Assembly: GCF_000969985.1 (NCBI RefSeq)
Contig: NZ_CP009526.1
Span: 3,596,001 to 3,660,000 of the forward strand
Source of the DNA: Methanosarcina barkeri str. Wiesmoor
GTDB lineage: Archaea; Halobacteriota; Methanosarcinia; Methanosarcinales; Methanosarcinaceae
DNA length: 64,000 nucleotides
Direction: 5' to 3'
Shown: in pieces, positions 1-64,000 of the stretch
How positions within the stretch are numbered: position 1 is the stretch's first letter
How the letters are laid out: each line of letters starts with the position of its first letter
Made by a program: the position numbers and the translations under genes
Notes under the pieces: generated by a model
The model's database searches: none
What the model saw: only the letters and a program-made list of their open reading frames with translations
Told to the model about the DNA's origin: nothing

Positions 1-2156
1 TAAAAACGCAGAAATCCTTTGTCAGGATGTATAATAAGGATTACATTTACCATGAGGAACATCCTGTCAACTGGTGTCCCCGCTGTGAAACTGCTATTGC
101 TTTTGCAGAAGTCGAGTATGAAACAAGGCAAACAAAGCTTAATTTTGTCCACTTCGACAAGGTAGACATTGCAACAACCAGGCCGGAACTTATGGCAGCC
201 TGTGTTGCAGTTGCAGTAAACCCTGAAGACAAACGTTACAGCCAGTATGTCGGTCAGGAGATTACAGTACCTCTCTTTGGCCAGAAAGTGACTCTGATTG
301 CCGATGAGGATGTTGAGCCTGAATTCGGTACAGGCGCTGTAATGATCTGTACTTTCGGGGATAAGCAGGACGTACGCTGGTGGGTGAAATACGAACTTCC
401 CCTCATAAAAGCCATCGACAAACAGGGCAAGATGACAAAAGCGGCAGGCAAGTATGAAGGCCTGAGCATTGCCGAATGCAGGGAAGCTGTAGTTGCAGAC
501 CTGAAGGCTGCAGGTTTCCTCTATGACCAGAAACCTCTGGAACAGAATGTCGGGCTCTGTTGGCGCTGTGACACCCCGATTGAAATCCTTTCGGAGCCTC
601 AGTGGTTCGTAAAGATCGACAACGATGCAATCCTGAAAGCTGCGGATGAGATCAAATGGTATCCTGAATACATGAAAGTCAGGCTTCAGAACTGGACAGG
701 CACAATGGAATGGGACTGGTGCATTTCCAGACAGAGGATCTTTGCAACTCCAATTCCGATCTGGCACTGCAAGAAGTGCGGGGAAGTAATGGTTGCAGAA
801 GAGAGCTGGCTTCCGATTGACCCTAATGAGGCTGCCCCAAAGAAAGCCTGCGCCTGCGGATCAACTGAATTTGAGCCTGAAACCGATGTGCTGGACACCT
901 GGATGGATTCCTCGATTACGGCATTACATGTTACTGGCTGGGAGAGTGAGCATGACCTCCGCCTGCCTGCGCAGATCCGTCCACAGGGTCATGATATCAT
1001 CAGAACCTGGGCCTTTTACACAATCCTGCGGAGCCTGGCTCTTGAAGGCAAGAGACCATGGGATTCTATAGTGATTAATGGTATGGTGCTCGGGCCTGAC
1101 GGACATAAAATGAGCAAGTCCCTTGGAAACGTTATCTCTCCTGAAGAAGTAACCACAAAGTACAGCGCCGATGCTTTCAGGCAGTGGGGTGCAGTTGGTG
1201 GTTCCACAGGTTCGGATGTAATGTTCCGCTGGAAAGATGTGGTTTCAGCTTCTCGTTTCCTCCAGAAGATGTGGAGTATCTACCGTTTCTCAATGTCTCA
1301 CCTGAAGGGCTTCGGACAGGAAGATGCCGAAAAATTCCAGAAGGACTCTCTCCATATAATTGACAGGTGGCTGCTGAGTAAACTTAATAGGCTTGTAGAC
1401 ACCGCAACAAAGGAGCTTGATGATTACCAGTTTGATTCTACTTTCAAGGCCATACGAGGTTTTGCCTGGGAAGTCCTTGCTGACAACTACCTGGAACTCG
1501 TAAAAGGCAGGCTTTATGGTGATGATCCAGAAGGCAAAAGAGCAGCCCAGTATGTGCTCTACAGGACAACTAAAACTCTCTCGCTTCTGCTTGCACCTTT
1601 TATACCCTTCTTTGCAGAAGAGCTGTACTCCAGACTTAGCGACGAAAGCGTCCATACACAGGCCTGGCCGGCAGTCGATGAAAGTTTAATAAACGAAGAA
1701 GCCGAAGCTGCAGGGGAACTGATTAAAGAGATCACAGGTGAGGTCCGCAGATACAAGTCAGAACTGGGAATGGCACTTAATGCTCCTCTGAAAAAGCTTG
1801 AGATATACAATGCAGATATTGATACAGGGGATATCGCAGGCGCCGCAAACTCGAAAGTTGAGTTGATGGAAGGGGCTCCTTCCTTTGAATATGTGCCAGT
1901 GGAAGTTAAACCCAATATGGGGATTCTGGGCCCCAGATTCAGAAAAGATGCAGGTGCTGTAGTTAAAGCTCTCAAAGCCGAGAGTCCTGCTGCAATTGAA
2001 GCTCAGGCAGCTTCAGGAAAAATAACCGTTAATGTAGACGGCAAACCGATCGAGCTTGAACCCGAAGCCGTAGAGATAAGGAAAGAAGTGATTTCCGGTG
2101 GTAGGGAAGTCGATGTGCTTGAAGTCAGAGGCGCGGTTGTTGTAATCGTAAGGTAA
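1..2156 (+). CDS. valS: valyl-tRNA synthetase, 5'-truncated by window edge
   Basis: Class I aminoacyl-tRNA synthetase that charges tRNA-Val in the cytoplasm. The reading frame is open from the first bases of the window, upstream of the first ATG at 27, so this is the C-terminal ~718 residues of a protein normally near 870; the HIGH motif lies outside. Visible are the zinc-knuckle-like segment [12 protein letters not shown], the CP1 editing domain ([17 protein letters not shown]), a second Cys-rich knuckle (CKKCGEV...ACACGS), the catalytic [18 protein letters not shown] block, and the KMSKS signature at nt 1107-1121. A helical anticodon-binding domain follows. A hairpin terminator overlaps the stop codon. 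Identification is very secure. Confidence 0.97.
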
Positions 2157-2174
2157 GCTTTTGCTTACCTTTTT
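2151..2174 (+). terminator. hairpin terminator of valS
   Basis: A perfect 8-bp stem, aggtaagc (2151-2158) with gcttacct (2163-2170), closes a TTTT loop and runs into a T tract. The left arm overlaps the valS stop codon. Seen directly; the terminator role is inferred from shape and position. Confidence 0.75.
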
Positions 2175-2784
2175 ATGAAAACTTTCGATATTCAGACGAT
2201 GCTTATTTTTCCAGCTTTTTACTAACAGCTGGAGACAGGACAAATTGAAAGCAAAACAAGCTGAAGGGGCAGGGAAGCTGAAAACAGGATATCCTCAGGT
2301 CCGGTCCCCTAAACTCAAACTCCTTTTTTAATTTGAATCTCGGCCTTAATTCTGCATATCGGCTGTTTAAATGATTTTTTAGATTCTTTTTCTCATATAA
2401 TTTAAATATTATTTTCAAGATGCAGGTAGATTCTCAGTGTATGACATTATGAAGAAAATACATAAACTGTTCAGCTTAAATTGAGGTTTCCTATAAAGCC
2501 AGAGTTTCGAATATCGGACATTTAGAATCAACAATAAACTTTAAAAAATTTTTGAATCAATGAAAGTTCTGGCTAACTTCGAGGTGGTGAAATGACTCTA
2601 TAATTTTACGTTGCTATGAAGTTAGTTATTCAGGGGTAAGTATCTGAATTTTACCAGTTCTCACAAAAATAAACAAAATTATTTTTAAAAAGTGAAAAGA
2701 CAAAGACTCCCTTTTTCAATGTGAAACTTTATATACATCTAGGTAATCTGTTTCAGAAATGTATTATTCATACCTGGAGTTTTT
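2175..2784. other. AT-rich spacer valS-dsrE
   Basis: About 600 bp without a convincing gene. Minus-strand frames at 2013-2243 and 2203-2418 look random and lack a ribosome site. The only signals I see are the terminator at its start and the TATA box of the next gene. Confidence 0.6.
2728..2736 (+). promoter_or_regulatory. TATA box of dsrE-like gene
   Basis: The string tttatatac sits about 50 bp before the ATG at 2785, a usual place for an archaeal TATA box given a short leader. A ribosome site (ctggag) lies 6 bp before the ATG. Confidence 0.5.
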
Positions 2785-3153
2785 ATGACAAAAGTCGAAA
2801 AAGCATTATTGCTGCTAAAAAATATGGTTTACGAAAGCACCAGCCCTAAGGAAACTCTCAAGTTTGCGAAGTACTACAGGAATAAGGGTCTCGACGTGCT
2901 GGTTATTCTGTGGGGGCCTATGGGGGTGCTACTTGCAAAGAAAGATAAAACAAGAGGATCGCCCAAGTACGATGACACTGTACAGGAATGTATAGATATG
3001 GGAGTGGAGTTTCGGTGCTGCCAGCTTGCCTCGGATATGATCGGGCTTAAAAAAGAAGAATTGATCCCTGGAATAGAATTCATCTGCTCAAAAGAGGTAG
3101 CCGAACTCTTTCTGAAATATACTGAAGAAAACCAGTTAATCATTACTTTCTAA
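2785..3153 (+). CDS. DsrE/DsrF-like family protein
   Basis: A 122-residue cytoplasmic protein with the alternating beta/alpha pattern of the DsrE-like fold: KALLLLKNM strand-helix, a helix KETLKFAKYYRNKG, strand LDVLVILWGPMGV, and a Cys-containing stretch GVEFRCCQLASDM where family members often carry the sulfur-relay cysteine. It ends at a complete domain with no extension. DsrE-like proteins take part in sulfur relay or bind small ligands; the role here is unknown. It is a single gene with its own TATA box and a good ribosome site. The fold call is by pattern recognition, so confidence in the family is moderate. Confidence 0.7.
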   Translation: MTKVEKALLLLKNMVYESTSPKETLKFAKYYRNKGLDVLVILWGPMGVLLAKKDKTRGSPKYDDTVQECIDMGVEFRCCQLASDMIGLKKEELIPGIEFICSKEVAELFLKYTEENQLIITF

Positions 3154-3488
3154 ACTCCTGGACATTTCAAACTTAAATGATGTGTTTAAGCAATAACAGC
3201 TTTAAGCAATTAAATGTGTTTTATTGTAGCTTTTTCTAAGTCAGATTTTCTTCATTCAAATTCTAGCCTGCCCCCAACCGGTCCTTCTACGAAATATAAA
3301 CTGAAACCGGCCTGTAGAATATGTAATCTACATCTCACTCAATTTTAGCCTTTTTTAAATCCCTTTTGCTCTTTACTTACCCACCCCAGTCTCTTCTCGG
3401 GATTGCAGATGCTCTTTTCGCTGCTCGAATTCTGTCATCCGAGTTCTGTTACCCAAGTTCCATCACCCTAGCTCCATCACCCTATTCA

Positions 3489-3546
3489 CGTCTCGGGAGA
3501 GCGGTGCCCTTTTCGCTCGCTTCGTTTGCTCAAGAGGGCTGAGTTA
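3489..3546. repeat. dispersed palindromic repeat, copy A
   Basis: About 58 bp nearly identical to 59127-59184. The core gcccttttcgctc ... gctcaagagggc can fold into an imperfect hairpin. It lies outside genes in both places. Seen directly by comparing the two sites; function unknown. Confidence 0.8.
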
Positions 3547-3591
3547 GGGGGTAAACAGCGGTAATCTTTACACAGGTGGGTCGATTTAAAA

Positions 3592-3666
3592 ATTGCAGAT
3601 TTCTGCTTTAGTTGCTTGGAAGTCATAGAAAACCAAGGATTTCTTGGGAGAGGACTAATCTGCAAT
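3592..3666. other. nested inverted repeat, possible structured RNA
   Basis: Perfect 9-bp arms attgcagat (3592-3600) and atctgcaat (3658-3666) enclose a second small hairpin ccaag-gattt-cttgg. It could be a structured RNA or a relic of a mobile element end. No promoter or partner gene was identified. Confidence 0.3.
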
Positions 3667-3789
3667 GTTTCGTTTTTCCGGTTTAATGGAACTGTAGTCG
3701 GGTCTGATAATCTTTCTGTAAATTTTATATTTTATATGAATAAGCGTAAAACCCCTAAGTCTTTAGCTTAGGGGATATAAGCGTCAACT

Positions 3790-4190
3790 TCACCCCTGAT
3801 TTCGTATATAATATTCTACCGCCTCTTTACTAACATTTCCGATTGTAGATGCAAAATATCCCTCACTCCATAACATATTTTCACCCCAATAATACTTTTC
3901 CAGATATTCTTTTTGTGTTTTCCATAACCCGTTCGTAGATTCTTGCTTCAATTTTCTGACAATAGATAAAACACTAACTTTTGGTTCACTCTTAATCAAT
4001 AAATGAATATGGTGTCAGTTTCCATTTCAAGGATTTCAAAGTTAGACTCTTTTGAAATGTCAATCATAATCTGTTTGAGTTCTTCGCTAATTGGTTCAAG
4101 TATGACTTTTCGGTATTTGCAAACGAAAATAATGTGTTACATTAACAAAAATTTGCTATGATTCCGTGTTTCATACTTTATATTTACCAA
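3790..4190 (-). pseudogene. IS200-type Y1 transposase TnpA, decayed
   Basis: Read in two frames, the minus strand gives a typical TnpA: YETRNHSKFLLM, then HIIFVCKYRKVILEPI, the HUH metal site HIHLLIKSEP and the C-terminal YWGENMLWSEGYFASTIG with its helix. Lesions seen: the expected ATG before K-Y-E-T reads ATA, a TAA stop at 4137-4139 sits where family members have Tyr-His, and a frameshift near 4011-4015 falls just before the HIH motif. Only the last 69 residues remain as one open frame. Start and family are clear from the motifs; the gene cannot make an active enzyme. Confidence 0.8.
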
Positions 4191-4227
4191 AAAAGTATAT
4201 ATATTGTTAAACCATTTAATACCTTGT

Positions 4228-5340
4228 ATGACGAAAGCGTTCAAATTTAGGCTCTATCCTACAGCTACACAAGCTGTTCAGTTAAATCAGCATATAGGTA
4301 GCTGTAGGTTTGTCTACAATTGGGCACTTGATCAGAAAATTAAAACTTATGAACAGACAGGAAAATCAATTTCCAGATTTGACTTAAACAAAAAGCTTCC
4401 TGTCTTGAAAGCTTCTAATGAATGGTTAGGAGAAGTCAATTCTCAATCATTGCAGGGAATGACTAAGCAGGTTGAGTCTGCCTTCACTCGATTTTTCCGA
4501 GAGAAGAACGGCTTTCCTAAGTTCAAATCTAAGAAAAACCCAATTCAATCTTTTCCTGTACCTCAACACTACTCCGTAGACTTTGAAAAAAACACTGTTA
4601 AGCTCCCTAAAATAGAACCAATTAAAGCAGTTTTTCACAGGAAGTTTGAGGGCGAGCTTAAAACAGCTACTGTTTCAAGGACATGTCAAGGACATTACTA
4701 CATTAGTATCCTTGTTGAAGATGGAAAAGAACTTCCTACAAAACAGAAGTATTCAGAATCTACTACAGTGGGTATAGATGTCGGGATTAAAGATTTTGCT
4801 ATACTTTCCACAGGAGAAAAGATTGAGAATCCTAACTACCTGAAAAACTCTTTGAACAGGTTAAAGGTTCTTCAAAAAAGAGTATCAAGGAAACAGAAAG
4901 GTTCTAAGAACAGGGTAAAAGCCAAACATAGGCTTGCTGTACTACATGACAAAATAACTAATCAGAGGAACGACTTCCAGAACAAACTCTCTTTTAAACT
5001 CATAAGCGAAAACCAAGCAATAGCTCTGGAAACTCTGAATGTTAAAGGAATGGTTAAGAATCATCATTTGGCGCAGGCTATAAGTGATTCCGCATGGAGC
5101 AGTTTTGTAACAAAACTAGAGTATAAAGCTGAATGGTACGGAAAAACCATCCTGAGAATTGGGCAATTTGAACCATCTTCTAAAGTATGTCATGTTTGTG
5201 GATATCATAATTCAAATTTGACATTAAAAGATAGAGAATGGACTTGCCCAGACTGTAAAACAAAACATGATAGAGATATAAATGCCGCTATCAATATCAA
5301 GAAATTTGCTCTCATAGATCAAAATCTAATTGGATTATAA
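4228..5340 (+). CDS. tnpB: TnpB, RNA-guided nuclease of IS200/IS605 element
   Basis: A 370-residue OrfB/TnpB protein, the family ancestral to Cas12. I place the start at the ATG at 4228 (MTKAFKFRLYPT), the usual N-terminus; a longer frame from 4204 has no ribosome site. The RuvC triad appears intact: Asp184 in GIDVG, Glu268 in ALETLNV, and Asp350 in HDRDINAAIN. The zinc finger has CHVCGYHNSN ... CPDC. Length and domain order match active TnpB. Known members use an omega RNA from the element's right end to cut DNA at the donor site, which favours retention of the element. Activity here is inferred from intact residues only. Confidence 0.9.
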   Translation: MTKAFKFRLYPTATQAVQLNQHIGSCRFVYNWALDQKIKTYEQTGKSISRFDLNKKLPVLKASNEWLGEVNSQSLQGMTKQVESAFTRFFREKNGFPKFKSKKNPIQSFPVPQHYSVDFEKNTVKLPKIEPIKAVFHRKFEGELKTATVSRTCQGHYYISILVEDGKELPTKQKYSESTTVGIDVGIKDFAILSTGEKIENPNYLKNSLNRLKVLQKRVSRKQKGSKNRVKAKHRLAVLHDKITNQRNDFQNKLSFKLISENQAIALETLNVKGMVKNHHLAQAISDSAWSSFVTKLEYKAEWYGKTILRIGQFEPSSKVCHVCGYHNSNLTLKDREWTCPDCKTKHDRDINAAINIKKFALIDQNLIGL

Positions 5341-5437
5341 CACCTGCGGAACGCGGGGAAGAGCTTGGGGACTTGCCCTCAATAGAGGGAGGAATGAACC
5401 AAGAAGCCACTCAGTCTTTAGATGAGTGGTAGTTCAC
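5341..5437 (+). ncRNA. probable omega RNA (reRNA) scaffold at the IS right end
   Basis: The stretch directly after the tnpB stop is G-rich and ends in a stable hairpin (5407-5429) and the phrase gtagttcac. In known IS200/IS605 elements this region is transcribed with the tnpB 3' end as the guide scaffold, and the guide is the flanking host sequence just past the right end, here from about 5438. The prediction rests on position and structure. Confidence 0.5.
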
Positions 5438-5762
5438 AAAATTCCATACGCGTTTTTTTGATGTAGTTTAAACCGACAGATCTTTTTATATGTAATTTAT
5501 TTTTTAAACTGTTCAGGGCTAATGGAAAATATCACATTGAGGAATGAATTATATGTTAATATGCACATATTAGAATAAAAATATAAAAACGCAAATCAAA
5601 CAAGAGAGCGTTTGTGCACATAATTAGGGTAAAAATGGATTTTTATATAAATATACAACTTTAATATACGACTTTAAAATGGTTATTTGATATTGAATAT
5701 TTCAGCCCTTCAGTCAATTAATTTTTGAGAATAAAAATAAAACAATTTTAGCAGGTGATTTC
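5438..5762. other. spacer upstream of hmgA with TATA box
   Basis: Very AT-rich, with no gene. A TATA box tttatataaata lies at 5642-5653, about 110 bp before the hmgA start, suggesting a leader of roughly 80 bases. An RBS-like aggtga precedes the ATG by 5 bp. Confidence 0.5.
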
Positions 5763-7019
5763 ATGTTTTTACAGGATTATGAATTAAGTGAGGAAGAAAA
5801 AGTTCTTTTACAAAAAATTTTGGATGGCGATGTAGCTCTCCGCAAGATTGAGGAATTTGCAGACCCTGAAACTTCAGTAAAACTCAGACGGCTGGCAATA
5901 CAGGAATTTGCAAAACTTGAATTTGAACATATCCAAAATTTTTCCCTTGATGTTGAAGCCGCATCGAAAAGGAATATTGAAAACATGATAGGGGCAGTTC
6001 AGATTCCCCTTGGAATTGCCGGGCTTCTTAAGGTAAACGGAGAATATGCGAATTCTGAATACTACATCCCACTTGCTACGACTGAAGGAGCTCTTGTTGC
6101 CGGTGTAAATCGCGGCTGTTCGGTTATCACGAAATCAGGAGGAGCAAACGTCAGAGTCTTTGAGGATGAGATGACAAGAGCGCCTGTTTTTAAGCTGGAA
6201 AGTCTTAGCAGAGCTAAAGAATTTTATGAATGGGTAAAATGTCCTGAGATTTTTGAAAAGATGAAAGTCGTTGCTGAAAAAACTACACGCTTTGGAAAAC
6301 TGCTTTCTGTAAGACCCTTCGTAACCGGCACATACGTATACCTCAGGTTCTCGTATGATACAAAAGATGCTATGGGCATGAACATGGTGACTATAGCTAC
6401 TGATGCCGTGATGCACCTCATACAAGACGAGTTCGGAGCGCATCCTGTTACCCTTTCAGGAAACATGTGTATCGACAAAAAACCGGCTTCAATAAGCACA
6501 ATTCTTGGAAGAGGAAAAACGGTTGTAGCCGAAGTTACGATTCCAAAGGAAATTGTAAAGGAGACCCTGAAATGTACGCCCGAATCTATGTTTGAGGTAA
6601 ATTATAGCAAAAACCTGCTGGGTTCAGCAAGAGCAGGAGCACTTGGTTTCAATGCACATGCTGCAAACATTATTGCTGCGATCTACTTGGCCTGCGGGCA
6701 GGATGCCGCTCACGTTGTTGAAGGGAGCACTGCAATTACAAGCATGGAGCTTACAAAATATGAAGAAATTCAATGTTCTGTTACTCTGCCTTCCCTGCCT
6801 GTAGGAACCGTTGGGGGAGGCTCTGGCCTTGGAACCCAGAGAGATTGCCTGAATATTCTCGGCGTTGCAGGCGCAGGTGACGTTCCCGGAATAAACTCTA
6901 AGAAATTTGCAGAAATCGTAGCTTCTGCCGTGCTTGCAGGAGAAGTTAACCTTATAGGAGCCCAGGCTGCAGGACATCTTGCCCGTGCTCATGCTCAGTT
7001 AGGCCGTGGAAAGTTCTAA
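5763..7019 (+). CDS. hmgA: 3-hydroxy-3-methylglutaryl-CoA reductase
   Basis: Reduces HMG-CoA to mevalonate with NADPH, the committed step toward archaeal isoprenoid membrane lipids. The 418 residues match archaeal class I enzymes. Catalytic residues are in place: Glu108 in TTEGALVAG, Lys240 in CIDKKPAS, Asp314 in GQDAAHVVEGS and His410 in HLARAHAQ. The ENMIGAVQIPLGIAG block (residues 73-87) and DAMGMNM (202-208) are the HMG-CoA and cofactor binding signatures. No membrane anchor, as expected in archaea. It stands alone between the IS element and the archaellum cluster, with its own promoter. Confidence 0.97.
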   Translation: MFLQDYELSEEEKVLLQKILDGDVALRKIEEFADPETSVKLRRLAIQEFAKLEFEHIQNFSLDVEAASKRNIENMIGAVQIPLGIAGLLKVNGEYANSEYYIPLATTEGALVAGVNRGCSVITKSGGANVRVFEDEMTRAPVFKLESLSRAKEFYEWVKCPEIFEKMKVVAEKTTRFGKLLSVRPFVTGTYVYLRFSYDTKDAMGMNMVTIATDAVMHLIQDEFGAHPVTLSGNMCIDKKPASISTILGRGKTVVAEVTIPKEIVKETLKCTPESMFEVNYSKNLLGSARAGALGFNAHAANIIAAIYLACGQDAAHVVEGSTAITSMELTKYEEIQCSVTLPSLPVGTVGGGSGLGTQRDCLNILGVAGAGDVPGINSKKFAEIVASAVLAGEVNLIGAQAAGHLARAHAQLGRGKF

Positions 7020-7468
7020 CGCAACTGTTGAGCCGCAACCGTTGCGCCGGTTGATCACGCGATAGGGTTTGGGGATAAGATCCTCAAACTTAAACGGTGC
7101 CTCTTTTTCGATCAAACCTTTTTTGAAAAAGGTTACAGGGAAGCAGTTTTTTTAAAAGGATTGCAGGGAAGCAGTTTTTTTAAAAGGCTTATAGGAAAAC
7201 TTCAGGGGAAACGTTGTGGAAAACACGGAGATTACGAGGATCAGATCTTCCGGGTAAAACATGATCCAATAAAAATTCTTACCATTATTGGCAAACTCCA
7301 ACTTCCTGATCGATAAGATAATCTTTTATGAGCGAGAATAAATTAATCATTGACTCTTCTTCCTATTTTTTGTGGTGAAGAAAAAGGATACAGAGTCAAT
7401 CCTAATTTACAGAACTTTCGGGTATATTGCCATTGATTTACTGAAATTTTGATTTTTCTCAGAACAGT

Positions 7469-7516
7469 TTCAAATTTGGGCGTAACTTCAAATTTGGGAA
7501 TAGTTCCCAAATCTGT
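7469..7516. promoter_or_regulatory. operator-like direct and inverted repeats upstream of flaB
   Basis: The phrase ttcaaatttggg occurs at 7469-7480 and again at 7487-7498, 18 bp apart. The second copy forms a near-perfect hairpin with gttcccaaatct. The array lies about 240 bp before the flaB TATA box. It could be a regulator site or the decayed end of the upstream transcript. Confidence 0.35.
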
Positions 7517-7751
7517 AGACAGCTTTTCTATAATTCTTTAATTAATATATCTTCATTTGCACTCTTTTTTAATTTTTGAGAAAAGTTAATAAATCAGAAG
7601 ATGTTAGTATCTATTGGAAATTTGTGGGTATGTGTATGGGGGTAATTAATAGGGAATCATGTAGATCAGCTCCTGAATATCTCGTTTCCCATCAAAAAAC
7701 TCTGTCTAATTTGAGAAGTATATATGCTGAGAACATGACCCTTTAATTTCT

Positions 7752-7760
7752 CTATATACT
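7752..7760 (+). promoter_or_regulatory. TATA box of flaB
   Basis: ctatatact lies about 40 bp before the ATG at 7794, leaving a short leader that carries the strong ribosome site ggagtga 8 bp before the start. Confidence 0.6.
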
Positions 7761-7793
7761 TTCATTCAAAAATAATAGTTGGAGTGAATCAGA

Positions 7794-8399
7794 ATGAAAG
7801 GAATTTTTAGCATTTTTAGAAAAGACGATAAAGCCTTCACAGGGCTCGAATCAGCAATTGTGCTGACCGCTTTTGTAGTTGTGGCAGCAGTGTTTTCTTA
7901 TGTGGTGCTCGGGGCAGGATTTACAACTTCTGATACTGCCAAGAAGACTATCGATGAGGGTGTAAAACAAACTACTTCTTCCGTTGAACTTGCAGGTGAT
8001 GTGATCGCAAAAGAAAGTACTACTACAGCCAATACTGTAGATACACTACTTGTCACCCTTCAGCTTACAGCAGGGCAATCTCCTGTGGATATAGGAGCTA
8101 ATAGTGATGCTGGGATGCTGGTGGTATCGTATGCTGACAGTTCTATATATAGCCCAGAAGTGGCATGGTCTCAGTCATTTGTAGGAAATAACGATGGCGA
8201 TACGGTTCTAGAACAGCATGAGAAAGTGCAATTATCTATCACTGTACCTAATGAAGACTCAGAAATAGCATTGCTTGCAACTGAAGGTGGAGCGGAAAAC
8301 GTCGAATTCAGGCTTGAAATAAAACCAAAGATAGGTGCAATTGTTCCAATAACAAGAATAACTCCGGCACAGATCGATCCAGTTATGGTTCTGAAGTAA
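7794..8399 (+). CDS. flaB: archaellin (archaellum filament protein)
   Basis: Structural subunit of the archaellum filament, 201 residues. The class III signal peptide is clear: a positively charged leader (MKGIFSIFRKDDK) followed by AFTGLESAIVLTAFVVVAAV, the hydrophobic helix that packs in the filament core. The prepilin-type peptidase FlaK would cut close to residue 15. The rest is a Ser/Thr/Val-rich beta domain. Only one archaellin gene is present here, while many methanogens carry two or three in tandem. A hairpin just after the stop probably lowers read-through into the downstream motor genes, giving excess filament protein. Confidence 0.95.
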   Translation: MKGIFSIFRKDDKAFTGLESAIVLTAFVVVAAVFSYVVLGAGFTTSDTAKKTIDEGVKQTTSSVELAGDVIAKESTTTANTVDTLLVTLQLTAGQSPVDIGANSDAGMLVVSYADSSIYSPEVAWSQSFVGNNDGDTVLEQHEKVQLSITVPNEDSEIALLATEGGAENVEFRLEIKPKIGAIVPITRITPAQIDPVMVLK

Positions 8400-8410
8400 T
8401 AATGGATTTT

Positions 8411-8434
8411 AGGGGGGGTACTTCCCCTTCTTTT
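8411..8434 (+). terminator. partial terminator between flaB and motor genes
   Basis: A G-run (8412-8418) pairs with ttcccctt (8422-8429) across a short loop, followed by cttttat. Its position right after flaB fits attenuation of the operon. Confidence 0.6.
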
Positions 8435-8477
8435 ATGTAAGGATGAAAAAGTTTCATTTTTTGTTCAGGTGGTTAAT

Positions 8478-9212
8478 ATGGAACTGGAGAAAAGAGTTGC
8501 AGATATGGAAACTGAACTTAAAATCGTAAAAGGGGAGATAAAGGAGTTACTCGTGGATATAAGGGACCTTGTAAACAAAAATGAAAATCCCTTCTTCAAT
8601 GGCCAGAAAAATGGAGTTTCAAGGCTTGAAACAAAAGAAAAAGGGACAGAAGCGAAGAATAAACTATCTGCTGCTGAAGAAAATAGGGAGTTAGAGTTAT
8701 CCACAGGCGTTCCAGAAACAGGTCTCGAAAATAGCAAAAATAAAAAAAGCGTTCAGGAACCGGTCAAAACTATTTTCCCAGATGAGGTCCCCGAAGAAAA
8801 TATGTCACAACAGAAAGCTCAGATAAACGAAATACAGGAGATTGAACCTGAAGTACCAGTCCGAAAAATCGATACTTTTATCCTTGTCGAACTCATGCGC
8901 TGGGTCGATTATGCTATCCGGACAGTTGGGCACAGCAATCTGGAAGTCCTGCTTGACCTGTATTCGCTTACCGGGCCGCTTTCTGAAGAGACCAAATACG
9001 TTATCAAAAATATTGCAAACCTTTCCGTTGAAGAACCTGCATGTGAAGACAGGGTTAGCATGAAAGATAATATTATAGTGCTTTCGCAACTGAGTGCAAT
9101 TCTCGACCCAAAGGAATTCAAAAATGGAATCCAGTCTCTTTATGAAGATCCAGGCTGGAGAGAAGACAAAAAAGGAAGACAGGATTTTTCTTTAATCAAA
9201 TGTACGAACTAA
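8478..9212 (+). CDS. flaD: archaellum accessory protein FlaC/D/E-like
   Basis: 244 residues. The N-terminus (ELEKRVADMETELKIVKGEIKELLVDIRDLV) is a coiled coil as in FlaC. A variable charged linker follows, and the C-terminal ~110 residues, beginning near DTFILVELMRWVDYAIRTVG, are the FlaD/E domain. These proteins are cytosolic and sit at the archaellum motor base, linking it to the chemotaxis system. I start at the ATG at 8478, which has aggtgg at the right distance; a GTG three codons upstream overlaps that site. Whether it is best called FlaC, D or E is uncertain because one protein combines their parts. Confidence 0.85.
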   Translation: MELEKRVADMETELKIVKGEIKELLVDIRDLVNKNENPFFNGQKNGVSRLETKEKGTEAKNKLSAAEENRELELSTGVPETGLENSKNKKSVQEPVKTIFPDEVPEENMSQQKAQINEIQEIEPEVPVRKIDTFILVELMRWVDYAIRTVGHSNLEVLLDLYSLTGPLSEETKYVIKNIANLSVEEPACEDRVSMKDNIIVLSQLSAILDPKEFKNGIQSLYEDPGWREDKKGRQDFSLIKCTN

Positions 9213-9579
9213 GAAATCGACTAGATGTACGAACTGCTAAATCGAGTGAAAAGCAGATCAAATGTTCTAATTAAACCAGCTAATTTATTAGTGTTAATTT
9301 ATTTTAGAAAATCCTGTATGATGTAAGAGTTATTGTCGCTTTGTAATAGAGTTATTGTCGCTTTGTAATAGAGTTGTTGTCGCTTTGTAATAGAGTTATT
9401 GTTGCTGTGGAATGTAAGATTTATTGTCGAACAGAACCAGCACTGCTGGCATAATTGGGGCTTATGAGATAAATAGGCTGATATAATCACTATTATCTAA
9501 ACTAATGTATATTTATTTAAACTGATATACGTTTACTCAAACTTATCAGAGAATTGGAAAGTAAGGCGGGGGTCGAAAA
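9213..9579. other. spacer flaD-flaG with tandem repeat
   Basis: Holds a 22-bp tandem repeat (9326-9413) and, before it, shorter echoes of tgtacgaact and aaatcga. No gene is visible. Confidence 0.6.
9326..9413. repeat. 22-bp tandem repeat, 4 units
   Basis: Units starting agagttattgtcgctttgta at 9326, 9348, 9370 and 9392. The first two are identical, the third has one change and the fourth several. There are no spacers, so this is not CRISPR. Confidence 0.9.
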
Positions 9580-10074
9580 ATGAGTGGGGAATCGATAAGC
9601 TCTGCGATTCTAACAATAGCATCCGTTATATGTGCATTTTCATTTGTTTCAATTGTATACCCGTCTGTAATTTCTGCAGGAGACCCTATAGTCAGCCGTA
9701 CCAATGAAATGGGAGACCAGATCCTGACAGATATGAAAATTTTGCATGAGACAACTGCCGCTGAAGGCTCAGAGGTTCACATATGGATTAAAAATGTGGG
9801 ATCTAAGGGGATATCTTCCAGTTTGATTCAGAAATCTGACCTTTTTTTTGGAGAGGCCGGGAAATTTGAAAGAATACCATATGACGAGAATGGATGTCTG
9901 GCTCCTTGCTGGAATTATTCTATAGAGCAAAGCAACGACGATAACTGGGACAAAGGGGAAACACTGCAGATCAGATTAAAGCCTGCTGATGTGCCTGTCA
10001 GCAGAGTGAAGTATTTCATTAAATTTAGTGCATACAACGGGGTTTCGGAAGAGGCCTATTTTACGGTGTCATGA
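9580..10074 (+). CDS. flaG: archaellum stator protein FlaG
   Basis: 164 residues with one N-terminal membrane/pilin-like helix (ISSAILTIASVICAFSFVSIVYP) and an extracytoplasmic beta-sandwich. FlaG pairs with FlaF and forms the stator that anchors the motor to the S-layer. A strong purine-rich ribosome site (ggcggggg) precedes the ATG. The stop codon overlaps the start of flaF, so the two are translationally coupled. Assignment as FlaG rather than FlaF rests on the N-terminal helix and on gene order. Confidence 0.85.
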   Translation: MSGESISSAILTIASVICAFSFVSIVYPSVISAGDPIVSRTNEMGDQILTDMKILHETTAAEGSEVHIWIKNVGSKGISSSLIQKSDLFFGEAGKFERIPYDENGCLAPCWNYSIEQSNDDNWDKGETLQIRLKPADVPVSRVKYFIKFSAYNGVSEEAYFTVS

Positions 10075-10589
10075 TGGGATTCGGAACGGTTATTGCATCA
10101 ATGATTTCGGTTGCAATTCTCCTCCTGGCATCTTATGTCTGCTCAAGCGGGGGGTTTTACATGGCAGACGTTCTTGCAAATTCAGTAATGGAAATGCAGG
10201 AAAATGAAAATGAGATCATGAAAACCGAAATTGAGATTACAAACATCTCTGCAAATGAGGCCGGTATTTTCGTGTCCCTGAATAATATGGGCTCCACAAA
10301 GGTAGGAGACTATGATTACATGGACGTGATCGTTAAGTACTCCAACGCATCAGGCAGTGCAAAAACCATATGGGTTCCCTACAAGGAAGATTCAGACACA
10401 TTAGAAAACAAATGGACTGTGGGAAATATAAGTCCAGATCTGGTAAATCCTGGAATTCTTGATCCGGGTGAGGAGATGGAATTGCAGATTTTGCTCGAAG
10501 ATTCCTTGGAAAACAAGAGTGTAAACTGGCTGCTTGTAGCTGCCCCAAATGGAGCAAAGGCTTCAGGATATTTTAAACGTCTGTATTAG
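10074..10589 (+). CDS. flaF: archaellum stator protein FlaF
   Basis: 171 residues starting MGFGTVIASMISVAILLLAS, the typical FlaF N-terminus: a short cytoplasmic Met-Gly-Phe and one membrane helix. A beta-rich outer domain follows (ITNISANEAGIFVSLNNMGSTKV). FlaF binds the S-layer and FlaG in the stator. Its first ATG codons overlap the flaG stop; an ATG three bases earlier is an equal alternative. Downstream lies a repeat-filled spacer of 400 bp before flaH. Confidence 0.85.
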   Translation: MGFGTVIASMISVAILLLASYVCSSGGFYMADVLANSVMEMQENENEIMKTEIEITNISANEAGIFVSLNNMGSTKVGDYDYMDVIVKYSNASGSAKTIWVPYKEDSDTLENKWTVGNISPDLVNPGILDPGEEMELQILLEDSLENKSVNWLLVAAPNGAKASGYFKRLY

Positions 10590-10597
10590 ACGATTGA

Positions 10598-10838
10598 TTC
10601 AATATTCCTGAATTAGGTGATTGATTCAATAGCCCGAACTAGATAACTAGTTCGATAATCCAAAATTAGAGAACTGGTTCGATAGTCCAGAATTAGAGAA
10701 CTGGTTCAATAGTCCAGAATTAGAGTACTGACTTGAGAATCTCGAACTAATAACTAGTTCGATAATCCAAAATTAGAGAACTGGTTCGATAGTCCAGAAT
10801 TAGAGAACTTGGTTCGATAGTCCAGAATTATACAGGCT
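10598..10838. repeat. ~27-bp tandem repeat, about 9 units
   Basis: Units of 26-28 bp built on ttcgatagtccagaattaga start at 10598, 10625, 10651, 10678, 10705, 10732, 10758, 10785 and 10813. They are diverged at the left and more uniform at the right. They fill the flaF-flaH spacer. Confidence 0.85.
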
Positions 10839-10991
10839 AAGTTAATGAATTGAGTTAGATATAGTAAGAAGATAAAAGATCAGGTAAGCTCTGAAAAAGG
10901 GGAGAGTCCAGAATTATACAGGCTAAGTTAATGAATTGAGTTAGATATAGTAAGAAGATAAAAGATCAGGTAAGCTCTGAAAAAGGGGAGA
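10820..10991. repeat. 86-bp exact tandem duplication carrying the flaH ribosome site
   Basis: 10820-10905 and 10906-10991 look identical base for base. Each copy ends in aaaaaggggaga, so the ribosome-site-like sequence of flaH exists twice, 86 bp apart. The lack of differences points to a recent event. Confidence 0.92.
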
Positions 10992-11001
10992 GAGGACGAT
11001 T

Positions 11002-11790
11002 ATGGAAGAAAATATGGAAGGGGCGTTATTTCTTGAAAACGAATCATTTTGTGAAGAAATACCAGATAATCCGAATATTGAGAAGGAAAAACCCTTAGAA
11101 TTTATATCCTCAGGAAATCTGGAAATTGATAGGAAACTGGAAGGAGGCATACCCGTAGGTTCTTTATGCCTTCTCGAAGGGGCAAAAGATAGTGGAAAAT
11201 CAATTTTCATGCAGCAGATTATGTGGGGAGCTCTGAACCAGGATAAAAAAGTTTTAGCTTTAACAACGGAAAAAACCTCCCGAAACCTGCTGAATAATAT
11301 GGAAAGCCTGAAGCAGGATATATCAGATTATTTCATAATAGGTAGATCTAAAATTTTTGAAATAAATGCAAGCGATGTTGAAGAAAATCCTGAAATAAGT
11401 GAAAATCTTCTAGAGATAATGCTCGAATGCATAAAAGAATGTGAAGAAGAATTAATTCTAATTGATTCCTTAACGATCTTAGCGGTTAATGCCTCTGAAA
11501 ATACCTTATTGAATTTTTTTAGGGAGTGTATAAAACTTTGTGATAAAAAAAAGACTATTTTAATAAGTGTTCACGGGTATGCTTTCTCCCAGGAAGTGCT
11601 TTACAGGCTAAGATCGGTTTGCAATTCATGCCTGGAGCTGAGAATTGAACAGGTCGGAGATAAGCTAATAAAGACTATGGAAATTCAGAAGTTGAGGGGT
11701 GCCAAAAAAACTACTGGAAATATGTTAAGTTTTGATGTGAACAGTGAGTGTGGGCTTAAAATAATTCCAGTTTCGAAAGTCAAAGCCTGA
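11002..11790 (+). CDS. flaH: archaellum motor regulatory ATPase FlaH
   Basis: 262-residue RecA/KaiC-like ATP-binding protein. Walker A is GAKDSGKS (Lys66). Walker B is ELILIDSLTILAV near residue 155. The N-terminal 35 residues are acidic. FlaH forms a ring around FlaI and, when ATP is bound, controls assembly and rotation of the motor. Known FlaH proteins bind ATP with little turnover. The start at 11002 follows a long purine stretch ending the second copy of the 86-bp duplication. Confidence 0.93.
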   Translation: MEENMEGALFLENESFCEEIPDNPNIEKEKPLEFISSGNLEIDRKLEGGIPVGSLCLLEGAKDSGKSIFMQQIMWGALNQDKKVLALTTEKTSRNLLNNMESLKQDISDYFIIGRSKIFEINASDVEENPEISENLLEIMLECIKECEEELILIDSLTILAVNASENTLLNFFRECIKLCDKKKTILISVHGYAFSQEVLYRLRSVCNSCLELRIEQVGDKLIKTMEIQKLRGAKKTTGNMLSFDVNSECGLKIIPVSKVKA

Positions 11791-11851
11791 GAGAGGTAAA
11801 AAGCATTCAGAAACAGTGCTCTTAAGAAAGAAGCTCGAATGAGGATTTTAA

Positions 11852-13666
11852 ATGGACGCTCTACCTTTTAACCCGCTGCCTGCACCGGTAAATGGAAAGC
11901 GCTCCAGAGAGGAGGTACGTTCAAGACTTCCTTTAGAATTACAGAACTTTGTGGGCAGGGAAGAGAATAGTCACATCCTTGATTATATCTGCAGGCTTCC
12001 TCTGGAACAAATCGAAATCCCGGAGTTCCATGTAAAGATCTCAAGAGCTATGAAATGTATCAAACACCCAAACCTCATTTACCCTATTGGAAAAGGACTT
12101 GCTGTTCACATTTATCCTGATAAAGAAGACATAAGAAATTACTATATCCCGATAGAACCCTGTCTTTTCCAAAATATGAACAGCACACTTGAAGCTGTAG
12201 AAAAGCTGCTTATCGACGTTATACACAATGAGGATGTTGATACTAAGGACCTGGAAGAAAAGAAAAAACTTCTGGAAAGAGCCCTTGAAAAGGTTTGCAT
12301 TATAGAAGAACACGTAAACGAGAGTGCAGAAAAAAAAAGTAAAGGTCTTGAGTGGAATAAAACATTCAAGAAAGAGAAAAATGGCATATTTCGGCTCGGA
12401 TTGATTGATAATTTAAAAGAAGCCGGTAAAGTCTTCAAAATGAAAAAATGGGAAAATATCCGGGTAACTCCTGAAGAATTTCAAGCTATTAAATATCTTA
12501 TGATAAGGGACAAGATCGGAATGGGGATGCTCGAACCTCTGTTGCTGGACTCAAATATAGAAGATATAAGTTGCAGTGGGCTTGGGAGGGTTTTTGTCGA
12601 GCATAAGGTATTTTCTTCTCTTAAAACAGCAATTGAGTTTCAGGAGACTGAGGAACTTAACTCTTTTATTATACAGGTGTCCGAGAAGGTCGGAAAGCCA
12701 ATCACATATCGAGATCCGATAGTCGATACAGCTCTTCCGGACGGGTCAAGGATTAATATCGTGTTCGGAGAAGATGTATCCAGAAGGGGGAGCAATTTTA
12801 CCATTAGGAAATTTATGGAAACTCCTATTTCAATTCTAGAGCTTATCGACTTCGGGACAATTGACTACATAATGGCTGCATATATGTGGATGATGCTGAG
12901 GGCAGGGATGAACTGTTTTATTTCGGGGGAAACGGCCTCAGGAAAGACCACTATGATGAATGCAATGACTACTTTTCTCCTCCCTGAATCAAAAATAGTT
13001 TCTATTGAAGACACGCCGGAACTGCAGGTTCCCCATAAAAACTGGACCAGAGAGGTTACAAGGACAACAAGAGAGGATAGCGGATCTGATGTATCAATGT
13101 TTGACCTGTTAAAGGCTGCCCTTCGCCAGCGTCCTAATGAAATTATAATCGGAGAAATCCGTGGAGTGGAAGGCAGTATTGCTTTTCAGGCTATGCAAAC
13201 AGGGCATCCTGTCATGTCTACTTTCCATGCCGCATCCGTCGAAAAACTCATTCAGAGGCTGACAGGAGACCCGATTAATGTTCCTAAGAACTATGTGGAT
13301 AACCTGAATGTGGTTGTCATCCAGAGCACGGTAAATATCCCTGGAAAAGGGATGGGAAGGAGAGTCCTGAGCATAAACGAAATCGTAGGCTATGATTCTT
13401 TTAATCAGGCTTTCAATTTTATGGACATATTTAAGTGGGACCCTGCAACAGATACTTTCAAGTTTACAGGAAAAAATAATTCATATCTGCTGGAGCAAAA
13501 GATTGCTCCACGTATGGGAATTCCGGAAAACCAGGTACGAAAAATATATTCCGAACTTGAAAGAAAAGCAAAAATTCTCAAAAAGATCCATCAGGCAAAA
13601 ATTACTAACTTCTACGATCTCTTCAATACGCTGATCCAGGTCGAGGAGGCCGGGTTAATATTATGA
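11852..13666 (+). CDS. flaI: archaellum motor ATPase FlaI
   Basis: 604-residue type II/IV secretion ATPase, the engine for archaellum assembly and rotation. Walker A is SGETASGKTTMM (Lys365). The Asp box lies around SIEDTPELQ, Walker B is NEIIIGEIRGVEG, and the His box is MQTGHPVMSTFHA. The N-terminal ~200 residues include a charged helical segment (VDTKDLEEKKKLLERALEKV) typical of the long methanogen FlaI. A moderate gagg ribosome site precedes the ATG. The last codons overlap flaJ by 4 bp (ATGA), so the two are coupled. Confidence 0.96.
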   Translation: MDALPFNPLPAPVNGKRSREEVRSRLPLELQNFVGREENSHILDYICRLPLEQIEIPEFHVKISRAMKCIKHPNLIYPIGKGLAVHIYPDKEDIRNYYIPIEPCLFQNMNSTLEAVEKLLIDVIHNEDVDTKDLEEKKKLLERALEKVCIIEEHVNESAEKKSKGLEWNKTFKKEKNGIFRLGLIDNLKEAGKVFKMKKWENIRVTPEEFQAIKYLMIRDKIGMGMLEPLLLDSNIEDISCSGLGRVFVEHKVFSSLKTAIEFQETEELNSFIIQVSEKVGKPITYRDPIVDTALPDGSRINIVFGEDVSRRGSNFTIRKFMETPISILELIDFGTIDYIMAAYMWMMLRAGMNCFISGETASGKTTMMNAMTTFLLPESKIVSIEDTPELQVPHKNWTREVTRTTREDSGSDVSMFDLLKAALRQRPNEIIIGEIRGVEGSIAFQAMQTGHPVMSTFHAASVEKLIQRLTGDPINVPKNYVDNLNVVVIQSTVNIPGKGMGRRVLSINEIVGYDSFNQAFNFMDIFKWDPATDTFKFTGKNNSYLLEQKIAPRMGIPENQVRKIYSELERKAKILKKIHQAKITNFYDLFNTLIQVEEAGLIL

Positions 13667-15216
13667 AACCTGAGGAAAAGCTTGCTTACCTGAAAGCTGA
13701 AGCTGAAAAGCATGGGTTCGAAGGCTACTTTAATCTTGCGCGGCAACTGAAGGACACGAAGGTTGTTGAAAGAGTCAATGATGATATGCTTTTCCTTCTT
13801 ACTTATATGGCAGCGATTTCGACGGCTGATATTGAAAGAGACCGAATTTTCGATTATGCGGGCTCTCAGAAAGAGTACAAAGCTTCAAAATATTTCAGGC
13901 AGATTTATAACCTTGCATCAAAGTGGGGCTACGCATATGCAAAAGCCTGTAAATATATCTCTCAGCGATTGCAGGACGAGTACCTTTCAAAGCTTTTTGG
14001 GCGAATGTCAAATATTCTTTCCTCTGGAGAACCGGAAAAAAACTTTCTGAAGCAAGAAAAACTAACAAGGGAAGAAATATTTTCTAATGAATATGAAAGA
14101 AGTATCGAATCCCTGAAAAAATGGACTGATGGATATACTGCTCTGATGGTATCCGTAACCCTTGTTGTTACTATAATTCTTGTTTCAGTCATGATCTATA
14201 ATATAACAAATATAGGAACGATTGCTTTTCTTGTTGTGTTACTAACTGTTTTTATCTGTGGGATTGCGCTTTTTATCATATATAAGGCCGCTCCTGCTGA
14301 AAAGAAGCTTCATACCCTGAGCAGGAGGTCAAAGGAACAGGAAATTATCAGGTTTTTGAGCCGGATTTTGCTTCCAGCTGGAGCAATTTCGGTAGCTGCT
14401 CTCATTCTAATAGGTACAGAACTCCAGTATACTTTGCTTGCAATAACTTTCTTTACGCTTCCGATAGGCTTCTTTGCGATGGTAGACGACCGGAATATCA
14501 ATGAAAGGGATAGTAGTTTTCCTGCATTTGTGAAGACTCTGGGCACGCTTGCAGGAACAACAGGAATTACTATTCGAAGTGCAATGGAGGACCTTGATAA
14601 AGAAACTATAGGTGGCCTCAGGCCTGAGGTTGAAGAATTACATGCGTGGCTTTCTTTGGGACTTAAGTCGAAGCTTTGCTGGGAGAAATTCATAGGAGAA
14701 ACAGGTTCTGAACTGATTAACAGATGCTCAAGGATCTTCACGGACGCAGTTGAGCTTGGAGGAGACCCGGCCGAAATAGGAGAAATAGTCTCATCTTCAA
14801 GTCTTGCTATTGTACTTCTCAGGATGAAAAGGCAGCTTGTCAGTTCCGGTTTCCGCGGCCTTGCCATAACTCTACATGCTGTTATGATCGGGCTTCTAAT
14901 CTTTATAATCGAGATAATTTCCAAATTTAGCGGGCTCGTTTCTGGAATGAATGAGTCATATTCTTCGATTCAGGGAGGTGCTTCCGGAATGGGAATGAGC
15001 ATTTTCAATGTTACTGAAAGCATACCGTTGCTTTATACATTTACCCTTTCCGTGGTGCTTATTTTAACAATTTCAAATACTCTTGTAGTAAAAATTGTCG
15101 AGGGTGGAGGAAACTGTAAGCTTTTTTTTTACGGAGGTTTAATGTCTGGAATTTCCGGGATCTGCATGATTCTTGTACCGCCGGTTGTATCAGGGGTATT
15201 TACATTTCAAATGTGA
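13663..15216 (+). CDS. flaJ: archaellum membrane platform protein FlaJ
   Basis: 517-residue inner-membrane core of the archaellum motor, of the GspF/TadC type. The first ~160 residues are soluble. Two membrane helices follow near 163-212 (YTALMVSVTLVVTIILVSVM; IAFLVVLLTVFICGIALFII), another pair near 230-275, a cytoplasmic loop rich in charges that contacts FlaI, and helices at the C-terminus (LLYTFTLSVVLILTISNT; GISGICMILVPPVVSGVF). The gene is coupled to flaI. It closes the conserved fla set. Confidence 0.95.
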   Translation: MKPEEKLAYLKAEAEKHGFEGYFNLARQLKDTKVVERVNDDMLFLLTYMAAISTADIERDRIFDYAGSQKEYKASKYFRQIYNLASKWGYAYAKACKYISQRLQDEYLSKLFGRMSNILSSGEPEKNFLKQEKLTREEIFSNEYERSIESLKKWTDGYTALMVSVTLVVTIILVSVMIYNITNIGTIAFLVVLLTVFICGIALFIIYKAAPAEKKLHTLSRRSKEQEIIRFLSRILLPAGAISVAALILIGTELQYTLLAITFFTLPIGFFAMVDDRNINERDSSFPAFVKTLGTLAGTTGITIRSAMEDLDKETIGGLRPEVEELHAWLSLGLKSKLCWEKFIGETGSELINRCSRIFTDAVELGGDPAEIGEIVSSSSLAIVLLRMKRQLVSSGFRGLAITLHAVMIGLLIFIIEIISKFSGLVSGMNESYSSIQGGASGMGMSIFNVTESIPLLYTFTLSVVLILTISNTLVVKIVEGGGNCKLFFYGGLMSGISGICMILVPPVVSGVFTFQM

Positions 15217-15236
15217 TATATTGAAAAATGTGTAAT

Positions 15237-15406
15237 GACTAAATATAAATTTTAACTAAATGTAAATTATAACTAAATATAAATTTTAACTAAATGTAAA
15301 TTATAACTAAATATAAATTTTAACTAAATGTAAATTTTAACTAAATATAAATTTTAACTAAATATAAATTTTAACTAAATATAAATTTTAACTAAATGTA
15401 AATTAC
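15237..15406. repeat. 17-bp tandem repeat, 10 units
   Basis: Ten uninterrupted units of aactaaatRtaaattWt. Base 9 of each unit reads A,G,A,G,A,G,A,A,A,G, suggesting growth by copying two-unit blocks. It fills the spacer between flaJ and the next ORF. Confidence 0.95.
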
Positions 15407-15453
15407 CTATAAGAGTTATTAAGAAATATTCAGGGTTGATGGGAGGTAACGGA

Positions 15454-16377
15454 ATGAATGCATTAAAGGACTTGAGAATTCATGGGCTAAAAAATCTAAA
15501 GATCAATGGATTCAAATTTCTAAAAGTTAACGAATTAAAGCATTTGATACCTAAGCCTGGGGACCGAGATGACATAGAACTGGGGGATTTGATAAAAAGT
15601 AAAAAGGAGGTTGAGATCAAAATCCGAGAATTGTTTAAGGAAAAGAAAAATCTCGAATCTCGGATTGAACGGAAAGAACTTAGATCCCGGACTGATCAGC
15701 TTCAAGAAACCGAATACGAAGAAAAGAAAGAAATATCTGATTTTCCCTGGACAGAGGAAATCTTTCCTCCGCTTCGCAGAAATATGCATCATGAAGCGTC
15801 TGGACTTCTTAAAGTTGAAACTGAAGATTTGCAAAAAGAAGATGTTGGAATTTCAGAGAGGATAGATAGCCAAACAGGTAACAAAGTCAAAGACTCCGAT
15901 AAATCTTTTGAATCTCACCTAAAAGAAACCGGTGAAATTGAAGAGGGCAATATAATAGAGATAGGGGTTAAAGAAGAAGTAAATTCTGCCTGTAAAAAAA
16001 ATGATGTGGAAGGCGATGAAAAAGCCGATTTCGATGATATGAGAAAAAAAGCTGGAGAAACTGCTTTTCTGAAAAATACAGACAAACCAGAAACTGTCGA
16101 GGCTGCTTTAGAAGATAATGAAAAAGGAGAATGTAAAAGACTTACCTTAGAAAATAATGAAAAAGAAGATAAAACTCCTGAAAAGATAAAAACTGAAAGT
16201 GAAACCCCTGTGCCTGGCATTTTTGGAAATAGCCTGATTCACGAGTTGCTGGAAAGCGAGGACCTGTGTCCTGAGAAAGAGCAAAATTTCATGAAGTATA
16301 TTGGAGAATCAAGTGCTTCAGAACTTAGTATAAATTTAAATAAAGTTAAAAAACTCCTTACCGAAGCAGGGCCCTGA
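15454..16377 (+). CDS. unknown charged coiled-coil protein at the end of the archaellum operon
   Basis: I do not recognise the family. 307 residues from the ATG at 15454, chosen because gggaggt lies 7 bp upstream; a TTG at 15436 overlaps that site. The N-terminus has repeated amphipathic phrases (LKDLRIHGLKNLKINGFKFLKVNELKHL), then a Lys/Glu coiled coil (about residues 45-100). A long acidic low-complexity middle follows, then a compact C-terminal segment (about 250-307: IHELLESEDLCPEKEQNFMKYIG...) that looks conserved. No signal peptide or membrane helix. It follows flaJ on the same strand after a repeat spacer, so it may be an archaellum or chemotaxis linker protein; that is inference from location. 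Confidence 0.7.
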   Translation: MNALKDLRIHGLKNLKINGFKFLKVNELKHLIPKPGDRDDIELGDLIKSKKEVEIKIRELFKEKKNLESRIERKELRSRTDQLQETEYEEKKEISDFPWTEEIFPPLRRNMHHEASGLLKVETEDLQKEDVGISERIDSQTGNKVKDSDKSFESHLKETGEIEEGNIIEIGVKEEVNSACKKNDVEGDEKADFDDMRKKAGETAFLKNTDKPETVEAALEDNEKGECKRLTLENNEKEDKTPEKIKTESETPVPGIFGNSLIHELLESEDLCPEKEQNFMKYIGESSASELSINLNKVKKLLTEAGP

Positions 16378-16588
16378 AAGTTTGATTATTATATCAAAAA
16401 CGAACATGAACTTCGTCAAATAAGAGGAATAAACAAATAAAGGCATTTGAAAGCACTTTTATGCCAGGAAAATCAAAAATAGTGACGGAAATCCCGCCAC
16501 GCGAAAATCCTTCCACAGAGTTCTTAAAAGAATAGTTCTTAAGATGCAGCTTTAGAAGAAAGTTCTTAAGATTTTGCTCTTGTTTTTT
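16378..16588. other. spacer after the coiled-coil ORF
   Basis: Contains three copies of a phrase around agttcttaag (near 16519, 16535 and 16561) and no gene. It separates two convergent genes. Confidence 0.5.
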
Positions 16589-16804
16589 TCACTGATGGAA
16601 AAGTCCTTCTTTTGCTTTATTAAGATGTTTATTTGCTTCCTCCATTTTACTAGCAGCTTCAAGGATATCTTCGGAAGCTTCAAGAAAACCATCTTTTTTG
16701 GCTCTCTGAGCCCATTCTTTGAAACTTTCAATGTGGCTTTCGTTATGCTCAATCCAGTGCTCAATCAAATGTGAGAGATTATCGTGACTAAGTTCTTCTG
16801 TAAT
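16589..16804 (-). CDS. small helical protein with apparent ATT start
   Basis: A 71-residue frame reading (I/M)TEELSHDNLSHLIEHW..., then NESHIESFKEWAQRAKKDGF and EDILEAASKMEEANKHLNKAKE, ending FHQ-stop. The pattern of two or three long amphipathic helices with His/Glu pairs is clearly protein-like. No ATG or GTG lies near the 5' end. A perfect ggagg lies 7 bp before an ATT codon at 16802-16804, exactly where ATG would be expected. Either ATT is used, as rarely happens, or a start-codon mutation has silenced the gene; an internal TTG would lose 12 residues. Function unknown. Confidence 0.6.
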   Translation of the reverse strand: MTEELSHDNLSHLIEHWIEHNESHIESFKEWAQRAKKDGFLEASEDILEAASKMEEANKHLNKAKEGLFHQ

Positions 16805-17044
16805 AGTTTTCCCTCCTGTTCAAATTATATACGATTCATGGTATAAATGCCCGCTGGATATAATTATAATTTTTGTACAGAAACCTGGGAAGGACGGAAA
16901 ATAGATATAAAGAGATAATGGGTGGAAGATCTGGAATAGAAAATAATTTGATAGGCAGAATAGTTTAAAATCCTGAGAGTTAAGGATAGGTTTCAAACGA
17001 TTCTGCCTAATCACATCAAACTATTTGGCATTCAGTTCTCAGAT

Positions 17045-18286
17045 TCAAACTGTCCTTGGATCCGTAATTTCTCCTGCCAATGCCGAGGCTGCTGCGGTTG
17101 CAGGGGATGCCAGGTAGATAAAACCACTTTTTCCCATCCTGCCCTTGAAGTTTCGGTTTGCGGTTGAAAGGCAAACTTCTCCTTCACCGAGCACTCCCTG
17201 GTGAGCGCCAAGACAGGGCCCGCAGCCAGGGGTTGCAAGCGTAATGCCTGCTTTGAGCAGAATTTCCATCGTTCCGTTTTCAATTGCTGCAAGGAGAGTC
17301 GTGCGAGATGCAGGAATTACAATAGTCCTGACTGCAACCTTTTTTCCTTTAAGGATTGCTGCTGCGACCTCGAGGTCTTCAAGTCTGCCATTTGTGCACG
17401 TCCCTATGAAAACCTGGTCTATGTGGGTACCTTCAACTTCTCCCACAGGTTTTACGTTGTCAACCTGATGCGGACAGGCTACCTGAGGCTCGATATCTTC
17501 AGCAGAGTAAACGGGTTCTTTTACATAGACTGCATCCTGATCGGCATAAACCGGATCATAAGGAGCAGCCGCCCGATTTTTCAGGAAGGCAAAGGTTTTT
17601 TCGTCCGGTGGCACAATTCCGGTTTTTGCTCCCATTTCGATTGCCATGTTGCAGAGTGTCATTCTGCCGGAAACCGATAATTCGGAGATAGCCTGTCCGT
17701 AAAACTCTACAGCCTTATAGGTGGCACCGTCAATTCCGGTCTTCCCAATAAGGTAAAGGGTCAGATCTTTTGCATAAACCCCTTTTCCAAGCCTTCCTTC
17801 TACCGTGAACCTGAAACTCTCAGGAACCTTAAACCAGAGCTTACCTGTGGCAAAAATTTCAGCCATGTCGGTAGCTCCTACACCTGTGGCAAAAGCTCCG
17901 AAAGCCCCATAGGTGCAGGAATGCGAATCAGCGCCCACAACCAGTTTTCCAGGCAGTGCGAATCCATTTTCGGGGAGTACTTGATGACAGATTCCTTCTC
18001 CAAGCTCGTAAAAATTCGGAATTCCTTGTTCTTTTACCCATTCCCGGATTTCCTTTTGCAAAGTAGCTGATATCTCATTATTTGCAGGCGCGATGTGGTC
18101 GAAAGGAATTACAATCCTTGAGGGGTCCCAGACCTTCTTCATTTCCATTTCCTTAAAAGCATTAACTGCAAGTACTGAGGTGCCGTCATGCGCCATTGCA
18201 TAATCAACATCTGCAAGGACAAAATCGTTTGCCTTTGCCTCTGCTCCCGTTGCCCGGGAAAATATTTTTTCACTAATTGTTCCCAA
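17045..18286 (-). CDS. leuC: 3-isopropylmalate / homoaconitate dehydratase large subunit
   Basis: 413-residue aconitase-family large subunit. The three cluster ligands are visible: Cys in GTCTNGR and the pair in PGCGPCLG. Substrate-site blocks [20 protein letters not shown] and [12 protein letters not shown] are typical of the archaeal LeuC/HacA group. It isomerises 3-isopropylmalate in leucine synthesis, or homocitrate-type acids in coenzyme B synthesis (methanogen HacA). The two roles are hard to tell apart without the small subunit, which is not in this window. The start is TTG at 18286, supported by aggaga 8 bp upstream. Confidence 0.93.
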
Positions 18287-18548
18287 AAGTAAGTCTCCTG
18301 TTTGATAATCAAGTGATAATGAAATATGAGGTATTCAGATTCCTGAACTCAATATAAAGAAATAACTGTACATATCTGACATATTAAGAATAGAATCCCA
18401 ATATTACAAATATAAATTATACTAAATCTTTTCAGTCTATTGAAGCTGGTTTATATAGGTTTTCTACAAAGCAAAATAAACTACTCTCTATTTAATTAAA
18501 TGTAGCGCTGATGCCGATGCGTGATTATTCTTTTCTACTACAGTGAAT
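18287..18548. other. AT-rich upstream region of leuC
   Basis: No gene. It probably holds the leuC promoter on the minus strand; several TATA-like strings make one choice unsafe. Confidence 0.4.
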
Positions 18549-19072
18549 CTAATAATGAACTCTGTCCCATTTTCCATTTTCTCCGTTTTTATGGAACTTG
18601 ATTTGGATTTCTCCGTTCAAAAACTTACCATCTTTATCAAAAAGATATTTGGAATTTGTATGCGTCCACAAAGGGGAGCCGTCTTTACATATAAATTCAA
18701 TTTCAAGGTTCTCATTGATGTTTTTTCCTTTTTGCCTAAAACATGTTTGATGATAACCTTATTTTCATCACTGATAAAATCCCACATCGGCCTAACAATG
18801 AGTTCGTCTGAACTGAAACCAAACATATCTTTAATCTGCTTATTGACGAAAGTAATTTTTTCTTCAGCATCAATTGTTTCCGGGATGTTCCGAGAGATTA
18901 TTTTCAACACTAAATCTTTGATAGAAGAAAGTAGTTCTACTCCGATTTTCGTGCCTCACTCATGAAGTAAGGGCTCACCCGCTTCATTTGAGTAAAGAAC
19001 AGTACCATCCTTATCGACACTAAGCACAGGATTTGGATTATTTGCTAGAAGTTTTTCAATTTTTGATTTCAT
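18549..19072 (-). pseudogene. PAS-domain sensor protein, decayed
   Basis: The minus strand from an ATG at 19072 reads MKSKIEKLLANNPNPVLSV DKDGTVLYSNEAGEPLLHE and then hits TGA where related Methanosarcina sensors have Trp. The frame resumes with GTKIGVELLSSIKDLVLKI. It continues into a PAS domain (EEKITFVNKQIKDMFGFSSD) until a frameshift near 18724, after which EIEFICKDGSPLWTHTNSKY and KDGKFLNGEIQIKFH are found in another frame. No kinase domain remains. Two lesions in 524 bp mark it as non-functional. Confidence 0.75.
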
Positions 19073-19437
19073 ATTCCCTTTCAGGCTCCTGTTTATGATG
19101 GTTACATGCCTACTGTCGAGAATTCATTTACGTTAAAGTGTCTACTGCAACTATATAAATATATAATATTGTTTAAATATAATACATTCAACTTAACTTT
19201 GAATTGAGATTATATTTATTACAAGAACCTTTTAAATGTGATATTTACCTGCTTAGATAGATGCAATTAGCATATATGTACACAGTGTCAGTTTTTTGTA
19301 ATACAAGGAATAAGTGTACTTCGTTAAGATCTGTTTTAGAAAGAGTTGTTAATTGATATATTAAAGTAAATGAAGTAGCAGTAAAAATAATATTTTCATT
19401 AAATTAAAGATTATTTTAGAATCTATATTCTTTAAAA

Positions 19438-19915
19438 GTGTTTGTAGGTAGTACAATTGCACCAAGTGAGCTTCGGACATTAAAAAGACTTGCTGCAATT
19501 GAGTGAATTTTAGGGCTTGATGATTACGGACTAGATGAAACAGTAGCTTCTGCATTTCCACAAAGGATCAAGAGTATTGAAGATAAATTGAATAATTCAA
19601 AAATTATTTTTAACATCCTGTAGAGCTTGAGATCCAGCCGACAACCAGGACTGAAAAACGGGCTGTCTTGTTCATAGGTCATGCAAAGGAAACAGAAAAA
19701 ACTATCTAACAGCCTGTGAAATTCTCAATTTCTTAAAATGAAAATTACCGGAAAAACTGCAAAATTAAAGAGAATGTCCAGAATATAAGGAAAGTAAAAC
19801 AGATGTACTGAAAAAAGATGCGGCAATGTATCCAAATGGGTTTCTGAGTAAAAAGAGAGCAGGAGCACCAGGATGTAAGGCTTGTTTTAGGATCGTAACC
19901 TATTGTAATCGGGTT
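19438..19915 (+). pseudogene. unidentified gene relic
   Basis: Three collinear protein-like stretches separated by stops and shifts: GSTIAPSELRTLKRLAAIE-stop-ILGLDDYGLDETVASAF PQRIKSIEDKL; PVELEIQPTTRTEKRAVLF IGHAKETEKTI; and CPEYKESKTDVLKKDAAMY PNGF...GAPGCKACFRI. Composition and phrase quality suggest a former gene, perhaps Cys-rich at its end. I cannot name the family. Confidence 0.4.
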
Positions 19916-20087
19916 ACATATGATTGAGAGTATTATCTATAAATAAAATTTGTTGGAATTATATCAAAAATAAACTCAAGCTGAGATTTTTGTTAATTGT
20001 ATGTAACTAAGTTACAATCGGGTATGACTTTTTAACCTGAAATATAATATCAAAAAATTTTTAAATATTCTTAATAGATACATAAAT

Positions 20088-20240
20088 ATGAACAATGATA
20101 CTATATATTCCAGTTCTAGTGTAATTTCAACTGCTCATGTTGTAACAATATATGGAATACCTGTAATATATATTGAAATTATAATAATCTTATTATTGAT
20201 CAGTATATTATATTTATTTTATAGAATTAAGAGAAAGTAA
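20088..20240 (+). CDS. possible 50-residue single-helix membrane peptide
   Basis: ATG at 20088 opens a frame of 50 residues: a polar N-terminus (MNNDTIYSSSSVISTAHVV), then one strongly hydrophobic helix (IPVIYIEIIIILLLISILYL) and a basic tail FYRIKRK. This is a classic small membrane-protein layout with the positive end inside. No good ribosome site is visible, and AT-rich DNA yields Ile/Leu/Tyr-rich frames by chance, so it is only a candidate. Confidence 0.3.
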   Translation: MNNDTIYSSSSVISTAHVVTIYGIPVIYIEIIIILLLISILYLFYRIKRK

Positions 20241-20653
20241 TATTTTTATCAGCATATGGGTATAATATATTTACTAGCTAGAAATGCACTTTTACTAACT
20301 CTGTATCTAATCAATATATTTTTTAAAAATGAGTCCAGAACTATAATTGCTCTTCCAGTATAGTATTGGGTTGAGGACAGCTACTCATATCTTATTGATT
20401 CTCAGAATGATTTTTAATTTAGTTGGGGTAAAAATTTCAAATGAATATTCAGCTATCAAAAAATTCCCCCGTGAATTCAGAATTGAATTTTCATTCTTCA
20501 GGCGAAGTTTTAAAAATATTTACGACTCATATTTATTGCAGCTTGCATAGCTAATAAAGTTCTTTTCCTGGAATATTTCAGGATAAAGCTGCTTTCTAAT
20601 TCAATTTTTCAGGAGAAGGGCGAGAAAATAAGTTTATTGATAGGGGATTTAAT

Positions 20654-21073
20654 ATGACGTCAAAATTGATGGACTATTTTAACAAGCAACCGAGAATTGG
20701 GGTTCTCAGCACAGCAAGTAAAGACGGAAAGGTAGATTCGGCTGTTTTCGGCTCACCTCAAATGATTGATGAAAAGACCGTTGTAGTTGCAACAGGTAAG
20801 AACCGCACGTTCTCAAACCTTCAGGAAAACCCTTATGCAATGTTCCTGATAATGGAACCTGGAGCAGATATTATGGCATGGAAAGGGATCAGGGTTTATC
20901 TGAAGTTGAAGGAATCTGCAACATCGGGGGAGATGCTTGATATGATCAAAAGCCAGATCGCAAAAATGGCTGGTGAGGAAGCGGCAAAGATGATATACGC
21001 AACTGCCACCTTCGAGATCATTGAGCTGAGACCTCTCGTTGATATGGGACAGGGCTGGGAGAAATCAATCTGA
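20654..21073 (+). CDS. pyridoxamine 5'-phosphate oxidase-like flavin split-barrel protein, copy 1
   Basis: 139 residues in the small FMN-binding split-barrel fold: MDYFNKQPRIGVLSTASKDG KVDSAVFGSPQM at the N-terminus, KTVVVATGKNRTFSNLQENP as the flavin-phosphate loop and strand, and a C-terminal strand-helix ending VDMGQGWEKSI. Members bind flavin, F420 or heme; the substrate is unknown. A near-copy lies 1.1 kb downstream (21757-22167), differing mainly in a 3-residue deletion (EPGADIMAWKG against EQDTEWKG). A ribosome site (ataggggattt) precedes the ATG. Confidence 0.85.
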   Translation: MTSKLMDYFNKQPRIGVLSTASKDGKVDSAVFGSPQMIDEKTVVVATGKNRTFSNLQENPYAMFLIMEPGADIMAWKGIRVYLKLKESATSGEMLDMIKSQIAKMAGEEAAKMIYATATFEIIELRPLVDMGQGWEKSI

Positions 21074-21203
21074 GTTTTTAAAGTTATGGAAACAAAATTA
21101 GGAAATCAAAGTCAAATAGGAAATCAAAGTCAAAGTTGTGGTGGCGCACCCGGCTGTAAGTAGGGTGCTGCGCCACTGCTCCGGTTACGATGGCTATTCA
21201 AAA

Positions 21204-21330
21204 TCAAGAATTTTTATATCCGATATTTTTCTTTTTTCCAATCACTATCTTTTCCAAATATACAAGTTCAACTTCTCTGCCCAGCGGTTCCCGCCTGAAC
21301 TCCTGATACCCCAGTTTATGATTAAGAACT
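21204..21330 (-). pseudogene. GNAT acetyltransferase C-terminal fragment, copy 1
   Basis: The minus strand encodes HKLGYQEFRREPLGREVELV YLEKIVIGKKKNIGYKNS, the last part of a GNAT N-acetyltransferase, matching the second copy at 22281. Everything upstream of this point is absent. It is a leftover of the segmental duplication that also copied the split-barrel gene. Confidence 0.7.
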
Positions 21331-21756
21331 GGCATCTATCACGTGCTTGAGAACAATTGAAAATATTCATGTCAGGTAGAAGGACTCGTTTTGTATTCAA
21401 CGTCTTTCATTCTTTACTCCTGAGTAACATTTACTTTAACAACTGGAACCACAATCAGCATAAAAGAAATATATTTTATATTCTTTTCTTTTATATTTGT
21501 AAATTTGTTTCTATTGAATGCCTTTAGCTTATTTTTCATGGGTTTTAGTCATATTCTCATTCATAGATTATCGAAATTCTCCGTGGTATACAGGTTAGCA
21601 GATTAAAAAGTTTTAAGCATACTTAAGACGATTATTATTAAAGCCTGCTGATTAATTATAGTTCTTTTCATGACAGTATTTTGTGACCAAGCAGTTTCGC
21701 AAACTCAACTCTGAAAGGAAAGAGCGCTAAAACAGGCTATTAGAGGAGGTTTAGAT
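21331..21756. other. spacer before split-barrel copy 2
   Basis: No coding signal. It separates the two duplicated modules and has no visible match to either. Confidence 0.5.
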
Positions 21757-22167
21757 ATGACGTCAAAATTGATGGACTACTTTAACAAGCAACCGAGAAT
21801 TGGGGTTCTCAGCACATCGAGTAAAGACGGAAAGGTAGATTCAGCTATTTTCGGCTCACCCAATATGATCGATGAAAAGACCGTTGTAGTTGCAACAGGT
21901 AAGAACCGCACGTTTTCAAACCTTCAGGAAAACCCTTACGCGATATACATGATAATGGAACAAGATACGGAATGGAAAGGAATCAGGGTTTATATGAAGA
22001 TGAAGGAATCTGCAACGTCGGGGGAAATGCTTGATACGATTAAAAGCCATATCGCAAAGATGGCCGGGGAGGAGGTTGCGCAGATGATGTATGCAACGGT
22101 TATCTTCGAGATCATTGAGCTGAGACCTCTCGTTGATATGGGACAGGGCTGGGAGAAATCGATCTGA
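21757..22167 (+). CDS. pyridoxamine 5'-phosphate oxidase-like flavin split-barrel protein, copy 2
   Basis: 136 residues, close paralog of 20654-21073 with the same MDYFNKQPRIGVLSTSSKDG start, flavin loop and VDMGQGWEKSI end. A stronger ribosome site (gaggagg) lies 8 bp before the ATG. Changes are scattered through the body (MFLIMEPGAD to IYMIMEQDTE; QIAKMAGEEAAK to HIAKMAGEEVAQ), showing time since duplication. Both copies appear intact, so both may be expressed. Confidence 0.85.
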   Translation: MTSKLMDYFNKQPRIGVLSTSSKDGKVDSAIFGSPNMIDEKTVVVATGKNRTFSNLQENPYAIYMIMEQDTEWKGIRVYMKMKESATSGEMLDTIKSHIAKMAGEEVAQMMYATVIFEIIELRPLVDMGQGWEKSI

Positions 22168-22280
22168 GTATTCAAAGTTGTGGAAATCAGAATAAAAAAA
22201 TGAAAATCAAAGTTGTGGTGGCGCACCCGGCTGTAAGTAGGGTGCTGCGCCACTGCTCCGGTTACGATGGCTATTCAAAA

Positions 22281-22640
22281 TCAAGAATTTTTATATCCGA
22301 TATTTTTCTTTTTTCCAATCACTATCTTTTCGACATATACAAGTTCAACTTTGCTGCCCAGCGGTTTCCGCCTGAGCTCTTGATACCCCCGTTTATGATA
22401 AAGGTGAAAATTTCTGATGCTATTCGATCCGGTGAAGAGTTCAAATCGAGCTAGATCCCGATACATAAGCTCAACCTCTGTCATCAAACGAGTGCCTATC
22501 CCCAGATTCTGCCATTTAGGGTGCACAATCAGCTTGCCTATACATTACTCCATATTTTGTATGGGCAGTGTGATTGTCTCGAAGGCAATTTGGCAGCCGT
22601 GATCAAGATTACATTTGAGCCTTCGATGGCAATCACTGGT
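22281..22640 (-). pseudogene. GNAT acetyltransferase, N-terminally broken, copy 2
   Basis: Reading the minus strand: FETITLPIQNME, an in-frame TAA at 22545-22547, then CIGKLIVHPKWQNLGIGTRL M, which is the acetyl-CoA-binding Q/R-x-x-G-x-G/A signature, and the C-terminal NFHLYHKRGYQELRRKPLGS. Downstream of the stop an open frame from an ATG (22526) gives 81 residues, too short for a full GNAT fold. The tail is duplicated at 21204-21330. Confidence 0.65.
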
Positions 22641-23003
22641 TAGTTTTTTGACGGCTTCAAGAACCGAAATAAGTACAACCTTTCTGCCCAAGATAATATG
22701 GAGTTAAAAGGTAAAAAGGTAGGATAAGAGTACTTTCATTTTTTGTGCATTTTATTCGAAGAATTTCATGTGCGTTTTTTAAATCAAAGTTATTAAATTG
22801 TTTACATAAAACGGTAAACTTTTATTTTAACAGATATAATTCATATCAATAATTAAAAGAAAGAAATCTATATGTTTATACCAGTTTGTATATAATTATA
22901 TATATTTAATTTATATTCCTAAAAATTCAATTTTTATTGACTTTTATTCTATTTTATTATCTAAATTAAACTTAAAAACGCCCAGATAAATAGTGGTGAT
23001 TTA
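22641..23003. other. AT-rich promoter region of the PKD protein gene
   Basis: No gene. Dense TATA-like strings (tatataattatatatattta near 22890-22910) probably include the promoter; gtggtgat before the TTG start is the likely ribosome site. Confidence 0.45.
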
Positions 23004-26000
23004 TTGAAAGTTGAAGAACACAATGGGCTAATTATCTTAGTAGTGTCGTCCTTAGTATTTTGTGCAGCAACCATACCAGTTCAAGCTGCACAGAGTGATG
23101 TTGTAGAATCTCCTACTGCTAATTTCTTTGCTTTCTCTACTTCTGGTAACGTACCATTTGATGCAGCATTTATGGATACAAGTAAGGGAAATCCTACTGA
23201 ATGGTACTGGGAATTTGGAGATGGGGGTACTTCGACCCAGCGAGACCCAGATCATACATATTCAGAGCCAGGAAGCTATACTGTAATACTTACAGCAAGT
23301 AATGATGCAGGCAGTGATGTGGCAACAAAAGCTGGTTATATTATAGTGAAAGGGTCTACAACGAATACAGAATCCACAACAGATACAGAATTCACAAAGA
23401 ATATAGAATCCACAGAGAATACAGCACAAGAACCTGTTGCTAAATTTTCTGCAACTCCTAAGTCCGGAAATACACCTCTAACAGTAGAGTTTACTGACAA
23501 AAGCACAGAAACACCTACTGACTGGTATTGGACTTTTGGAGACGGATATACTTCTACTCAGCAAAATCCAGAGCACACATATTCTGAAGTAGGAAGTTAT
23601 ACAGTAACACTTACGGCAACTAATGATGCTGGTAGTGATAAGAAAACAAAAGCCGGTTACATAAAAGTAGAGGAGTCTGCAACAGATACGGATAAACCCG
23701 TTGCTGATTTCTTCGCTTCCGTTACTTCTGGTAATGCACCATTTACTGCAGTATTTATGGATGGTAGTGTAGGAAACCCTACTGATTGGTACTGGGACTT
23801 TGGAGATGGAGCTACTTCGAGTCAACGGGATCCAACACATACCTACTCAGAGCCAGGAAGCTATACTGTAATACTTACAGCAAGTAATGATGCAGGCAGT
23901 GATGTGGCAACAAAAGCTGGTTATATTATAGTGAAAGGGTCTACAACGAATACAGAATCCACAACAGATACAGAATTCACAAAGAATATAGAATCCACAG
24001 AGAATACAGCACAAGAACCTGTTGCTAAATTTTCTGCAACTCCTAAGTCCGGAAATACACCTCTAACAGTAGAGTTTACTGACAAAAGCACAGAAACACC
24101 TACTGACTGGTATTGGACTTTTGGAGACGGATATACTTCTACTCAGCAAAATCCAGAGCACACATATTTTGAAGTAGGAAGTTATACAGTAACACTTACG
24201 GCAACTAATGATGCTGGTAGTGATAAGAAAACAAAAGCCGGTTACATAAAAGTAGAGGAGTCTGCAACAGATACGGATAAACCCGTTGCTGATTTCTTCG
24301 CTTCCGTTACTTCTGGTAATGCACCATTTACTGCAGTATTTATGGATGGTAGTGTAGGAAACCCTACTGATTGGTACTGGGACTTTGGAGATGGAGCTAC
24401 TTCGAGTCAACGGGATCCAACACATACCTACTCAGAACCAGGAAGCTATACAGTAACACTTACGGCAAGTAATGATGCAGGCAGTGACAAGAAAACAAAA
24501 ACAGACTATATCACAGTAACAGAATCCACAACGAATACAGAATCCAAAACCAATACAGAAATAAGTGCAAGCAAAGTTGTTTCATTATATTATCTTCAAC
24601 TTGCTGCAACTTCCGACCCCGAAAGAAGTCAAGGCGGAACAACTCAGGGAGCTGTTGAGTCTGTGAAGATTGTTGAAGCCGCTTTGGCTGAAGAAGGATT
24701 GCTTAGTGATAAGTATGCATACGACGGAAGCTATGGTACCGCTACTCTCAAAGCGTATAAGACATGGCAGAAGTCTATTGGTTCTGCGGAGAAGTATTGT
24801 GACGGGATACCAGGAAAGAAAGACTTGACCAAGCTTGGTAACAAGTATGGATTTACAGTGGATACTTCTACAATTTCATACTCTGATATTTCTGATTCCG
24901 AAGCAGATGCGAACCTTAATGTCCCTGTTGCTAAGTTTTCTGGAACTCCTAAATCAGGAAATACACCTCTAACAGTAGAGTTTACTGACGAAAGCATAGA
25001 AACGCCTACTGATTGGTATTGGACTTTTGGAGATGGATATACTTCGACCCAGCAAAATCCAGAACACACATATTCTGAAGCAGGAAGATATACAGTAACA
25101 CTTACGGCAACTAATGATGCTGGTAGTGACAAAGTAACAAAAACTGGTTGTATAAAGGTAAAGGAACCCACAAAGGATACAGAAATAAGCGCAAGCACAA
25201 GTGTTTCATTGAGTTATCTTCAAGTAGCAGCTGAATCTGATCCCGCAAGATCTCAGGGTAAAACTACTCCTGGAGCTACTGATTCTGTGAAGATTGTTGA
25301 AGCCGCTTTGGTTGAGGAAGGATACCTCGATGATGCCTATGCATATGACGGGGCCTATGGATCCGCTACAATCAACGCTTATAAACAATGGCAGGAGTCT
25401 CTTGGTTCCCCAGCAAAATATTGTGACGGAATACCAGGAAAGAAAGACTTGACCAAGCTTGGTAATAAGTATGGATTTACAGTGGACACCTCTACAGTCG
25501 CAGACTCTTATCTATTTGACTCAGAAGAAGATACTACAAAACTTGATGTTCCTGTTCTTGATGTTCCTGTTGCTGATTTTTCTGCATCTACAACCTACGG
25601 TGATGCACCTCTAAAAGTCAGATTTAATGACGAAAGTACAGGTTCACCGACTAAATGGAAGTGGACTTTTGGAGACGGCTCATCTTCAGAAGACACGGAT
25701 CCAAGGCATACTTATTCTAATCCAGGAAAATATACAGTTACATTAAAGGCAATCAACGAGGCAGGTAGTGATACAGAAAAGAAATCCGAGTATATAACAG
25801 TAACAGGATCGACAGCAAGCGCAGCAAAAATTGATACATGTGTCTATGTAACTACAACAATTGGAACAGTCTACAAAATTACAAAGGCTGGGACAAACAC
25901 TATACGACTTACATATTATGATTCTTCTACTGCTGAGGACTATTTGTCTGAAAATAAAGGGGCAACCGCCGCTGCCAAGGAAATCGTGGATTGTGCTGCG

Positions 26001-26267
26001 GCTTGGAACATGAAGCGGAATAGGGACATTGAGAGTATCATAAATCAAATAAAATCTACTGTAACTTATCAGTGTCTGAGTAGAATGACTCTGACTCAGC
26101 AGTACCCTTCTGATACCACATCTCTGAGTATAGATATACATCTGGATGAGAGTAATTGGAAGTGGCTATATACGAGTGAAGCGGAGAATTTAAAGAAAAT
26201 AAAAGATTTTCATGTTCAACAAATCTTTTCGAATTATGTTCAACCAATCCTTTCGAAATTTGAGTAA
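23004..26267 (+). CDS. secreted surface protein with seven PKD domains and two peptidoglycan-binding-like domains
   Basis: 1087 residues from a TTG start. A signal peptide (LIILVVSSLVFCAATIPVQA, cut near residue 28) sends it outside. Seven PKD domains carry the WYWxFGDG...HTYSEPGSYTVxL signature. Domains 1-5 run in tandem to about residue 510, separated by Thr/Glu-rich linkers (NTESTTDTE). Two copies follow of a ~100-residue domain with YAYDGSYGTATLKAYKTWQ and KYCDGIPGKKDLTKLG, resembling the peptidoglycan-binding fold, alternating with PKD 6 and 7. The last ~150 residues are a separate Cys-containing helical domain I do not recognise. No C-terminal anchor is seen, so it is probably secreted or bound to other surface proteins. 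Confidence 0.85.
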   Translation: MKVEEHNGLIILVVSSLVFCAATIPVQAAQSDVVESPTANFFAFSTSGNVPFDAAFMDTSKGNPTEWYWEFGDGGTSTQRDPDHTYSEPGSYTVILTASNDAGSDVATKAGYIIVKGSTTNTESTTDTEFTKNIESTENTAQEPVAKFSATPKSGNTPLTVEFTDKSTETPTDWYWTFGDGYTSTQQNPEHTYSEVGSYTVTLTATNDAGSDKKTKAGYIKVEESATDTDKPVADFFASVTSGNAPFTAVFMDGSVGNPTDWYWDFGDGATSSQRDPTHTYSEPGSYTVILTASNDAGSDVATKAGYIIVKGSTTNTESTTDTEFTKNIESTENTAQEPVAKFSATPKSGNTPLTVEFTDKSTETPTDWYWTFGDGYTSTQQNPEHTYFEVGSYTVTLTATNDAGSDKKTKAGYIKVEESATDTDKPVADFFASVTSGNAPFTAVFMDGSVGNPTDWYWDFGDGATSSQRDPTHTYSEPGSYTVTLTASNDAGSDKKTKTDYITVTESTTNTESKTNTEISASKVVSLYYLQLAATSDPERSQGGTTQGAVESVKIVEAALAEEGLLSDKYAYDGSYGTATLKAYKTWQKSIGSAEKYCDGIPGKKDLTKLGNKYGFTVDTSTISYSDISDSEADANLNVPVAKFSGTPKSGNTPLTVEFTDESIETPTDWYWTFGDGYTSTQQNPEHTYSEAGRYTVTLTATNDAGSDKVTKTGCIKVKEPTKDTEISASTSVSLSYLQVAAESDPARSQGKTTPGATDSVKIVEAALVEEGYLDDAYAYDGAYGSATINAYKQWQESLGSPAKYCDGIPGKKDLTKLGNKYGFTVDTSTVADSYLFDSEEDTTKLDVPVLDVPVADFSASTTYGDAPLKVRFNDESTGSPTKWKWTFGDGSSSEDTDPRHTYSNPGKYTVTLKAINEAGSDTEKKSEYITVTGSTASAAKIDTCVYVTTTIGTVYKITKAGTNTIRLTYYDSSTAEDYLSENKGATAAAKEIVDCAAAWNMKRNRDIESIINQIKSTVTYQCLSRMTLTQQYPSDTTSLSIDIHLDESNWKWLYTSEAENLKKIKDFHVQQIFSNYVQPILSKFE
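23262..24431. repeat. 585-bp in-frame tandem duplication inside the PKD gene
   Basis: 23262-23846 and 23847-24431 are nearly identical; the protein copies of 195 residues differ at one place (HTYSEVG against HTYFEVG). Each unit carries two PKD domains with linkers. A third, diverged start follows. It is recent and in frame. Confidence 0.93.
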
Positions 26268-26567
26268 TGCATATTGAAAAGTCACAATAGGTCTGTAATA
26301 TCAGAGTCTCTGTTCCAGTTTTGCATATTGAGCTTATCCCAAAACTCAAAATTGATCTACCAAAGATTGAGTTCTGAATAATCAATAGAGTTTCTGATCA
26401 TGAAAAATAGTTCTGAAACTTTGCTTATTTGAGAATAATATTGTTTTTGGGATGAGCTCATTGCATATTGTAAAAGTTATGAAGGTAATCACTTTTCGGA
26501 TAGGCTCTAAGTCACCAAAGACCCCCAAAAAGTAAAAAAGTGACAGACTCAGTTTAAATCCAGGTTT
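26268..26567. other. spacer with MITE-like inverted repeat
   Basis: No gene. The phrase tgcatattg occurs three times (26268, 26322, 26462) and an inverted repeat spans 26321-26470. Confidence 0.5.
26321..26470. mobile_element. MITE-like element or transposon scar
   Basis: Left arm ttgcatattgagcttatccc with aaaac (26321-26345) is an imperfect inverse of the right arm gtttttgggatgagctcatt with gcatattg (26443-26470). The ~150-bp unit lacks coding capacity. The tgagcttatcccaaaa end resembles the ends of archaeal insertion sequences, but I cannot name the parent. Confidence 0.4.
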
Positions 26568-27512
26568 TTAGATTATCCCATTCTTTTCCAGAAACCCTTC
26601 AAGAGGCACAGAGTGAGTCTGGAAACCGCACACCTTGTAAGGGTCAGCGCCCATTGAAAGAGCTACGAACTGGGCAATATTCATGTGCACCATATCATAC
26701 TTTACGCCAAACTCTTTTTCGATAACAGGCTGGTAGCGGTCGTACTGGATCTGGCAATTCGGGCACATATGGAGCATAAGCTCTACGCCTGCTCTTTGAA
26801 GGCTGTCGAGTTTTGCCTTTGTCACCTGAAGCGAGGTGTTTTTGTTAATGTGAAGCTGGGAAAAGCCCATCCCGCAGGTAAGAGTCCGGTCTTCGTACCA
26901 GCGTACAGGGTCGGCTCCGCAGGCTGCGGCTATGTTATCTATCAACTGGGGGTTTTCAGGGTTTCCGAGGACATCGAGATACTGAACCTTATAGTAATGG
27001 CAAGCGTGATGGGCCGCAGTTTTGATTCCTGAAAAATCGAATTTTTTCTGCTCCTGGATTTTATCGACCTTGCTTAAAAGAATCTCTACTGCGTGGTAGA
27101 TGTTTGTCCTTGGGTTCATATCGTCTTTTTCGTAAACAAGGTTTTCAAGGCCCTTTTCCCGGAAGATGGAGTTCACTTTTTCCCGGACCTCGGTGTTGGT
27201 ATTCAGGGTTTCACAGGCTTCCTTATTTACGGCATAACAGGTTGAACAGAGGCAGGTTATATTGGGATACCCACATCTTCTTGCAACTGCAAAGTTTCGG
27301 GCTGCAATGGCTGCTGTTGTCAGTCCTTCAAAGATATCAGTATAATGGCCTATTCCTGTGCAGCAGGACTGCTCATTGTTTATACAGTAGTCTATTCCAA
27401 GCCTGTCAAAGACATAACAAGTGGAGGTTTCCACCCCTGGGTACTCCTGCTCGACCATGCAGCTTTTAAATAATAAAAGCTGGCTGTCCGGGATATCTTC
27501 TATCGTTTTCAA
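26568..27512 (-). CDS. hdrB: heterodisulfide reductase subunit B (HdrB-type)
   Basis: 314 residues with two CCG-type domains that hold non-cubane [4Fe-4S] clusters and reduce the CoM-S-S-CoB disulfide. Motif 1 is intact: FKSCMVEQEYPG, SCCTGIG, CLCSTC. Motif 2 has HHACHYY, LTCGMG and CPNC; where typical HdrB has CC it has Thr-Cys, so one ligand is missing. The longest frame reaches 27656 but overlaps hdrC with nonsense-like residues. The TTG at 27512 (KTIEDIPDSQLLLF) has ggag upstream and gives the normal HdrB length. Last gene of the hdrA-hdrC-hdrB operon. Confidence 0.88.
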   Translation of the reverse strand: MKTIEDIPDSQLLLFKSCMVEQEYPGVETSTCYVFDRLGIDYCINNEQSCCTGIGHYTDIFEGLTTAAIAARNFAVARRCGYPNITCLCSTCYAVNKEACETLNTNTEVREKVNSIFREKGLENLVYEKDDMNPRTNIYHAVEILLSKVDKIQEQKKFDFSGIKTAAHHACHYYKVQYLDVLGNPENPQLIDNIAAACGADPVRWYEDRTLTCGMGFSQLHINKNTSLQVTKAKLDSLQRAGVELMLHMCPNCQIQYDRYQPVIEKEFGVKYDMVHMNIAQFVALSMGADPYKVCGFQTHSVPLEGFLEKNGII

Positions 27513-28176
27513 AGCCGAAATCTCCGCTTCTATTTTCTCTCTTGATGTACTGGTTCTCCAGGAGTTGATGCAAAAGTTTTTCCTGTATTTTTGCCTTGAT
27601 CCATTTTTCCCTTTCAAAATAGCCTGTGGCTTCAAGAATGGCCTGAACTTCCCCATGGGTGTTTCTGATATCCTTTGAACTCAGCCCCAGTTCATCACGA
27701 ATTGACTCAAGGTTCTTTTTAAAACTGATCCAGCGTTCCCCAAGGTCTCTCTCCATATTCTTAGCTCCAGGACCTGGTATCTTGCTAGCTCCGTTTTCTG
27801 CGAGATATTCTCCTATCTCAAGGAAGTAGGCAAGCTTTTCAACTCCTATGCCCTCGTTGATGGCCATCTGCCTGAGCACCTGTACAATTGTTACAGGGCT
27901 ATTATTTCTGGGACAGCGCAGGTTACAGGAATAACAGTAAAAACAGGACCAGATCATTTCGGACTCAAGCACACTACGGTCGTTTTCCAGTACTTTTTTT
28001 ACAATCTGGCGCGGGCTGTAATCTGTAAAGCGGGCTGCAGGACAGGAAGCCGTGCAGGCGCCGCACTGGATGCAGCGGTCAAGCCCCAGAGAGGCAGGTG
28101 TCCGGATGCTTTTCTTTGCGGTTTCTGCAAGGGTTTTACATTCCGGGGTATCGTACTCGTTTACATATGGAATCAT
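27466..28176 (-). CDS. hdrC: heterodisulfide reductase subunit C (HdrC)
   Basis: 236-residue iron-sulfur protein passing electrons from HdrA to HdrB. Two [4Fe-4S] motifs are clear: CIQCGACTASCPAAR (about residues 35-49) and CFYCYSCNLRCPRN (about 78-91). The C-terminal half (after residue 120) is helical and longer than in the minimal HdrC. Its start overlaps the hdrA stop by 4 bp and its end overlaps hdrB, so the three genes are coupled. Confidence 0.92.
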   Translation of the reverse strand: MIPYVNEYDTPECKTLAETAKKSIRTPASLGLDRCIQCGACTASCPAARFTDYSPRQIVKKVLENDRSVLESEMIWSCFYCYSCNLRCPRNNSPVTIVQVLRQMAINEGIGVEKLAYFLEIGEYLAENGASKIPGPGAKNMERDLGERWISFKKNLESIRDELGLSSKDIRNTHGEVQAILEATGYFEREKWIKAKIQEKLLHQLLENQYIKRENRSGDFGFENDRRYPGQPAFII

Positions 28177-30593
28177 TTGATCATCTCTCCTTCCTGGGCA
28201 AGGCTGGTAAAAGTGCCTGCAAGCCCTCTTGTGTTTGGAACATAAGCTTTTTTGAAATAGAGCCGGCTTCCAGAATCTCCAAGTTCTTTCTTCAGTTTCT
28301 CAAAATGGCTGACAGTTAAAGGATATATAATCTCAGCTTTTGGGCTGTCTGGAGGGTCCTCTACGAAAAGGACAGCCGATGCCCCGCGTTTGAAGGCATG
28401 AAGTAACAGGTCTTTATCAACCACGAGGTTTGTGGGCACTTTGATTAACTTGACATTTGAAGGATAGGTCAGTGCACTATTTCCTATATTATCGCAGGTT
28501 AAGGACGCGATCCCGCTGTTTACAAAGCCAATCAGATCTCCTTCTTCTACTACTCCTTCAACTTCGGCTTTTAGCTGGTTTTTTGTAAAGCCTTCAATCT
28601 GAATAGCTCCGTTCTGACAGAGTTCAGTACAGTATCCGCACCCAGTACAGACAAGTGGGTCTACGATGACCTTTCCATTCTCATTCAAGGAAAAAGCCTC
28701 GAACGGGCACTTGAGACATTCTTTACACTGATCACAGAGAAGCTGATTGATAGTCGGAATTTCGTTTACCAGGGCTTTGGGGCTGTCGGCAATAAAGGCC
28801 CTTGCTCTTACAGCTGCAAGTCCTGCCTGGGAAATAGTATCCGTAACATCTTTAGGGCTCTGGGCAGTACCACAGACAAAGATCCCGTCCAGTGAGCTGT
28901 CTACAGGCCTCAATTTCGAGTGCCTTTCCTTGATAAATCCGCTTTCATCCTGGCTAATATTCAGTATGCTGGCAATTTTTCGGGTTCCTTTTGAAGGGAC
29001 CATAGCCGCAGAGAGTACGACAAGATCAGCAGGCAGCTCTGTTATTTTCTGGTTAAGGGTATCTTCGAGTCTGACAAGAAGGCTTTTATCCGGCTTCTCG
29101 ACAATTTCAGCAGGTCTTCCCCTTACAAATCTAACTCCCATGTCCTGGACTGCCCGATAGTAGTTTTCGTAAAAACCAAGAGCTCGCAAATCGACATAAC
29201 AGATCGTGACTTCCGTACCCGGATATTTTTTCATTATCAGGTTCGAGTGCTTTAACGCGGCCATGCAGCAATACCTGGAACAATAGCGGTTTCCACTTTC
29301 TTTTTCGTCCCTTGAGCCCACACACTGGATCATAACTATCCTTTTAGGGATTCCTGGACTATTCTCAGAGGAATTCTCAGAGGAATTTTCTAAGGAACTT
29401 TTACTGCCACAGGTGCCTGTTGAGCTGACAGCATCAGGGTTCAGGCTGAAATCCGAAGGCCTGATCAATGTCCCTTTTGTAGGGCCATTGATCCCAAGCA
29501 TTCTGGCAAGTTCCATCTGGGTCATAACATTTTTGAAAATTCCATATCCGTACTGGGGTTTCTGGGATGCATCATACTCCTCAAATCCGGTAGCAACAAT
29601 AACTGCACCGACATTGAGCTCAATGATCTCTTCCTTCTGTGAGAAGTCAATCGCTCCGGATTTACAGACCTCTGCACATTTTCCGCATGTTTCGCCTTTG
29701 AACTGCAGACACTGGTCAGGATCTATGCAGTAGATTTTCGGAACGGATTGGGAAAAACGCAGGGAAATTGCCTTTTTATCCATGTACCCACAGTTGAACT
29801 CGTTTTCAACCAAGACAGGGCAGACGCGACTGCATCGGCCACAGCCTGTACAGTTATCGTGTACGTATCTCGGTTTTTTCTTTAGCCTGACTGTGAAGTT
29901 GCCTGCACTTCCACTTAAGCGTTCCACTTCAGTCCAGGTTAAAAGGGTTATTTTCGGGTTAGCTACTACCTCATTCATCAGAGGGCTTAACGAGCACATA
30001 GCGCACTCTTCCGCAAGCTTGTCAGGAGAAAAAACCTTGCCTATTTTTGCCATATTTCCGCCTATACTGGATTCTTTCTCGACCAGGTAGGTGGAAATTC
30101 CGTTGTCTGCAAGGTTAACTGCTGCAGTTATCCCTGCAATTCCTCCGCCAATAACAAGGGCCTGCGGGACGATATTTACTTTTATTTCTTCAAGGGGTTC
30201 CTGATTTTCCAGGCGGTTGAGTTTTCCTCGAAGAAGTGAGAGGGCTTTCTCAGTCGCTCCGGCTTTGTCCGGATGAACCCAGGCACAGTGCTCCCTGAGG
30301 TTTGCGATTTCAAGCATCGCCCGGTTCAAGCCTGCTTCCTGAATACACTTTTTGAAGAGAGTACCGTGTTTGGAAGGTGTGCATGAACCTATTACTATCC
30401 GGTCGAGGTTCCCTTCAGAAATCTTATTTTTAATAAGGGTCTGTCCCTCTCTTGAACAGAGGTACTCATAATCGAAGACCGGGATCCCTTCTGCCTTAAG
30501 GGTTTTCTTAAGTGTATTAATATCAACACGTTCGGAAATGTTCCCACTGCAATGGCAGATAAATACAGCGGTTTTGTCCAGGGCAGCGTTCAT
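28173..30593 (-). CDS. hdrA: heterodisulfide reductase subunit A with degenerate MvhD-like tail
   Basis: 806-residue flavin and iron-sulfur subunit, the electron-bifurcating core of soluble Hdr complexes. The N-terminal domain (FICHCSGNISERVD) runs to ~130. The FAD motif VIGGGIAGITAAVNL starts at 147. Ferredoxin motifs are CTGCGRCSRVCPV and CLQFKGETCGKCAEVC (about 245-310), then CDQCKECLKCP and CTGCGYCTELC near 620-665. A Ser/Asn-rich linker (SSLENSSENSSENSPG) interrupts the middle. The last ~120 residues align with MvhD in shape (IGFVNSGIAS, YPSNVKLIKVP, AFKRGASAVLFVEDPPDSP), but its [2Fe-2S] cysteines are replaced. This kind of fusion occurs in Methanosarcina HdrA; the Cys loss suggests a structural role. 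Confidence 0.94.
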   Translation of the reverse strand: MNAALDKTAVFICHCSGNISERVDINTLKKTLKAEGIPVFDYEYLCSREGQTLIKNKISEGNLDRIVIGSCTPSKHGTLFKKCIQEAGLNRAMLEIANLREHCAWVHPDKAGATEKALSLLRGKLNRLENQEPLEEIKVNIVPQALVIGGGIAGITAAVNLADNGISTYLVEKESSIGGNMAKIGKVFSPDKLAEECAMCSLSPLMNEVVANPKITLLTWTEVERLSGSAGNFTVRLKKKPRYVHDNCTGCGRCSRVCPVLVENEFNCGYMDKKAISLRFSQSVPKIYCIDPDQCLQFKGETCGKCAEVCKSGAIDFSQKEEIIELNVGAVIVATGFEEYDASQKPQYGYGIFKNVMTQMELARMLGINGPTKGTLIRPSDFSLNPDAVSSTGTCGSKSSLENSSENSSENSPGIPKRIVMIQCVGSRDEKESGNRYCSRYCCMAALKHSNLIMKKYPGTEVTICYVDLRALGFYENYYRAVQDMGVRFVRGRPAEIVEKPDKSLLVRLEDTLNQKITELPADLVVLSAAMVPSKGTRKIASILNISQDESGFIKERHSKLRPVDSSLDGIFVCGTAQSPKDVTDTISQAGLAAVRARAFIADSPKALVNEIPTINQLLCDQCKECLKCPFEAFSLNENGKVIVDPLVCTGCGYCTELCQNGAIQIEGFTKNQLKAEVEGVVEEGDLIGFVNSGIASLTCDNIGNSALTYPSNVKLIKVPTNLVVDKDLLLHAFKRGASAVLFVEDPPDSPKAEIIYPLTVSHFEKLKKELGDSGSRLYFKKAYVPNTRGLAGTFTSLAQEGEMIK

Positions 30594-31184
30594 TATACTA
30601 AATCTCTCAGGGATTCGTATTTAATACTTGCCGGAACACCTGAGCAATTCACCCAATTAGGACAACTCTTCTATATTTATTGCAAAATAAGGACAATTTT
30701 TGAGGAAAAAAGTGAACTTTAAATTTCCTTTTGCTTTTTCTTTTGCTTTTTCTTTTGCTTTTTCTTTTGCTTTGTTCGTAATATAATTCAGTTTGCTTAA
30801 CAAATGAAACTATAATCAAAATGCATTTATCCTATATATAGGGAGGCTTGCAGAACTCCAGGAGTATAAATTGTCCTTCTGTCTAGAAATTCTAAGCTTT
30901 CTGCCTGCAAAAAAATAGTATGTGTAATTGTCGGGAAGTTTTTATAGGCGCATAATTATATATATGGAGAAAGTATTATTATTTAAATCAACAGAGAAAA
31001 ACAGATTTTGTGAGATACTCCCACGGATCAGAAACTCATATAAATAGAAATATATTTAATAAAGGCAATAAAAGATGCTGAAATATAACAAATCTAAAAT
31101 AATATGTTTCTATTGATCTGAAATACTGGACGGAAAAATAATATCGGAAGCAATCACATTCTGCTCTTTCGGTATAATTGGTAG
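30594..31184. other. spacer between hdrA and HTH regulator 1
   Basis: Divergent promoters are expected here. It contains a 12-bp pyrimidine repeat (30729-30774) and TATA-like strings near 30830 (cctatatataggg) and 30955 (aattatatatatgg). No open frame of note. Confidence 0.5.
30729..30774. repeat. 12-bp pyrimidine tandem repeat
   Basis: ttttgctttttc repeated three times exactly from 30729, then a partial fourth. It lies in the upstream region of hdrA, on whose coding strand it reads as a purine tract. Confidence 0.9.
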
Positions 31185-31586
31185 ATGATAGTTGTGGCAG
31201 ATAATGAGTCTATATCAGAGGACAATGAATTTAAGATGGGAGAGGTTGAATACGAGATGGTGGAGCTTTTGAGAAGGCTGAATATTAACAGGCCAGTTGC
31301 TCTCACTCTTGCGTGCCTCTCTAAAGGAGAGGAAATTTCTTCCCAACGCATCGAAATGGTATCAGGCTTGAGACAGCCAGAAGTTAGCATTGCAATGCGC
31401 TATCTCCGTGAAAATGACTGGGTAGATATGCGGGAAGAAAAGAAGAATCAGGGCAAAGGCAGACCGGTTAAATTGTATAAACTGACGGTCCGAATGGAAA
31501 CGATTATCAATTCAATAGAAGAAGACGTAATGGCTGAAAGTAAGGCCGTGCTCCAAAACATAGAACGCCTCAAGAGCCTTTCCTGA
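31185..31586 (+). CDS. winged-helix transcriptional regulator, paralog 1
   Basis: 133 residues with a helix-turn-helix of the MarR/ArsR kind: RPVALTLACLSKGEEISSQR IEMVSGLRQPEVSIAMRYLR ENDWV, then the wing KKNQGKGRPVKLYKLTV and a C-terminal helix that may pair two subunits. The paralog at 32758-33171 is nearly identical across the DNA-binding region. Neither sits in an operon, so targets are unknown; they may regulate themselves or each other. The start codon is ATG after ttggtag, with no strong ribosome site. Confidence 0.82.
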   Translation: MIVVADNESISEDNEFKMGEVEYEMVELLRRLNINRPVALTLACLSKGEEISSQRIEMVSGLRQPEVSIAMRYLRENDWVDMREEKKNQGKGRPVKLYKLTVRMETIINSIEEDVMAESKAVLQNIERLKSLS

Positions 31587-31766
31587 AATCAGTTTAAGAG
31601 TAGAGATATCATAAGTGTTTTTCACAATTCTCCGAAAACTTAATTCTTAATTATAATGTCTCTGGGTTTTATAACCCGGATTCGCCTTCTTGTCTATTAA
31701 GTGTATATTAAAAATAGGATACTTGAGGAAAACTTATAACTCTCTTGTAATTAGGTTATTTCCTTT

Positions 31767-31985
31767 CTATTCTTTTGATTCTTTTGATTCTTTTGATCCT
31801 TCCTTTGGTTCTTTTGATTCTTTTGATCCTTCCTTTGGTTCTTTTAATTCTTTTGATCCTTCCTTTGGTTCCCTTCCTTTGGTTCTTTTGATTCTTTTGA
31901 TCCTTCCTTTGGTTCTTTTGATCCTTTTGATTCTTTTGATCCTTCCTTTGGTTCTTTTGATTTTTTGATTCTTTTGATTCTTGTA
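31767..31985. repeat. ~30-bp pyrimidine-rich tandem repeat
   Basis: About seven irregular units of ttcttttgattcttttgatc followed by cttcctttgg. Sub-units of 9-10 bp (ttcttttga) are evident. The strand asymmetry is extreme, with very few A on the plus strand. Confidence 0.9.
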
Positions 31986-32711
31986 ATCTCTTGTTTCCAT
32001 TTTTGCAATGTCTCTTCTCGGTCCTTTTGATGTCTCTTTTTCTACTTGAATCTGAATTTCGAAAGCGACAAAGGAGTATCAATTTTTAGGATATAAGGTC
32101 AGGACTTCGCTCTTAAAGTACAAAATTAAACAAAATAGACTCTTCAGTTAAACGTGTAATTTCTGAAGTTAGAGGTTCAGGTTATTGATTTTCTCAATTC
32201 AACTGTGCAATTTCTAAAAAATAGAGTATATAAAGGATACGAAGAAGAAACATCTCAATAGAGGTAAAGAGGGCATCTAGTAAGCTTTAGCAATTTTTAG
32301 TATAAAAATGTCCTGCAAATTCTTTTTTACATTTTTATGAATTTAAAAAACTTGAGTTTAAAAAAAGTTGAGTTTGAAGCAAAACTTGAGTTTTAACATA
32401 TAAAAATTAACTCAAAGTTTGAGTTATAAAAGAAAGTCATAATTAAAAAACACTAGATTTTATAAGAGAGCCCTGATTGAGATGGAAAGAATCGAACTCC
32501 AAAGTTTTTAGGAAATTCTTGAGTTTTTAGATAATTTTAAAGTTTTGAGTATGAAAAGACAAGGATTAGTAATTTGTATCGAAAAAGAAAAACAGTGTAA
32601 TCTGGATTCTTTTAGAATGAGTGTACGTTATAGACACTCTATAAATTCTTATTTTTATTTTTATTCTTATTCTTATTATCAATTGATATATCTTAAAAAG
32701 AAAACATAAGC

Positions 32712-32725
32712 AAATATTTATATTA
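32712..32725 (+). promoter_or_regulatory. TATA box of HTH regulator 2
   Basis: aaatatttatatta about 35-45 bp upstream of the ATG at 32758; the ribosome site ggtga is 5 bp before the ATG. Confidence 0.5.
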
Positions 32726-32757
32726 ATCAACTATATAATAGTTCTTTGGGTGATTAA

Positions 32758-33171
32758 ATGGTAGATAAAAGTGGTCCAGTTATGAATATTTCTGACACAA
32801 AAGAAGAGACCCCGATAGCTATGGGATCAAATGAACATGAAATGATAGAATTATTTAGAAGAATTAACGTTAGTAGGCCAATTGCTCTTACGCTTGCATG
32901 CCTTGCAAAAGGAAATGAGATTTCGTCTCAGAACATTGAAATGGTATCAGGCTTGAGACAGCCTGAAGTTAGTGTTGCAATGCGTTATCTCCGCGAAAAT
33001 AACTGGATTAATATCCGGGAAGAAAAAAAATCAAGGGGTAAAGGCAGACCGGTAAAGTTATACAGGCTTACAGTCCCGATGGATTATATTGTCAGCAAGA
33101 TCGAAGAAGATATTGTAGCCGAAAGCAAAATCGTGTTCAAAAACATTGAACGCCTGAAGCGCATTGCCTGA
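32758..33171 (+). CDS. winged-helix transcriptional regulator, paralog 2
   Basis: 137 residues. Same architecture as paralog 1: RPIALTLACLAKGNEISSQN IEMVSGLRQPEVSVAMRYLR ENNWI, wing RGKGRPVKLYRLTV, dimer helix IEEDIVAESKIVFKNIERLK. The N-terminal 25 residues differ from paralog 1 while the HTH is almost unchanged, implying that both bind similar sites. It has a clear TATA box and ribosome site. Confidence 0.82.
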   Translation: MVDKSGPVMNISDTKEETPIAMGSNEHEMIELFRRINVSRPIALTLACLAKGNEISSQNIEMVSGLRQPEVSVAMRYLRENNWINIREEKKSRGKGRPVKLYRLTVPMDYIVSKIEEDIVAESKIVFKNIERLKRIA

Positions 33172-33415
33172 AACTCTTCATGGGGATTTACCCCATTCTA
33201 ACTTTTCTCTGACCAAAATTATTTCATTACATAAACACTTAATAAAGAATATTCATTTAAATAATCTTTATGAAATCTCTTGTTTTATGTAATATCTTTT
33301 ATTTTTTATTCATTTTTTAAACCGAAACAGATCCAAAAACATAAATAAATGATCCGAAAATCTCAAAAAAAGTTCAAAACAGTATAAAACAGTATAGTAT
33401 TCAAAAAATATATGG

Positions 33416-33489
33416 TGGGCCCGCTGCGATTCGAACGCAGGACCTCACGGTTATCAGCCGTGCGCTCCACCAAGCTAAGCTACGGGCCC
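33416..33489 (-). tRNA. tRNA-Ile (GAT), copy 1
   Basis: The minus strand folds as a full cloverleaf: acceptor GGGCCCG pairs with CGGGCCC, the anticodon loop is CTGATAA with GAT, and the T arm has GTTCGAATC. The discriminator is A and CCA is encoded (33413-33415). It is followed 78 bp away by an identical copy. Confidence 0.97.
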
Positions 33490-33566
33490 GATTAAGGATA
33501 AATGGGTTTATAATACCTGAAAATTTTCCTGAGAAAGGATTACCATATTGTAATATCATATTGTGG

Positions 33567-33640
33567 TGGGCCCGCTGCGATTCGAACGCAGGACCTCACG
33601 GTTATCAGCCGTGCGCTCCACCAAGCTAAGCTACGGGCCC
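33567..33640 (-). tRNA. tRNA-Ile (GAT), copy 2
   Basis: Identical in sequence to copy 1, including encoded CCA at 33564-33566. As it lies upstream on the minus strand, both may come from one transcript. The flanks outside the tRNA differ. Confidence 0.97.
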
Positions 33641-33863
33641 AAATGTAAGGTTTTTTAAAATTACCGAAGCAGAAAGGCTTTTCGGGAAAGCTTCCCAATC
33701 CGACAACACTTCTAATACTCAATTTACTACTTATAACTTTTGCTTGAAGCTCTTACGTTTCTAATTTTTAAAAATTTATTTGTAAAACACCAAGCCTATG
33801 TGGCGACATCTTTATATAAGATACTGAGTGTATGAGGGATGCTGATTAAGCAAAGCCTGAAAT

Positions 33864-33935
33864 GGGCCGGTAGATCAGGGGAAGATCGCTACCTTGGCAT
33901 GGTAGAGGCCTCGGGTTCAATTCCCGACCGGTCCA
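33864..33935 (+). tRNA. tRNA-Ala (GGC)
   Basis: 72-nt cloverleaf: acceptor GGGCCGG with CCGGTCC (one G-T pair), anticodon stem CTACC/GGTAG with loop TTGGCAT (GGC), T arm CGGGTTCAATTCCCG. No encoded CCA. The tRNA-Ile copies lie on the opposite strand, divergently. Confidence 0.96.
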
Positions 33936-34616
33936 CTTAATAACTTTTAATAGTTTTGATTAATACTCTTTTTTATACTATATCCTGTTGTATAAGGCTG
34001 ATTTTAAAACACTTTATAGTCTGTCTTAAATATTCAAATCGTTCTTGTAGTTTGGTAATGAACAATGTTAACTTTAAAACTTCAAAATAATTTACACTGC
34101 TAGTTATGTACCCTAACTAACCATATTTTATGAATATTGACCTGGCGCTGAAAACAAAGATTTTGCCCATGTGTTTTCGGTTAAGTGAGAACTCGTGACA
34201 AATTGCGTCAATATCCTCAATATTTATCAAATATTTTAATAAATTATGAGCTGGAACAGAGTATCGATTTTATGTAAATAAACCAAAATTTAAGTCCAGA
34301 TCTCTAATTCAAAATCAATAAAAACTCTTGATTTTTATCCTGCACATTCCTGTTGGTAAGATATCATGTGCTATGAAGTATAAAACTGTCTTAATAATAT
34401 CTAGTGCATCGATTTTCAAATAGATACATACTAAGAAAATAATGTCAGCTTATGACGAAAATATTATTTTAAAGTTAGATGGAATTCTGTAACACGGAAA
34501 ACGCAACCGGTTATAGAGTGATTCGATCTGGATATTGCAACCACTGAGAAACGTCAGCCATACACGATGCAGGACGACAGGACTTCAGTAATACCACGCT
34601 TTTCACAACGTTTAGC

Positions 34617-34855
34617 CCCTGTGATATTTGTGCCGCGTTAATATATATGCGCCAATTTGACCGTGTGGTCGTCGGTGATGTTACAAATGCCTTGGGTAAT
34701 AACAGATGCTTCGCGAGAAGGGTGTTAAAGTCGATATCCTTGAAGACCCTGTGAGAATAGCATTGTATGCAAAATATCGGGCCGAAAAGCCGGAACTCGA
34801 CATGGAAGATTGAAAAGGCCTGGCTACTGTCTGTAAGGCTGATCTGTCTGCGTAA
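34617..34855 (+). pseudogene. nucleoside/cytidine deaminase-like gene relic
   Basis: The plus strand reads PCDICAALIYMRQFDRVVVG DVTNALG, which contains the PCxxC zinc motif of the deaminase fold and the strand after it. After a frameshift near 34705 it reads MLREKGVKVDILEDPVRIAL YAKYRAEKPELDMED, then TGA in place of a probable Trp, then KGLATVCKADLSA and a stop. The N-terminal half with the His/Cys-Ala-Glu motif is not recognisable. The family call rests on the PCxxC block. Confidence 0.5.
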
Positions 34856-35160
34856 ACGAGTTAAACAGATTAAGCAGGTTAAACAGGTTAAACAGTCCAA
34901 ATAATCCTGATCAATACCACTTTTTTCGTGTCTTGAACCATCTCTAAATGGCTCTATATTTGTCCTTGGAGGTCAGTAGTTTTAGACCTGATTATGTGCC
35001 CCAAAGGTTTTAGCGATTATATCCCGGCAAAGACGGGAGAAATGAATGAAGTGGAAAGAGCAAGGGAAAAGCAGTAAAATATGAGAAACAGTGGCTATAA
35101 GCCTGAGTGCTGGGCAAAAAAGTTGGTTGTAAGGTGGTTCATAAGGTTTGATCTTCATCT

Positions 35161-35345
35161 ATGAAGCCTATTACGGGATCAGTTTTGAAGTTGTCCTGAA
35201 TTTACTCCATTTTACAGATACGCTTCAATGAAGTCTATTACGGGATCAGTTTTGAAGCTGTCCTGAATTTGCCTCATTTTACGGATACGCGCAATGAAGT
35301 ATATCGCGGGATCAGATTTCAAGCTGTCCTGAATTTACCCCACAG
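35161..35345. repeat. 67-bp tandem repeat, 3 units
   Basis: Units beginning atgaagYctattacgggatc at 35161, 35228 and 35294; the third is more diverged (tatatcgcggg) and slightly shorter. Each has the phrase agctgtcctgaattt. No reading frame persists through them. Confidence 0.88.
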
Positions 35346-36051
35346 ATTACTCCCTCATGAACCAATTAATACTATACAATTACTATTATAAAAAACTAAT
35401 CATTTATTTAAATTTACTTAAACTGTTTACATATTTAATGGGCTTATTGCCAGAAAAGAATACGGCTTTATAGAAATCCCCTGAAATAACGATTTTCAAC
35501 TAATTTGAACTGAATAGCTAGATCTATTTTTGCTGATTAAATTAGCAGCTTCTCGAAACTGATTAAGATCGTTTTTTACAAAGCTGTATAGATAAATATA
35601 TAAAAATTCCCTTATTATTATCATATAAGTTTTATTCCGGTATCGTCTTTAGTTTATCAGGATTATATTGAAAGCGTTGTACAGTTGGGTGCTGTCAAAC
35701 GCTGAAATGATAAACATCTGGTTATTAAGGGGTCATGAAATAGCTCACTAATAAATATTGCAGAAGATGATTGTTAAACTATTCAGAAATCGATAACAGC
35801 CAGATAAGCAAACAAAATGAGTTGCTGTTTTTGCAGACTTCTGCAGTTGGCAATGATAATTCTTGGACAGGGGGATTAGATGGAGAAAGCTCCAATTGCG
35901 CTAATGACGGTGGAAACACGCACAGCAGGATGCCTGACCAGTCTGATCATGCTATTTTCGTCGTACGAAAATACCTGGTGGCAGAACATATTCCGAAAAT
36001 TGAAAAGATCTGAGGCTGCTCATTTAAGTTTCTGGAACTGGAGGTTTCGCA

Positions 36052-36291
36052 ATGCTTCGAATTGTGGTCGACCTGAACCGATGTGAGAGCTACGCTCAGT
36101 GCGTATTTGCCGCACCGACGGTATTCTGGATGAAAGATGAAGAGTCGCTTGAATTTGATTATGCACCGGATGATTCACTACGAGTGCAGGTAGAACGTGC
36201 AGCTGCAGCTTGCCCGGTACAGGCGATTAGTATTTGCTGGCTGGATGAGCAATCAGAGCAGCGGGGGGAAAATCACAATGAAAAGCAATGA
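36052..36291 (+). CDS. [3Fe-4S]-type ferredoxin of a P450 system
   Basis: 79-residue ferredoxin starting MLRIVVDLNRCESYAQCVFA APTVF with a second Cys in AAAACPVQAISI. The spacing C-x5-C...CP, with a non-Cys residue in the second position of the usual C-x2-C-x2-C motif, is the mark of the small ferredoxins that feed actinobacterial-type P450s. It lies directly before the reductase and the P450 on the same strand, with aactggaggtt as ribosome site. Bacterial in style, and the surrounding DNA is richer in G+C than the flanks. Confidence 0.88.
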   Translation: MLRIVVDLNRCESYAQCVFAAPTVFWMKDEESLEFDYAPDDSLRVQVERAAAACPVQAISICWLDEQSEQRGENHNEKQ

Positions 36292-37711
36292 TGCCAAGAA
36301 AACTGTCTCCTCTGTACAAAGAATAGTTATCCTCGGCGCCTCGTTGGCTGGTTTGAGTGCTGCAGAGGCACTTCGTTCCGAGGGATTTGCCGGGACGTTA
36401 ACTGTAATCGGCGATGAACCATATGCTCCCTATGATCGCCCGCCTCTGTCTAAAAATGTCCTCACAGGCTGGCTACCAGCAGAGCACACGACCTTACCGC
36501 AGAGTGTTGATCTACAGGCCGAGTGGTTGCTTGGTGTGCCCGCTACAGGGCTTAATCTGGATAACCGGGAGGTCGAGCTTGCCGATGGGAGACGGTTTGG
36601 ATTTGACCGTTTGTTGATCGCCACAGGGGCGCGTGCCAGGCCGTGGCCAGATTCGGCACAGGCTGCTCTTGATGGAGTTTGCCTATTGCGTACCCGCGAT
36701 GATGCTGCCCAGCTACGAGCCCGGTTAGCTGCCAGGCCGAAGCGAGTACTGGTGATTGGTGGTGGTTTCATCGGCTCCGAGGTTGCTTCAGTCTGCAGAG
36801 AACTAGGTCTGGCTGTCACAGTCACAGAACGCAGCGCTACACCTCTCATAGGCGCTCTCGGTGCGGCTGCGGGTACGCTTGCTGGCCAGCTCCAGCGCGT
36901 GCATGGCGTCGATCTGCGCTGCAACGTCACGGTTATGGCGCTGGAGGGAGATGAGAGTGGGCGGCTACGTCGTGCCTATCTTTCGGATGGCGATATACTC
37001 GATATCGATGTGGCTGTGATCGCTCTTGGAGCAATACGAAACGTCGAATGGTTACATAATTCTAGGCTGGCGTTTGACTCCCATGGGATAGCCTGTGATG
37101 CTGCCTGTCGTGCTTTTGATACCGATGGAATGGTCACAGATGACATTTTCGTTGCTGGGGACGTGGCTCGCTGGCCTCACCCGCTTTACGAAGGCGAGCT
37201 ACTGGCAGTCGAGCACTGGGGAAATGCTATTGAGCAGGCAAGGACGGCCGCACATAATATGGTGAGTGCTCCGACAGATCTCAGGGCATACAAAACCCTG
37301 CCCGCCTTCTGGTCTCGTCAGTTTGGTGTCAACCTGAAGACGGTCGGCCTTCTACGCTTCGCCGATGAAGTTGTGCTCACACAGGGCTCTATCTCGGAAC
37401 GCCGGTTGGTTGCAGCCTATGGCTACAAAGGCAGAATTGTTGCAGCGCTCACCGTAAATATGGCCCGCTGGTTGCCTGCTTACCGGGCAATGATCGAGGA
37501 CCGTGCACCGTTTCCGCCCGTACTTCATGCTCCTGATGGTCCAGCTGAGCTTCGGCCAGTTCCTGCCGGATTTCCATTTCGTGGACAACCTACCCACAGC
37601 CCTAATGCTACACAGACTGGTCCAGGTCCTAGCACACCTCCTCCAGAAGAATCGTCTACAAGCACCAAAGTGAAGGACCCTCGTGTACCGCCAGGGTTCC
37701 GGCCCAAATGA
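36278..37711 (+). CDS. FAD/NAD-dependent ferredoxin reductase of the P450 system
   Basis: 477 residues from the ATG at 36278 (MKSNDAKKTVSSVQRIVILG), chosen for the ggggggaa site upstream; the gene overlaps the ferredoxin by 14 bp. FAD motif VILGASLAGLSAAEALRSEG, NAD motif VLVIGGGFIGSEVASVCREL, and the second FAD motif DDIFVAGDVARWPHP. It is a putidaredoxin-reductase-like enzyme that moves electrons from NAD(P)H to the ferredoxin. The last ~65 residues are a Pro/Ser/Thr-rich tail (PGPSTPPPEESSTSTKVKDP) not usual in the family. Probably acquired from bacteria together with its neighbours. Confidence 0.92.
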   Translation: MKSNDAKKTVSSVQRIVILGASLAGLSAAEALRSEGFAGTLTVIGDEPYAPYDRPPLSKNVLTGWLPAEHTTLPQSVDLQAEWLLGVPATGLNLDNREVELADGRRFGFDRLLIATGARARPWPDSAQAALDGVCLLRTRDDAAQLRARLAARPKRVLVIGGGFIGSEVASVCRELGLAVTVTERSATPLIGALGAAAGTLAGQLQRVHGVDLRCNVTVMALEGDESGRLRRAYLSDGDILDIDVAVIALGAIRNVEWLHNSRLAFDSHGIACDAACRAFDTDGMVTDDIFVAGDVARWPHPLYEGELLAVEHWGNAIEQARTAAHNMVSAPTDLRAYKTLPAFWSRQFGVNLKTVGLLRFADEVVLTQGSISERRLVAAYGYKGRIVAALTVNMARWLPAYRAMIEDRAPFPPVLHAPDGPAELRPVPAGFPFRGQPTHSPNATQTGPGPSTPPPEESSTSTKVKDPRVPPGFRPK

Positions 37712-37724
37712 CAGGAGGCAGACC

Positions 37725-39053
37725 ATGACACAGCAATCCTTGTATGAGCAGGTTCTTGACTACGCCAATCGTGCCAATCCTTATCCTCTATATGCCAAAC
37801 TACGCCAGACACCAATTACGCGACAGATAGATGGTAGCTACGTTGTCAGTACTTACCGGGAGATTGTCTCGCTACTTCATGATCCCAGGATTGGTTCAGA
37901 CTTCCGCATGCGTTCCGCTCACGATCGTCCTTCTGCAGGCCTTTCGGCAAATCAGGAGCTCGCCTCTAAAAATCAGGCGCAGGACGAAGGCGCGGAAACA
38001 TCCTCATCCAACCAGGGTTCAGAAACTGAAGTTGTTCCAAGCTTCATTGGTCTGGACCCACCTGAACATGATAGACTGCGCCGGCAGGCTACATGGCCTT
38101 TTGGTCCCCCGCACACACCGGGCAGAGTGGCTGACATGGAACCTGAACTGATCCTCCTTGCAAATCGACAGATAGATACTATAAAGGGCAGGACATCGAT
38201 TGACATCGTCGAGGACTTTGCTTATCCAATCCCGGTAACGATGATCAGTGAGCTACTTGGGGTACCACCCGAGGATCAGCCACGCCTTCACGCTTTATCA
38301 GAAGCTATTATCGAAGACATTGATCTGGATCCCCGACAAAGCCCGGAGGAACAAAAGCGGCGACAAGAACAGTCTAGTCAGACCTTTAAGGAGCTCGAAC
38401 AATATATGGAGGTGCTGATTGAGCACCATCGCAAGCAGCCTGGTTCTGACCTGCTTTCAGGACTCATAACAGACCATGGTTCCGATGGGCCGATGGCCCA
38501 GGCAGATCTTGTGAGCACTGCAAGCTTGTTGCTCATTGCCGGTCATGAGACCACAGTGAACCTGATTACCAACGGCATGCTCACACTGTTGAGACATCCT
38601 GATGTCCTCGAACGGTTACGGCGCGAACCAGATCTGGTTATTCGTCTGGTTGAGGAGTTTTTACGCTACGAGCCTCCTGTCCAGATTCTGCCAAATCGCG
38701 TGGCACTTTCCGATATTACTATTGCCGGTACTACGATTCAGAAAGGCTCACCTGTGATTCTGCTGCTTGCCTCTGGAAGCCGTGATCCGGCTCGTTTCCA
38801 CGATCCCGAGAAATTCGACCCTGATCGCAGGGATAATATGCACCTTGGCTTTGGCAGCGGCATCCATTACTGTTATGGCGCTCCACTTGCAAGGTTGGAA
38901 ACGCAGATTGCACTAACAGAGCTTGTACAACGGCTCGAAAACCCCAGGCTCGCGCATGATCCACCCCCATACCGGCAGAGTGCTACTCTACGAGGACCGC
39001 GACATCTCATTGTTGAGATCGATGGCGTGAAGGACTGGGAGTTCCATTTATGA
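37725..39053 (+). CDS. cytochrome P450
   Basis: 442-residue soluble bacterial-class P450 starting MTQQSLYEQVLDYANRANPY PLYAKLR with aggaggc as ribosome site. Heme ligand loop FGSGIHYCYGAPLAR (Cys in F-G-x-G-x-H-x-C-x-G), I-helix LLIAGHETTVNLI with the acid-Thr pair for oxygen activation, K-helix EEFLRYEPP (ExxR) and the L-helix are all intact. A hydrophilic stretch (about residues 70-105, NQAQDEGAETSSSNQGSETE) is inserted before the usual FIGLDPPEHDRLRR. P450s hydroxylate small organic molecules with O2; the substrate here is unknown. Its partners are encoded just upstream. This is unexpected in a strict anaerobe. Confidence 0.95.
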   Translation: MTQQSLYEQVLDYANRANPYPLYAKLRQTPITRQIDGSYVVSTYREIVSLLHDPRIGSDFRMRSAHDRPSAGLSANQELASKNQAQDEGAETSSSNQGSETEVVPSFIGLDPPEHDRLRRQATWPFGPPHTPGRVADMEPELILLANRQIDTIKGRTSIDIVEDFAYPIPVTMISELLGVPPEDQPRLHALSEAIIEDIDLDPRQSPEEQKRRQEQSSQTFKELEQYMEVLIEHHRKQPGSDLLSGLITDHGSDGPMAQADLVSTASLLLIAGHETTVNLITNGMLTLLRHPDVLERLRREPDLVIRLVEEFLRYEPPVQILPNRVALSDITIAGTTIQKGSPVILLLASGSRDPARFHDPEKFDPDRRDNMHLGFGSGIHYCYGAPLARLETQIALTELVQRLENPRLAHDPPPYRQSATLRGPRHLIVEIDGVKDWEFHL

Positions 39054-39054
39054 T

Positions 39055-39222
39055 TAAACCGACTTGAAGTTTCCACTGCACTTTCATTGTCAGCAGGAGC
39101 TTCATAAAAAACAATTTCTTCATCATAGAGAGTAAGGAGGAGCTCCAGGACTTGTAGAGGCAGCCACCTGGGAGTTCGTCTTTATATTTATCTGCAACTT
39201 GCAGAGTAGTAGTTATTTCCAT
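39055..39222 (-). pseudogene. short gene relic next to the P450 stop
   Basis: From an ATG at 39222 the minus strand reads MEITTTLQVADKYKDELPG; after a one-base shift it reads WLPLQVLELLLTLYDEEIVF YEAPADNESAVE and then runs into the P450 coding region. It may be the stump of a gene cut off when the P450 segment arrived, but it could be chance. Confidence 0.3.
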
Positions 39223-39383
39223 CTTTCTAAATATCTATTCCAGACTAAACATCTATTCCAGAAAAATCGGTGCTCAGTAAGATTTAATGATCTTCAAGGA
39301 AACAAACCAGCTTAGCAACCTGAAAAAAACTCTTACAATCCGTTATAACAAGTACAAATGGAGGCGTTAGTCAGTCAATTGTT
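39223..39383. other. spacer between P450 island and sensor kinase
   Basis: Convergent gene ends; a small direct repeat actaaacatctattccaga occurs twice near 39242-39262. No gene. Confidence 0.5.
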
Positions 39384-42300
39384 TTAAAGTAGCTGGTTCT
39401 GATTATTATTTACTTCTTTGACTGCGAACCTTATAGAAAATTCGGTTCCAGCATTTCTTTTCAGTTCAAGTTCCCCATCTAACTGATCTACAAGTGTGGT
39501 TATCAGCTGAAACCCAAGACTATCAAGATCTTCAATATTAAAGTCTTCAGGAATACCAACACCGTTATCTGAGACTGTCAGGACAAAACTGGTGCATCTA
39601 TTGCCTTTCTTTCTGTTTTCCCAGTTTTCGTCTCTATGGAGTTCTATTTGGATTTCTCCTCTGTATCTACCCGAAAATGCATGTTTTAGAGAATTGGAAA
39701 CTAGCTCATTAACAATAATTCCTAGCGGGACAGCAACATCCATATCAAAGAATGCATGTTCTTCCAGATTCATTTTCAGGAGAGTGTTTTTGTTACTAAG
39801 GCTGTAAGTTTGGAAGAGGTTTTCAGCCAGCTCTCTTATGTATGCTGAAAAGTCGAGTGTCTCGGTTTCTTCTCCTTTATAAAGTTCTTCGTGGATTAGA
39901 GCCATAGATATAACCCGGTTCTGGCTTTCCCTGAAAGCCTCAATAACTCTCGGGTTATCAAACTTATCAGCCTGAAGGTCAAGGAGAGAAGAGATAACCT
40001 GCAGGTTATTTTTGATCCTGTGATGGATTTCCTTTTTACGGGCAATCTCGAGATTTGCCAGATCTTCTTCTGCCTTTTTCTTCTCGGTAATGTCAAGAAC
40101 AAAGGCTATGCCTTCGTTATGTGCCTGATTGAAGGTAGCTACTCCAACAATAACAGGTACTTGCGACCCATCTTTGCGGATGTACTCCTTCTCCTGGGGT
40201 TCTCTTACCCCAATGGTTTTCAGTTCAGCAATAGCTCGTTCGTCCAGAGAAAAGTATTCCGGTGGAGTCATCTTATTCCATTTAACCTTTCCAGCCTGCA
40301 AGTCCTTACGTGTGTAACCGACGATATCCAGTAACTTGTCATTAGCATCGGTGATCGAACCGTCTATATTAAAGTAAAATACACCGAGCATATCTGATTC
40401 ATAAAACTGGCGCAGGCGTGCTTCACTCTCACGCAGTGCTTCTTCCGCCTTGATATGCTCAGTAATATCTCTTACAATAGCTGAAATGGCCACGAGTTTT
40501 CCAGCGACGTCAAACACCGGAGAGAGAGTTGCTGAAATATTTATAATAGTACCGTCCTTTCTTAACCGTGATGTTTCGTAGTGCTGGATTTTTTTTCCCT
40601 GTTTAATCTTTTCTGAAAACTGCTTAATTTCTCCTTTGATATTTTCTGGCTCAAGTATTGACACGTCTTTTCCCATAATTCTTTCAGCTAAATAACCATA
40701 AATCTGCTCTGCAGCTTTATTCCAGCTAGAAATGGTACCATCAAAGGATAGAGTTATGATAGCATCATTCGAAGATTCTACAGCGTTCGCCAGTATCTGG
40801 AGTTTCTCTTCTGATTTTTTACGTTCAGTAATATCCTGAACTACTCCCTTTACTCGAACAGGGTTATTCTTTTCATCAAAAATAATTTCGGGTTGAGAAT
40901 GGACTGTACGTTCTTCTCCATTAGCCCGGACGATCCTGTAATCAATGCCCAGAGGCTTCTTATTTAAAGCTTTCTTGATAGTATGATCAACATAATCTCG
41001 ATCATCGGGGTGTATGTAATCTAAAAGTTCTTCGTAAGTTGCGCCTGATTCGTGAGGGTTACGTTCAAAAATCCGATACATTTCATCAGACCAGTATGCT
41101 TCACCAGTTACGAGATCCCAATCCCAGTTTCCAATCTGAGCTATCTTTTGAGCTTCAGCAAGGCGTTTTTCACTTTCTTTCAATGAATTGTAAGCTTTCT
41201 CAAGCTCTGATGTACGTTCTTTAACTTTTTCTTCCAGACTCTCGTGCACTTTTTTTAGGGCTTCTTCTGCTTTCTTAAGTTCGGTAATATCACGTGCAGT
41301 AGCAAAAACCCCAATAACCTTACCCTTCTCGTCTCTATAAACTGAAGCATTGTACAAAACAGATGTTATATGTCCGTCCTTATGCTGAATCCCTAAAGAA
41401 TAATCTCGAACTTCACCATCTTTGAATACCTGTTGATATCCTGTACGAGCTTTTTCAGGTTCAGTAAAGTAATCTGAAAAATCAGTTCCAATCAGTTCGT
41501 TTCTGGAATAGCCAGTAATCTGTTCTGTAGCATTATTTACATCGGTAATCTTACCGTCACGCCCAATAGTTACCAGAGGATCAAGACTTGCTTCAATTAG
41601 ATTGCGATTATAAATATTTGATAACTTCAGAGCTTCTTCCGATCTTTTCCTCTGCAGAGCCTGCATCACAGCCGGCGCGATAGCTTCAAGATCTTCCTGA
41701 TGTTCGTAGCTATAACCGCCTTCGTTATTTGCAATCGCAATCAAACCTATTGTTTTTCCATCCTGAACAAGGGGGACGCCAAGAAACGATGTAATCGGCG
41801 GATGTCCATGCGGCAAACCAATACTGTCGGGATGTAATAGTGGATCATTGGTAAAGAAACCTTTCTCGTTTTTAATGACACTGCCGTACAGGCCATGAAC
41901 AGCAAAATCGCCAGGAGGACTACGATGCTCTATTCTGTCGTACATAAGGCACTGTTCCCATGCCAGATCGCTTTTTGCAACATCGTGCAGCAACCCGTCG
42001 GCGCCCATTTCATTGATGAAACCAAAATGGCTGCTGGTTACTTCCAGCGCCACAGATAGACATGCTTCCCCCAGTTCTTCTTCTGTTTTTGCCTGGACCA
42101 CATTGCTGAAGATCCTATTGATTCCCTCAAGAATACGGTTGTATCTACGAATACGATGCTCTTCTTGCTTGCGCTTGGCGATATCACGGGCGACGTAAAC
42201 ACTCCCAATGTTTTTTCCTTCAGAATCGTATAGTGGAGAGATATTTACTAAGAAATTATCACCAAGACAACCTTCACAAGTCTCTGCGGTGTGCTCATCC

Positions 42301-43175
42301 CGATCCTTAAGCAACCGCCGTTGTGGGCAAAAAGAAGGTGGCTTGTCTGTCCCATGGATAACACGATAGCAGGTTAACCCTATGCACTCTTCAGGTGTCA
42401 TCCCCAATCTTGCCGCAATGGCTTTGTTCGCACGAACAACTCTATATTTATCGTCGATTATGGCTACCAGGTCTGGCACAGCATCAAAGGTATATTCCCA
42501 GTTTTTTGCAGCTCGAATAGCTTTTTCTTCTGCTCTCTTCCTTCCGGAATTTTCTATACGCTTCCATATTCCTTTCCTTTTGATCAAGGCAAATTGATGG
42601 CTGGAGACTACATCAATAATCTCGGCCGTATTGCACATATCGAGATAATACGGACATAATGCTATCACATGGTTTTTGGCGATAACAGCATCTACTTTAT
42701 TTTCATATTCAACAAACTCATTCCAGCTTTCTTTTCCCAGCCCGTGATTGTCCCCTGCAGCTCTCAGTCCATCATAACCCCTTGCCAGAGCCTGGTTGAT
42801 TTTTTCAACACAGCTATTTACGACTCTGTCTGGATCGAAAATGTCATCCTTTAAATATCCACTGTTGTAAGAGATGATTTCGATTTGTCCTTTCTCCAGA
42901 TAAACATCAAAATCAGGAATAGCTCTTTTCATGGCTGCTTTTGCCTCTTCCATTTCCAGAGGCTGTGAAGTAATCCATACGCATAATTCGTTATTTTCCA
43001 GCCCGGTTTTAAAATAAGGAATAAGTATATCCATCAAGTCTTCTTTTGTCTGATAGAACTGGCAGAAGTGTGTTCCCCAGGACACCTCGCCAACAATATC
43101 AATCCCAGAATCTCTAGTGTTTTTTTTCATGGGTATTGTCTCCGGGTTTTGAGAATAACAGGATAAAAATTTCAT
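39384..43175 (-). CDS. MEDS/PAS/GAF multi-sensor histidine kinase
   Basis: 1263-residue cytoplasmic sensor kinase. The N-terminal MEDS domain (about 25-195; EVSWGTHFCQFYQTKEDLMD) is the DcmR-type sensor common in Methanosarcina. A PAS with a Cys-rich insert (ECIGLTCYRVIHGTDKPPSF CPQRR, to ~335) follows, then a GAF domain (~345-520), four more PAS/PAC domains with DITERKK-like ends, and a coiled linker (EEALKKVHESLEEKVKERTS). The HisKA_2 box HHRIKNNLQVISSLLDLQA is near 1055, and the ATPase domain carries DNGVGIP and GTEFSIRF. No membrane helix. No response regulator lies nearby. An internal start at Met16 is possible. Confidence 0.92.
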   Translation of the reverse strand: MKFLSCYSQNPETIPMKKNTRDSGIDIVGEVSWGTHFCQFYQTKEDLMDILIPYFKTGLENNELCVWITSQPLEMEEAKAAMKRAIPDFDVYLEKGQIEIISYNSGYLKDDIFDPDRVVNSCVEKINQALARGYDGLRAAGDNHGLGKESWNEFVEYENKVDAVIAKNHVIALCPYYLDMCNTAEIIDVVSSHQFALIKRKGIWKRIENSGRKRAEEKAIRAAKNWEYTFDAVPDLVAIIDDKYRVVRANKAIAARLGMTPEECIGLTCYRVIHGTDKPPSFCPQRRLLKDRDEHTAETCEGCLGDNFLVNISPLYDSEGKNIGSVYVARDIAKRKQEEHRIRRYNRILEGINRIFSNVVQAKTEEELGEACLSVALEVTSSHFGFINEMGADGLLHDVAKSDLAWEQCLMYDRIEHRSPPGDFAVHGLYGSVIKNEKGFFTNDPLLHPDSIGLPHGHPPITSFLGVPLVQDGKTIGLIAIANNEGGYSYEHQEDLEAIAPAVMQALQRKRSEEALKLSNIYNRNLIEASLDPLVTIGRDGKITDVNNATEQITGYSRNELIGTDFSDYFTEPEKARTGYQQVFKDGEVRDYSLGIQHKDGHITSVLYNASVYRDEKGKVIGVFATARDITELKKAEEALKKVHESLEEKVKERTSELEKAYNSLKESEKRLAEAQKIAQIGNWDWDLVTGEAYWSDEMYRIFERNPHESGATYEELLDYIHPDDRDYVDHTIKKALNKKPLGIDYRIVRANGEERTVHSQPEIIFDEKNNPVRVKGVVQDITERKKSEEKLQILANAVESSNDAIITLSFDGTISSWNKAAEQIYGYLAERIMGKDVSILEPENIKGEIKQFSEKIKQGKKIQHYETSRLRKDGTIINISATLSPVFDVAGKLVAISAIVRDITEHIKAEEALRESEARLRQFYESDMLGVFYFNIDGSITDANDKLLDIVGYTRKDLQAGKVKWNKMTPPEYFSLDERAIAELKTIGVREPQEKEYIRKDGSQVPVIVGVATFNQAHNEGIAFVLDITEKKKAEEDLANLEIARKKEIHHRIKNNLQVISSLLDLQADKFDNPRVIEAFRESQNRVISMALIHEELYKGEETETLDFSAYIRELAENLFQTYSLSNKNTLLKMNLEEHAFFDMDVAVPLGIIVNELVSNSLKHAFSGRYRGEIQIELHRDENWENRKKGNRCTSFVLTVSDNGVGIPEDFNIEDLDSLGFQLITTLVDQLDGELELKRNAGTEFSIRFAVKEVNNNQNQLL

Positions 43176-43794
43176 TACACCAGGGTAATTGATTTCATTT
43201 TTACCTTACAATTTCCATTTATATCTGACCGATCTCTTTAAAGGTCTCAAAAAACTCAATAGTGCACAGGTCTTCTTGTAGCTTACTATAGATCTTTTGC
43301 TAATTTAAGGAGATTTAATTTAAGCAGATTTAATTTACGGAGATTTAATTTAAGGAGATTTACATTTGTCTTGTGACCTTTTCTTCCTGACTATTTGAAT
43401 TTATTATTTTGGAATTAATGAATTCTTGTTCAAATGCTTTTTCAGCCACAAGAGAGGAAAATAATTAATAATTAGATGAAAAATAAAAATAGATGTGACA
43501 AGTATATTAAGCTTATTGATTTTAGTGTCAAGAAGGACTAATCTTCACATCTTTCAAATGAGGCACCATTTCAAATGAGAAATAGCCAAAAACTGAGAAA
43601 TGGCTCCATTTTTCATTATCTATAAGCCTATTTTTGTTATCAAGTTTGTAAACATGACAATAAAGGAAAAATTGCTAGCCGATGTTTGCAAAAGTAAATG
43701 ATTGGGTAATTGAAAGATTGGTAATTGAAAGATTAATTCATTAACAGATCCGTTAATTAACAGATAGACTCGTCCTCGCGATTGCAGTCAATTC
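43176..43794. other. spacer with 15-bp repeat
   Basis: No gene. Four units of a 15-bp repeat at 43309-43362; a second small duplication (gattgggtaattgaaagattggtaattgaa) near 43700. Confidence 0.5.
43309..43362. repeat. 15-bp tandem repeat
   Basis: Units ggagatttaatttaa at 43309, 43324 (with gc), 43339 and 43354 (partial). It lies upstream of the sensor kinase gene. Confidence 0.88.
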
Positions 43795-44328
43795 TCATAC
43801 TTTTTTGTTACAGAGGCCTCTTTCCATTAATTCTGTTTTTCCGATAGTATCTTCTCCCCATTTTTGTTTAACTGTTTCACTCCACTGGAGTTTACCGTCC
43901 CCAATCATAGATTTTGGAATTGCAAAAATGTTTTCTCTCGTTGTTCTGGAAATCCCAGATTTTGACAACTTATACTTGTTAGTTTTCGGATCGTATACCA
44001 TCTGGTGATCGAGTTTAAACGCACGAACTGTCTTGGAAAATTTGCAATTTCCAGAGTTTAATTCTTCTTTTGGGTCTTTTCCCTTCCTTCGCTTTATTTT
44101 TTCCATTTCAATCTCTTCTTTTCTTATATCTTCCAGATACCATAAACTCCTATCAACTTCACTTTTAAATACAATCATATGCCATTTAAGAGACAATGAG
44201 TATGGTTTTCTTAAATACTCTTGTAATTCGGCAATCAGATCGGAATCATCTGTCGTATTTTCAATTTCTTCCATTATTCTTTTCATTTTGGCCATATTTG
44301 CCTTCTGTCTTTCCTGACTTGTTACCAT
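43795..44328 (-). CDS. hypothetical protein, 177 residues
   Basis: Not recognised. A soluble, charged protein: a helical N-terminus (ERQKANMAKMKRIMEEIENT TDDSDLIAELQEYL), a Lys/Glu hairpin (IRKEEIEMEKIKRRKGKDP), then a C-terminal part with FKLDHQMVYDPKTNKYKLSK SGISR. The ATG at 44328 is preceded by gtagtgggtagtt, a weak ribosome site. Composition is typical of a real Methanosarcina gene. No neighbour suggests a role. Confidence 0.6.
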   Translation of the reverse strand: MVTSQERQKANMAKMKRIMEEIENTTDDSDLIAELQEYLRKPYSLSLKWHMIVFKSEVDRSLWYLEDIRKEEIEMEKIKRRKGKDPKEELNSGNCKFSKTVRAFKLDHQMVYDPKTNKYKLSKSGISRTTRENIFAIPKSMIGDGKLQWSETVKQKWGEDTIGKTELMERGLCNKKV

Positions 44329-45136
44329 AACTACCCACTACATATTAATTTTTATTAGACTGTATAAACAGAAAGCATATTTTAAACCTTCGATAATAGA
44401 TAATAAAAATTAAATTTAGATACAATTTAGCCTTGTTTGCCACAAAATTGTGAAATAATTATGTATTTATTCATGTAAATAAGGGCCGACAACGTTACTT
44501 GTGGCATAATCAGGTTTTTTACATTTTATGGACAAGGTATAAATATAGAAGTGGGAAACGGCTGTTCTCGTGTTCCTGACTATTATCTCCGGGATATTCA
44601 TGCTATTTAATCCGCTTGTCGGATCATCGTCCAGCCCTTGGTATATGGCTTCTCTTTAGTTATATTAGAGTTGCAACCTTAATAGCGAACCCAGGGCAGG
44701 GCTTGAGAAAGCTCGTTTACAAATAGGATAAAGATAAACTATTGACCCGCAACCTTTACGATGTTGGTCTCTCAGTTGCTAAGATTTTAGCTCAAGCATT
44801 TTCAAAAGGCTTGTGATCACGCCGTCATGACGTTTTAGATTTAGCAGTGATTTTCGGTCAAGCCTTTTTTCAAAAGGCTTGTGATCACGCCGTCATGACG
44901 TTTTAGATTTAGCAGTGATTTTCGGTCAAGCCTTTTTTCAAAAGGCTTGTGATCACGCCGATAGAGTTTGGGAATTAGATTTTCAAAACTAAACATTACT
45001 CGGGGTTTTCTGTCAAGCCTTTTTTGGAAAAATTTGTGGACAAGTAGGTTTTTAATAAGGATTGCTTTCAAGTTTCAACTTTGTTTAAATAACTTTCCAC
45101 TTTGTTTAAATAATTTGAATATATATCTATGTTTAT
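44329..45136. other. 800-bp spacer with 68-bp hairpin repeat
   Basis: Contains a possible relic near 44550-44658 (VFLTIISGIFMLFNPLVGSS, similar to the start of small DUF308-type membrane proteins) with no proper start and an early stop. It also holds the 68-bp repeat at 44803-44961. The minus-strand frame 44841-45071 is generated by the repeat. Confidence 0.5.
44803..44961. repeat. 68-bp tandem repeat with self-complementary segment
   Basis: Two full units (from 44803 and 44871) and a partial third (from 44939). Each contains gtgatcac and gtcatgac palindromes, and the junction aagccttttttcaaaaggctt is itself an inverted repeat. Units differ little. Confidence 0.9.
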
Positions 45137-45796
45137 ATGCGTAAAGCCACAGCCATAACCACAGGACTGATTCTTTTATCTTTTATAGTTTCAATCTATT
45201 TTTACCCGCTTGTGCCTGAATCTATGGCAACTCACTGGAATTCCCAGGGAGAGGTAAATGGCTATATGCCGAAGTTCCAGGGACTTTTTTTCATGCCTTT
45301 ACTGATTACCGGACTTGCAGTATTCTATCTGGCAATTCCCAAAATTGACCCGATGAAGGTAAATATATTAAAATTCGGAAAATATCATGAAAAATTTATA
45401 ATTTTTTTGATTTTATTCTTACTTGCTGTCCATCTCCAGATACTACTCTGGAACGCAGGCATACAAATAAACCCGAATGCCGTGCTTCCTGTAGGTATAG
45501 GGCTTCTGTTCTACTATATAGGAATTCTTATGGAACATGCGGAGAGAAACTGGTTCATCGGTATAAGGAATCCCTGGACCCTCAGCAGTGATAGGATCTG
45601 GAAGAAAACTAATCGTCTTGGAGGAAAACTGTTCAGGGTTGCAGGAATAGTTGCCGTGCTTGGAGTCTTTTATCCCGGGTTTGAATTCATTTTCATCCTT
45701 GTGCCTGCACTCTTTATTGTGGGGTTCGCGGCTGTTTACTCATATCTTGAATATCAAAAAGAATTGAAAGGAACCAAATCTCAAATTAAAACTTAA
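45137..45796 (+). CDS. SdpI/DUF1648-family membrane protein
   Basis: 219 residues with about six membrane helices (TGLILLSFIVSIYFYPL; FMPLLITGLAVFYLAI; FLILFLLAVHLQILLW; VLPVGIGLLFYYIGIL; then two near the end). The DUF1648 signature PESMATHWNSQGEVNGYMPK follows helix 1, and the SdpI signature NWFIGIRNPWTLSSDRIWKK TN lies in a cytoplasmic loop. Bacterial SdpI gives immunity to a killing peptide; in archaea the role is unknown. It stands alone, with a TATA-like string very close to the ATG, so the message may be nearly leaderless. Confidence 0.88.
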   Translation: MRKATAITTGLILLSFIVSIYFYPLVPESMATHWNSQGEVNGYMPKFQGLFFMPLLITGLAVFYLAIPKIDPMKVNILKFGKYHEKFIIFLILFLLAVHLQILLWNAGIQINPNAVLPVGIGLLFYYIGILMEHAERNWFIGIRNPWTLSSDRIWKKTNRLGGKLFRVAGIVAVLGVFYPGFEFIFILVPALFIVGFAAVYSYLEYQKELKGTKSQIKT

Positions 45797-45916
45797 AAAT
45801 GAAGGTTATAGGAATTCCTGTAATTCCGGATTCTGAAATTTCTGTTTACTCGGTTTTTGACTTCTATTTTATCATCACGTTTATCTAGCATGTTCTCGTT
45901 TGTTTTATTGATTTTT

Positions 45917-46399
45917 ATGGCCGAGGATATAACAAAAGACACCAGTAAAAAAATTGAAAATGGGGATAGAATCTCAGTTAATTATGTAGGAAAACTTGAA
46001 GATGGTACAATTTTCGATACTTCCTTAAAGGAAGTTGCTACCGAAGCAGGGTTATACAATCAAATGAGAAATTATGAACCTCTTGCATTTACAGTCGGTA
46101 CAGGTCAGATGATTAAAGGATTTGATGAGGGCGTTGTCGGAATGCAAGTGGGGGAAGAAAAAACCATTACAATCCAGCCTGAAGAGGCATATGGAGAGTA
46201 CAGGGAAGAATTCGCAAGAGAAATCCCAAATAATGCTGTTAATTTTACTCCTGAAATCGGAATGAAGCTGGCTACGGAAAATGGTCTGACAGGCACTATC
46301 ACAAAGGTAAACGAAGACAACTTTGTTGTAGATTTCAACCATGAGCTTGCAGGCAAGACCCTGGTTTTCTCAGTCAAAATCGTTTCTGTGGAGGAGTGA
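45917..46399 (+). CDS. FKBP-type peptidyl-prolyl isomerase 1 (cytosolic)
   Basis: 160 residues from the ATG at 45917 (MAEDITKDTSKKIENGDRIS). A longer frame from 45857 adds a hydrophobic stretch but has no ribosome site, so the choice is not certain. FKBP core: ISVNYVGKLEDGTIFDTS, then LAFTVGTGQMIKGFDEGVVG MQVGEEKTI, PEEAYGEY, followed by the flap (IF domain) and the closing NHELAGKTLVFSVKI. This is the archaeal long (SlyD-like) FKBP layout: proline isomerase and chaperone. First of three tandem paralogs; it overlaps the next by 4 bp if that uses GTG. Confidence 0.9.
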   Translation: MAEDITKDTSKKIENGDRISVNYVGKLEDGTIFDTSLKEVATEAGLYNQMRNYEPLAFTVGTGQMIKGFDEGVVGMQVGEEKTITIQPEEAYGEYREEFAREIPNNAVNFTPEIGMKLATENGLTGTITKVNEDNFVVDFNHELAGKTLVFSVKIVSVEE

Positions 46400-46404
46400 A
46401 AGGG

Positions 46405-46974
46405 ATGAAGACCAGGAACGAAGCAGTTTTCTTCATAGTTATACTGCTCCTGGTAAGCATAATTTTTGGCAGTGGATGCACGGATAACGGGAATGAGGGA
46501 GGAGACAGCAGAGCGGTAAAGTCCGGAGATTCGGTCAAGGTAGACTATACCGGGAAGCTTGAAGACGGCACGGTTTTTGATACCTCAAGAGAAGACGTTG
46601 CAAAGCAGGCAGGTATATACGTTGAAAGAAAGGAGTATACCCCTCTTAGCTTTGTCGTTGGCTCGGGACAAGTAATCTCGGGTTTTGACGAGGGCGTAAT
46701 CGGAATGAAAGTCGGGGAAGAAAAGACCCTGACGATTCCTCCAGATAAAGCTTACGGGGAATATGACGAAGCCAGAGTCCTGGCCGTTCCTGTTGAAGAA
46801 TTAAATCTAACAAACCGCTCCGAAATTCCTGAAGTGGGACAAACATTGAGAGATATGTACGGGAACCAGTACAAAGTAACAGCTGTAAACGACACGCATA
46901 TCACTCTTGATGCCAATCATGAGCTTGCAGGCAAGACCCTGATTTTTGATATAAAAGTCATCTCAATAGAATAA
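46405..46974 (+). CDS. FKBP-type peptidyl-prolyl isomerase 2 (lipoprotein-like, extracytoplasmic)
   Basis: 189 residues from the ATG at 46405; a GTG at 46396 overlaps the upstream stop. The N-terminus is a signal peptide with a lipobox-like end (FFIVILLLVSIIFGSGCTDN), so the protein is probably anchored outside the membrane by its Cys. The FKBP core is complete: VKVDYTGKLEDGTVFDTSRE, GSGQVISGFDEGVIGMKVGE EKTLTIPPDKAYGEY, and NHELAGKTLIFDIKV. It would help fold exported proteins, complementing the cytosolic copy. It is coupled to copy 1. Confidence 0.92.
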   Translation: MKTRNEAVFFIVILLLVSIIFGSGCTDNGNEGGDSRAVKSGDSVKVDYTGKLEDGTVFDTSREDVAKQAGIYVERKEYTPLSFVVGSGQVISGFDEGVIGMKVGEEKTLTIPPDKAYGEYDEARVLAVPVEELNLTNRSEIPEVGQTLRDMYGNQYKVTAVNDTHITLDANHELAGKTLIFDIKVISIE

Positions 46975-47029
46975 ATTTAAGTTACTGAAAAACAAATTGA
47001 GAATTATAACATTTCTTTAAAATGTGTGC

Positions 47030-47076
47030 CCTTTCGGTATCTGGGGAGATGTTGAGATGACGTGGATACCGAAAGG
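47030..47076. promoter_or_regulatory. 12-bp perfect inverted repeat between FKBP genes 2 and 3
   Basis: cctttcggtatc (47030-47041) and gataccgaaagg (47065-47076) with a 23-base loop; the arms extend with tgtgc/gcaca across a bulge. It sits just before the ribosome site (aggagaaag) of FKBP 3 and may act as an RNA hairpin or operator. Confidence 0.55.
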
Positions 47077-47099
47077 AAAATGCACAGGAGAAAGGGATA

Positions 47100-47570
47100 A
47101 TGGAAAATTCTCGTACTGTGAAAAAAGGAGATTATCTTCTTATTGATTATATTGGAAAATTCGAAGATGGAACGATCTTTGATACTACTTTGAAGGAAAA
47201 AGCCCTCAAAGCAGGGATTTATGACGAAGAAAAAGGTTACAAGCCTTTTTTTTTCAGAACGGACGCATTCCAGGTAATTAAAGGTATCGACAGGGGAGTG
47301 CTTGGAATGAAAGAAGGTGAAGAAAAAACTTTCATAATTCCACCTGAAGAAGCCTACGGAAAATATAAGAATTACCTTGTCCAGGAGATCCCCCTCGAAA
47401 AGCTTGGACTTAAGAATCCTCCTGAGCCAGAAACAAAGATCATAACACCCGCTGGGAGTGAGGTTAAAGTGCTTAACTCCACGGAAACTTCTGCTACCCT
47501 GGATTTTAACCATGAACTTGCAGGTAAAACTCTCATCCTTGAAATAAAACTAGTCTCGATCATAAACTGA
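47100..47570 (+). CDS. FKBP-type peptidyl-prolyl isomerase 3 (cytosolic)
   Basis: 156 residues: YLLIDYIGKFEDGTIFDTTL, FRTDAFQVIKGIDRGVLGMK EGEEKTFIIPPEEAYGKY, NHELAGKTLILEIKLV. More diverged than copies 1 and 2 (Phe-Phe-Phe-Arg where the others have FTVGTGQ), so the active-site pocket may differ or activity be low. No signal peptide. Third gene of the FKBP cluster, separated from copy 2 by a 125-bp spacer with an inverted repeat. Confidence 0.9.
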   Translation: MENSRTVKKGDYLLIDYIGKFEDGTIFDTTLKEKALKAGIYDEEKGYKPFFFRTDAFQVIKGIDRGVLGMKEGEEKTFIIPPEEAYGKYKNYLVQEIPLEKLGLKNPPEPETKIITPAGSEVKVLNSTETSATLDFNHELAGKTLILEIKLVSIIN

Positions 47571-47609
47571 TTCCAGGCCGGGGGAGTGAAGTAAAAGGGG
47601 GAGTGAAGT

Positions 47610-48017
47610 ATGGAAAAAGAAGAAAAAGTCATGGTATTACTGCTGTTTATGACATTGACTTCTCTTATGACAGCTTATCTCTGCTTTGGACCGGAACTTA
47701 CAGCTTCTGGACAGGAGACAGGAGAAGAAGCCAGGCAGTATACCAGGGAATCCGGTGAAGGGGAGAAAGTGTTCCTTGAAGCCCAGGTTTTGAGCAAACG
47801 GTTAACCTATACAGGCGGGCATCTGCTTTTACAGGTAGACTGCAACTCTGAAGTCCTGAGCATCTTTATTCCAAAAACTGCAGGTGCTGAAGCTCTGAAT
47901 AACTCAATTCAGAAAGGAGATTTCATTAGTGTAACCGGTACTGTTTCGCAGTATGAAGGGAAAAGAGAAATCAAGGTGGAAAGAAAAGAAGCTATTCTTC
48001 TGGTTGATCGTCATTAA
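47610..48017 (+). CDS. membrane-anchored OB-fold protein
   Basis: 135 residues: one N-terminal membrane helix (VMVLLLFMTLTSLMTAYLCF) followed by an OB-fold-like beta barrel (EAQVLSKRLTYTGGHLLLQV ... KGDFISVTGTVSQYEGKREI KVE), the tRNA-anticodon or single-strand-DNA type. It is probably outside the cell, where it more likely binds a protein or polymer than a nucleic acid. It follows the FKBP cluster by 40 bp on the same strand. Family call by pattern only. Confidence 0.65.
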   Translation: MEKEEKVMVLLLFMTLTSLMTAYLCFGPELTASGQETGEEARQYTRESGEGEKVFLEAQVLSKRLTYTGGHLLLQVDCNSEVLSIFIPKTAGAEALNNSIQKGDFISVTGTVSQYEGKREIKVERKEAILLVDRH

Positions 48018-48120
48018 TCTGATTGATCATTATTAATTGAATAACCATCATCAATAACCTTTGAGATTATGACAACAAAATCGTTAATAATATATTCATA
48101 TAAGGACATTTGGGAAAAAT

Positions 48121-49299
48121 ATGAAAGCGTGTATCATGTGCGGAGGGGCAGGGACAAGGCTCAGGCCACTAACTTTCAAGCATCCTAAACCCAGCATACC
48201 GATTCTTAATAAGCCGTCAGTCCGACATCTGATAGAGCATCTTTCAAGGGAAGGGTTCAATGAAATAGTCATGACCCTAGGGTACATGGGAGAGCGCATA
48301 GAAGAGCAGCTCGGAGACGGGCACATGTTTGGAGTACATATCGACTATGTGTATGAGAAAGAAAAACTCGGAACTGCAGGCGGCGTTAAAAATGCTGAAG
48401 AGTACCTGAAAGACGAGCCGTTTATCGTGCTTGGTGGAGATCATGTACTTAACCTCGACCTGAGGGAGATGTACCGTTTCCATGAAGCAAACGATGCTCC
48501 GGTAACCATAGGGCTTCTTTCGATTGACGACCCGAGAGAATTCGGAATTGCGGACATGGACATTAACAACCGGATCCACCGCTTCCTGGAAAAACCGAAA
48601 GCAGGCCAGATATTCAGCAACCTCGCAAGCACTGGAATTTATATTTGCAGCCCTTCTATATTTGAATGGATCCCTAAAGGTAAGAAATACGACTTTGCAA
48701 AAGACCTTTTCCCCTTCATGCTTGCAGCCGACAAAAAAATCAATGGTGTACTTGTCCGGGGAAAATGGACTGACGTAGGAAGTTCGGCCGCCTACAGGCA
48801 GGCGCAGCGCTGGATGCTCGATGCCCTTCCTGGAACAACAATCGAAGGGAATTTCACAACCCGGAACGCAAGAATAAAGGGCCCTCTGTCCATAGGAAAC
48901 AATGTATGCATAGGTTCGAATTCTTCCCTTGTAGGGCCAATAGTAATAGGAGAAAACACAACTATAGGTGATAATGTCCTTATCGGGCCTTACAGCGTGA
49001 TAGGCTCAAACTGCACTATAGAGAACAATACAAAGATCCTTTCATCTTATCTTTTTGATAATGTGTTTATAGGAAAGGACTCCAATCTCTCAGGAGGAGT
49101 GGTGTCAGACGAAACAATTATAGGAGAACACTGCTTCCTCGAAAATGGAACCGTTATCGGACATAAAGTACTGATCGGAAGTAACTCAACAATACATTCC
49201 GGAGTTAAGATCTGGCCCGAGATCGTTATAGATAAGAACTCAAGCATACAGGAAACCGTGATTAATTCCGGTTATGACGCTGCACATGAAGGTTCGTAA
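48121..49299 (+). CDS. sugar-phosphate nucleotidyltransferase with left-handed beta-helix
   Basis: 392 residues. The N-terminal nucleotidyltransferase has the signature GGAGTRLRPLTFKHPKPSIP, the metal Asp in VLGGDHVLN and EKPKAGQIFSNLASTGIYI. From about residue 240 hexapeptide repeats (IGNNVCIGSNSSLVGPIVIG ENTTIGDNVLIG) form a beta-helix of the GlmU/GMPP type. It makes an NDP-sugar, probably GDP-mannose or dTDP/UDP-glucose, for surface glycans; the exact sugar cannot be told. A TATA-like string (taatatattcatata) lies at about 48085-48100. Confidence 0.92.
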   Translation: MKACIMCGGAGTRLRPLTFKHPKPSIPILNKPSVRHLIEHLSREGFNEIVMTLGYMGERIEEQLGDGHMFGVHIDYVYEKEKLGTAGGVKNAEEYLKDEPFIVLGGDHVLNLDLREMYRFHEANDAPVTIGLLSIDDPREFGIADMDINNRIHRFLEKPKAGQIFSNLASTGIYICSPSIFEWIPKGKKYDFAKDLFPFMLAADKKINGVLVRGKWTDVGSSAAYRQAQRWMLDALPGTTIEGNFTTRNARIKGPLSIGNNVCIGSNSSLVGPIVIGENTTIGDNVLIGPYSVIGSNCTIENNTKILSSYLFDNVFIGKDSNLSGGVVSDETIIGEHCFLENGTVIGHKVLIGSNSTIHSGVKIWPEIVIDKNSSIQETVINSGYDAAHEGS

Positions 49300-49643
49300 T
49301 ATTTGGGTTTCAAAGGACAGAGTCCAGTCTGAATAACCTAACTGGACTTCTGAACCTATACTTTTCAGGTTTATTCAGGTTGAAATTGCTTTTTTAAATC
49401 CTGGTTTATTCAGATTAATTGCTTTTTGGAATCCTGGTTTATTCAGGTTGAAATTGCTTTTTGGAGCCCTGGTTTATTCCGATTAATTGCTTTTTTGGAA
49501 CCCTGATTGAATTTCGATTTTCTGCTACTTATTTTTCATATCCACTTTTCGACAAGCATCTGTGAAGTGTTCAGGACGCACAGAACGAAAGCAACACTGA
49601 AATGGATATAACTTTATACTAGATCCTGACAAGTCTTTTTGCC
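49300..49643. other. spacer with alternating tandem repeat
   Basis: Besides the 49368-49506 repeat, a TATA-like actttatact near 49610 precedes the next gene. No frame. Confidence 0.5.
49368..49506. repeat. 33-35-bp tandem repeat in alternating A/B form
   Basis: Units starting ggtttattca at 49368, 49403, 49436 and 49471. Units 1 and 3 contain caggttgaaattgct; units 2 and 4 contain cRgattaattgct. A higher-order period of 68 bp results. Confidence 0.88.
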
Positions 49644-50240
49644 ATGCCGTCCAGAGAATTTTTCCTTGAAATCTTGAGAAAAAGTGTTCATCTGGTTTCA
49701 ATCCTGATCGTGCTTATCTACAAATTTTATGGAAAAGAAACCATCCTCTGGGTGCTCATGCTGTTTCTTGTAGTTGTTCTCGTTCTTGACTACTTCCGGG
49801 TTGAGCATGGAATTCGAATACCTTTTTTCTCTATCATGTACAGAAAAAGTGAAGTTGACCGCTTCGGAGGGCACATCTTCTTTGCGCTCGGAGCAATTTC
49901 AGTAATATCCCTGTTCAGCCGAGAAATCGCTTACGCTGCAATCCTTATGGCCACATTCGGGGACCTGTCTGCAGCTCTGATAGGAAAATTCTACGGAAAG
50001 AGGCGAGTCTTTCAAAAACTCTTTAAAAATGATAAATCTATTGAAGGCTCAGCTTCGGAATTTATTATTGATTTCCTCATCGGGATGCTTATTCTCGGGA
50101 ACCCCATTGTTTCCCTGGTGATGGCTTTTCTTGCAACCCTTACGGAAACTGCAGTCAATAAAATTGATGATAACCTTATAGTGCCGGTTTTCGCTGGCTT
50201 TTTCGGGCAGATCACACTGAATCTTCTAGCGTACTTGTGA
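49644..50240 (+). CDS. dolichol-kinase-like / CDP-diglyceride synthetase-like membrane protein
   Basis: 198 residues, mostly membrane helices (LVSILIVLIYKFY; ILWVLMLFLVVVLVLDYF; HIFFALGAISVISLF; and others). The signature ATFGDLSAALIGKFYGKRRV F with KSIEGSASEF is that of the dolichol/phytol/farnesol kinase group, CTP-dependent enzymes acting on polyprenyl lipids. In archaea such a protein may phosphorylate dolichol or a related isoprenoid used as a sugar carrier, which would fit the sugar nucleotidyltransferase just upstream. Substrate unproven. Confidence 0.82.
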   Translation: MPSREFFLEILRKSVHLVSILIVLIYKFYGKETILWVLMLFLVVVLVLDYFRVEHGIRIPFFSIMYRKSEVDRFGGHIFFALGAISVISLFSREIAYAAILMATFGDLSAALIGKFYGKRRVFQKLFKNDKSIEGSASEFIIDFLIGMLILGNPIVSLVMAFLATLTETAVNKIDDNLIVPVFAGFFGQITLNLLAYL

Positions 50241-50451
50241 TAATTTTAAGAATTTCTCAAAGAATGCGCTGAGATTTAAAGGATTCTTGAAGAAAACCCT
50301 TTAATTTAAAGAATTCTTAAAGAAAACTTTTTAATTTAAGGGTTTTCAAAGATTGTTCTGTGAGAGGGCTTCCTGAAAACTTGAGAGAGCTTCCTGAAAA
50401 CTTAAAAGAGTCTTGTGAGCTCTGATGTTCTGACTTCTCTTATTTTCCAGC

Positions 50452-52938
50452 TTAGGTCTCAACCTGCGCATTCTTGAGCTTTCTCATTTCCCTTATGCGC
50501 CTGGCAAGGATTTCTCCCAGATAAAGCACAAGCGCAGTAAGTAGTACATACACTTTCAGGCTTACCCGCTCATCAGATTGTTTCACTGAATTCTGCCGCG
50601 CATCTTTCAGTAGAAGGGCTCTTGCCTCCTTTTCATTGTAAATTTTCCCTCCAGTCGCAAGGACAAGAGGCTCTATATCCTCATTGAGACCTACATCCCG
50701 ATACTCAAGCTGATAATTTACCGCAAGTGGGTAGCCTGAGATATCATGAATCCCAATATTATCCGGATTCACATTTGTCTCATAGGTATTTTTTCCGGTT
50801 AGAGCAAGGTCCAGAGCATTACCATCCAGTTTTAGCTGCGGGATTCCTTCATCGTACATTGTAAGTGTCAGGTTGGAGGGAGTGCCAAGCCAGGTATCCG
50901 GGCTGTCCACAACAGTTCCTTCTTCAGCTCTCGGGTTCGCTATTGCCCAATTGATCATACTTGAAATTAGTCTGGCACTCGATCCGTTATAAACATTAGT
51001 CGCCCAGCGAGAACCGTCCCCTTCTCCATTGTCTGTGGTAAAAGCTGCAACTCTTCCTAGTCCGAAGCGCCATGTGGTAAGTACTGGTTTTCCATTTGAA
51101 GTAGTTATAACCAAACGTTCGGCCCCGGCTTTTGGAGTCACGTCGTTATATCCCGTGATATTGGAAGTAAGGTTCACATTTTTCGTAATGAAGCTATTTG
51201 GAGAATAAGCATAGAGAGAATAATCAGACGTTGCATTTTCTTCTGTCTCTTTTTCTTCTTCGTTCTCTCTCTCCTGAGACTTATCGGTTGGCTCAAAGAC
51301 TATATTTGCCCTTTCACTCATATTAATGTGGAAATAGTTATTTTCAAGCCCTAGTTCCTTCATAAACATCTCAGCATAATAATTTCTGGATTTGTCAGTC
51401 TGGGAAGGAGCTACTGAACGAATATGGATAAAGTACAGGTTTACACCGAGTTTTTGCATTTCTTTTGCAGTCTGAAGGCTTGGCTCGTAGGAATCCGCGA
51501 TTGCTCCATCTGAAATGATAACAGCATCAAGTTCGCCTTCCTTGCCGGTAAGCATTTCCTTTGAAATGTTGAGTCCCGCGTCTAAGGAGGTCTTGCTCTC
51601 CTCATCGGGAATCAGTCGCTCAATCTTGTCTTTAAGAGTCGCCTGGTTCTGAGCAAGCCCCAGGAAAACAAAACCTCCGGAAACATCATATCCCTTGCTT
51701 CCAAATGCGATAACTTCGGCATTTGCATCTTTGAGATTTTCGTTCTGAAGAATATATATGGCATTTCCCAGAATATCTCCCTGGGTTTTGTGAGCTGCAG
51801 TACTGGGAGAAACGTCAAGGATAAGGACGAGATTCCGACCTCCCTTATATTCGGAAGGCTTTGAAAGCACAGGTAGGATTTTTTCAAACGAGGAATTAAG
51901 ATAATTGCCGTAATTATATGCTCTTTCTCCTCCTACAACTACCAGTCCACCCCCATTAGTAACATACTTTCTAATTTCTTTTACTTGAGTTTCTGAAAGA
52001 TTATCAGCGAACTGGTTATCAAGTACCAGAGCTTTGCTACTATTCAGAGCACTTGCTCCAGGATATGTAGTGGAAACAGAGGTGTTGTAAAGTTTATTAA
52101 GGATTTGAGTGAGGGGTGAATTTGGCTCACTGGTAACAAGGGTGAGCTTTGGTTTGGGAATTACATACAGAGATTTATAAAATTTATTATTAATACTGTT
52201 CAGATCTTCTCCGGAAGGAATAATTTTTACACTGATATTGTGAGCACCAAGAGTGCTAAAAGTGTGCCTGAGATTGGGGGAAATACTATACTGCGTTGAG
52301 TTTTGAGTAACGTCGCCACTTTGGGAAAGTTCCCCATCTACATATGCTTCATAGGAATAGCTGACACTTTGATTTGAAGCCTGACGGACAATTATCTTAA
52401 ATTCGTTCGGGTTATCCACTACTACACTCTTATCTCCAAGAATTTCTACACTGAGGTCATTTGTCTTGAGTTCAGGCTCGACAAGGTAGACTGAAGTATT
52501 GGTTTCTTTGGCAAATCCGAGAGCATCAACAAGGCTCTTCCCGGAGTTATTGTTCCCGTCAGTAATAAGAACAATCTGATTACCAGTGCCAGAGTACTGA
52601 GTCACAGCATCTCCAAGATTTGTTTTATCGCCTGTAAGCTGGACTAAGGTCGTAGAGGTATCAGCTGCAAGAGCTTTATACAGGTCAGTACCTGTTTCAT
52701 TAGAAAAAAGCTCCATACTTGAGGTCTTATCCTGAATTAGCACAAGTGAAGGGTTGTCTTCATTAACAGTCTGTGTAGCCGTTGTAAATGGAGCAGCCAA
52801 AGCGAGTACAAGGAGGAAAGCTACAAGCATCCTCCATTCCACAATCTTCGTTTTTGTCTTCCGCAGAAGATAGAACCCGGCAATTGTCACAGGAATGATG
52901 AGTAAAAGCATTTCCGGGTGTTCAAGGGATATATTCAT
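50452..52938 (-). CDS. BatA/B-like VWA membrane protein with gatase-like segments
   Basis: 828 residues. Two membrane helices at the N-terminus (MLLLIIPVTIAGFYLL; RMLVAFLLVLALAAPF) and one at the C-terminus (VYVLLTALVLYLGEIL). A degenerate VWA-like part (SLVLIQDKTSSMEL) opens the extracytoplasmic region, then a glutamine-amidotransferase-like block (SKALVLDNQFADNLSETQVK, GGGLVVVGGERAY). A second VWA domain with the metal site DVSPSTAAH follows (about 370-520), then a long beta region. Last gene of the MoxR operon; it overlaps its neighbour by 4 bp. Such proteins are thought to work with MoxR in building or stress-protecting membrane complexes. Confidence 0.85.
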   Translation of the reverse strand: MNISLEHPEMLLLIIPVTIAGFYLLRKTKTKIVEWRMLVAFLLVLALAAPFTTATQTVNEDNPSLVLIQDKTSSMELFSNETGTDLYKALAADTSTTLVQLTGDKTNLGDAVTQYSGTGNQIVLITDGNNNSGKSLVDALGFAKETNTSVYLVEPELKTNDLSVEILGDKSVVVDNPNEFKIIVRQASNQSVSYSYEAYVDGELSQSGDVTQNSTQYSISPNLRHTFSTLGAHNISVKIIPSGEDLNSINNKFYKSLYVIPKPKLTLVTSEPNSPLTQILNKLYNTSVSTTYPGASALNSSKALVLDNQFADNLSETQVKEIRKYVTNGGGLVVVGGERAYNYGNYLNSSFEKILPVLSKPSEYKGGRNLVLILDVSPSTAAHKTQGDILGNAIYILQNENLKDANAEVIAFGSKGYDVSGGFVFLGLAQNQATLKDKIERLIPDEESKTSLDAGLNISKEMLTGKEGELDAVIISDGAIADSYEPSLQTAKEMQKLGVNLYFIHIRSVAPSQTDKSRNYYAEMFMKELGLENNYFHINMSERANIVFEPTDKSQERENEEEKETEENATSDYSLYAYSPNSFITKNVNLTSNITGYNDVTPKAGAERLVITTSNGKPVLTTWRFGLGRVAAFTTDNGEGDGSRWATNVYNGSSARLISSMINWAIANPRAEEGTVVDSPDTWLGTPSNLTLTMYDEGIPQLKLDGNALDLALTGKNTYETNVNPDNIGIHDISGYPLAVNYQLEYRDVGLNEDIEPLVLATGGKIYNEKEARALLLKDARQNSVKQSDERVSLKVYVLLTALVLYLGEILARRIREMRKLKNAQVET

Positions 52939-54818
52939 AGTTCACCCCGCCGGCGCACGATCATAATTTCAGCTAGCATGAGGAGGAACATAACTCCTAT
53001 CAGGTAATCAGTAATGTCATTTTTGACTGTATAAGTATCAGCCCTTACAAGTTTGGACTCATCATCCGCAACCGCCCGCTGAACAACATCAGATGCATCA
53101 ACTGTTGTGTTTGATTCCTTGTCATTATAAAGGTTGACTGCAATTTTCTTTCCTGAAATTTCGTAAATTCCCACCTCATCAAAGAGAAGCTGGTTTGAGG
53201 TGAAAGTTTTCGAGGGAGTCTTAATTTCCTCAGTCTTCGAAAGAGACGTCAAAGTACCTGTATTCAGGTTATATTCAGAAATATCACCTGTCCCTCCAAG
53301 CCATTCAACAAGTTTTATCCAGAACACAGGATACTCAGGCAAGTTATGGAAATTGTTCCAGGCATTGTCCCCGAGTTCGTCATCCAGTCCCATATAGAAA
53401 ACGGTCCCTTTACCTACCTGCCAGTAACTCAAGATAGGAACTCCATTTTCGAGAGCTACCAGAGTTGTCGAACCGGTTCTTTCAGTTGCGTTAAGGTATG
53501 TGTGAACTGAGATCTCATCGCTTCTAATGTCCTTTGTGATACTGCTCTGCTGAACTTCCTTAACTCCAAGATCGTTTCCGCTTGTTTCATTCTCAATTCC
53601 GGTAGGCTTTACAGGCAAGATCTTAATCAGGCCAACCTCGGTTTTCTCGGGGGCTAAGGCGCCGCTTGCAATGAAAACCGCATTACCTCCGTTTCTTACA
53701 TAATTTTCAATTGTCTCTACTGAATCACTAGCAATTGGAGTTTCTTTCTGCGCAAGCACTACAAGCGTGTAATTGTCAATGGAAGAAGGCACGGCTTTTA
53801 AGACACTGAGATTACTGTTCGGAAGCAAGGAAAGTGCAGTTCTCGAAGGCAGTTTCCCATCGTCGGTGACAAAGAGTATACGTTGCTCTGAAGTATCTGG
53901 AATGGAAATGTAAGCTTTGTTATCAACAGACAAACTATCTTTTACATTAAGCTGAACTGTTGTAATCCCTGGCCCAAGGTTTTCAAGTGTGAACTGTTTT
54001 GTACCTCTTGCCGGGACGTCAAGGGAAAACGACGTTGAGTTTTCTGAAGTCCCACTTCCGGTCTCGATTTCAACTTTCTCGTCTTGATCTTTATAGTTTT
54101 TAATTACACCTGTGTAGCCGTATTTTCCGTCTGCGGCTTCAATCCATCCGTTGATGATTCCTATATTATCGGCAGGCTTTCCGACTTTTACGAAATTGAC
54201 TGAGATCCCGTAAGACTCAGCCAGGTTTTTGGAACTAACAGGATCGTCTCCTTTCGAATTCGTGAAATCCGAAATAACGATAATTCTTCCCCCTCCTTCC
54301 TTTGATAAAAGACGCATACCTGTAGTTATGGCTGCAGACAGGTCAGCAGTGCCTGCCCCTGGTTGAACCTTACTGAAAATATCCTTTGCAGTGGACGCGT
54401 CGCCTCCATCAAGAGCAAGAAGAGGCGTATCCGAAGCCAGGATTATGCTATCTTTCTTGCTCACATAACCATCAGCAATCTTAACAGCATCAGCAAAGCG
54501 AGAATCAACCTGCATACTTGCAGAGGTATCAAGGACTAGCACTGTATGCTCTCCACTCAGCGGTTCCTGTGAAGTATAGTAATACCCTGCTGCGCCAATG
54601 GAAAGAAGAATAAGCATCAGGAGCTGGATCAGGAAAAGCGGGTCCTGCACAATTTTGGTCAGTGAGGCATAAACCCGTTTTCTTTCCCTCTCAAGTTTAA
54701 GGACAAACATGAGTGAAGGAATTGCAAATACCTTCGGCCTGGGACGTAGCATGTAAATAATAATAAGCGGGATTACACTCAGGAGAGCGATAAGAGCAAG
54801 GGGGTTTTCAAAAGGCAT
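52935..54818 (-). CDS. BatA-type VWA membrane protein
   Basis: 627 residues. The aerotolerance-type N-terminus (MPFENPLALIALLSVIPLII IYMLRPRPK) with helix LFLIQLLMLILLSIGAAGYY is followed by a VWA domain with MIDAS DTSASM near residue 97. Then come a beta-rich part with gatase-like VRNGGNAVFIASGAL and a C-terminal helix (LIGVMFLLMLAEIMIVRRR). It is the paralog of the next gene downstream and is spaced 2 bp from the DUF58 gene. Confidence 0.88.
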   Translation of the reverse strand: MPFENPLALIALLSVIPLIIIYMLRPRPKVFAIPSLMFVLKLERERKRVYASLTKIVQDPLFLIQLLMLILLSIGAAGYYYTSQEPLSGEHTVLVLDTSASMQVDSRFADAVKIADGYVSKKDSIILASDTPLLALDGGDASTAKDIFSKVQPGAGTADLSAAITTGMRLLSKEGGGRIIVISDFTNSKGDDPVSSKNLAESYGISVNFVKVGKPADNIGIINGWIEAADGKYGYTGVIKNYKDQDEKVEIETGSGTSENSTSFSLDVPARGTKQFTLENLGPGITTVQLNVKDSLSVDNKAYISIPDTSEQRILFVTDDGKLPSRTALSLLPNSNLSVLKAVPSSIDNYTLVVLAQKETPIASDSVETIENYVRNGGNAVFIASGALAPEKTEVGLIKILPVKPTGIENETSGNDLGVKEVQQSSITKDIRSDEISVHTYLNATERTGSTTLVALENGVPILSYWQVGKGTVFYMGLDDELGDNAWNNFHNLPEYPVFWIKLVEWLGGTGDISEYNLNTGTLTSLSKTEEIKTPSKTFTSNQLLFDEVGIYEISGKKIAVNLYNDKESNTTVDASDVVQRAVADDESKLVRADTYTVKNDITDYLIGVMFLLMLAEIMIVRRRGEL

Positions 54819-54820
54819 TT

Positions 54821-55702
54821 TTAGCGTCTCCTTCTCCTGATGGTATAGTAGAAAGCATCAAAAATAGGGGTGTCGGTTGTAAAAGTATAGAATTCAGCCC
54901 CTGTCTTCATACAGGCTTTTTTAATTCTTGCGCTGTGATCATCAAGCTTTTCAAGATAGCGTTCTTTAAATTTCTCACTAACATAAGTCCTGACTTCTTC
55001 TCCGGTTTCAAGGTCTATAAGCTTGCTGTTGCCCTGGATTGGAAGCATTTTTTCCGTGGGGTCTAGTACCTGGATCAAAATCAGGTCGTGGTCAGATAAC
55101 CTGGAAACTGCAGTTTCTATTGCCTCGGGTTCCTGAAGAAAGTCCGAGATAAGGATTACAAGGGATCTGGACTTAATTTCCCGGCTGTACTTTATGACAG
55201 CTTCCCCTATAGAAGTGCCTCCGGAAAGTTCAAGCTCTGCCAGCCTATCAATTGCACGTAAAAGGTTTTTTCGCCCGCGGCTGGGTTTGTGTATATCGAT
55301 TTCCTGCGTAAAGGTTGAGATTGCAAACCTATCATTATATTTTGTTACCATGTAGGCATAGCCTGCAGCGAGCATGGCAGCATATTCGAATTTCGAAGTC
55401 CCTTTTTCAGGGTAGTCCATACTTTTACTGGCGTCCAGAAGTATGTGGGTCGTAAGGGTTTTCTCTTCCTCAAACTGCCGCACATAGAGCTTCTCAGTCC
55501 TCGCATAGGCTTTCCAATCGATATCTTTCAGGCTGTCGTTAAAATCATATTCCCTGAACCCGATTGTATCGATGCCGTGTCCGCTTCGGGTGGAGGGACG
55601 GTTTCCGGCGTAAACGGTAGACACCCTTTTCCGGACAGAGAAGGTAAAGCGGTCAAGCTGCCTGAAAAAGTCCGTTTCAATGTTTTGTTTTGTGCGAGTC
55701 AT
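54821..55702 (-). CDS. DUF58 protein of the MoxR system
   Basis: 293 residues. DUF58 signature STRSGHGIDTIGFREYDFND SLKDIDWKAYART, then a VWA-like domain (HILLDASKSMDYPEKGTSKF; SLVILISDFL) and C-terminal tail. DUF58 proteins are encoded beside MoxR ATPases and are thought to bridge the ATPase to its VWA clients. Soluble. Translated just before the BatA-type gene. Confidence 0.92.
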   Translation of the reverse strand: MTRTKQNIETDFFRQLDRFTFSVRKRVSTVYAGNRPSTRSGHGIDTIGFREYDFNDSLKDIDWKAYARTEKLYVRQFEEEKTLTTHILLDASKSMDYPEKGTSKFEYAAMLAAGYAYMVTKYNDRFAISTFTQEIDIHKPSRGRKNLLRAIDRLAELELSGGTSIGEAVIKYSREIKSRSLVILISDFLQEPEAIETAVSRLSDHDLILIQVLDPTEKMLPIQGNSKLIDLETGEEVRTYVSEKFKERYLEKLDDHSARIKKACMKTGAEFYTFTTDTPIFDAFYYTIRRRRR

Positions 55703-55809
55703 TCTGGATCGTCAATAAAAAGCCCGGTTTATTCCGAACTTGGGAACCCTTCGGGGGTATTTTAACTTATACAGTTTCTTCCCTGGTCTGGCAATCCCAG
55801 GTTCAGGTT

Positions 55810-56790
55810 TCATTTGAGCTTCTGGATAATCTCCTCAATAGCCTGATCAGGAGTTATCCCGCTTCTTTCGGCTTCAAAGGTCAGGATAAGCCTGTGGCGG
55901 AGAACCGGATATGCCATATAATTAATATCCTCTTTGCTTACAAAGTTCCTGCCTTCTATAAGGGCTCTGGCTTTTGCGGCAAGGATGAGGCCTATAGATG
56001 CTCGTGGAGAAGCCCCATATTCAATATGTTCTTTGTTTTTTCTTGTCATGCCCACGATAGAAAGGACATGCTGCTTGAGTTCCTCAGAGATCGGGACCTG
56101 CCTGGTGAGTTTCTGCAAATCGAGGAGTGTGGATTTATCAAGGGTCCTGGAAACTTTTGGGACTTCAGATTTCGTATAGCGGTTTATTATTTCCATTTCT
56201 TCTTCATGGGAAGGATAATCTACAAGGATTTTTAAGAGAAAACGGTCGAGCTGGGCTTCAGGCAGGGGATATGTGCCTTCCATTTCTATGGGGTTCTGGG
56301 TGGCAAGAATGAAAAAGGGACGGTCAAGCATGAAGGTATCGTTTCCGACTGTTACCTGTTTTTCCTGCATAGCTTCCAGCAGGGCTGACTGGGTCTTAGG
56401 GGATGCCCTGTTAATCTCATCCGCAAGAACAACGTTTGCAAAGACTGGCCCTGGCTGGAACCTAAATTCTTTTTTGTTGTCCTGATCTTCAATAACGTTT
56501 GTCCCTGTAATGTCCGAGGGCATGAGGTCAGGAGTACACTGTATCCTGCTGAATTTCAGGTTCATTGCCTTTGACACTGTGGAGATCATAAGCGTTTTTC
56601 CAAGTCCTGGATTGCTCTCAACAAGGGCATGCCCTTCACAGAGTATTGCCATCACAATTTGCTCTACTACTCTATTCTGGCCCACCACAACATTTCCAAT
56701 ATCTTCAAAAAAGCTTTTGAAAATTGTGCCTGCGTTCTGGTAGGTCATGGCAACCTGACCAGAATCGGTATTAGTTTCATTCATATCCAC
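55810..56790 (-). CDS. MoxR-type AAA+ ATPase
   Basis: 326 residues: Walker A ALVESNPGLGKTLMISTVSK, Walker B VVLADEINRASPKTQSALLE AMQE, sensor 1 ATQNPIEMEGTYPLPEAQLD RFL, and the C-terminal lid ending GITPDQAIEEIIQKLK. MoxR ATPases act as chaperones that load cofactors or assemble complexes with VWA proteins. First gene of the MoxR-DUF58-VWA-VWA set. All catalytic residues are intact. Confidence 0.95.
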   Translation of the reverse strand: MDMNETNTDSGQVAMTYQNAGTIFKSFFEDIGNVVVGQNRVVEQIVMAILCEGHALVESNPGLGKTLMISTVSKAMNLKFSRIQCTPDLMPSDITGTNVIEDQDNKKEFRFQPGPVFANVVLADEINRASPKTQSALLEAMQEKQVTVGNDTFMLDRPFFILATQNPIEMEGTYPLPEAQLDRFLLKILVDYPSHEEEMEIINRYTKSEVPKVSRTLDKSTLLDLQKLTRQVPISEELKQHVLSIVGMTRKNKEHIEYGASPRASIGLILAAKARALIEGRNFVSKEDINYMAYPVLRHRLILTFEAERSGITPDQAIEEIIQKLK

Positions 56791-56976
56791 TTCACCCTTT
56801 CAGTTTCTGTTTTTAGAGGCTTAAGAAGCCCGCCTTTGCTGGATGTTGCCTGCTCCTTCAGCAGTATATCAGAGCAGTGTATCTCCAGTACACTGTCTGT
56901 TATTCAAAAACTGCTTTTAGACAACCTTCGATTAACCTGAATTCAGATAAATCCAACTTTATATAAATGTTCCAAA

Positions 56977-57870
56977 TTATTCTTCTGCAAGTCCTTCAAA
57001 GTAACTCTGGATAACGTTCTTGTATCCTTCAGGTAAATTATCATAATAAGCCTGGGAAGCCTCTGCTTCGGGATTTACCAGGCCTGATTGGGTAAATGAC
57101 TCATTCGTCTGCTCTCCTGTTTCCTGGCTTGTAAAACCCTGACCTGTACCTGGAGGAATCGTCAGATCAACCTCTTTACCTTCCACCACAACAACGGCAG
57201 GCTTTCCGAAGATGTTTTCCCGGCTGGTGTTATTCGAGGTCCCGCCGTTTTCTTCTACAGGATAAAGGTCAGAGTTTGAATTCGAAACTAAGGGAAGCTT
57301 GTCGATTACTCCGTTAAGATCAGTAGGGCTGAGAGTTGTCTGGTATCCGGTTCCGGCAACATATGCGAGAATGGTAACTGCAAAAACTATTACAATCAGG
57401 TTTTTTGTAAGTTTTCTTCTGTCAAGAAAGGAAGATGACTGTACGGGTTTTGAATCGATTATGACTCCGCCTATAAGGTCCCGGACAATAATGTTGTCCG
57501 TATTGCGGTTATCATAGGCAGTCCTCAGTCTCTCCTTGAGTACAGGGTGCGTCTTTTCTATAAGGGCAATTGCATCTTTCTTTTCAGCCCTGTAATGCCT
57601 GATAGCTGTAAGGATAAGGGAGAGGATAAAAGCCAGAAAAATAAGCCCCAGAGTTTCAAAAACAACTCCAAAGCCCAAAATACTGTATTTTGCACCGGTA
57701 TAAGGTTCGAAGATGCTAAACATTAAAAATAAATCTCTCATGTTGAAAAGCACGAAAAGGACATAAAGGACAAAATAAGTTGCAAACAGGTCTGCAAAGG
57801 CATAGAGTCCTCTATATTTCTTTAAAGCCAATTCGTGTTTGTTTACTATTTCTTCAATACTCAGAGCCAT
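56977..57870 (-). CDS. membrane protein upstream of the MoxR operon
   Basis: 297 residues from the ATG at 57870 (MALSIEEIVNKHELALKKYR), preferred because gggagcgag lies before it; a frame from 57939 adds 23 odd residues. Three membrane helices (FATYFVLYVLFVLFNM; VVFETLGLIFLAFILSLILT; LIVIVFAVTILAYVAG), a cytoplasmic segment between the second and third, and an extracytoplasmic C-terminal half with PPGTGQGFTSQETGEQTN and YYDNLPEGYKNVIQSYFEGL. Unknown family; the same strand and position suggest it belongs to the MoxR system. Confidence 0.75.
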   Translation of the reverse strand: MALSIEEIVNKHELALKKYRGLYAFADLFATYFVLYVLFVLFNMRDLFLMFSIFEPYTGAKYSILGFGVVFETLGLIFLAFILSLILTAIRHYRAEKKDAIALIEKTHPVLKERLRTAYDNRNTDNIIVRDLIGGVIIDSKPVQSSSFLDRRKLTKNLIVIVFAVTILAYVAGTGYQTTLSPTDLNGVIDKLPLVSNSNSDLYPVEENGGTSNNTSRENIFGKPAVVVVEGKEVDLTIPPGTGQGFTSQETGEQTNESFTQSGLVNPEAEASQAYYDNLPEGYKNVIQSYFEGLAEE

Positions 57871-58182
57871 CTCGCTCCCTTTTACAGCCTGGAAAAGGCT
57901 GTGATCGTAGATTATTATAAGGAAGAATTCTGTAAACACAGAACATACAAATATACTATCAGAAGATATTCTAGGAAGAGAATAGAGAAAGATAGTATAT
58001 AAAAGTACACGTTCCTGAATATGAATTTTTTAGATTCGCACAACAATCCAATTTTTATCAGGTTTTGTCTTTAAATTTACAAATTTGAATATATTTAGAT
58101 TTCCTTATGTCCTTATTGCCAAAATTCACAGGATTCGGCTTCTGGCCTTTTACTTATTTTAAAGTGAAATAATTATGATCAC
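57871..58182. other. AT-rich spacer pheA-membrane protein
   Basis: No gene. The promoter of the MoxR-operon membrane protein is expected near 57950-58000 on the minus strand (a TATA-like ttatatact on that strand near 57993). Confidence 0.4.
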
Positions 58183-59064
58183 TTAAGTTTTGAAAGCGGG
58201 ATAGGAACCCAGTATTTTTAGCGTATCGATTTTATTTTCTATGTCTTTTAAGGTTTTTTCAATGAGTGCATCGCCTGTGTGCCCTTCAAAATCGATATAG
58301 AAGTAATAATCCCCAAGTTCTTTTTTAGAAGGTCTGGACTCGATCCTGGTCAGGTTAATCTTGTTCTTTGCAAAAGCTCCGAGGATTTCGTATAATGCCC
58401 CTGGCCTATCTTTTTCCAGATATACTATAATAGAGGTCTTAAAAGCTGAATGGCTGGAATTCTCAGGTTTACCCGTTTTATCTTCTGTGGAACATAAAAC
58501 CTGCTCGTCCGAGATTTTTCCTGCGGCTTGCAAAGCAATGAAGCGGGTGTAGTTTTCTTTCCTGTCCTGTATATTTGGAAGAAGAACCTTAAGCCTGTAG
58601 CACTCTGCAGCCTCAGGAGAAGCTATTGCTGCCATTTCTTCAAATTCTCCTGCAAGCCTTGCTGCATGGGAAGTACTGCCTGTGCTCCTTAGTTCAGCCT
58701 CAGGGAAATATTTTTTTAAAAAATGCCTGCACTGGGCAAGCCCCTGAGGATGTGAAAGAACGACCTTAATCTTCTCAGGTCCGCCTTTCGAGAGCAGGCA
58801 GTGCTCGATTTTGACAACAATCTCCCCAACTATCTCAACCCCATTCTCAAGAAGTAAATCAAGAGTAATGCCTACCGAACCTTCAATAGAGTTTTCTATC
58901 GGAACTATCGAGAGATCGGATTTTCCCTGTATCACAGCCAGAAATGCGTCCTCTATGTCTGCAAAGTATTGAATTTTTACATTATCTAGCCTATGTCTCA
59001 GGGTCCAGATTTGTGCTGCTTTTTCCGAGTATGAGCCTTCGGGCCCCAATACACCGATAATCAT
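58183..59064 (-). CDS. pheA: prephenate dehydratase
   Basis: 293 residues from the ATG at 59064 (MIIGVLGPEGSYSEKAAQIW), the usual N-terminus; a GTG at 59118 would add 18 residues that overlap the dispersed-repeat flank. It converts prephenate to phenylpyruvate in phenylalanine synthesis. Catalytic domain: GPEGSYSE, VPIENSIEGSVG, ENYTRFIAL (the conserved TRF). ACT regulatory domain: SIIVYLEKDRPGALYEILGA FAKNKINLTRIESRPSK, which binds phenylalanine for feedback. A single gene on this strand. Confidence 0.95.
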   Translation of the reverse strand: MIIGVLGPEGSYSEKAAQIWTLRHRLDNVKIQYFADIEDAFLAVIQGKSDLSIVPIENSIEGSVGITLDLLLENGVEIVGEIVVKIEHCLLSKGGPEKIKVVLSHPQGLAQCRHFLKKYFPEAELRSTGSTSHAARLAGEFEEMAAIASPEAAECYRLKVLLPNIQDRKENYTRFIALQAAGKISDEQVLCSTEDKTGKPENSSHSAFKTSIIVYLEKDRPGALYEILGAFAKNKINLTRIESRPSKKELGDYYFYIDFEGHTGDALIEKTLKDIENKIDTLKILGSYPAFKT

Positions 59065-59388
59065 CTGAGGGGTTAATTGTAGCGATGGTAATAATATTTT
59101 TTGCCCGAGTCCTGTCACCCGAGTCCCGTCTCGGGAGGACGGTGCCCTTTTCGCTCACTTCGTTCGCTCAAGAGGGCTGAATTATAATGAAGATTCTTAG
59201 TTGAGCTAATATGACTTAATTATGGGCAAGTAAATTGTCTTTCAACTAGCTCAGAGGCTGGTTTATGGGATAGATATTTCTGTTTTTCCGTTTTTCTATT
59301 TTTTCCACAATTATAGGTTCTATATTGGATATTCTGCGGGCTTTGGTAGTGTAAATCCCGCTTTTAACAATTTTCTGTCGTTTTTGGA
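59065..59388. other. spacer with dispersed repeat, copy B
   Basis: Contains the palindromic repeat and otherwise no gene; the short minus-strand frame 59246-59455 overlaps the DUF4139 gene and looks random. Confidence 0.5.
59127..59184. repeat. dispersed palindromic repeat, copy B
   Basis: Nearly the same 58 bp as 3489-3546: cgtctcgggag, ggtgcccttttcgctc, cttcgtt, gctcaagagggctga. Here it follows a preceding tcccgtctcggga palindrome. Confidence 0.85.
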
Positions 59389-60921
59389 TTAATAACTGCG
59401 TTCTACGGTGTAGGTAACTTTCTTTGAGCTGTTTGCGGGTACGGTTATCTCCCATTCAGCGGTATAGGCGTCTTTTTTCTCGTATGGGTCAGAGGTGTTT
59501 ATGATTTCCCAGTCGCCGTAGAAGTTTTCTACGATTTTTACTTTCTGGGGTTCAGATTTGTGGTTTTTGATTTCGGTTTCGTAACTTTCTTTCCAGACAT
59601 TCGAGCTGATTTTATCGTAATTTTTCTGGGTTCTTTTGCCTGTTACATCAAAAGCGTTTCCGACAACAACTTTTATCTCTTCATCTTTTGGAGTGTGTTT
59701 TATGCTGTCTTCTCCGAGGAACTGAAGCTGGCCTTCTGAGTCAGTTTTGTATACCCTCAGAACCCCGGCAGGAAGAGGCATTCCAAGGCCTTTTTCTTTT
59801 GAATTGTTGAAGCTCAGGGCAACCTGGACATTACTGCTTTTCGAAACATCAAAAACAAGCTCCTTTTCTACAGGCACGGAATTGACAGAGAGCAGGGAAA
59901 GTTGTTTTACCTGATTATTCCTGAGGGTAGCCGACCTTTGAAGGGTATATAGGTGATATTCAAAGAAGGATTCCTCAACGAAACTCTCTACGGCTTCGTC
60001 ATATGCAACTCCTTCTTCTGCAACCGCCTTTCTCACAGGTGTTTCCTGTGGTGCAGTTACGCGGTTAATTTCCCCTGCAACCAGTTTCAGTTTGGCATTT
60101 TCATAGGTTGTTCCTGCTTCATTATTAACAGTAACCCAACCCTGGATATCGGCTTTCTTATCATCCGCACTGGTCTTTACGATATAGTTTGCTTTCCAGC
60201 TCATTCCATTTGTAAGATAGGAAGTGAGGACATCCCTCTTGCCTGTGGTAGATGAGTAGACCTGCCAGATAAGAGTGGGTTTTGTGAGTAGCCCGGCAGA
60301 GTCAGGAAACTCCACTTTCGAAATTTCGGAAAGAGTTACAACTTTCCCGTCACTTAACCTGAGCACCAGTCCCTTATTGTCATCATAGCTCATGAGAACC
60401 CCTGTGTATGTACCTCCTTCTTTTTCGGTTACAGTGATTTCCTTATCCAGGAATTTCCCCAGAAGCTCCTGGCTGCTCATAAGGTCGTATTCATAATTCT
60501 GCTCCAGTACGACAGTATTCTTATTTTTCGTATCCTCAAACATTACTGATGTCGGATCAATAAGAGCAGCAACGTCCTTATATTCAACCCTGTTCACTCC
60601 TGAATCAAGATCGAGTTCCCTTTTTTCTTTTACAAGGGCAAGGTTATTATTGTAAACAGTAACTTCAGTACCGGAATCAACTGCCTGAGCACCTGCTGTG
60701 AGAATCTCCAGTGGGTTTGAAGCTTGTACTCTGGTAACTATGTTCGAACTGGATTCTATTCCGTTAACTGCAGTTTCAGATCTATCTGCTTGAGTTGCTT
60801 GAGCCGTACTTGCTGTAAAATCGGGATGGAAGGTAAAATCAGGATACACGAAAGCTGCAGATGCAGTTAAAATCAATCCTGATGCCAGAATCAGCCAGAT
60901 GTAACTTTTCTTTATTTTCAT
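59389..60921 (-). CDS. exported DUF4139-type protein
   Basis: 510 residues. Signal peptide (SYIWLILASGLILTASAAF) and a Thr/Gln/Ser-rich region, then the DUF4139 core: VTVYNNNLALVKEKRELDLD SGVNRVEYKDVAALIDPTSV, KPTLIWQVYSSTTGKRDVLT SYLTNGMSWKANYIV, and the C-terminal beta-sandwich ending ITVPANSSKKVTYTVERSY. No C-terminal anchor. Family members are secreted or surface proteins of unknown role. Single gene. Confidence 0.85.
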   Translation of the reverse strand: MKIKKSYIWLILASGLILTASAAFVYPDFTFHPDFTASTAQATQADRSETAVNGIESSSNIVTRVQASNPLEILTAGAQAVDSGTEVTVYNNNLALVKEKRELDLDSGVNRVEYKDVAALIDPTSVMFEDTKNKNTVVLEQNYEYDLMSSQELLGKFLDKEITVTEKEGGTYTGVLMSYDDNKGLVLRLSDGKVVTLSEISKVEFPDSAGLLTKPTLIWQVYSSTTGKRDVLTSYLTNGMSWKANYIVKTSADDKKADIQGWVTVNNEAGTTYENAKLKLVAGEINRVTAPQETPVRKAVAEEGVAYDEAVESFVEESFFEYHLYTLQRSATLRNNQVKQLSLLSVNSVPVEKELVFDVSKSSNVQVALSFNNSKEKGLGMPLPAGVLRVYKTDSEGQLQFLGEDSIKHTPKDEEIKVVVGNAFDVTGKRTQKNYDKISSNVWKESYETEIKNHKSEPQKVKIVENFYGDWEIINTSDPYEKKDAYTAEWEITVPANSSKKVTYTVERSY

Positions 60922-61345
60922 GAAAAAAGAGTTGGTGACTTTCTTATTTATATTTAGCTTTAACTGCAGTTATATTCGAAGTTATCTATCGATTTTCAAT
61001 ATAGCTTTTTATAAGGCTTTAAATATGGCTTCAGGATTTTGAATAGCTTCCTGTCATATTCCCTATCCGATGTATCATTTTTCAAAAGCTACAGACTGTA
61101 ATAATTCTATTTTTGATCTTTAGAACAACAGGACAGAAGACAGTTATAAATAATATATGCAACTACATAATCAATAATCTTATAAAGTGAGGGGTCAATT
61201 GGTATTAGAAAATACCTGAAAAAGAAGTAAATAATAGGAAATGAGCTAGAAGATAAATTGGAAAAGAAACAAGCTCAAAAACGAATCATATGGCAGAGAA
61301 TCGGGTAACCGAAAAAATCTGGAAAAGAATTAAGGATCCGTTCTT
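60922..61345. other. spacer between divergent surface-protein genes
   Basis: Divergent promoters expected; AT-rich, no gene and no strong repeat. TATA-like strings near 61150 (gttataaataatatatgc) may serve the plus-strand gene. Confidence 0.45.
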
Positions 61346-62923
61346 ATGAATTTCATCAAAGCTTTCAGGAATAAAAGCCGGATTAAACTCTCAGGCATTA
61401 TTTCAGGCTTCGTTCTGATTATTTTGTTTGCCTGGATAATCCTCCCTGCCTCAGCCGCAGGGGTCGAAGCAAATAGGGAGATTTCTGCCGGAACGGTTAA
61501 CCCAGGCGAAAGTTTTGCAGTAACCATACATATAATTACAGATCAGGATCTTGAATCCCTGACGCTCGATGAAAATCTCCCTGACGGGTGGCGTGTAAGC
61601 CAGTGGGAAAATAATGAGGCTGTGTTTCAGGAAACCAGCACATTCAAAGCATCAACTTTGGAATGGATCTGGGTTGAGAATCTTTCAGCAGGGGAAGAAA
61701 AGACAATTGTGTATAATGTGACCGTGCCTTCGAATTCCGAACCTGGAAACTTTACACTTTCGGGTAGGATCTCTGCTTATTCTGTTCCTGCTGCCCCATT
61801 GGAAGGACTTTCTGAAATAATGGTTACTTCTTCGCCGCTTGAAGCCAACTTTTCCGCAACTCCTCTCCATGGACCTGCTCCTCTGATGGTCCAGTTCACG
61901 GATTTATCTACCTTCAATCCTGATTCCTGGGAGTGGGACTTTGATGGAAACGGGAATATTGACTCAAATGAAAAGAATCCGGTTTACACATACGAGGGTC
62001 CTGGCACCTACACTGTTATATTAAGGGCAACTAACAGTACGTATGGAAATAGTACATATAGAAATAGTACCCGGACAAAAGCAGGATATATAACTGTAAC
62101 CGAAAAATCTTCAAGTTCTGGAGAAAATGTGGGGAGTGAAGGAAGTAGCGGAGGAAGTAACGGAGGAAGTAACGGAGGAAGTAACGGAGGAAGTAGTGGA
62201 GGAGGTGGGGGAGGTGCAGGCTCTCCAGAATCAACCAAGAATGTCGAACAGAAGGAAATTTCAAATGAACAGGTTTTCAAAGGCATTCACACATGTTTTA
62301 CTTTTAAAGGCGAAGCAAATGAAATCGTCACCGTGGAGTTCGATCCGAAAAAGAATTTCGGAAAAACAACTGCTATTGTAGAAATACTAAAAAATACATC
62401 CTCAATTGTTAAGGAACCTGCACCCGGAATTGTCTACAGGAACGTAAATATTTGGGTTGGGAATAGCGGCTTTTCAAGCCAGGAAAATTTTGAAAATGCC
62501 CGCATAAATTTCAGGGTGAGCAGGGCCTGGACTACCGAACAGGGAGTCAGCAAAGATACTGTAACTCTTTATCGCTACAGTGAGGGGGTATGGAACTCAC
62601 TGCCCACAACATTCAGTAGAGAAGATGAAGTTTACTTCTACTTTACCGCAGAAACTCCAGGCTTTTCTCCCTTTGCGATCTCAAGTATTAAAATAAATAC
62701 CAGATCTATTGAATTCCCTCAAACTAAAAATGAAGAAAATGAGGTTAATAATAAAAGTGATCTGTCTGATGGAGAAAAACAAGAAAATATAACAAATATA
62801 AACTTAGAGCTTGATAACGAAAATGATAACGAAAAGAAAGATGTTCCGAACCCTGGTGTTTTCTTGACTGCTATCGGATTTCTGACTTCGTATGTGATAT
62901 TGAGTAAGAGGAAGCACAGGTAA
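61346..62923 (+). CDS. PKD / PGF-pre-PGF surface protein
   Basis: 525 residues. The first helix (LSGIISGFVLIILFAWIILP ASAAG) is a signal peptide. A beta domain follows (GTVNPGESFAVTIHIITDQD LESLTLDENLPDGWRVSQWE), one PKD domain (PLMVQFTDLSTFNPDSWEWD FDGNGNIDSNEKNPVYTYEG PGTYTVIL, with an EF-hand-like DFDGNGNIDSNEK insert), and a Gly/Ser/Asn linker (SNGG repeats, about 270-290). Then comes the PGF-pre-PGF domain (FTFKGEANEIVTVEFDPKKN; PGFSPFAISS). It ends in a Pro-Gly-start hydrophobic tail (PNPGVFLTAIGFLTSYVILS KRKHR) resembling a PGF-CTERM sorting signal. A surface-layer associated protein. Confidence 0.88.
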   Translation: MNFIKAFRNKSRIKLSGIISGFVLIILFAWIILPASAAGVEANREISAGTVNPGESFAVTIHIITDQDLESLTLDENLPDGWRVSQWENNEAVFQETSTFKASTLEWIWVENLSAGEEKTIVYNVTVPSNSEPGNFTLSGRISAYSVPAAPLEGLSEIMVTSSPLEANFSATPLHGPAPLMVQFTDLSTFNPDSWEWDFDGNGNIDSNEKNPVYTYEGPGTYTVILRATNSTYGNSTYRNSTRTKAGYITVTEKSSSSGENVGSEGSSGGSNGGSNGGSNGGSSGGGGGGAGSPESTKNVEQKEISNEQVFKGIHTCFTFKGEANEIVTVEFDPKKNFGKTTAIVEILKNTSSIVKEPAPGIVYRNVNIWVGNSGFSSQENFENARINFRVSRAWTTEQGVSKDTVTLYRYSEGVWNSLPTTFSREDEVYFYFTAETPGFSPFAISSIKINTRSIEFPQTKNEENEVNNKSDLSDGEKQENITNINLELDNENDNEKKDVPNPGVFLTAIGFLTSYVILSKRKHR

Positions 62924-63005
62924 TTATTGAAAAAGGACGGAATAAAAATAAAAGAAATGGGTAGGAAAGTAAAGGGCCAGGAAAGCAATAAAGACAGCCA
63001 TACTC

Positions 63006-63685
63006 TCAAGAGTCATGGCAGGAAATCAGCTCACCAGCAACCAGGCCAAGCAAACAATCTACATTCTCTTTCCGTATAGCAGGTTCATAATAACCTGCTG
63101 TAAGAGTAAGTGTTTCCTGGTAGGTTGAAATCCCAAGCATAAAAGCAGGGGTATGGAAAGCCGGAGTTACCAAGTAAGCGTCTTTGATAACTGTTTCTCC
63201 AAAAAGAAGGGGGTAAGGACTGATAACTCCTAAATTAGTGAGCATAGGAGAAGACCTTCCACTTGTTAGAGATCTTTCCCATTCTTTTTTGTTCATCTTA
63301 AGAACTTCCCGAAAACCCATACCGGACATTAATTCACAGGCAAAAGCGCTTTTTATTCCTGGAAAGCTAGTTTTAATGCTTTTCATGATGGATATGACTC
63401 TTTCCAGAGTGGCAACAAAAGGTTCACACTTGATTTCAGACAGTTTCAAACTTTCTATTCCAGATAAATTAGAAATAGCTATATTTTCTCCTTCCGGCAA
63501 ATAACGGCGTAAATCCACTGTAAACTGTATTTCCATAGGAGAATCAGATCCAGGTTTTATCATGTTAAATAACGCCCGAAAGAAAGCTGTCAGGATAACA
63601 TCGTTTATTGTTGCCCCGTGGGTTTTTGCATAGGCCGAAATACTTTGAAAATCTCGTTGGTATATTCTTTTTATAGTAGTCCCCT
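63006..63685 (-). pseudogene. condensation-domain-like protein, N-terminally truncated
   Basis: The minus strand is open from about 63685: TTIKRIYQRDFQSISAYAKT HGATINDVILTAFFRALFNM, then MEIQFTVDLRRYLPEGENIA ISNLSGIE, and SPMLTNLGVISPYPLLFGET VIKDAYLVTPAF. This matches the C-terminal half of the NRPS-condensation/alcohol acetyltransferase-like family (COG4908 type), normally about 400 residues with an HHxxxDG motif in the missing half. An in-frame stop precedes the fragment, and a transposase gene ends 11 bp away. The ATG at 63563 gives 185 residues. Confidence 0.7.
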
Positions 63686-63695
63686 CTTAATTTCT

Positions 63696-64000
63696 TCATT
63701 CAGAGAAGGCTTGCAATTCCTTCCTTTCATTAATACCGTAATTTACAGTTACCCCTACTAAAAGTACAGCTAAAGAACAGTACTTTTGGACAGAACTCCT
63801 TGTATATCTGTGTAAATTCTCCATAGAATATGCTTTCTTCGCTATTTTGAATACATCTTCTATGATTGACCTTACAGATCTGAGTTCTTTCCATTTGCTT
63901 ATTAACTCTTTAAACTTTGCAATTATTTCTTTGTAGAATTTAATTTCTTTTTCAGTATTTCTTCTTAAATCAAATATTTTCAGAGGATATCTAAACATAT
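63696..64000 (-). mobile_element. DDE transposase, C-terminal part (runs off window)
   Basis: At least 101 residues, open to the window end: a helical KEIKFYKEIIAKFKELISKW KELRSVRSIIEDVFKIAKKA and the C-terminal RYTRSSVQKYCSLAVLLVGV, the pattern of the final region of IS4/IS1634-like DDE transposases (the catalytic Glu is probably in RSIIEDVF). The element seems to have inserted into, and cut off, the condensation-like gene. Family within DDE uncertain. Confidence 0.65.

Follow-up and report, generated by a model that had tools for sequence, protein, structure and literature searches.

The closest described relative of the protein considered here is HdrA1 (MA3128) of Methanosarcina acetivorans, encoded in an hdrA1C1B1 operon and part of a long-known Methanosarcina enzyme, HdrA1B1C1, whose role a 2018 review (PMC6019823) listed as needing validation. 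That review does not credit HdrA1 with an MvhD extension, unlike HdrA2 (MA2868; NF040770), which is an HdrA–MvhD fusion—an HdrA core followed by a C-terminal FlpD domain—and for which, as HdrA2B2C2, F420H2- and ferredoxin-linked bifurcation has been reported (PMC5296606). MvhD, or ElpC (chains 5odc_D, 7bkb_F, and 8rvu_F), stands as a subunit of its own and carries a [2Fe-2S] cluster close to the bifurcating FAD (PMC12350162). A further relative is the HdrA of Methanobacteriaceae (NF041891, a family also named ferredoxin:CoB-CoM heterodisulfide reductase, whose cut-off two of the members treated here exceed). What we add is an MvhD domain hidden in HdrA1 itself. What might such a domain be for, once the residues that would hold its cluster are gone?

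The window (the whole 64-kb stretch of DNA that was analysed) encodes, at 28173..30593 on the minus strand, as are all features given below, an HdrA of 806 amino acids that belongs to the HdrA1 family by its score of 1559.5 bits against NF041778 (equivalog cut-off, 1400); the curated NCBI name of that family, ferredoxin:CoB-CoM heterodisulfide reductase, is a name and not a test. Beside it lie hdrC1 (27466..28176; NF041779, 392.2 bits, cut-off 350) and hdrB1 (26568..27512; NF041780, 502.3 bits, cut-off 450), the same gene set as that of MA3128, and the window gene is the hdrA of an hdrA1C1B1 operon. The start of hdrB1 is probably a TTG at 27512; its open reading frame opens at 27656, overlapping hdrC1, and the NF041780 match begins at residue 55 of that frame. 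A relative of the same genus (L004) has an HdrA1 81% identical to that of the window. Like HdrA2, the window protein joins an HdrA core to a C-terminal FlpD domain, but it falls short of the HdrA2-type fusion family NF040770 (737.4 bits; cut-off 1100), and the MvhD-domain cysteines are absent.

An initial annotation had read the end of this protein as resembling MvhD, with landmarks at the NWC, CSGR, and GCHPGDC positions and with every cluster cysteine replaced; alignment, PF02662, and fold agree with it on all of these points. By sequence and predicted fold, residues 687–800 (28194..28535) are an MvhD/FlpD domain. PF02662 matches residues 688–800 with 54.8 bits within the whole protein and the tail alone with 56.6 bits (E 3.3e-15; cut-off 22.3), and a sequence search with the tail finds the MvhD-type chains 9sfi_K, 8rvv_F, 8rvu_F, and 5odc_D (E 0.0004–0.02). 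A predicted model of the tail (pLDDT 89.6) superimposes on the MvhD/ElpC chains 8rvu_F, 7bkb_F, 5odh_D, and 5odc_D with Z 15.1–15.5 over 123 residues at 2.2–2.3 Å, whereas the best unrelated chain reaches only Z 8.5. When the tail is aligned with Cys-bearing HdrA2 tails, all five conserved cysteine columns of the FlpD [2Fe-2S] site turn out to be replaced: N692 (28518..28520) stands at the first conserved FlpD cysteine, I695 (28509..28511) at that of NWC, T721 (28431..28433) at that of CSGR, D746 (28356..28358) at that of GC, and P751 (28341..28343) at the last (GDC/DEC). The sole cysteine of the window tail, C700, lies outside these columns and is absent from three other tails (L018, L027, and L040).

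In a larger alignment, the five columns hold cysteine in 25/25 Cys-bearing HdrA rows and in none of the 46 Methanosarcinaceae HdrA1 rows, a tally that includes the window itself and partial rows such as L039, L046, L047, and L048. Where the cluster site would be, 20 aligned HdrA1 tails carry an invariant KKAY.P (KKAYVP in the window, residues 781–786, 28236..28253) together with an E-D/E-x-x-D loop, and dN/dS across the tail is 0.06–0.26 in 15 of 16 pairs (those computable). Because the cysteines are gone from all 46 rows and dN/dS is that low, we read the tail as an MvhD-type domain that, to judge from its sequence, has no [2Fe-2S] ligands and is kept by selection, not decaying. With those ligands gone, the tail is not expected to pass electrons on in the manner of MvhD, and HdrA1 needs another electron input.

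What might that input be? The initial annotation had suggested another route by way of ferredoxin or F420 partners, and here its proposal divides: the need for another input stands and ferredoxin is favoured, but an F420 input finds no support, for a reason that lies in the HdrA core. K409 and E356 (M. thermolithotrophicus numbering) have been proposed to separate bifurcating from non-bifurcating proteins (PMC12054007). Aligned to 5odc_A, the window protein keeps the equivalent of K409 (K448, 29250..29252) and has A363 (29505..29507) at the E356 position, so that it does not carry the two together. Nor is this a peculiarity of one genome. K409 is kept in 63/63 rows of the clade to which HdrA1 belongs and in 53/53 other tailed HdrA, whereas the equivalent of E356 is lost in all 63 clade rows and kept in all 53 others (tallies that, like that of the cysteine columns, exclude partial proteins shorter than 450 amino acids, L090, L109, and L124, as well as identical or nearly identical rows, L002, L005, L049–L084, L089, and L100). 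An F420 enzyme that bifurcates or confurcates is made less likely by the loss of E356, and from sequence evidence we predict that HdrA1 does not bifurcate.

On a core tree with the E356 column masked, HdrA1 groups with other archaeal HdrA, those of Methanobacteriaceae (four rows) included, with support of 100; the clade takes up 24 rows, and E356 changes once. (Near-identical rows were dropped before tree building, which left 74 rows in one tree, 69 in the masked core tree, and 42 in the p-AU test.) The Methanobacteriaceae proteins share with the window HdrA1 both the Cys-less tail and the replaced E356 (5/5), unlike HdrA2, which keeps the FlpD cysteines and E356; they differ from the window in gene order (hdrCBA) and in C-terminal ferredoxin cysteines that are intact. 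A Cys-less tail is conserved across distant archaea. Yet such tails also occur with E356 in place, in ANME-type (22), Bathyarchaeota-type (4), and two bacterial HdrA (28/28), and cysteine loss alone is therefore no marker of the clade. The best tree requires three changes for the loss; a single origin has a p-AU of 0.09 for the Cys-less rows and 0.18 when the two bacterial rows are left out. What marks the clade, as its aligned sequences show, is a set of linked changes: the MvhD cysteines gone, E356 replaced with K409 kept, a C-terminal ferredoxin domain that several lineages have changed or no longer have, and one incomplete CCG motif, of the two in HdrB.

The two ferredoxin domains have fared differently. 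In the inserted domain, the cysteines of the first cluster motif (residues 248–258, 29820..29852; C248, C251, C254, and C258) and of the second (CX7CX2CX3C, residues 295–310, 29664..29711, with a five-residue insertion; C295, C303, C306, and C310) do not vary across 30 aligned HdrA, and at least eight cysteines are found in this region in 62/63 clade rows, the exception (L048) being a fragment at the edge of a contig whose sequence begins past the first motif. It is because these cysteines are conserved that ferredoxin is favoured as the electron input, with the second motif of the inserted domain its likely port. In the C-terminal domain, the first cluster motif (residues 620–629, 28707..28736) has one residue deleted, its CX2CX2CX2C spacing common to 46 Methanosarcinaceae HdrA1 loci where HdrA2 and 5odc_A have CX2CX2CX3C; the second (residues 649–659, 28617..28649) is intact here. 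Elsewhere in the clade, this domain has seven of eight cysteines (families f15, 3/3, and f8, 4/4) or is missing (f21/f2, 4/4). The partner HdrB, the catalytic subunit, is altered as well, one CCG motif lacking one cysteine in 31/31 clade members versus 0/19 others. Rather than the two complete five-cysteine CCG motifs of a two-cluster HdrB, the window HdrB1 has a second motif that reads TCG, Thr taking the place of the first Cys (26877..26879).

The explanation toward which we lean, though not heavily, is that HdrA1 belongs to a non-bifurcating, ferredoxin-fed Hdr that serves coenzyme M (CoM) and coenzyme B (CoB) thiol supply and whose tail is a cluster-free structural domain. Reduced ferredoxin would dock on the inserted ferredoxin domain, and electrons would pass through the HdrA clusters to HdrC and HdrB, the FAD (whose binding motif, VIGGGIAG, is at residues 147–154, 30132..30155, where the FAD/NAD-binding Pfam matches start) perhaps acting as a simple carrier. 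HdrB would then reduce a CoM/CoB-type disulfide without bifurcation, and the cluster-free domain may sit permanently on the face of the donor arm as a structural cap or docking piece, which, we propose, keeps hydrogenase, formate dehydrogenase, and F420 modules from being wired in. The eight C-terminal ferredoxin cysteines that Methanobacteriaceae members retain (5/5) count against this explanation.

Thiol supply enters the argument through gene neighbours and deletion mutants. Loci of unequal length (~3.7 to 20 kb, against 64 kb for the window) were searched by phmmer, at 40 bits or more, with HdrB, HdrC, and seven further query proteins; CoM genes (ComA, cysteate synthase, ComDE, or MMP16) adjoin 10/32 clade loci and 0/47 control loci. 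Fisher's test, which ignores relatedness and is descriptive only, gives p 4e-5 with all controls, bacteria and non-methanogens included, and 9e-4 with the 30 of 47 that we sorted as methanogen or ANME. Two weak COG1900 matches in controls (L263, 146 bits, and L264, 149 bits) were not counted, their MMP16 scores of 175.6 and 180.8 being below the cut-off of 363.95, and a cysteate-synthase-like match at L240 proved to be a threonine synthase. Counted cautiously, the linkage represents three lineages: Methanobacteriaceae (ComA and MMP16 beside three of the five loci on which this link rests), f15 plus f8 (in the latter, ~128 bp separate MMP16 and hdrA), and one Methanosarcinaceae genome; f5a and f21/f2 loci have none (0/5). 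Among Methanobacteriaceae, the CoM auxotroph M. ruminantium is listed as having no comADE (PMC10658910). Only one of the 16 Methanosarcinaceae loci examined (of 47) is linked, and in the genome of the window 2.1 Mb separate hdrA1 from MMP16 and cysteate synthase. MMP16 scores above its cut-off in 95/111 genomes of the family and a strong HdrA1-type tail (at least 190 bits) is present in only 47; CoM synthesis therefore does not depend on HdrA1 in every genome.

Deletion of hdrABC in M. acetivorans lowers total CoM from 28.2 to 16.7 nmol/mg, takes CoB below detection, and raises the reduced fraction of CoM from 82 to 93% (PMC12713407), this last unlike what a plain disulfide-reductase role predicts. 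The doubling time is 81% longer than that of the parent when cysteine is the only source of sulfur (PMC9963511), and without added sulfide the sulfur-source effect is uneven, 9.64 h versus 10.71 h in one report (PMC12713407) and 15.3 h versus 27.8 h in the other (PMC9963511). Deletion of MMP16 induces hdrABC along with cs and comDE (PMC12068725). With an altered HdrB and CoM genes beside related operons in those three lineages, the puzzling mutants can be recast as a connection, open to test, from a disulfide reductase to cofactor synthesis, and the sequence evidence names residues to probe. One may go further, as we do with real doubt, and suppose that the clade forms an enzyme class in its own right. 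Its members would be HdrABC-like thiol reductases that are driven by ferredoxin, do not bifurcate, have only one complete CCG site in HdrB, and use their metal-free MvhD domain for docking. They would give electrons to CoM and CoB biosynthesis, either to the reductive step in which MMP16 and related COG1900 enzymes insert sulfur or to the reduction of persulfide or disulfide intermediates. If true, this would explain the lower total CoM and CoB after loss of hdrA1C1B1 and the worst growth without sulfide, seen in one report.

Could the tail instead serve to dock one particular partner, either a ferredoxin or MMP16 (the CoM synthase), to which HdrABC passes electrons directly? The KKAY.P and acidic loop would suit such a surface, and MMP16, which bears its own ferredoxin domain (PMC12068725), adjoins the operon in one genome (G106) and in three contigs of Methanobrevibacter type, as it does in f8; but adjacency may reflect shared regulation alone, the other 15 Methanosarcinaceae loci are not linked to CoM genes, and KKAY.P is not seen unchanged in Methanobacteriaceae tails, and we hold this reading unlikely. 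No better, in our estimate, is the idea that HdrA1B1C1 takes part in ferredoxin/F420/heterodisulfide bifurcation or confurcation and that its tail is just a silent remnant of a fusion like that of HdrA2. Such a role was indeed proposed by Yan and Ferry 2018 (PMC6019823), who cite Buan and Metcalf 2010, and both K409 and the inserted ferredoxin cysteines are there to agree with it, but E356 is lost throughout the clade, purifying selection and an invariant KKAY.P are unlike a relic, and the neighbours scanned, which made up part of all neighbouring ORFs, included none named as an F420 subunit. That the ligand cysteines sit elsewhere or that the tail is unrelated to MvhD is highly improbable: one cysteine, C700, is nearby but outside the ligand columns and missing from some lineages, and the FlpD and fold matches tie the tail to MvhD.

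Returning to the favoured explanation, of a tail that has become a cluster-free structural domain, the genome of the window holds its counterpart: FlpD matches in these 4.9 Mb (E up to 0.001) are confined to the window gene and HdrA2, and the HdrA2 of the same organism retains the FlpD cysteines in FLCNWC, TMCSAR, and AGCRMDEC.

The C-terminal end of the 806-residue HdrA1 (hdrA, window 28173-30593, minus strand) had been described in the initial annotation as an MvhD-like domain in which each cluster cysteine is replaced, and that observation is confirmed and proves bigger than first stated. HdrA residues 688-800 match FlpD in a profile search (56.6 bits), and the predicted model of the tail (pLDDT 89.6) matches four MvhD/ElpC chains at Z 15.1-15.5, the next match falling to Z 8.5; with Cys-bearing relatives in the model's input alignment, this fold result is not independent evidence from their homology. 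When the tail is aligned with the Cys-bearing tails of HdrA2, an HdrA-MvhD fusion, the five conserved FlpD cysteines become N692, I695, T721, D746 and P751, and C700, the sole remaining tail cysteine, lies outside the ligand columns. All 25 Cys-bearing HdrA rows have Cys in those columns, and none of the 46 family HdrA1 rows does, the window's among them.

Is such a domain merely a ruin? Twenty-seven columns, KKAY.P included, are invariant across 20 aligned tails, and of 16 pairings of tails with that of the window, 15 give a dN/dS of 0.06-0.26 (the last is saturated), as against 0.04-0.09 for the core in the same comparison. These ratios clearly point to a tail that is preserved rather than decaying, under looser constraint than the core yet under selection.

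Next after hdrA come hdrC (27466-28176) and hdrB (ORF 26568-27656, probable TTG start at 27512), both on the minus strand. All three subunits exceed the cut-offs of the NCBI ferredoxin:CoB-CoM heterodisulfide reductase family profiles (HdrA 1559.5 bits against 1400, HdrC 392.2 against 350 and HdrB 502.3 against 450), and the operon is therefore hdrA1C1B1, as in Methanosarcina acetivorans. A 12-bp tandem repeat (29361-29387) lies within the low-complexity HdrA1 insertion SSENSSEN (residues 385-411), where the predicted model has pLDDT <50.

Weaker relatives of the tail in other archaea came from a tail-profile search, and the majority of HdrA tails among those retrieved also lack the cysteines; named contigs contributed Methanobacteriaceae, Bathyarchaeota-type archaea and two bacteria. 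In a phylogeny built from the HdrA core (tail excluded, E356 column blanked, SH-aLRT support from a quick search), HdrA1, the archaeal genome families f15, f8 and f21/f2, one f5 sequence and Methanobacteriaceae form one clade of 24 rows with support 100. The glutamate E356, numbered as in M. thermolithotrophicus HdrA, is gone from all 24 and retained in 45/45 others, a single change on that tree; in a larger tally it is lost from 63/63 clade rows (59 A, 3 G, 1 S) and retained in 53/53 others, and K409 is retained in every row of either kind. E356 and K409 have been proposed as markers separating bifurcating from non-bifurcating proteins (PMC12054007), in a paper that reports E356 absent from 87 of 401 HdrA and whose main text, in the part available, does not name the HdrA1-containing clade. 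The column tally found no ligand-column Cys in the 63 clade rows or in 28 other Cys-less rows. FlpD tails without cysteines but with E356 kept occur in 22 ANME-type HdrA rows (among loci L093-L129), in four rows from L159, L162, L191 and L206, and in two from L155 and L185; in these groups cysteine loss comes without the clade's other changes.

One of those changes lies in the catalytic subunit. Each of the 31 clade HdrB with data has one CCG motif, of two, that is short of cysteines; the full ten are present in each of the 19 HdrB from elsewhere. Thr stands in the second motif in Methanosarcinaceae, Methanobacteriaceae and family f5a (His in one locus, L150), the HdrB1 motif reading TCG (26877-26879, minus strand); f15, f8 and f21/f2 carry two Ser in the first, which alone is readable in the truncated HdrB of L241. 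Judged by sequence, clade HdrB is incomplete in one motif, by two alternative ways.

How, then, would electrons enter? In MvhD-linked HdrABC, the donor arm supplies the MvhD [2Fe-2S] cluster, reported to lie close to the bifurcating FAD (PMC12350162); in one published description electrons continue via the C-terminal ferredoxin domain, bifurcated ones leaving by the inserted ferredoxin domain (PMC9012536), though papers differ over some details of the route. The C-terminal domain varies: Methanobacteriaceae (5/5) and the f5 sequence have all eight of its cysteines, f15 (3/3) and f8 (4/4) have seven, and 46 Methanosarcinaceae loci have its first motif shortened to CX2CX2CX2C; it is absent from f21/f2 (4/4; L116, L121, L091, L092), where the Cys-less FlpD tail is still kept. 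Of 63 clade rows, 62 have eight or more cysteines in the inserted domain, the exception (L048) being a contig-edge fragment, and we infer that ferredoxin would enter through this domain.

Of 32 clade loci, 31 have both hdrC and hdrB next to hdrA, and in the one exception, L240, a contig end truncates hdrA. Coenzyme M biosynthesis genes adjoin 10 of the 32 and, by the threshold applied, 0/47 control loci. ComA and MMP16 (CoM synthase) lie beside 3/5 Methanobacteriaceae loci, with ComDE beta too in two; cysteate synthase and ComDE beside 3/3 in f15; and MMP16 beside 3/3 in f8, two of which also have cysteate synthase and ComDE. In one Methanosarcinaceae genome, G106, the operon has cysteate synthase, ComDE and MMP16 as neighbours. 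Genome searches agree: HdrA is next to MMP16 in 6/7 f8 genomes (some HdrA as a contig-edge piece only), the search of the seventh, 70% complete, finding neither a clade-type tailed HdrA nor a full MMP16, and clade HdrA is next to cysteate synthase in 3/4 f15 genomes, the fourth being without clade HdrA. Against the link, MMP16 and cysteate synthase lie 2.1 Mb from hdrA1 in the window's own genome, linkage occurs in only 1 of 16 Methanosarcinaceae loci, and MMP16 is found in 95 of 111 family genomes as against 47 with an HdrA1-type tail. A PNPOx_N protein adjoins hdrC in locus L237; the window has two tandem, highly alike proteins of that type (20654-21073 and 21757-22167, plus strand).

Deletion of hdrABC in M. 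acetivorans is reported to lengthen doubling time by 81% with cysteine as sole sulfur source, an effect rescued by CoM plus acetate (PMC9963511); a later paper, with no added sulfide, gives a far smaller gap (9.64 vs 10.71 h), together with lower total CoM and undetectable CoB (PMC12713407). Loss of MMP16 reportedly induces hdrABC along with cs and comDE (PMC12068725). Heterodisulfide recycling is these authors' account of the phenotypes (PMC9963511, PMC12713407, PMC12068725); the sequence data would allow a tighter tie of hdrABC to thiol synthesis. Most likely, this Hdr does not bifurcate, is fed by ferredoxin, carries its metal-free MvhD domain as a structural element and is tied to coenzyme M/B supply, and we infer every step of that mechanism beyond the loss of ligands. 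The titles, abstract openings and accessible text passages that our literature search covered mention neither an HdrA1 whose MvhD domain is cluster-free nor adjacency between hdrA1-clade and CoM genes. A 2018 review, as far as its accessible text goes, asserts the opposite, an HdrA1 without an MvhD domain (PMC6019823), and Chadwick 2022 is seen to group ANME HdrA1 with MA3128, the M. acetivorans HdrA1, and to score HdrA domains (PMC9012536).

Elsewhere in the window, an IS605 OrfB/TnpB-type protein with a Cas12f1-like TNB domain is encoded at 4204-5340 (plus strand), and a degenerate 9/30/39-bp tandem array (31769-31982) is flanked by two small proteins (133 and 137 aa) that resemble each other and have no Pfam match at E 1e-5. 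At 36197-39053 (plus strand), a ferredoxin-reductase-type flavoprotein (Pyr_redox_2 and Reductase_C) and a cytochrome P450 stand in tandem. Their G+C content is 52-57%, whereas the sequence outside has about 34-42%; for a strict anaerobe this is a bacterial-looking oxygenase pair, and it was probably acquired.

Follow-up and report, generated by a model that had tools for sequence, protein, structure and literature searches.

What does a methanogen do with a complete oxygenase chain? This question, to which we found no published answer in the open-access literature, is raised by an operon at 36052-39053 of a 64,000-nucleotide stretch of Methanosarcina barkeri str. Wiesmoor DNA, referred to as a whole as the window. 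The operon consists of three intact genes for a ferredoxin, an FAD ferredoxin reductase (FdR) and a CYP147-type cytochrome P450, the last being the sole P450 of the M. barkeri Wiesmoor genome. On balance, we lean slightly towards reading it as an O2-dependent class I P450 system that would have been placed behind a copied host promoter and would be co-regulated with reductive detoxification. The coding part and its surroundings are laid out as follows:

35503..39078, + strand: the whole unit of promoter, leader and three genes, delimited by aligning five relatives to the window with blastn
36040..36044, + strand: GGAGG, ribosome-binding site of fdx
36052..36291, + strand: fdx, ferredoxin of 79 aa with a CxxYxxC(n)CP motif, expected to hold a [3Fe-4S] cluster
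36278..37711, + strand: FdR, FAD ferredoxin reductase of putidaredoxin-reductase type, 477 aa from ATG
37725..39053, + strand: P450, CYP147-type cytochrome P450, 442 aa from ATG

The first-pass annotation had described a complete chain of overlapping or closely spaced genes with Shine-Dalgarno sites and all catalytic motifs, and this description holds in every part. The start of FdR overlaps the end of fdx by 14 nt, a gap of 13 nt separates the FdR stop from the P450 start, and GGGGGGA precedes FdR and AGGAGG precedes P450, as GGAGG does fdx. The existence of an intact operon is confirmed and far beyond chance. No reading frame of the operon is broken in any of the six carrier species, save for the position of the P450 C-terminal stop, and the 35503..39078 unit is kept in all of them, even at a differing chromosomal site. 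At 39039-39053, the window P450 reads WEFHL beyond the TGA stop of the other five Methanosarcina copies.

The proteins make up a class I chain, in which a putidaredoxin-reductase-type FAD reductase and a small Fe-S ferredoxin stand beside the P450. According to Pfam, the ferredoxin, with its motif CESYAQC..CP, belongs to Fer4_13/Fer4_15 (E about 3e-9), the reductase combines Pyr_redox_2 (E 2e-45) with Reductase_C (E 5e-12), and the P450 falls into family p450 (E 4e-34). The best PDB matches of FdR are 3lxd and putidaredoxin reductase. Its second Rossmann motif is followed by an acidic residue (VTVTE), the one feature from which a preference for NADH may be read. The P450 has the helix-I motif AGHET (found also in the G004 copy), ExxR in the form EFLR and the heme-thiolate loop FGSGIHYCYG (FGCGIHYCYG in the G028 copy), which conforms to the FxxGxxxCxG pattern of the superfamily. 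AlphaFold2 predicts a P450 fold (mean pLDDT 83, pTM 0.84), and the best PDB matches of the model are CYP109, CYP107 and CYP164 structures. Two stretches of the model are of low confidence: residues 66-101, predicted to be a low-complexity, disordered insert ahead of helix C, and residues 377-383, which belong to the heme loop.

The 2006 M. barkeri genome paper reportedly also mentions the P450 cluster. Since CYP147E1 of M. barkeri has already been published together with its ferredoxin and reductase (PMC6237146; PMC9962201), the chain itself is not new, and the first-pass guess that this locus type had been reported for the species proved right. As in the CYP147E1 operon, the P450 gene neighbours a ferredoxin reductase gene and a CXXYXXC(X)nCP ferredoxin gene, an arrangement given as a CYP147 trait (PMC6237146). 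Our CYP147 placement rests on that published name and on within-genus identity: CYP147E sequences of Methanosarcina share over 85% identity (PMC9962201), and the other five copies in our set are likewise 85-88% identical to the window P450. The window operon is probably the CYP147E1 locus itself or an ortholog of it. A general claim in the literature, that archaeal P450 operons do not include redox partners (PMC9962201), fails for this one. CYP147G1/Fdx3/reductase of Mycobacterium marinum (PMC6237146) likewise combines a CYP147 with a tyrosine-type ferredoxin and a reductase gene, but its host is an aerobic bacterium and fatty acid hydroxylation has been shown there; CYP147F1, like CYP147G1, hydroxylates fatty acids (PMC9962201). 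What we add to the CYP147E1 reports is the shared promoter and leader, the transfer of the whole triad, for which we argue below, and a wider bacterial sampling.

The coding composition of the operon is foreign, whereas that of the ~450 bp upstream is host-like. The G+C content is 0.538 in the operon as against 0.374 in the leader, 0.358 in the left flank, 0.386 in the right flank and 0.404 in the window as a whole, and it jumps where fdx begins. Measured against the other genes of the window, the codon-usage fit of the operon genes ranges from -0.03 to -0.05, compared with 0.071 +/- 0.025 (minimum 0.014) for 32 other window ORFs. Thus the G+C enrichment seen by eye at first pass is borne out. 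The same annotation had proposed a bacterial type, against which vertical archaeal descent or a composition equal to that of the neighbours would have spoken; neither was found. The proteins lie among bacterial operons in our trees, and the P450 did not group with other archaeal P450s: bacterial relatives are 50-61% identical to it, whereas all other matches in 393 genomes drawn from Halobacteriota reach at most 41%.

Bacterial relatives carry the same operon. In a genome scan, the triad in identical gene order was present at 73 of 80 bacterial loci, and CxxYxxC in 109 of 112 ferredoxins. The class of Ktedonobacter, surveyed in 47 genomes, yielded 27 reductase loci, and 400 genomes of its phylum gave only one more match, a partial one. 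Ktedonobacterial CYP147-type triads (L119-L127, L134, L023) share the gene order, and in one clade the reductase is 66-72% identical to the archaeal FdR and ends in the same proline-rich C-terminal tail. They differ in the linked P450, which is 44-54% identical in the tail-sharing clade and 54-58% in the other. In quick trees of the bacterial relatives sampled here, the archaeal FdR and P450 fall among operons of Ktedonobacteria and Actinomycetota, close to where the two main groups part; FdR lies nearest one Ktedonobacterial clade, and P450 lies with another group. An AU test gave p 0.51 for placing FdR with Actinomycetota and the second Ktedonobacterial group, and p 0.085 for placing P450 with the first Ktedonobacterial clade. 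Since a common placement is not rejected, we do not claim a mosaic origin. With 73 of 80 bacterial loci carrying it, the whole triad is the ancestral bacterial unit, and this ancestry together with the tree placement indicates that the redox partners travelled with the P450. Myxococcus has been proposed as the donor (PMC9962201). As for the vehicle, a virus was considered and dropped, as no relative was found in viral contigs; plasmid-borne bacterial relatives exist and do not identify the vehicle. On one such plasmid, pMPPM03 of Methylorubrum populi (L014), a divergent TetR-family gene lies upstream of the triad, and genes for a catalase-family protein and a Dyp-type peroxidase follow it, a hint of peroxide-related use there.

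Within the genus the operon is patchily distributed. The P450 is carried by six of 31 Methanosarcina species genomes, scattered over the mcrA tree, and by no further genome among 112 Methanosarcinaceae genomes sampled. Four carriers have it at a common chromosomal site; in G012 it lies elsewhere, and in G002 the left side matches only partly. Operon distances do not strictly track mcrA distances (G000-G002 versus G000-G004), so some movement inside Methanosarcina is possible. Two near relatives, G003 and G030, lack the operon at the syntenic site. Left synteny with them breaks at 35447 and restarts at 39320 in G030 and at 42390 in G003. The operon-free site (L228, L229) holds a gene for a 332-aa YVTN-type repeat protein, named by eye, and G003 has in addition a transposase-like ORF and a disrupted gene for a histidine kinase there. 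Close to the left border, at 35160-35350, there are imperfect tandem repeats of ~65-75 bp (ATTACGGGATCAGTTTTGAAG..), which relatives with and without the operon also have.

Where present, the genes are under purifying selection, which indicates that all three are kept together: compared with the window species, dN/dS is 0.06-0.17 for fdx, 0.14-0.18 for FdR and 0.12-0.15 for P450, at synonymous distances of about 0.4-0.6. This evidence bears on the mode of catalysis. P450s are generally able to use peroxide as a shunt, and the enzyme might work as a peroxygenase, without O2 or its redox chain, consuming peroxides or oxidising lipids in oxygen stress. The peroxidase and catalase-family genes behind the Methylorubrum triad would fit such a role. 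However, the reductase and the ferredoxin match the P450 in both conservation and constraint, and the helix-I acid-alcohol pair, which dedicated CYP152 peroxygenases do not have, is invariant: AGHETT is the same across 21 sequences, the pattern expected for O2 activation. Nor does the P450 belong to CYP152, scoring 24 bits with a model whose cut-off is 600. The conserved pair and the equally constrained partners favour O2-dependent, partner-driven chemistry, and we consider peroxygenase action quite unlikely.

The best available clue to the use of the operon, one that the first-pass annotation had missed, lies in the ~450 bp ahead of it. They are homologous to the promoter–leader region of an Old Yellow Enzyme (OYE) operon of Methanosarcina, a link that we did not find in the open-access literature. 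Conservation among carrier species reaches upstream to about 35503 and includes the following elements:

35595..35714, + strand: promoter and leader-start module, an archaeal TATA-like box AATATATAAAAATTCC with the next 100 bp, common to Old-Yellow-Enzyme operons
35622..36051, + strand: leader of ~430 nt before the fdx start, its transcription start inferred from the TATA box
35652..35715, + strand: inverted repeat GTTTATCA..AGCGTT..AACGCT..TGATAAAC, inside the promoter module

In a full-leader alignment, the homology begins at the TATA box and spans most of the leader. A blastn search of 31 genomes with the window leader found, besides P450 copies, only promoters of OYE or GDE-OYE operons (G020, G001 and G004; E 1e-13 to 3e-7). 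The module also matches R1, a sequence-only model built from eight copies, with E 8e-30, this copy being a training member. Outside the training set, R1 copies precede OYE-operon genes in nine further genomes, counting the window's own, where the second copy lies at G000:C2:685373-685491 (E 1.4e-23). The operon behind it (G000:C2 near 680-685.5 kb, L183) thus shares a homologous promoter and leader with the P450 operon but has unrelated coding content, namely a TIGR03557 F420 oxidoreductase, a GDE-like hydrolase, a glutaredoxin-like protein and an N-ethylmaleimide-reductase-like OYE. Glutaredoxin, GDE-like hydrolase and F420 oxidoreductase often accompany OYE in such operons. At E below 1e-9 there are 15 strong copies outside the P450 operons. 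Counting the GDE-like hydrolase, the glutaredoxin-like protein and the TIGR03557 F420 oxidoreductase as operon partners, 13 of them stand ahead of an OYE gene or a partner; the exceptions are G004:C1:3866579-3866702 and G028:C77:3724-3848. The leaders of the P450 operons group together as one clade (100/100), suggesting a single recruitment that preceded the divergence of these copies.

It could be objected that the genes are a little-used passenger and that the leader, though shared, is a dispersed sequence with no regulatory role in common. The patchy distribution, the many repeats close to the left border and the two orphan module copies with no OYE gene behind them would all agree with this, as would the G028 locus (L020, G028:C516; a draft assembly), where the leader is cleanly deleted and the promoter/TATA region abuts the ribosome-binding site. 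As the genes of G028 are intact all the same, the leader may be dispensable. Set against this are the purifying selection across the triad (synonymous distances 0.4-0.6), the position of 13 out of 15 strong copies ahead of OYE-operon genes and the extent of the homology, from the TATA box through most of the leader. A mere passenger therefore seems improbable to us, and we retain recruitment under a copied promoter as the preferred reading.

How the promoter might be controlled can be narrowed down to some extent. The inverted repeat folds with a z of -3.4, compared with -0.3 for the whole leader. In its inner stem, 89% of cells are paired in 20 copies, but covariation is no stronger than in shuffled data, 94 of 500 shuffles reaching its score. 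The repeat may act as an operator or form an RNA hairpin. The leader has no Rfam match, and a small protein encoded in it was rejected, its frames being broken between species. Control by MsvR was likewise rejected, as neither promoter nor leader has the TTCGN7-9CGAA box of this regulator (PMC3729527); its three matches in the window are about what chance predicts (2.4). A stretch at 36046-36061, TTCGCAATGCTTCGAA, fits TTCGN8CGAA over the fdx start codon, an unlikely place for an operator.

The preferred scenario would then run as follows. Methanosarcina would have acquired a complete class I system as a single operon, the donor being a bacterium from the pool of CYP147 operons that occurs in Ktedonobacteria and Actinomycetota. 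The operon would have ended up downstream of a copied native promoter and leader, other copies of which stand ahead of the OYE operon. Reduced pyridine nucleotide, probably NADH, would reduce the FAD reductase, which would reduce the ferredoxin, and the latter would pass electrons to the P450. Using O2 met during transient oxygen exposure, the P450 might hydroxylate a hydrophobic molecule, either a long-chain or isoprenoid compound or a xenobiotic, with expression coordinated with Old Yellow Enzyme, the glutaredoxin-like protein and the F420 oxidoreductase. Several points count against this scenario: methanogens do not use NADH as a main carrier; fatty acids, the known substrate type of CYP147, are not what archaeal membranes consist of; and the closest relatives, G003 and G030, do without the operon.

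Reduced P450s can also pass electrons to halogenated compounds, and the chain might be reductive under anoxia, serving, for example, dehalogenation or the reduction of nitrogen oxides or nitro compounds. An anaerobic host and reductases encoded by the co-promoted OYE operon are what one would expect in that case. We nevertheless regard reductive use as unlikely, given that the residues for O2 activation are strictly conserved in the archaeal copies and that the surveyed bacterial relatives come from mostly aerobic groups. Returning to the O2-dependent reading, it is tempting to speculate further, though we would sooner bet against this broader proposal than on it, that the promoter/leader module marks a small Methanosarcina regulon for reductive detoxification, to which some species would have added the captured oxygenase chain, giving a controlled O2-dependent P450 reaction upon exposure to oxygen or electrophiles. 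The interpretation offered at first pass is, taken as a whole, partly supported. In any case, the promoter link narrows the question from any substrate or condition to the conditions that induce the OYE operon.

The neighbouring genes were rejected as functional partners, as the flanks are not conserved at other insertion sites. Among these neighbours, 31185-31586 and 32758-33171 encode adjacent paralogous proteins, helix-turn-helix-like by eye, which are found in syntenic relatives as well.
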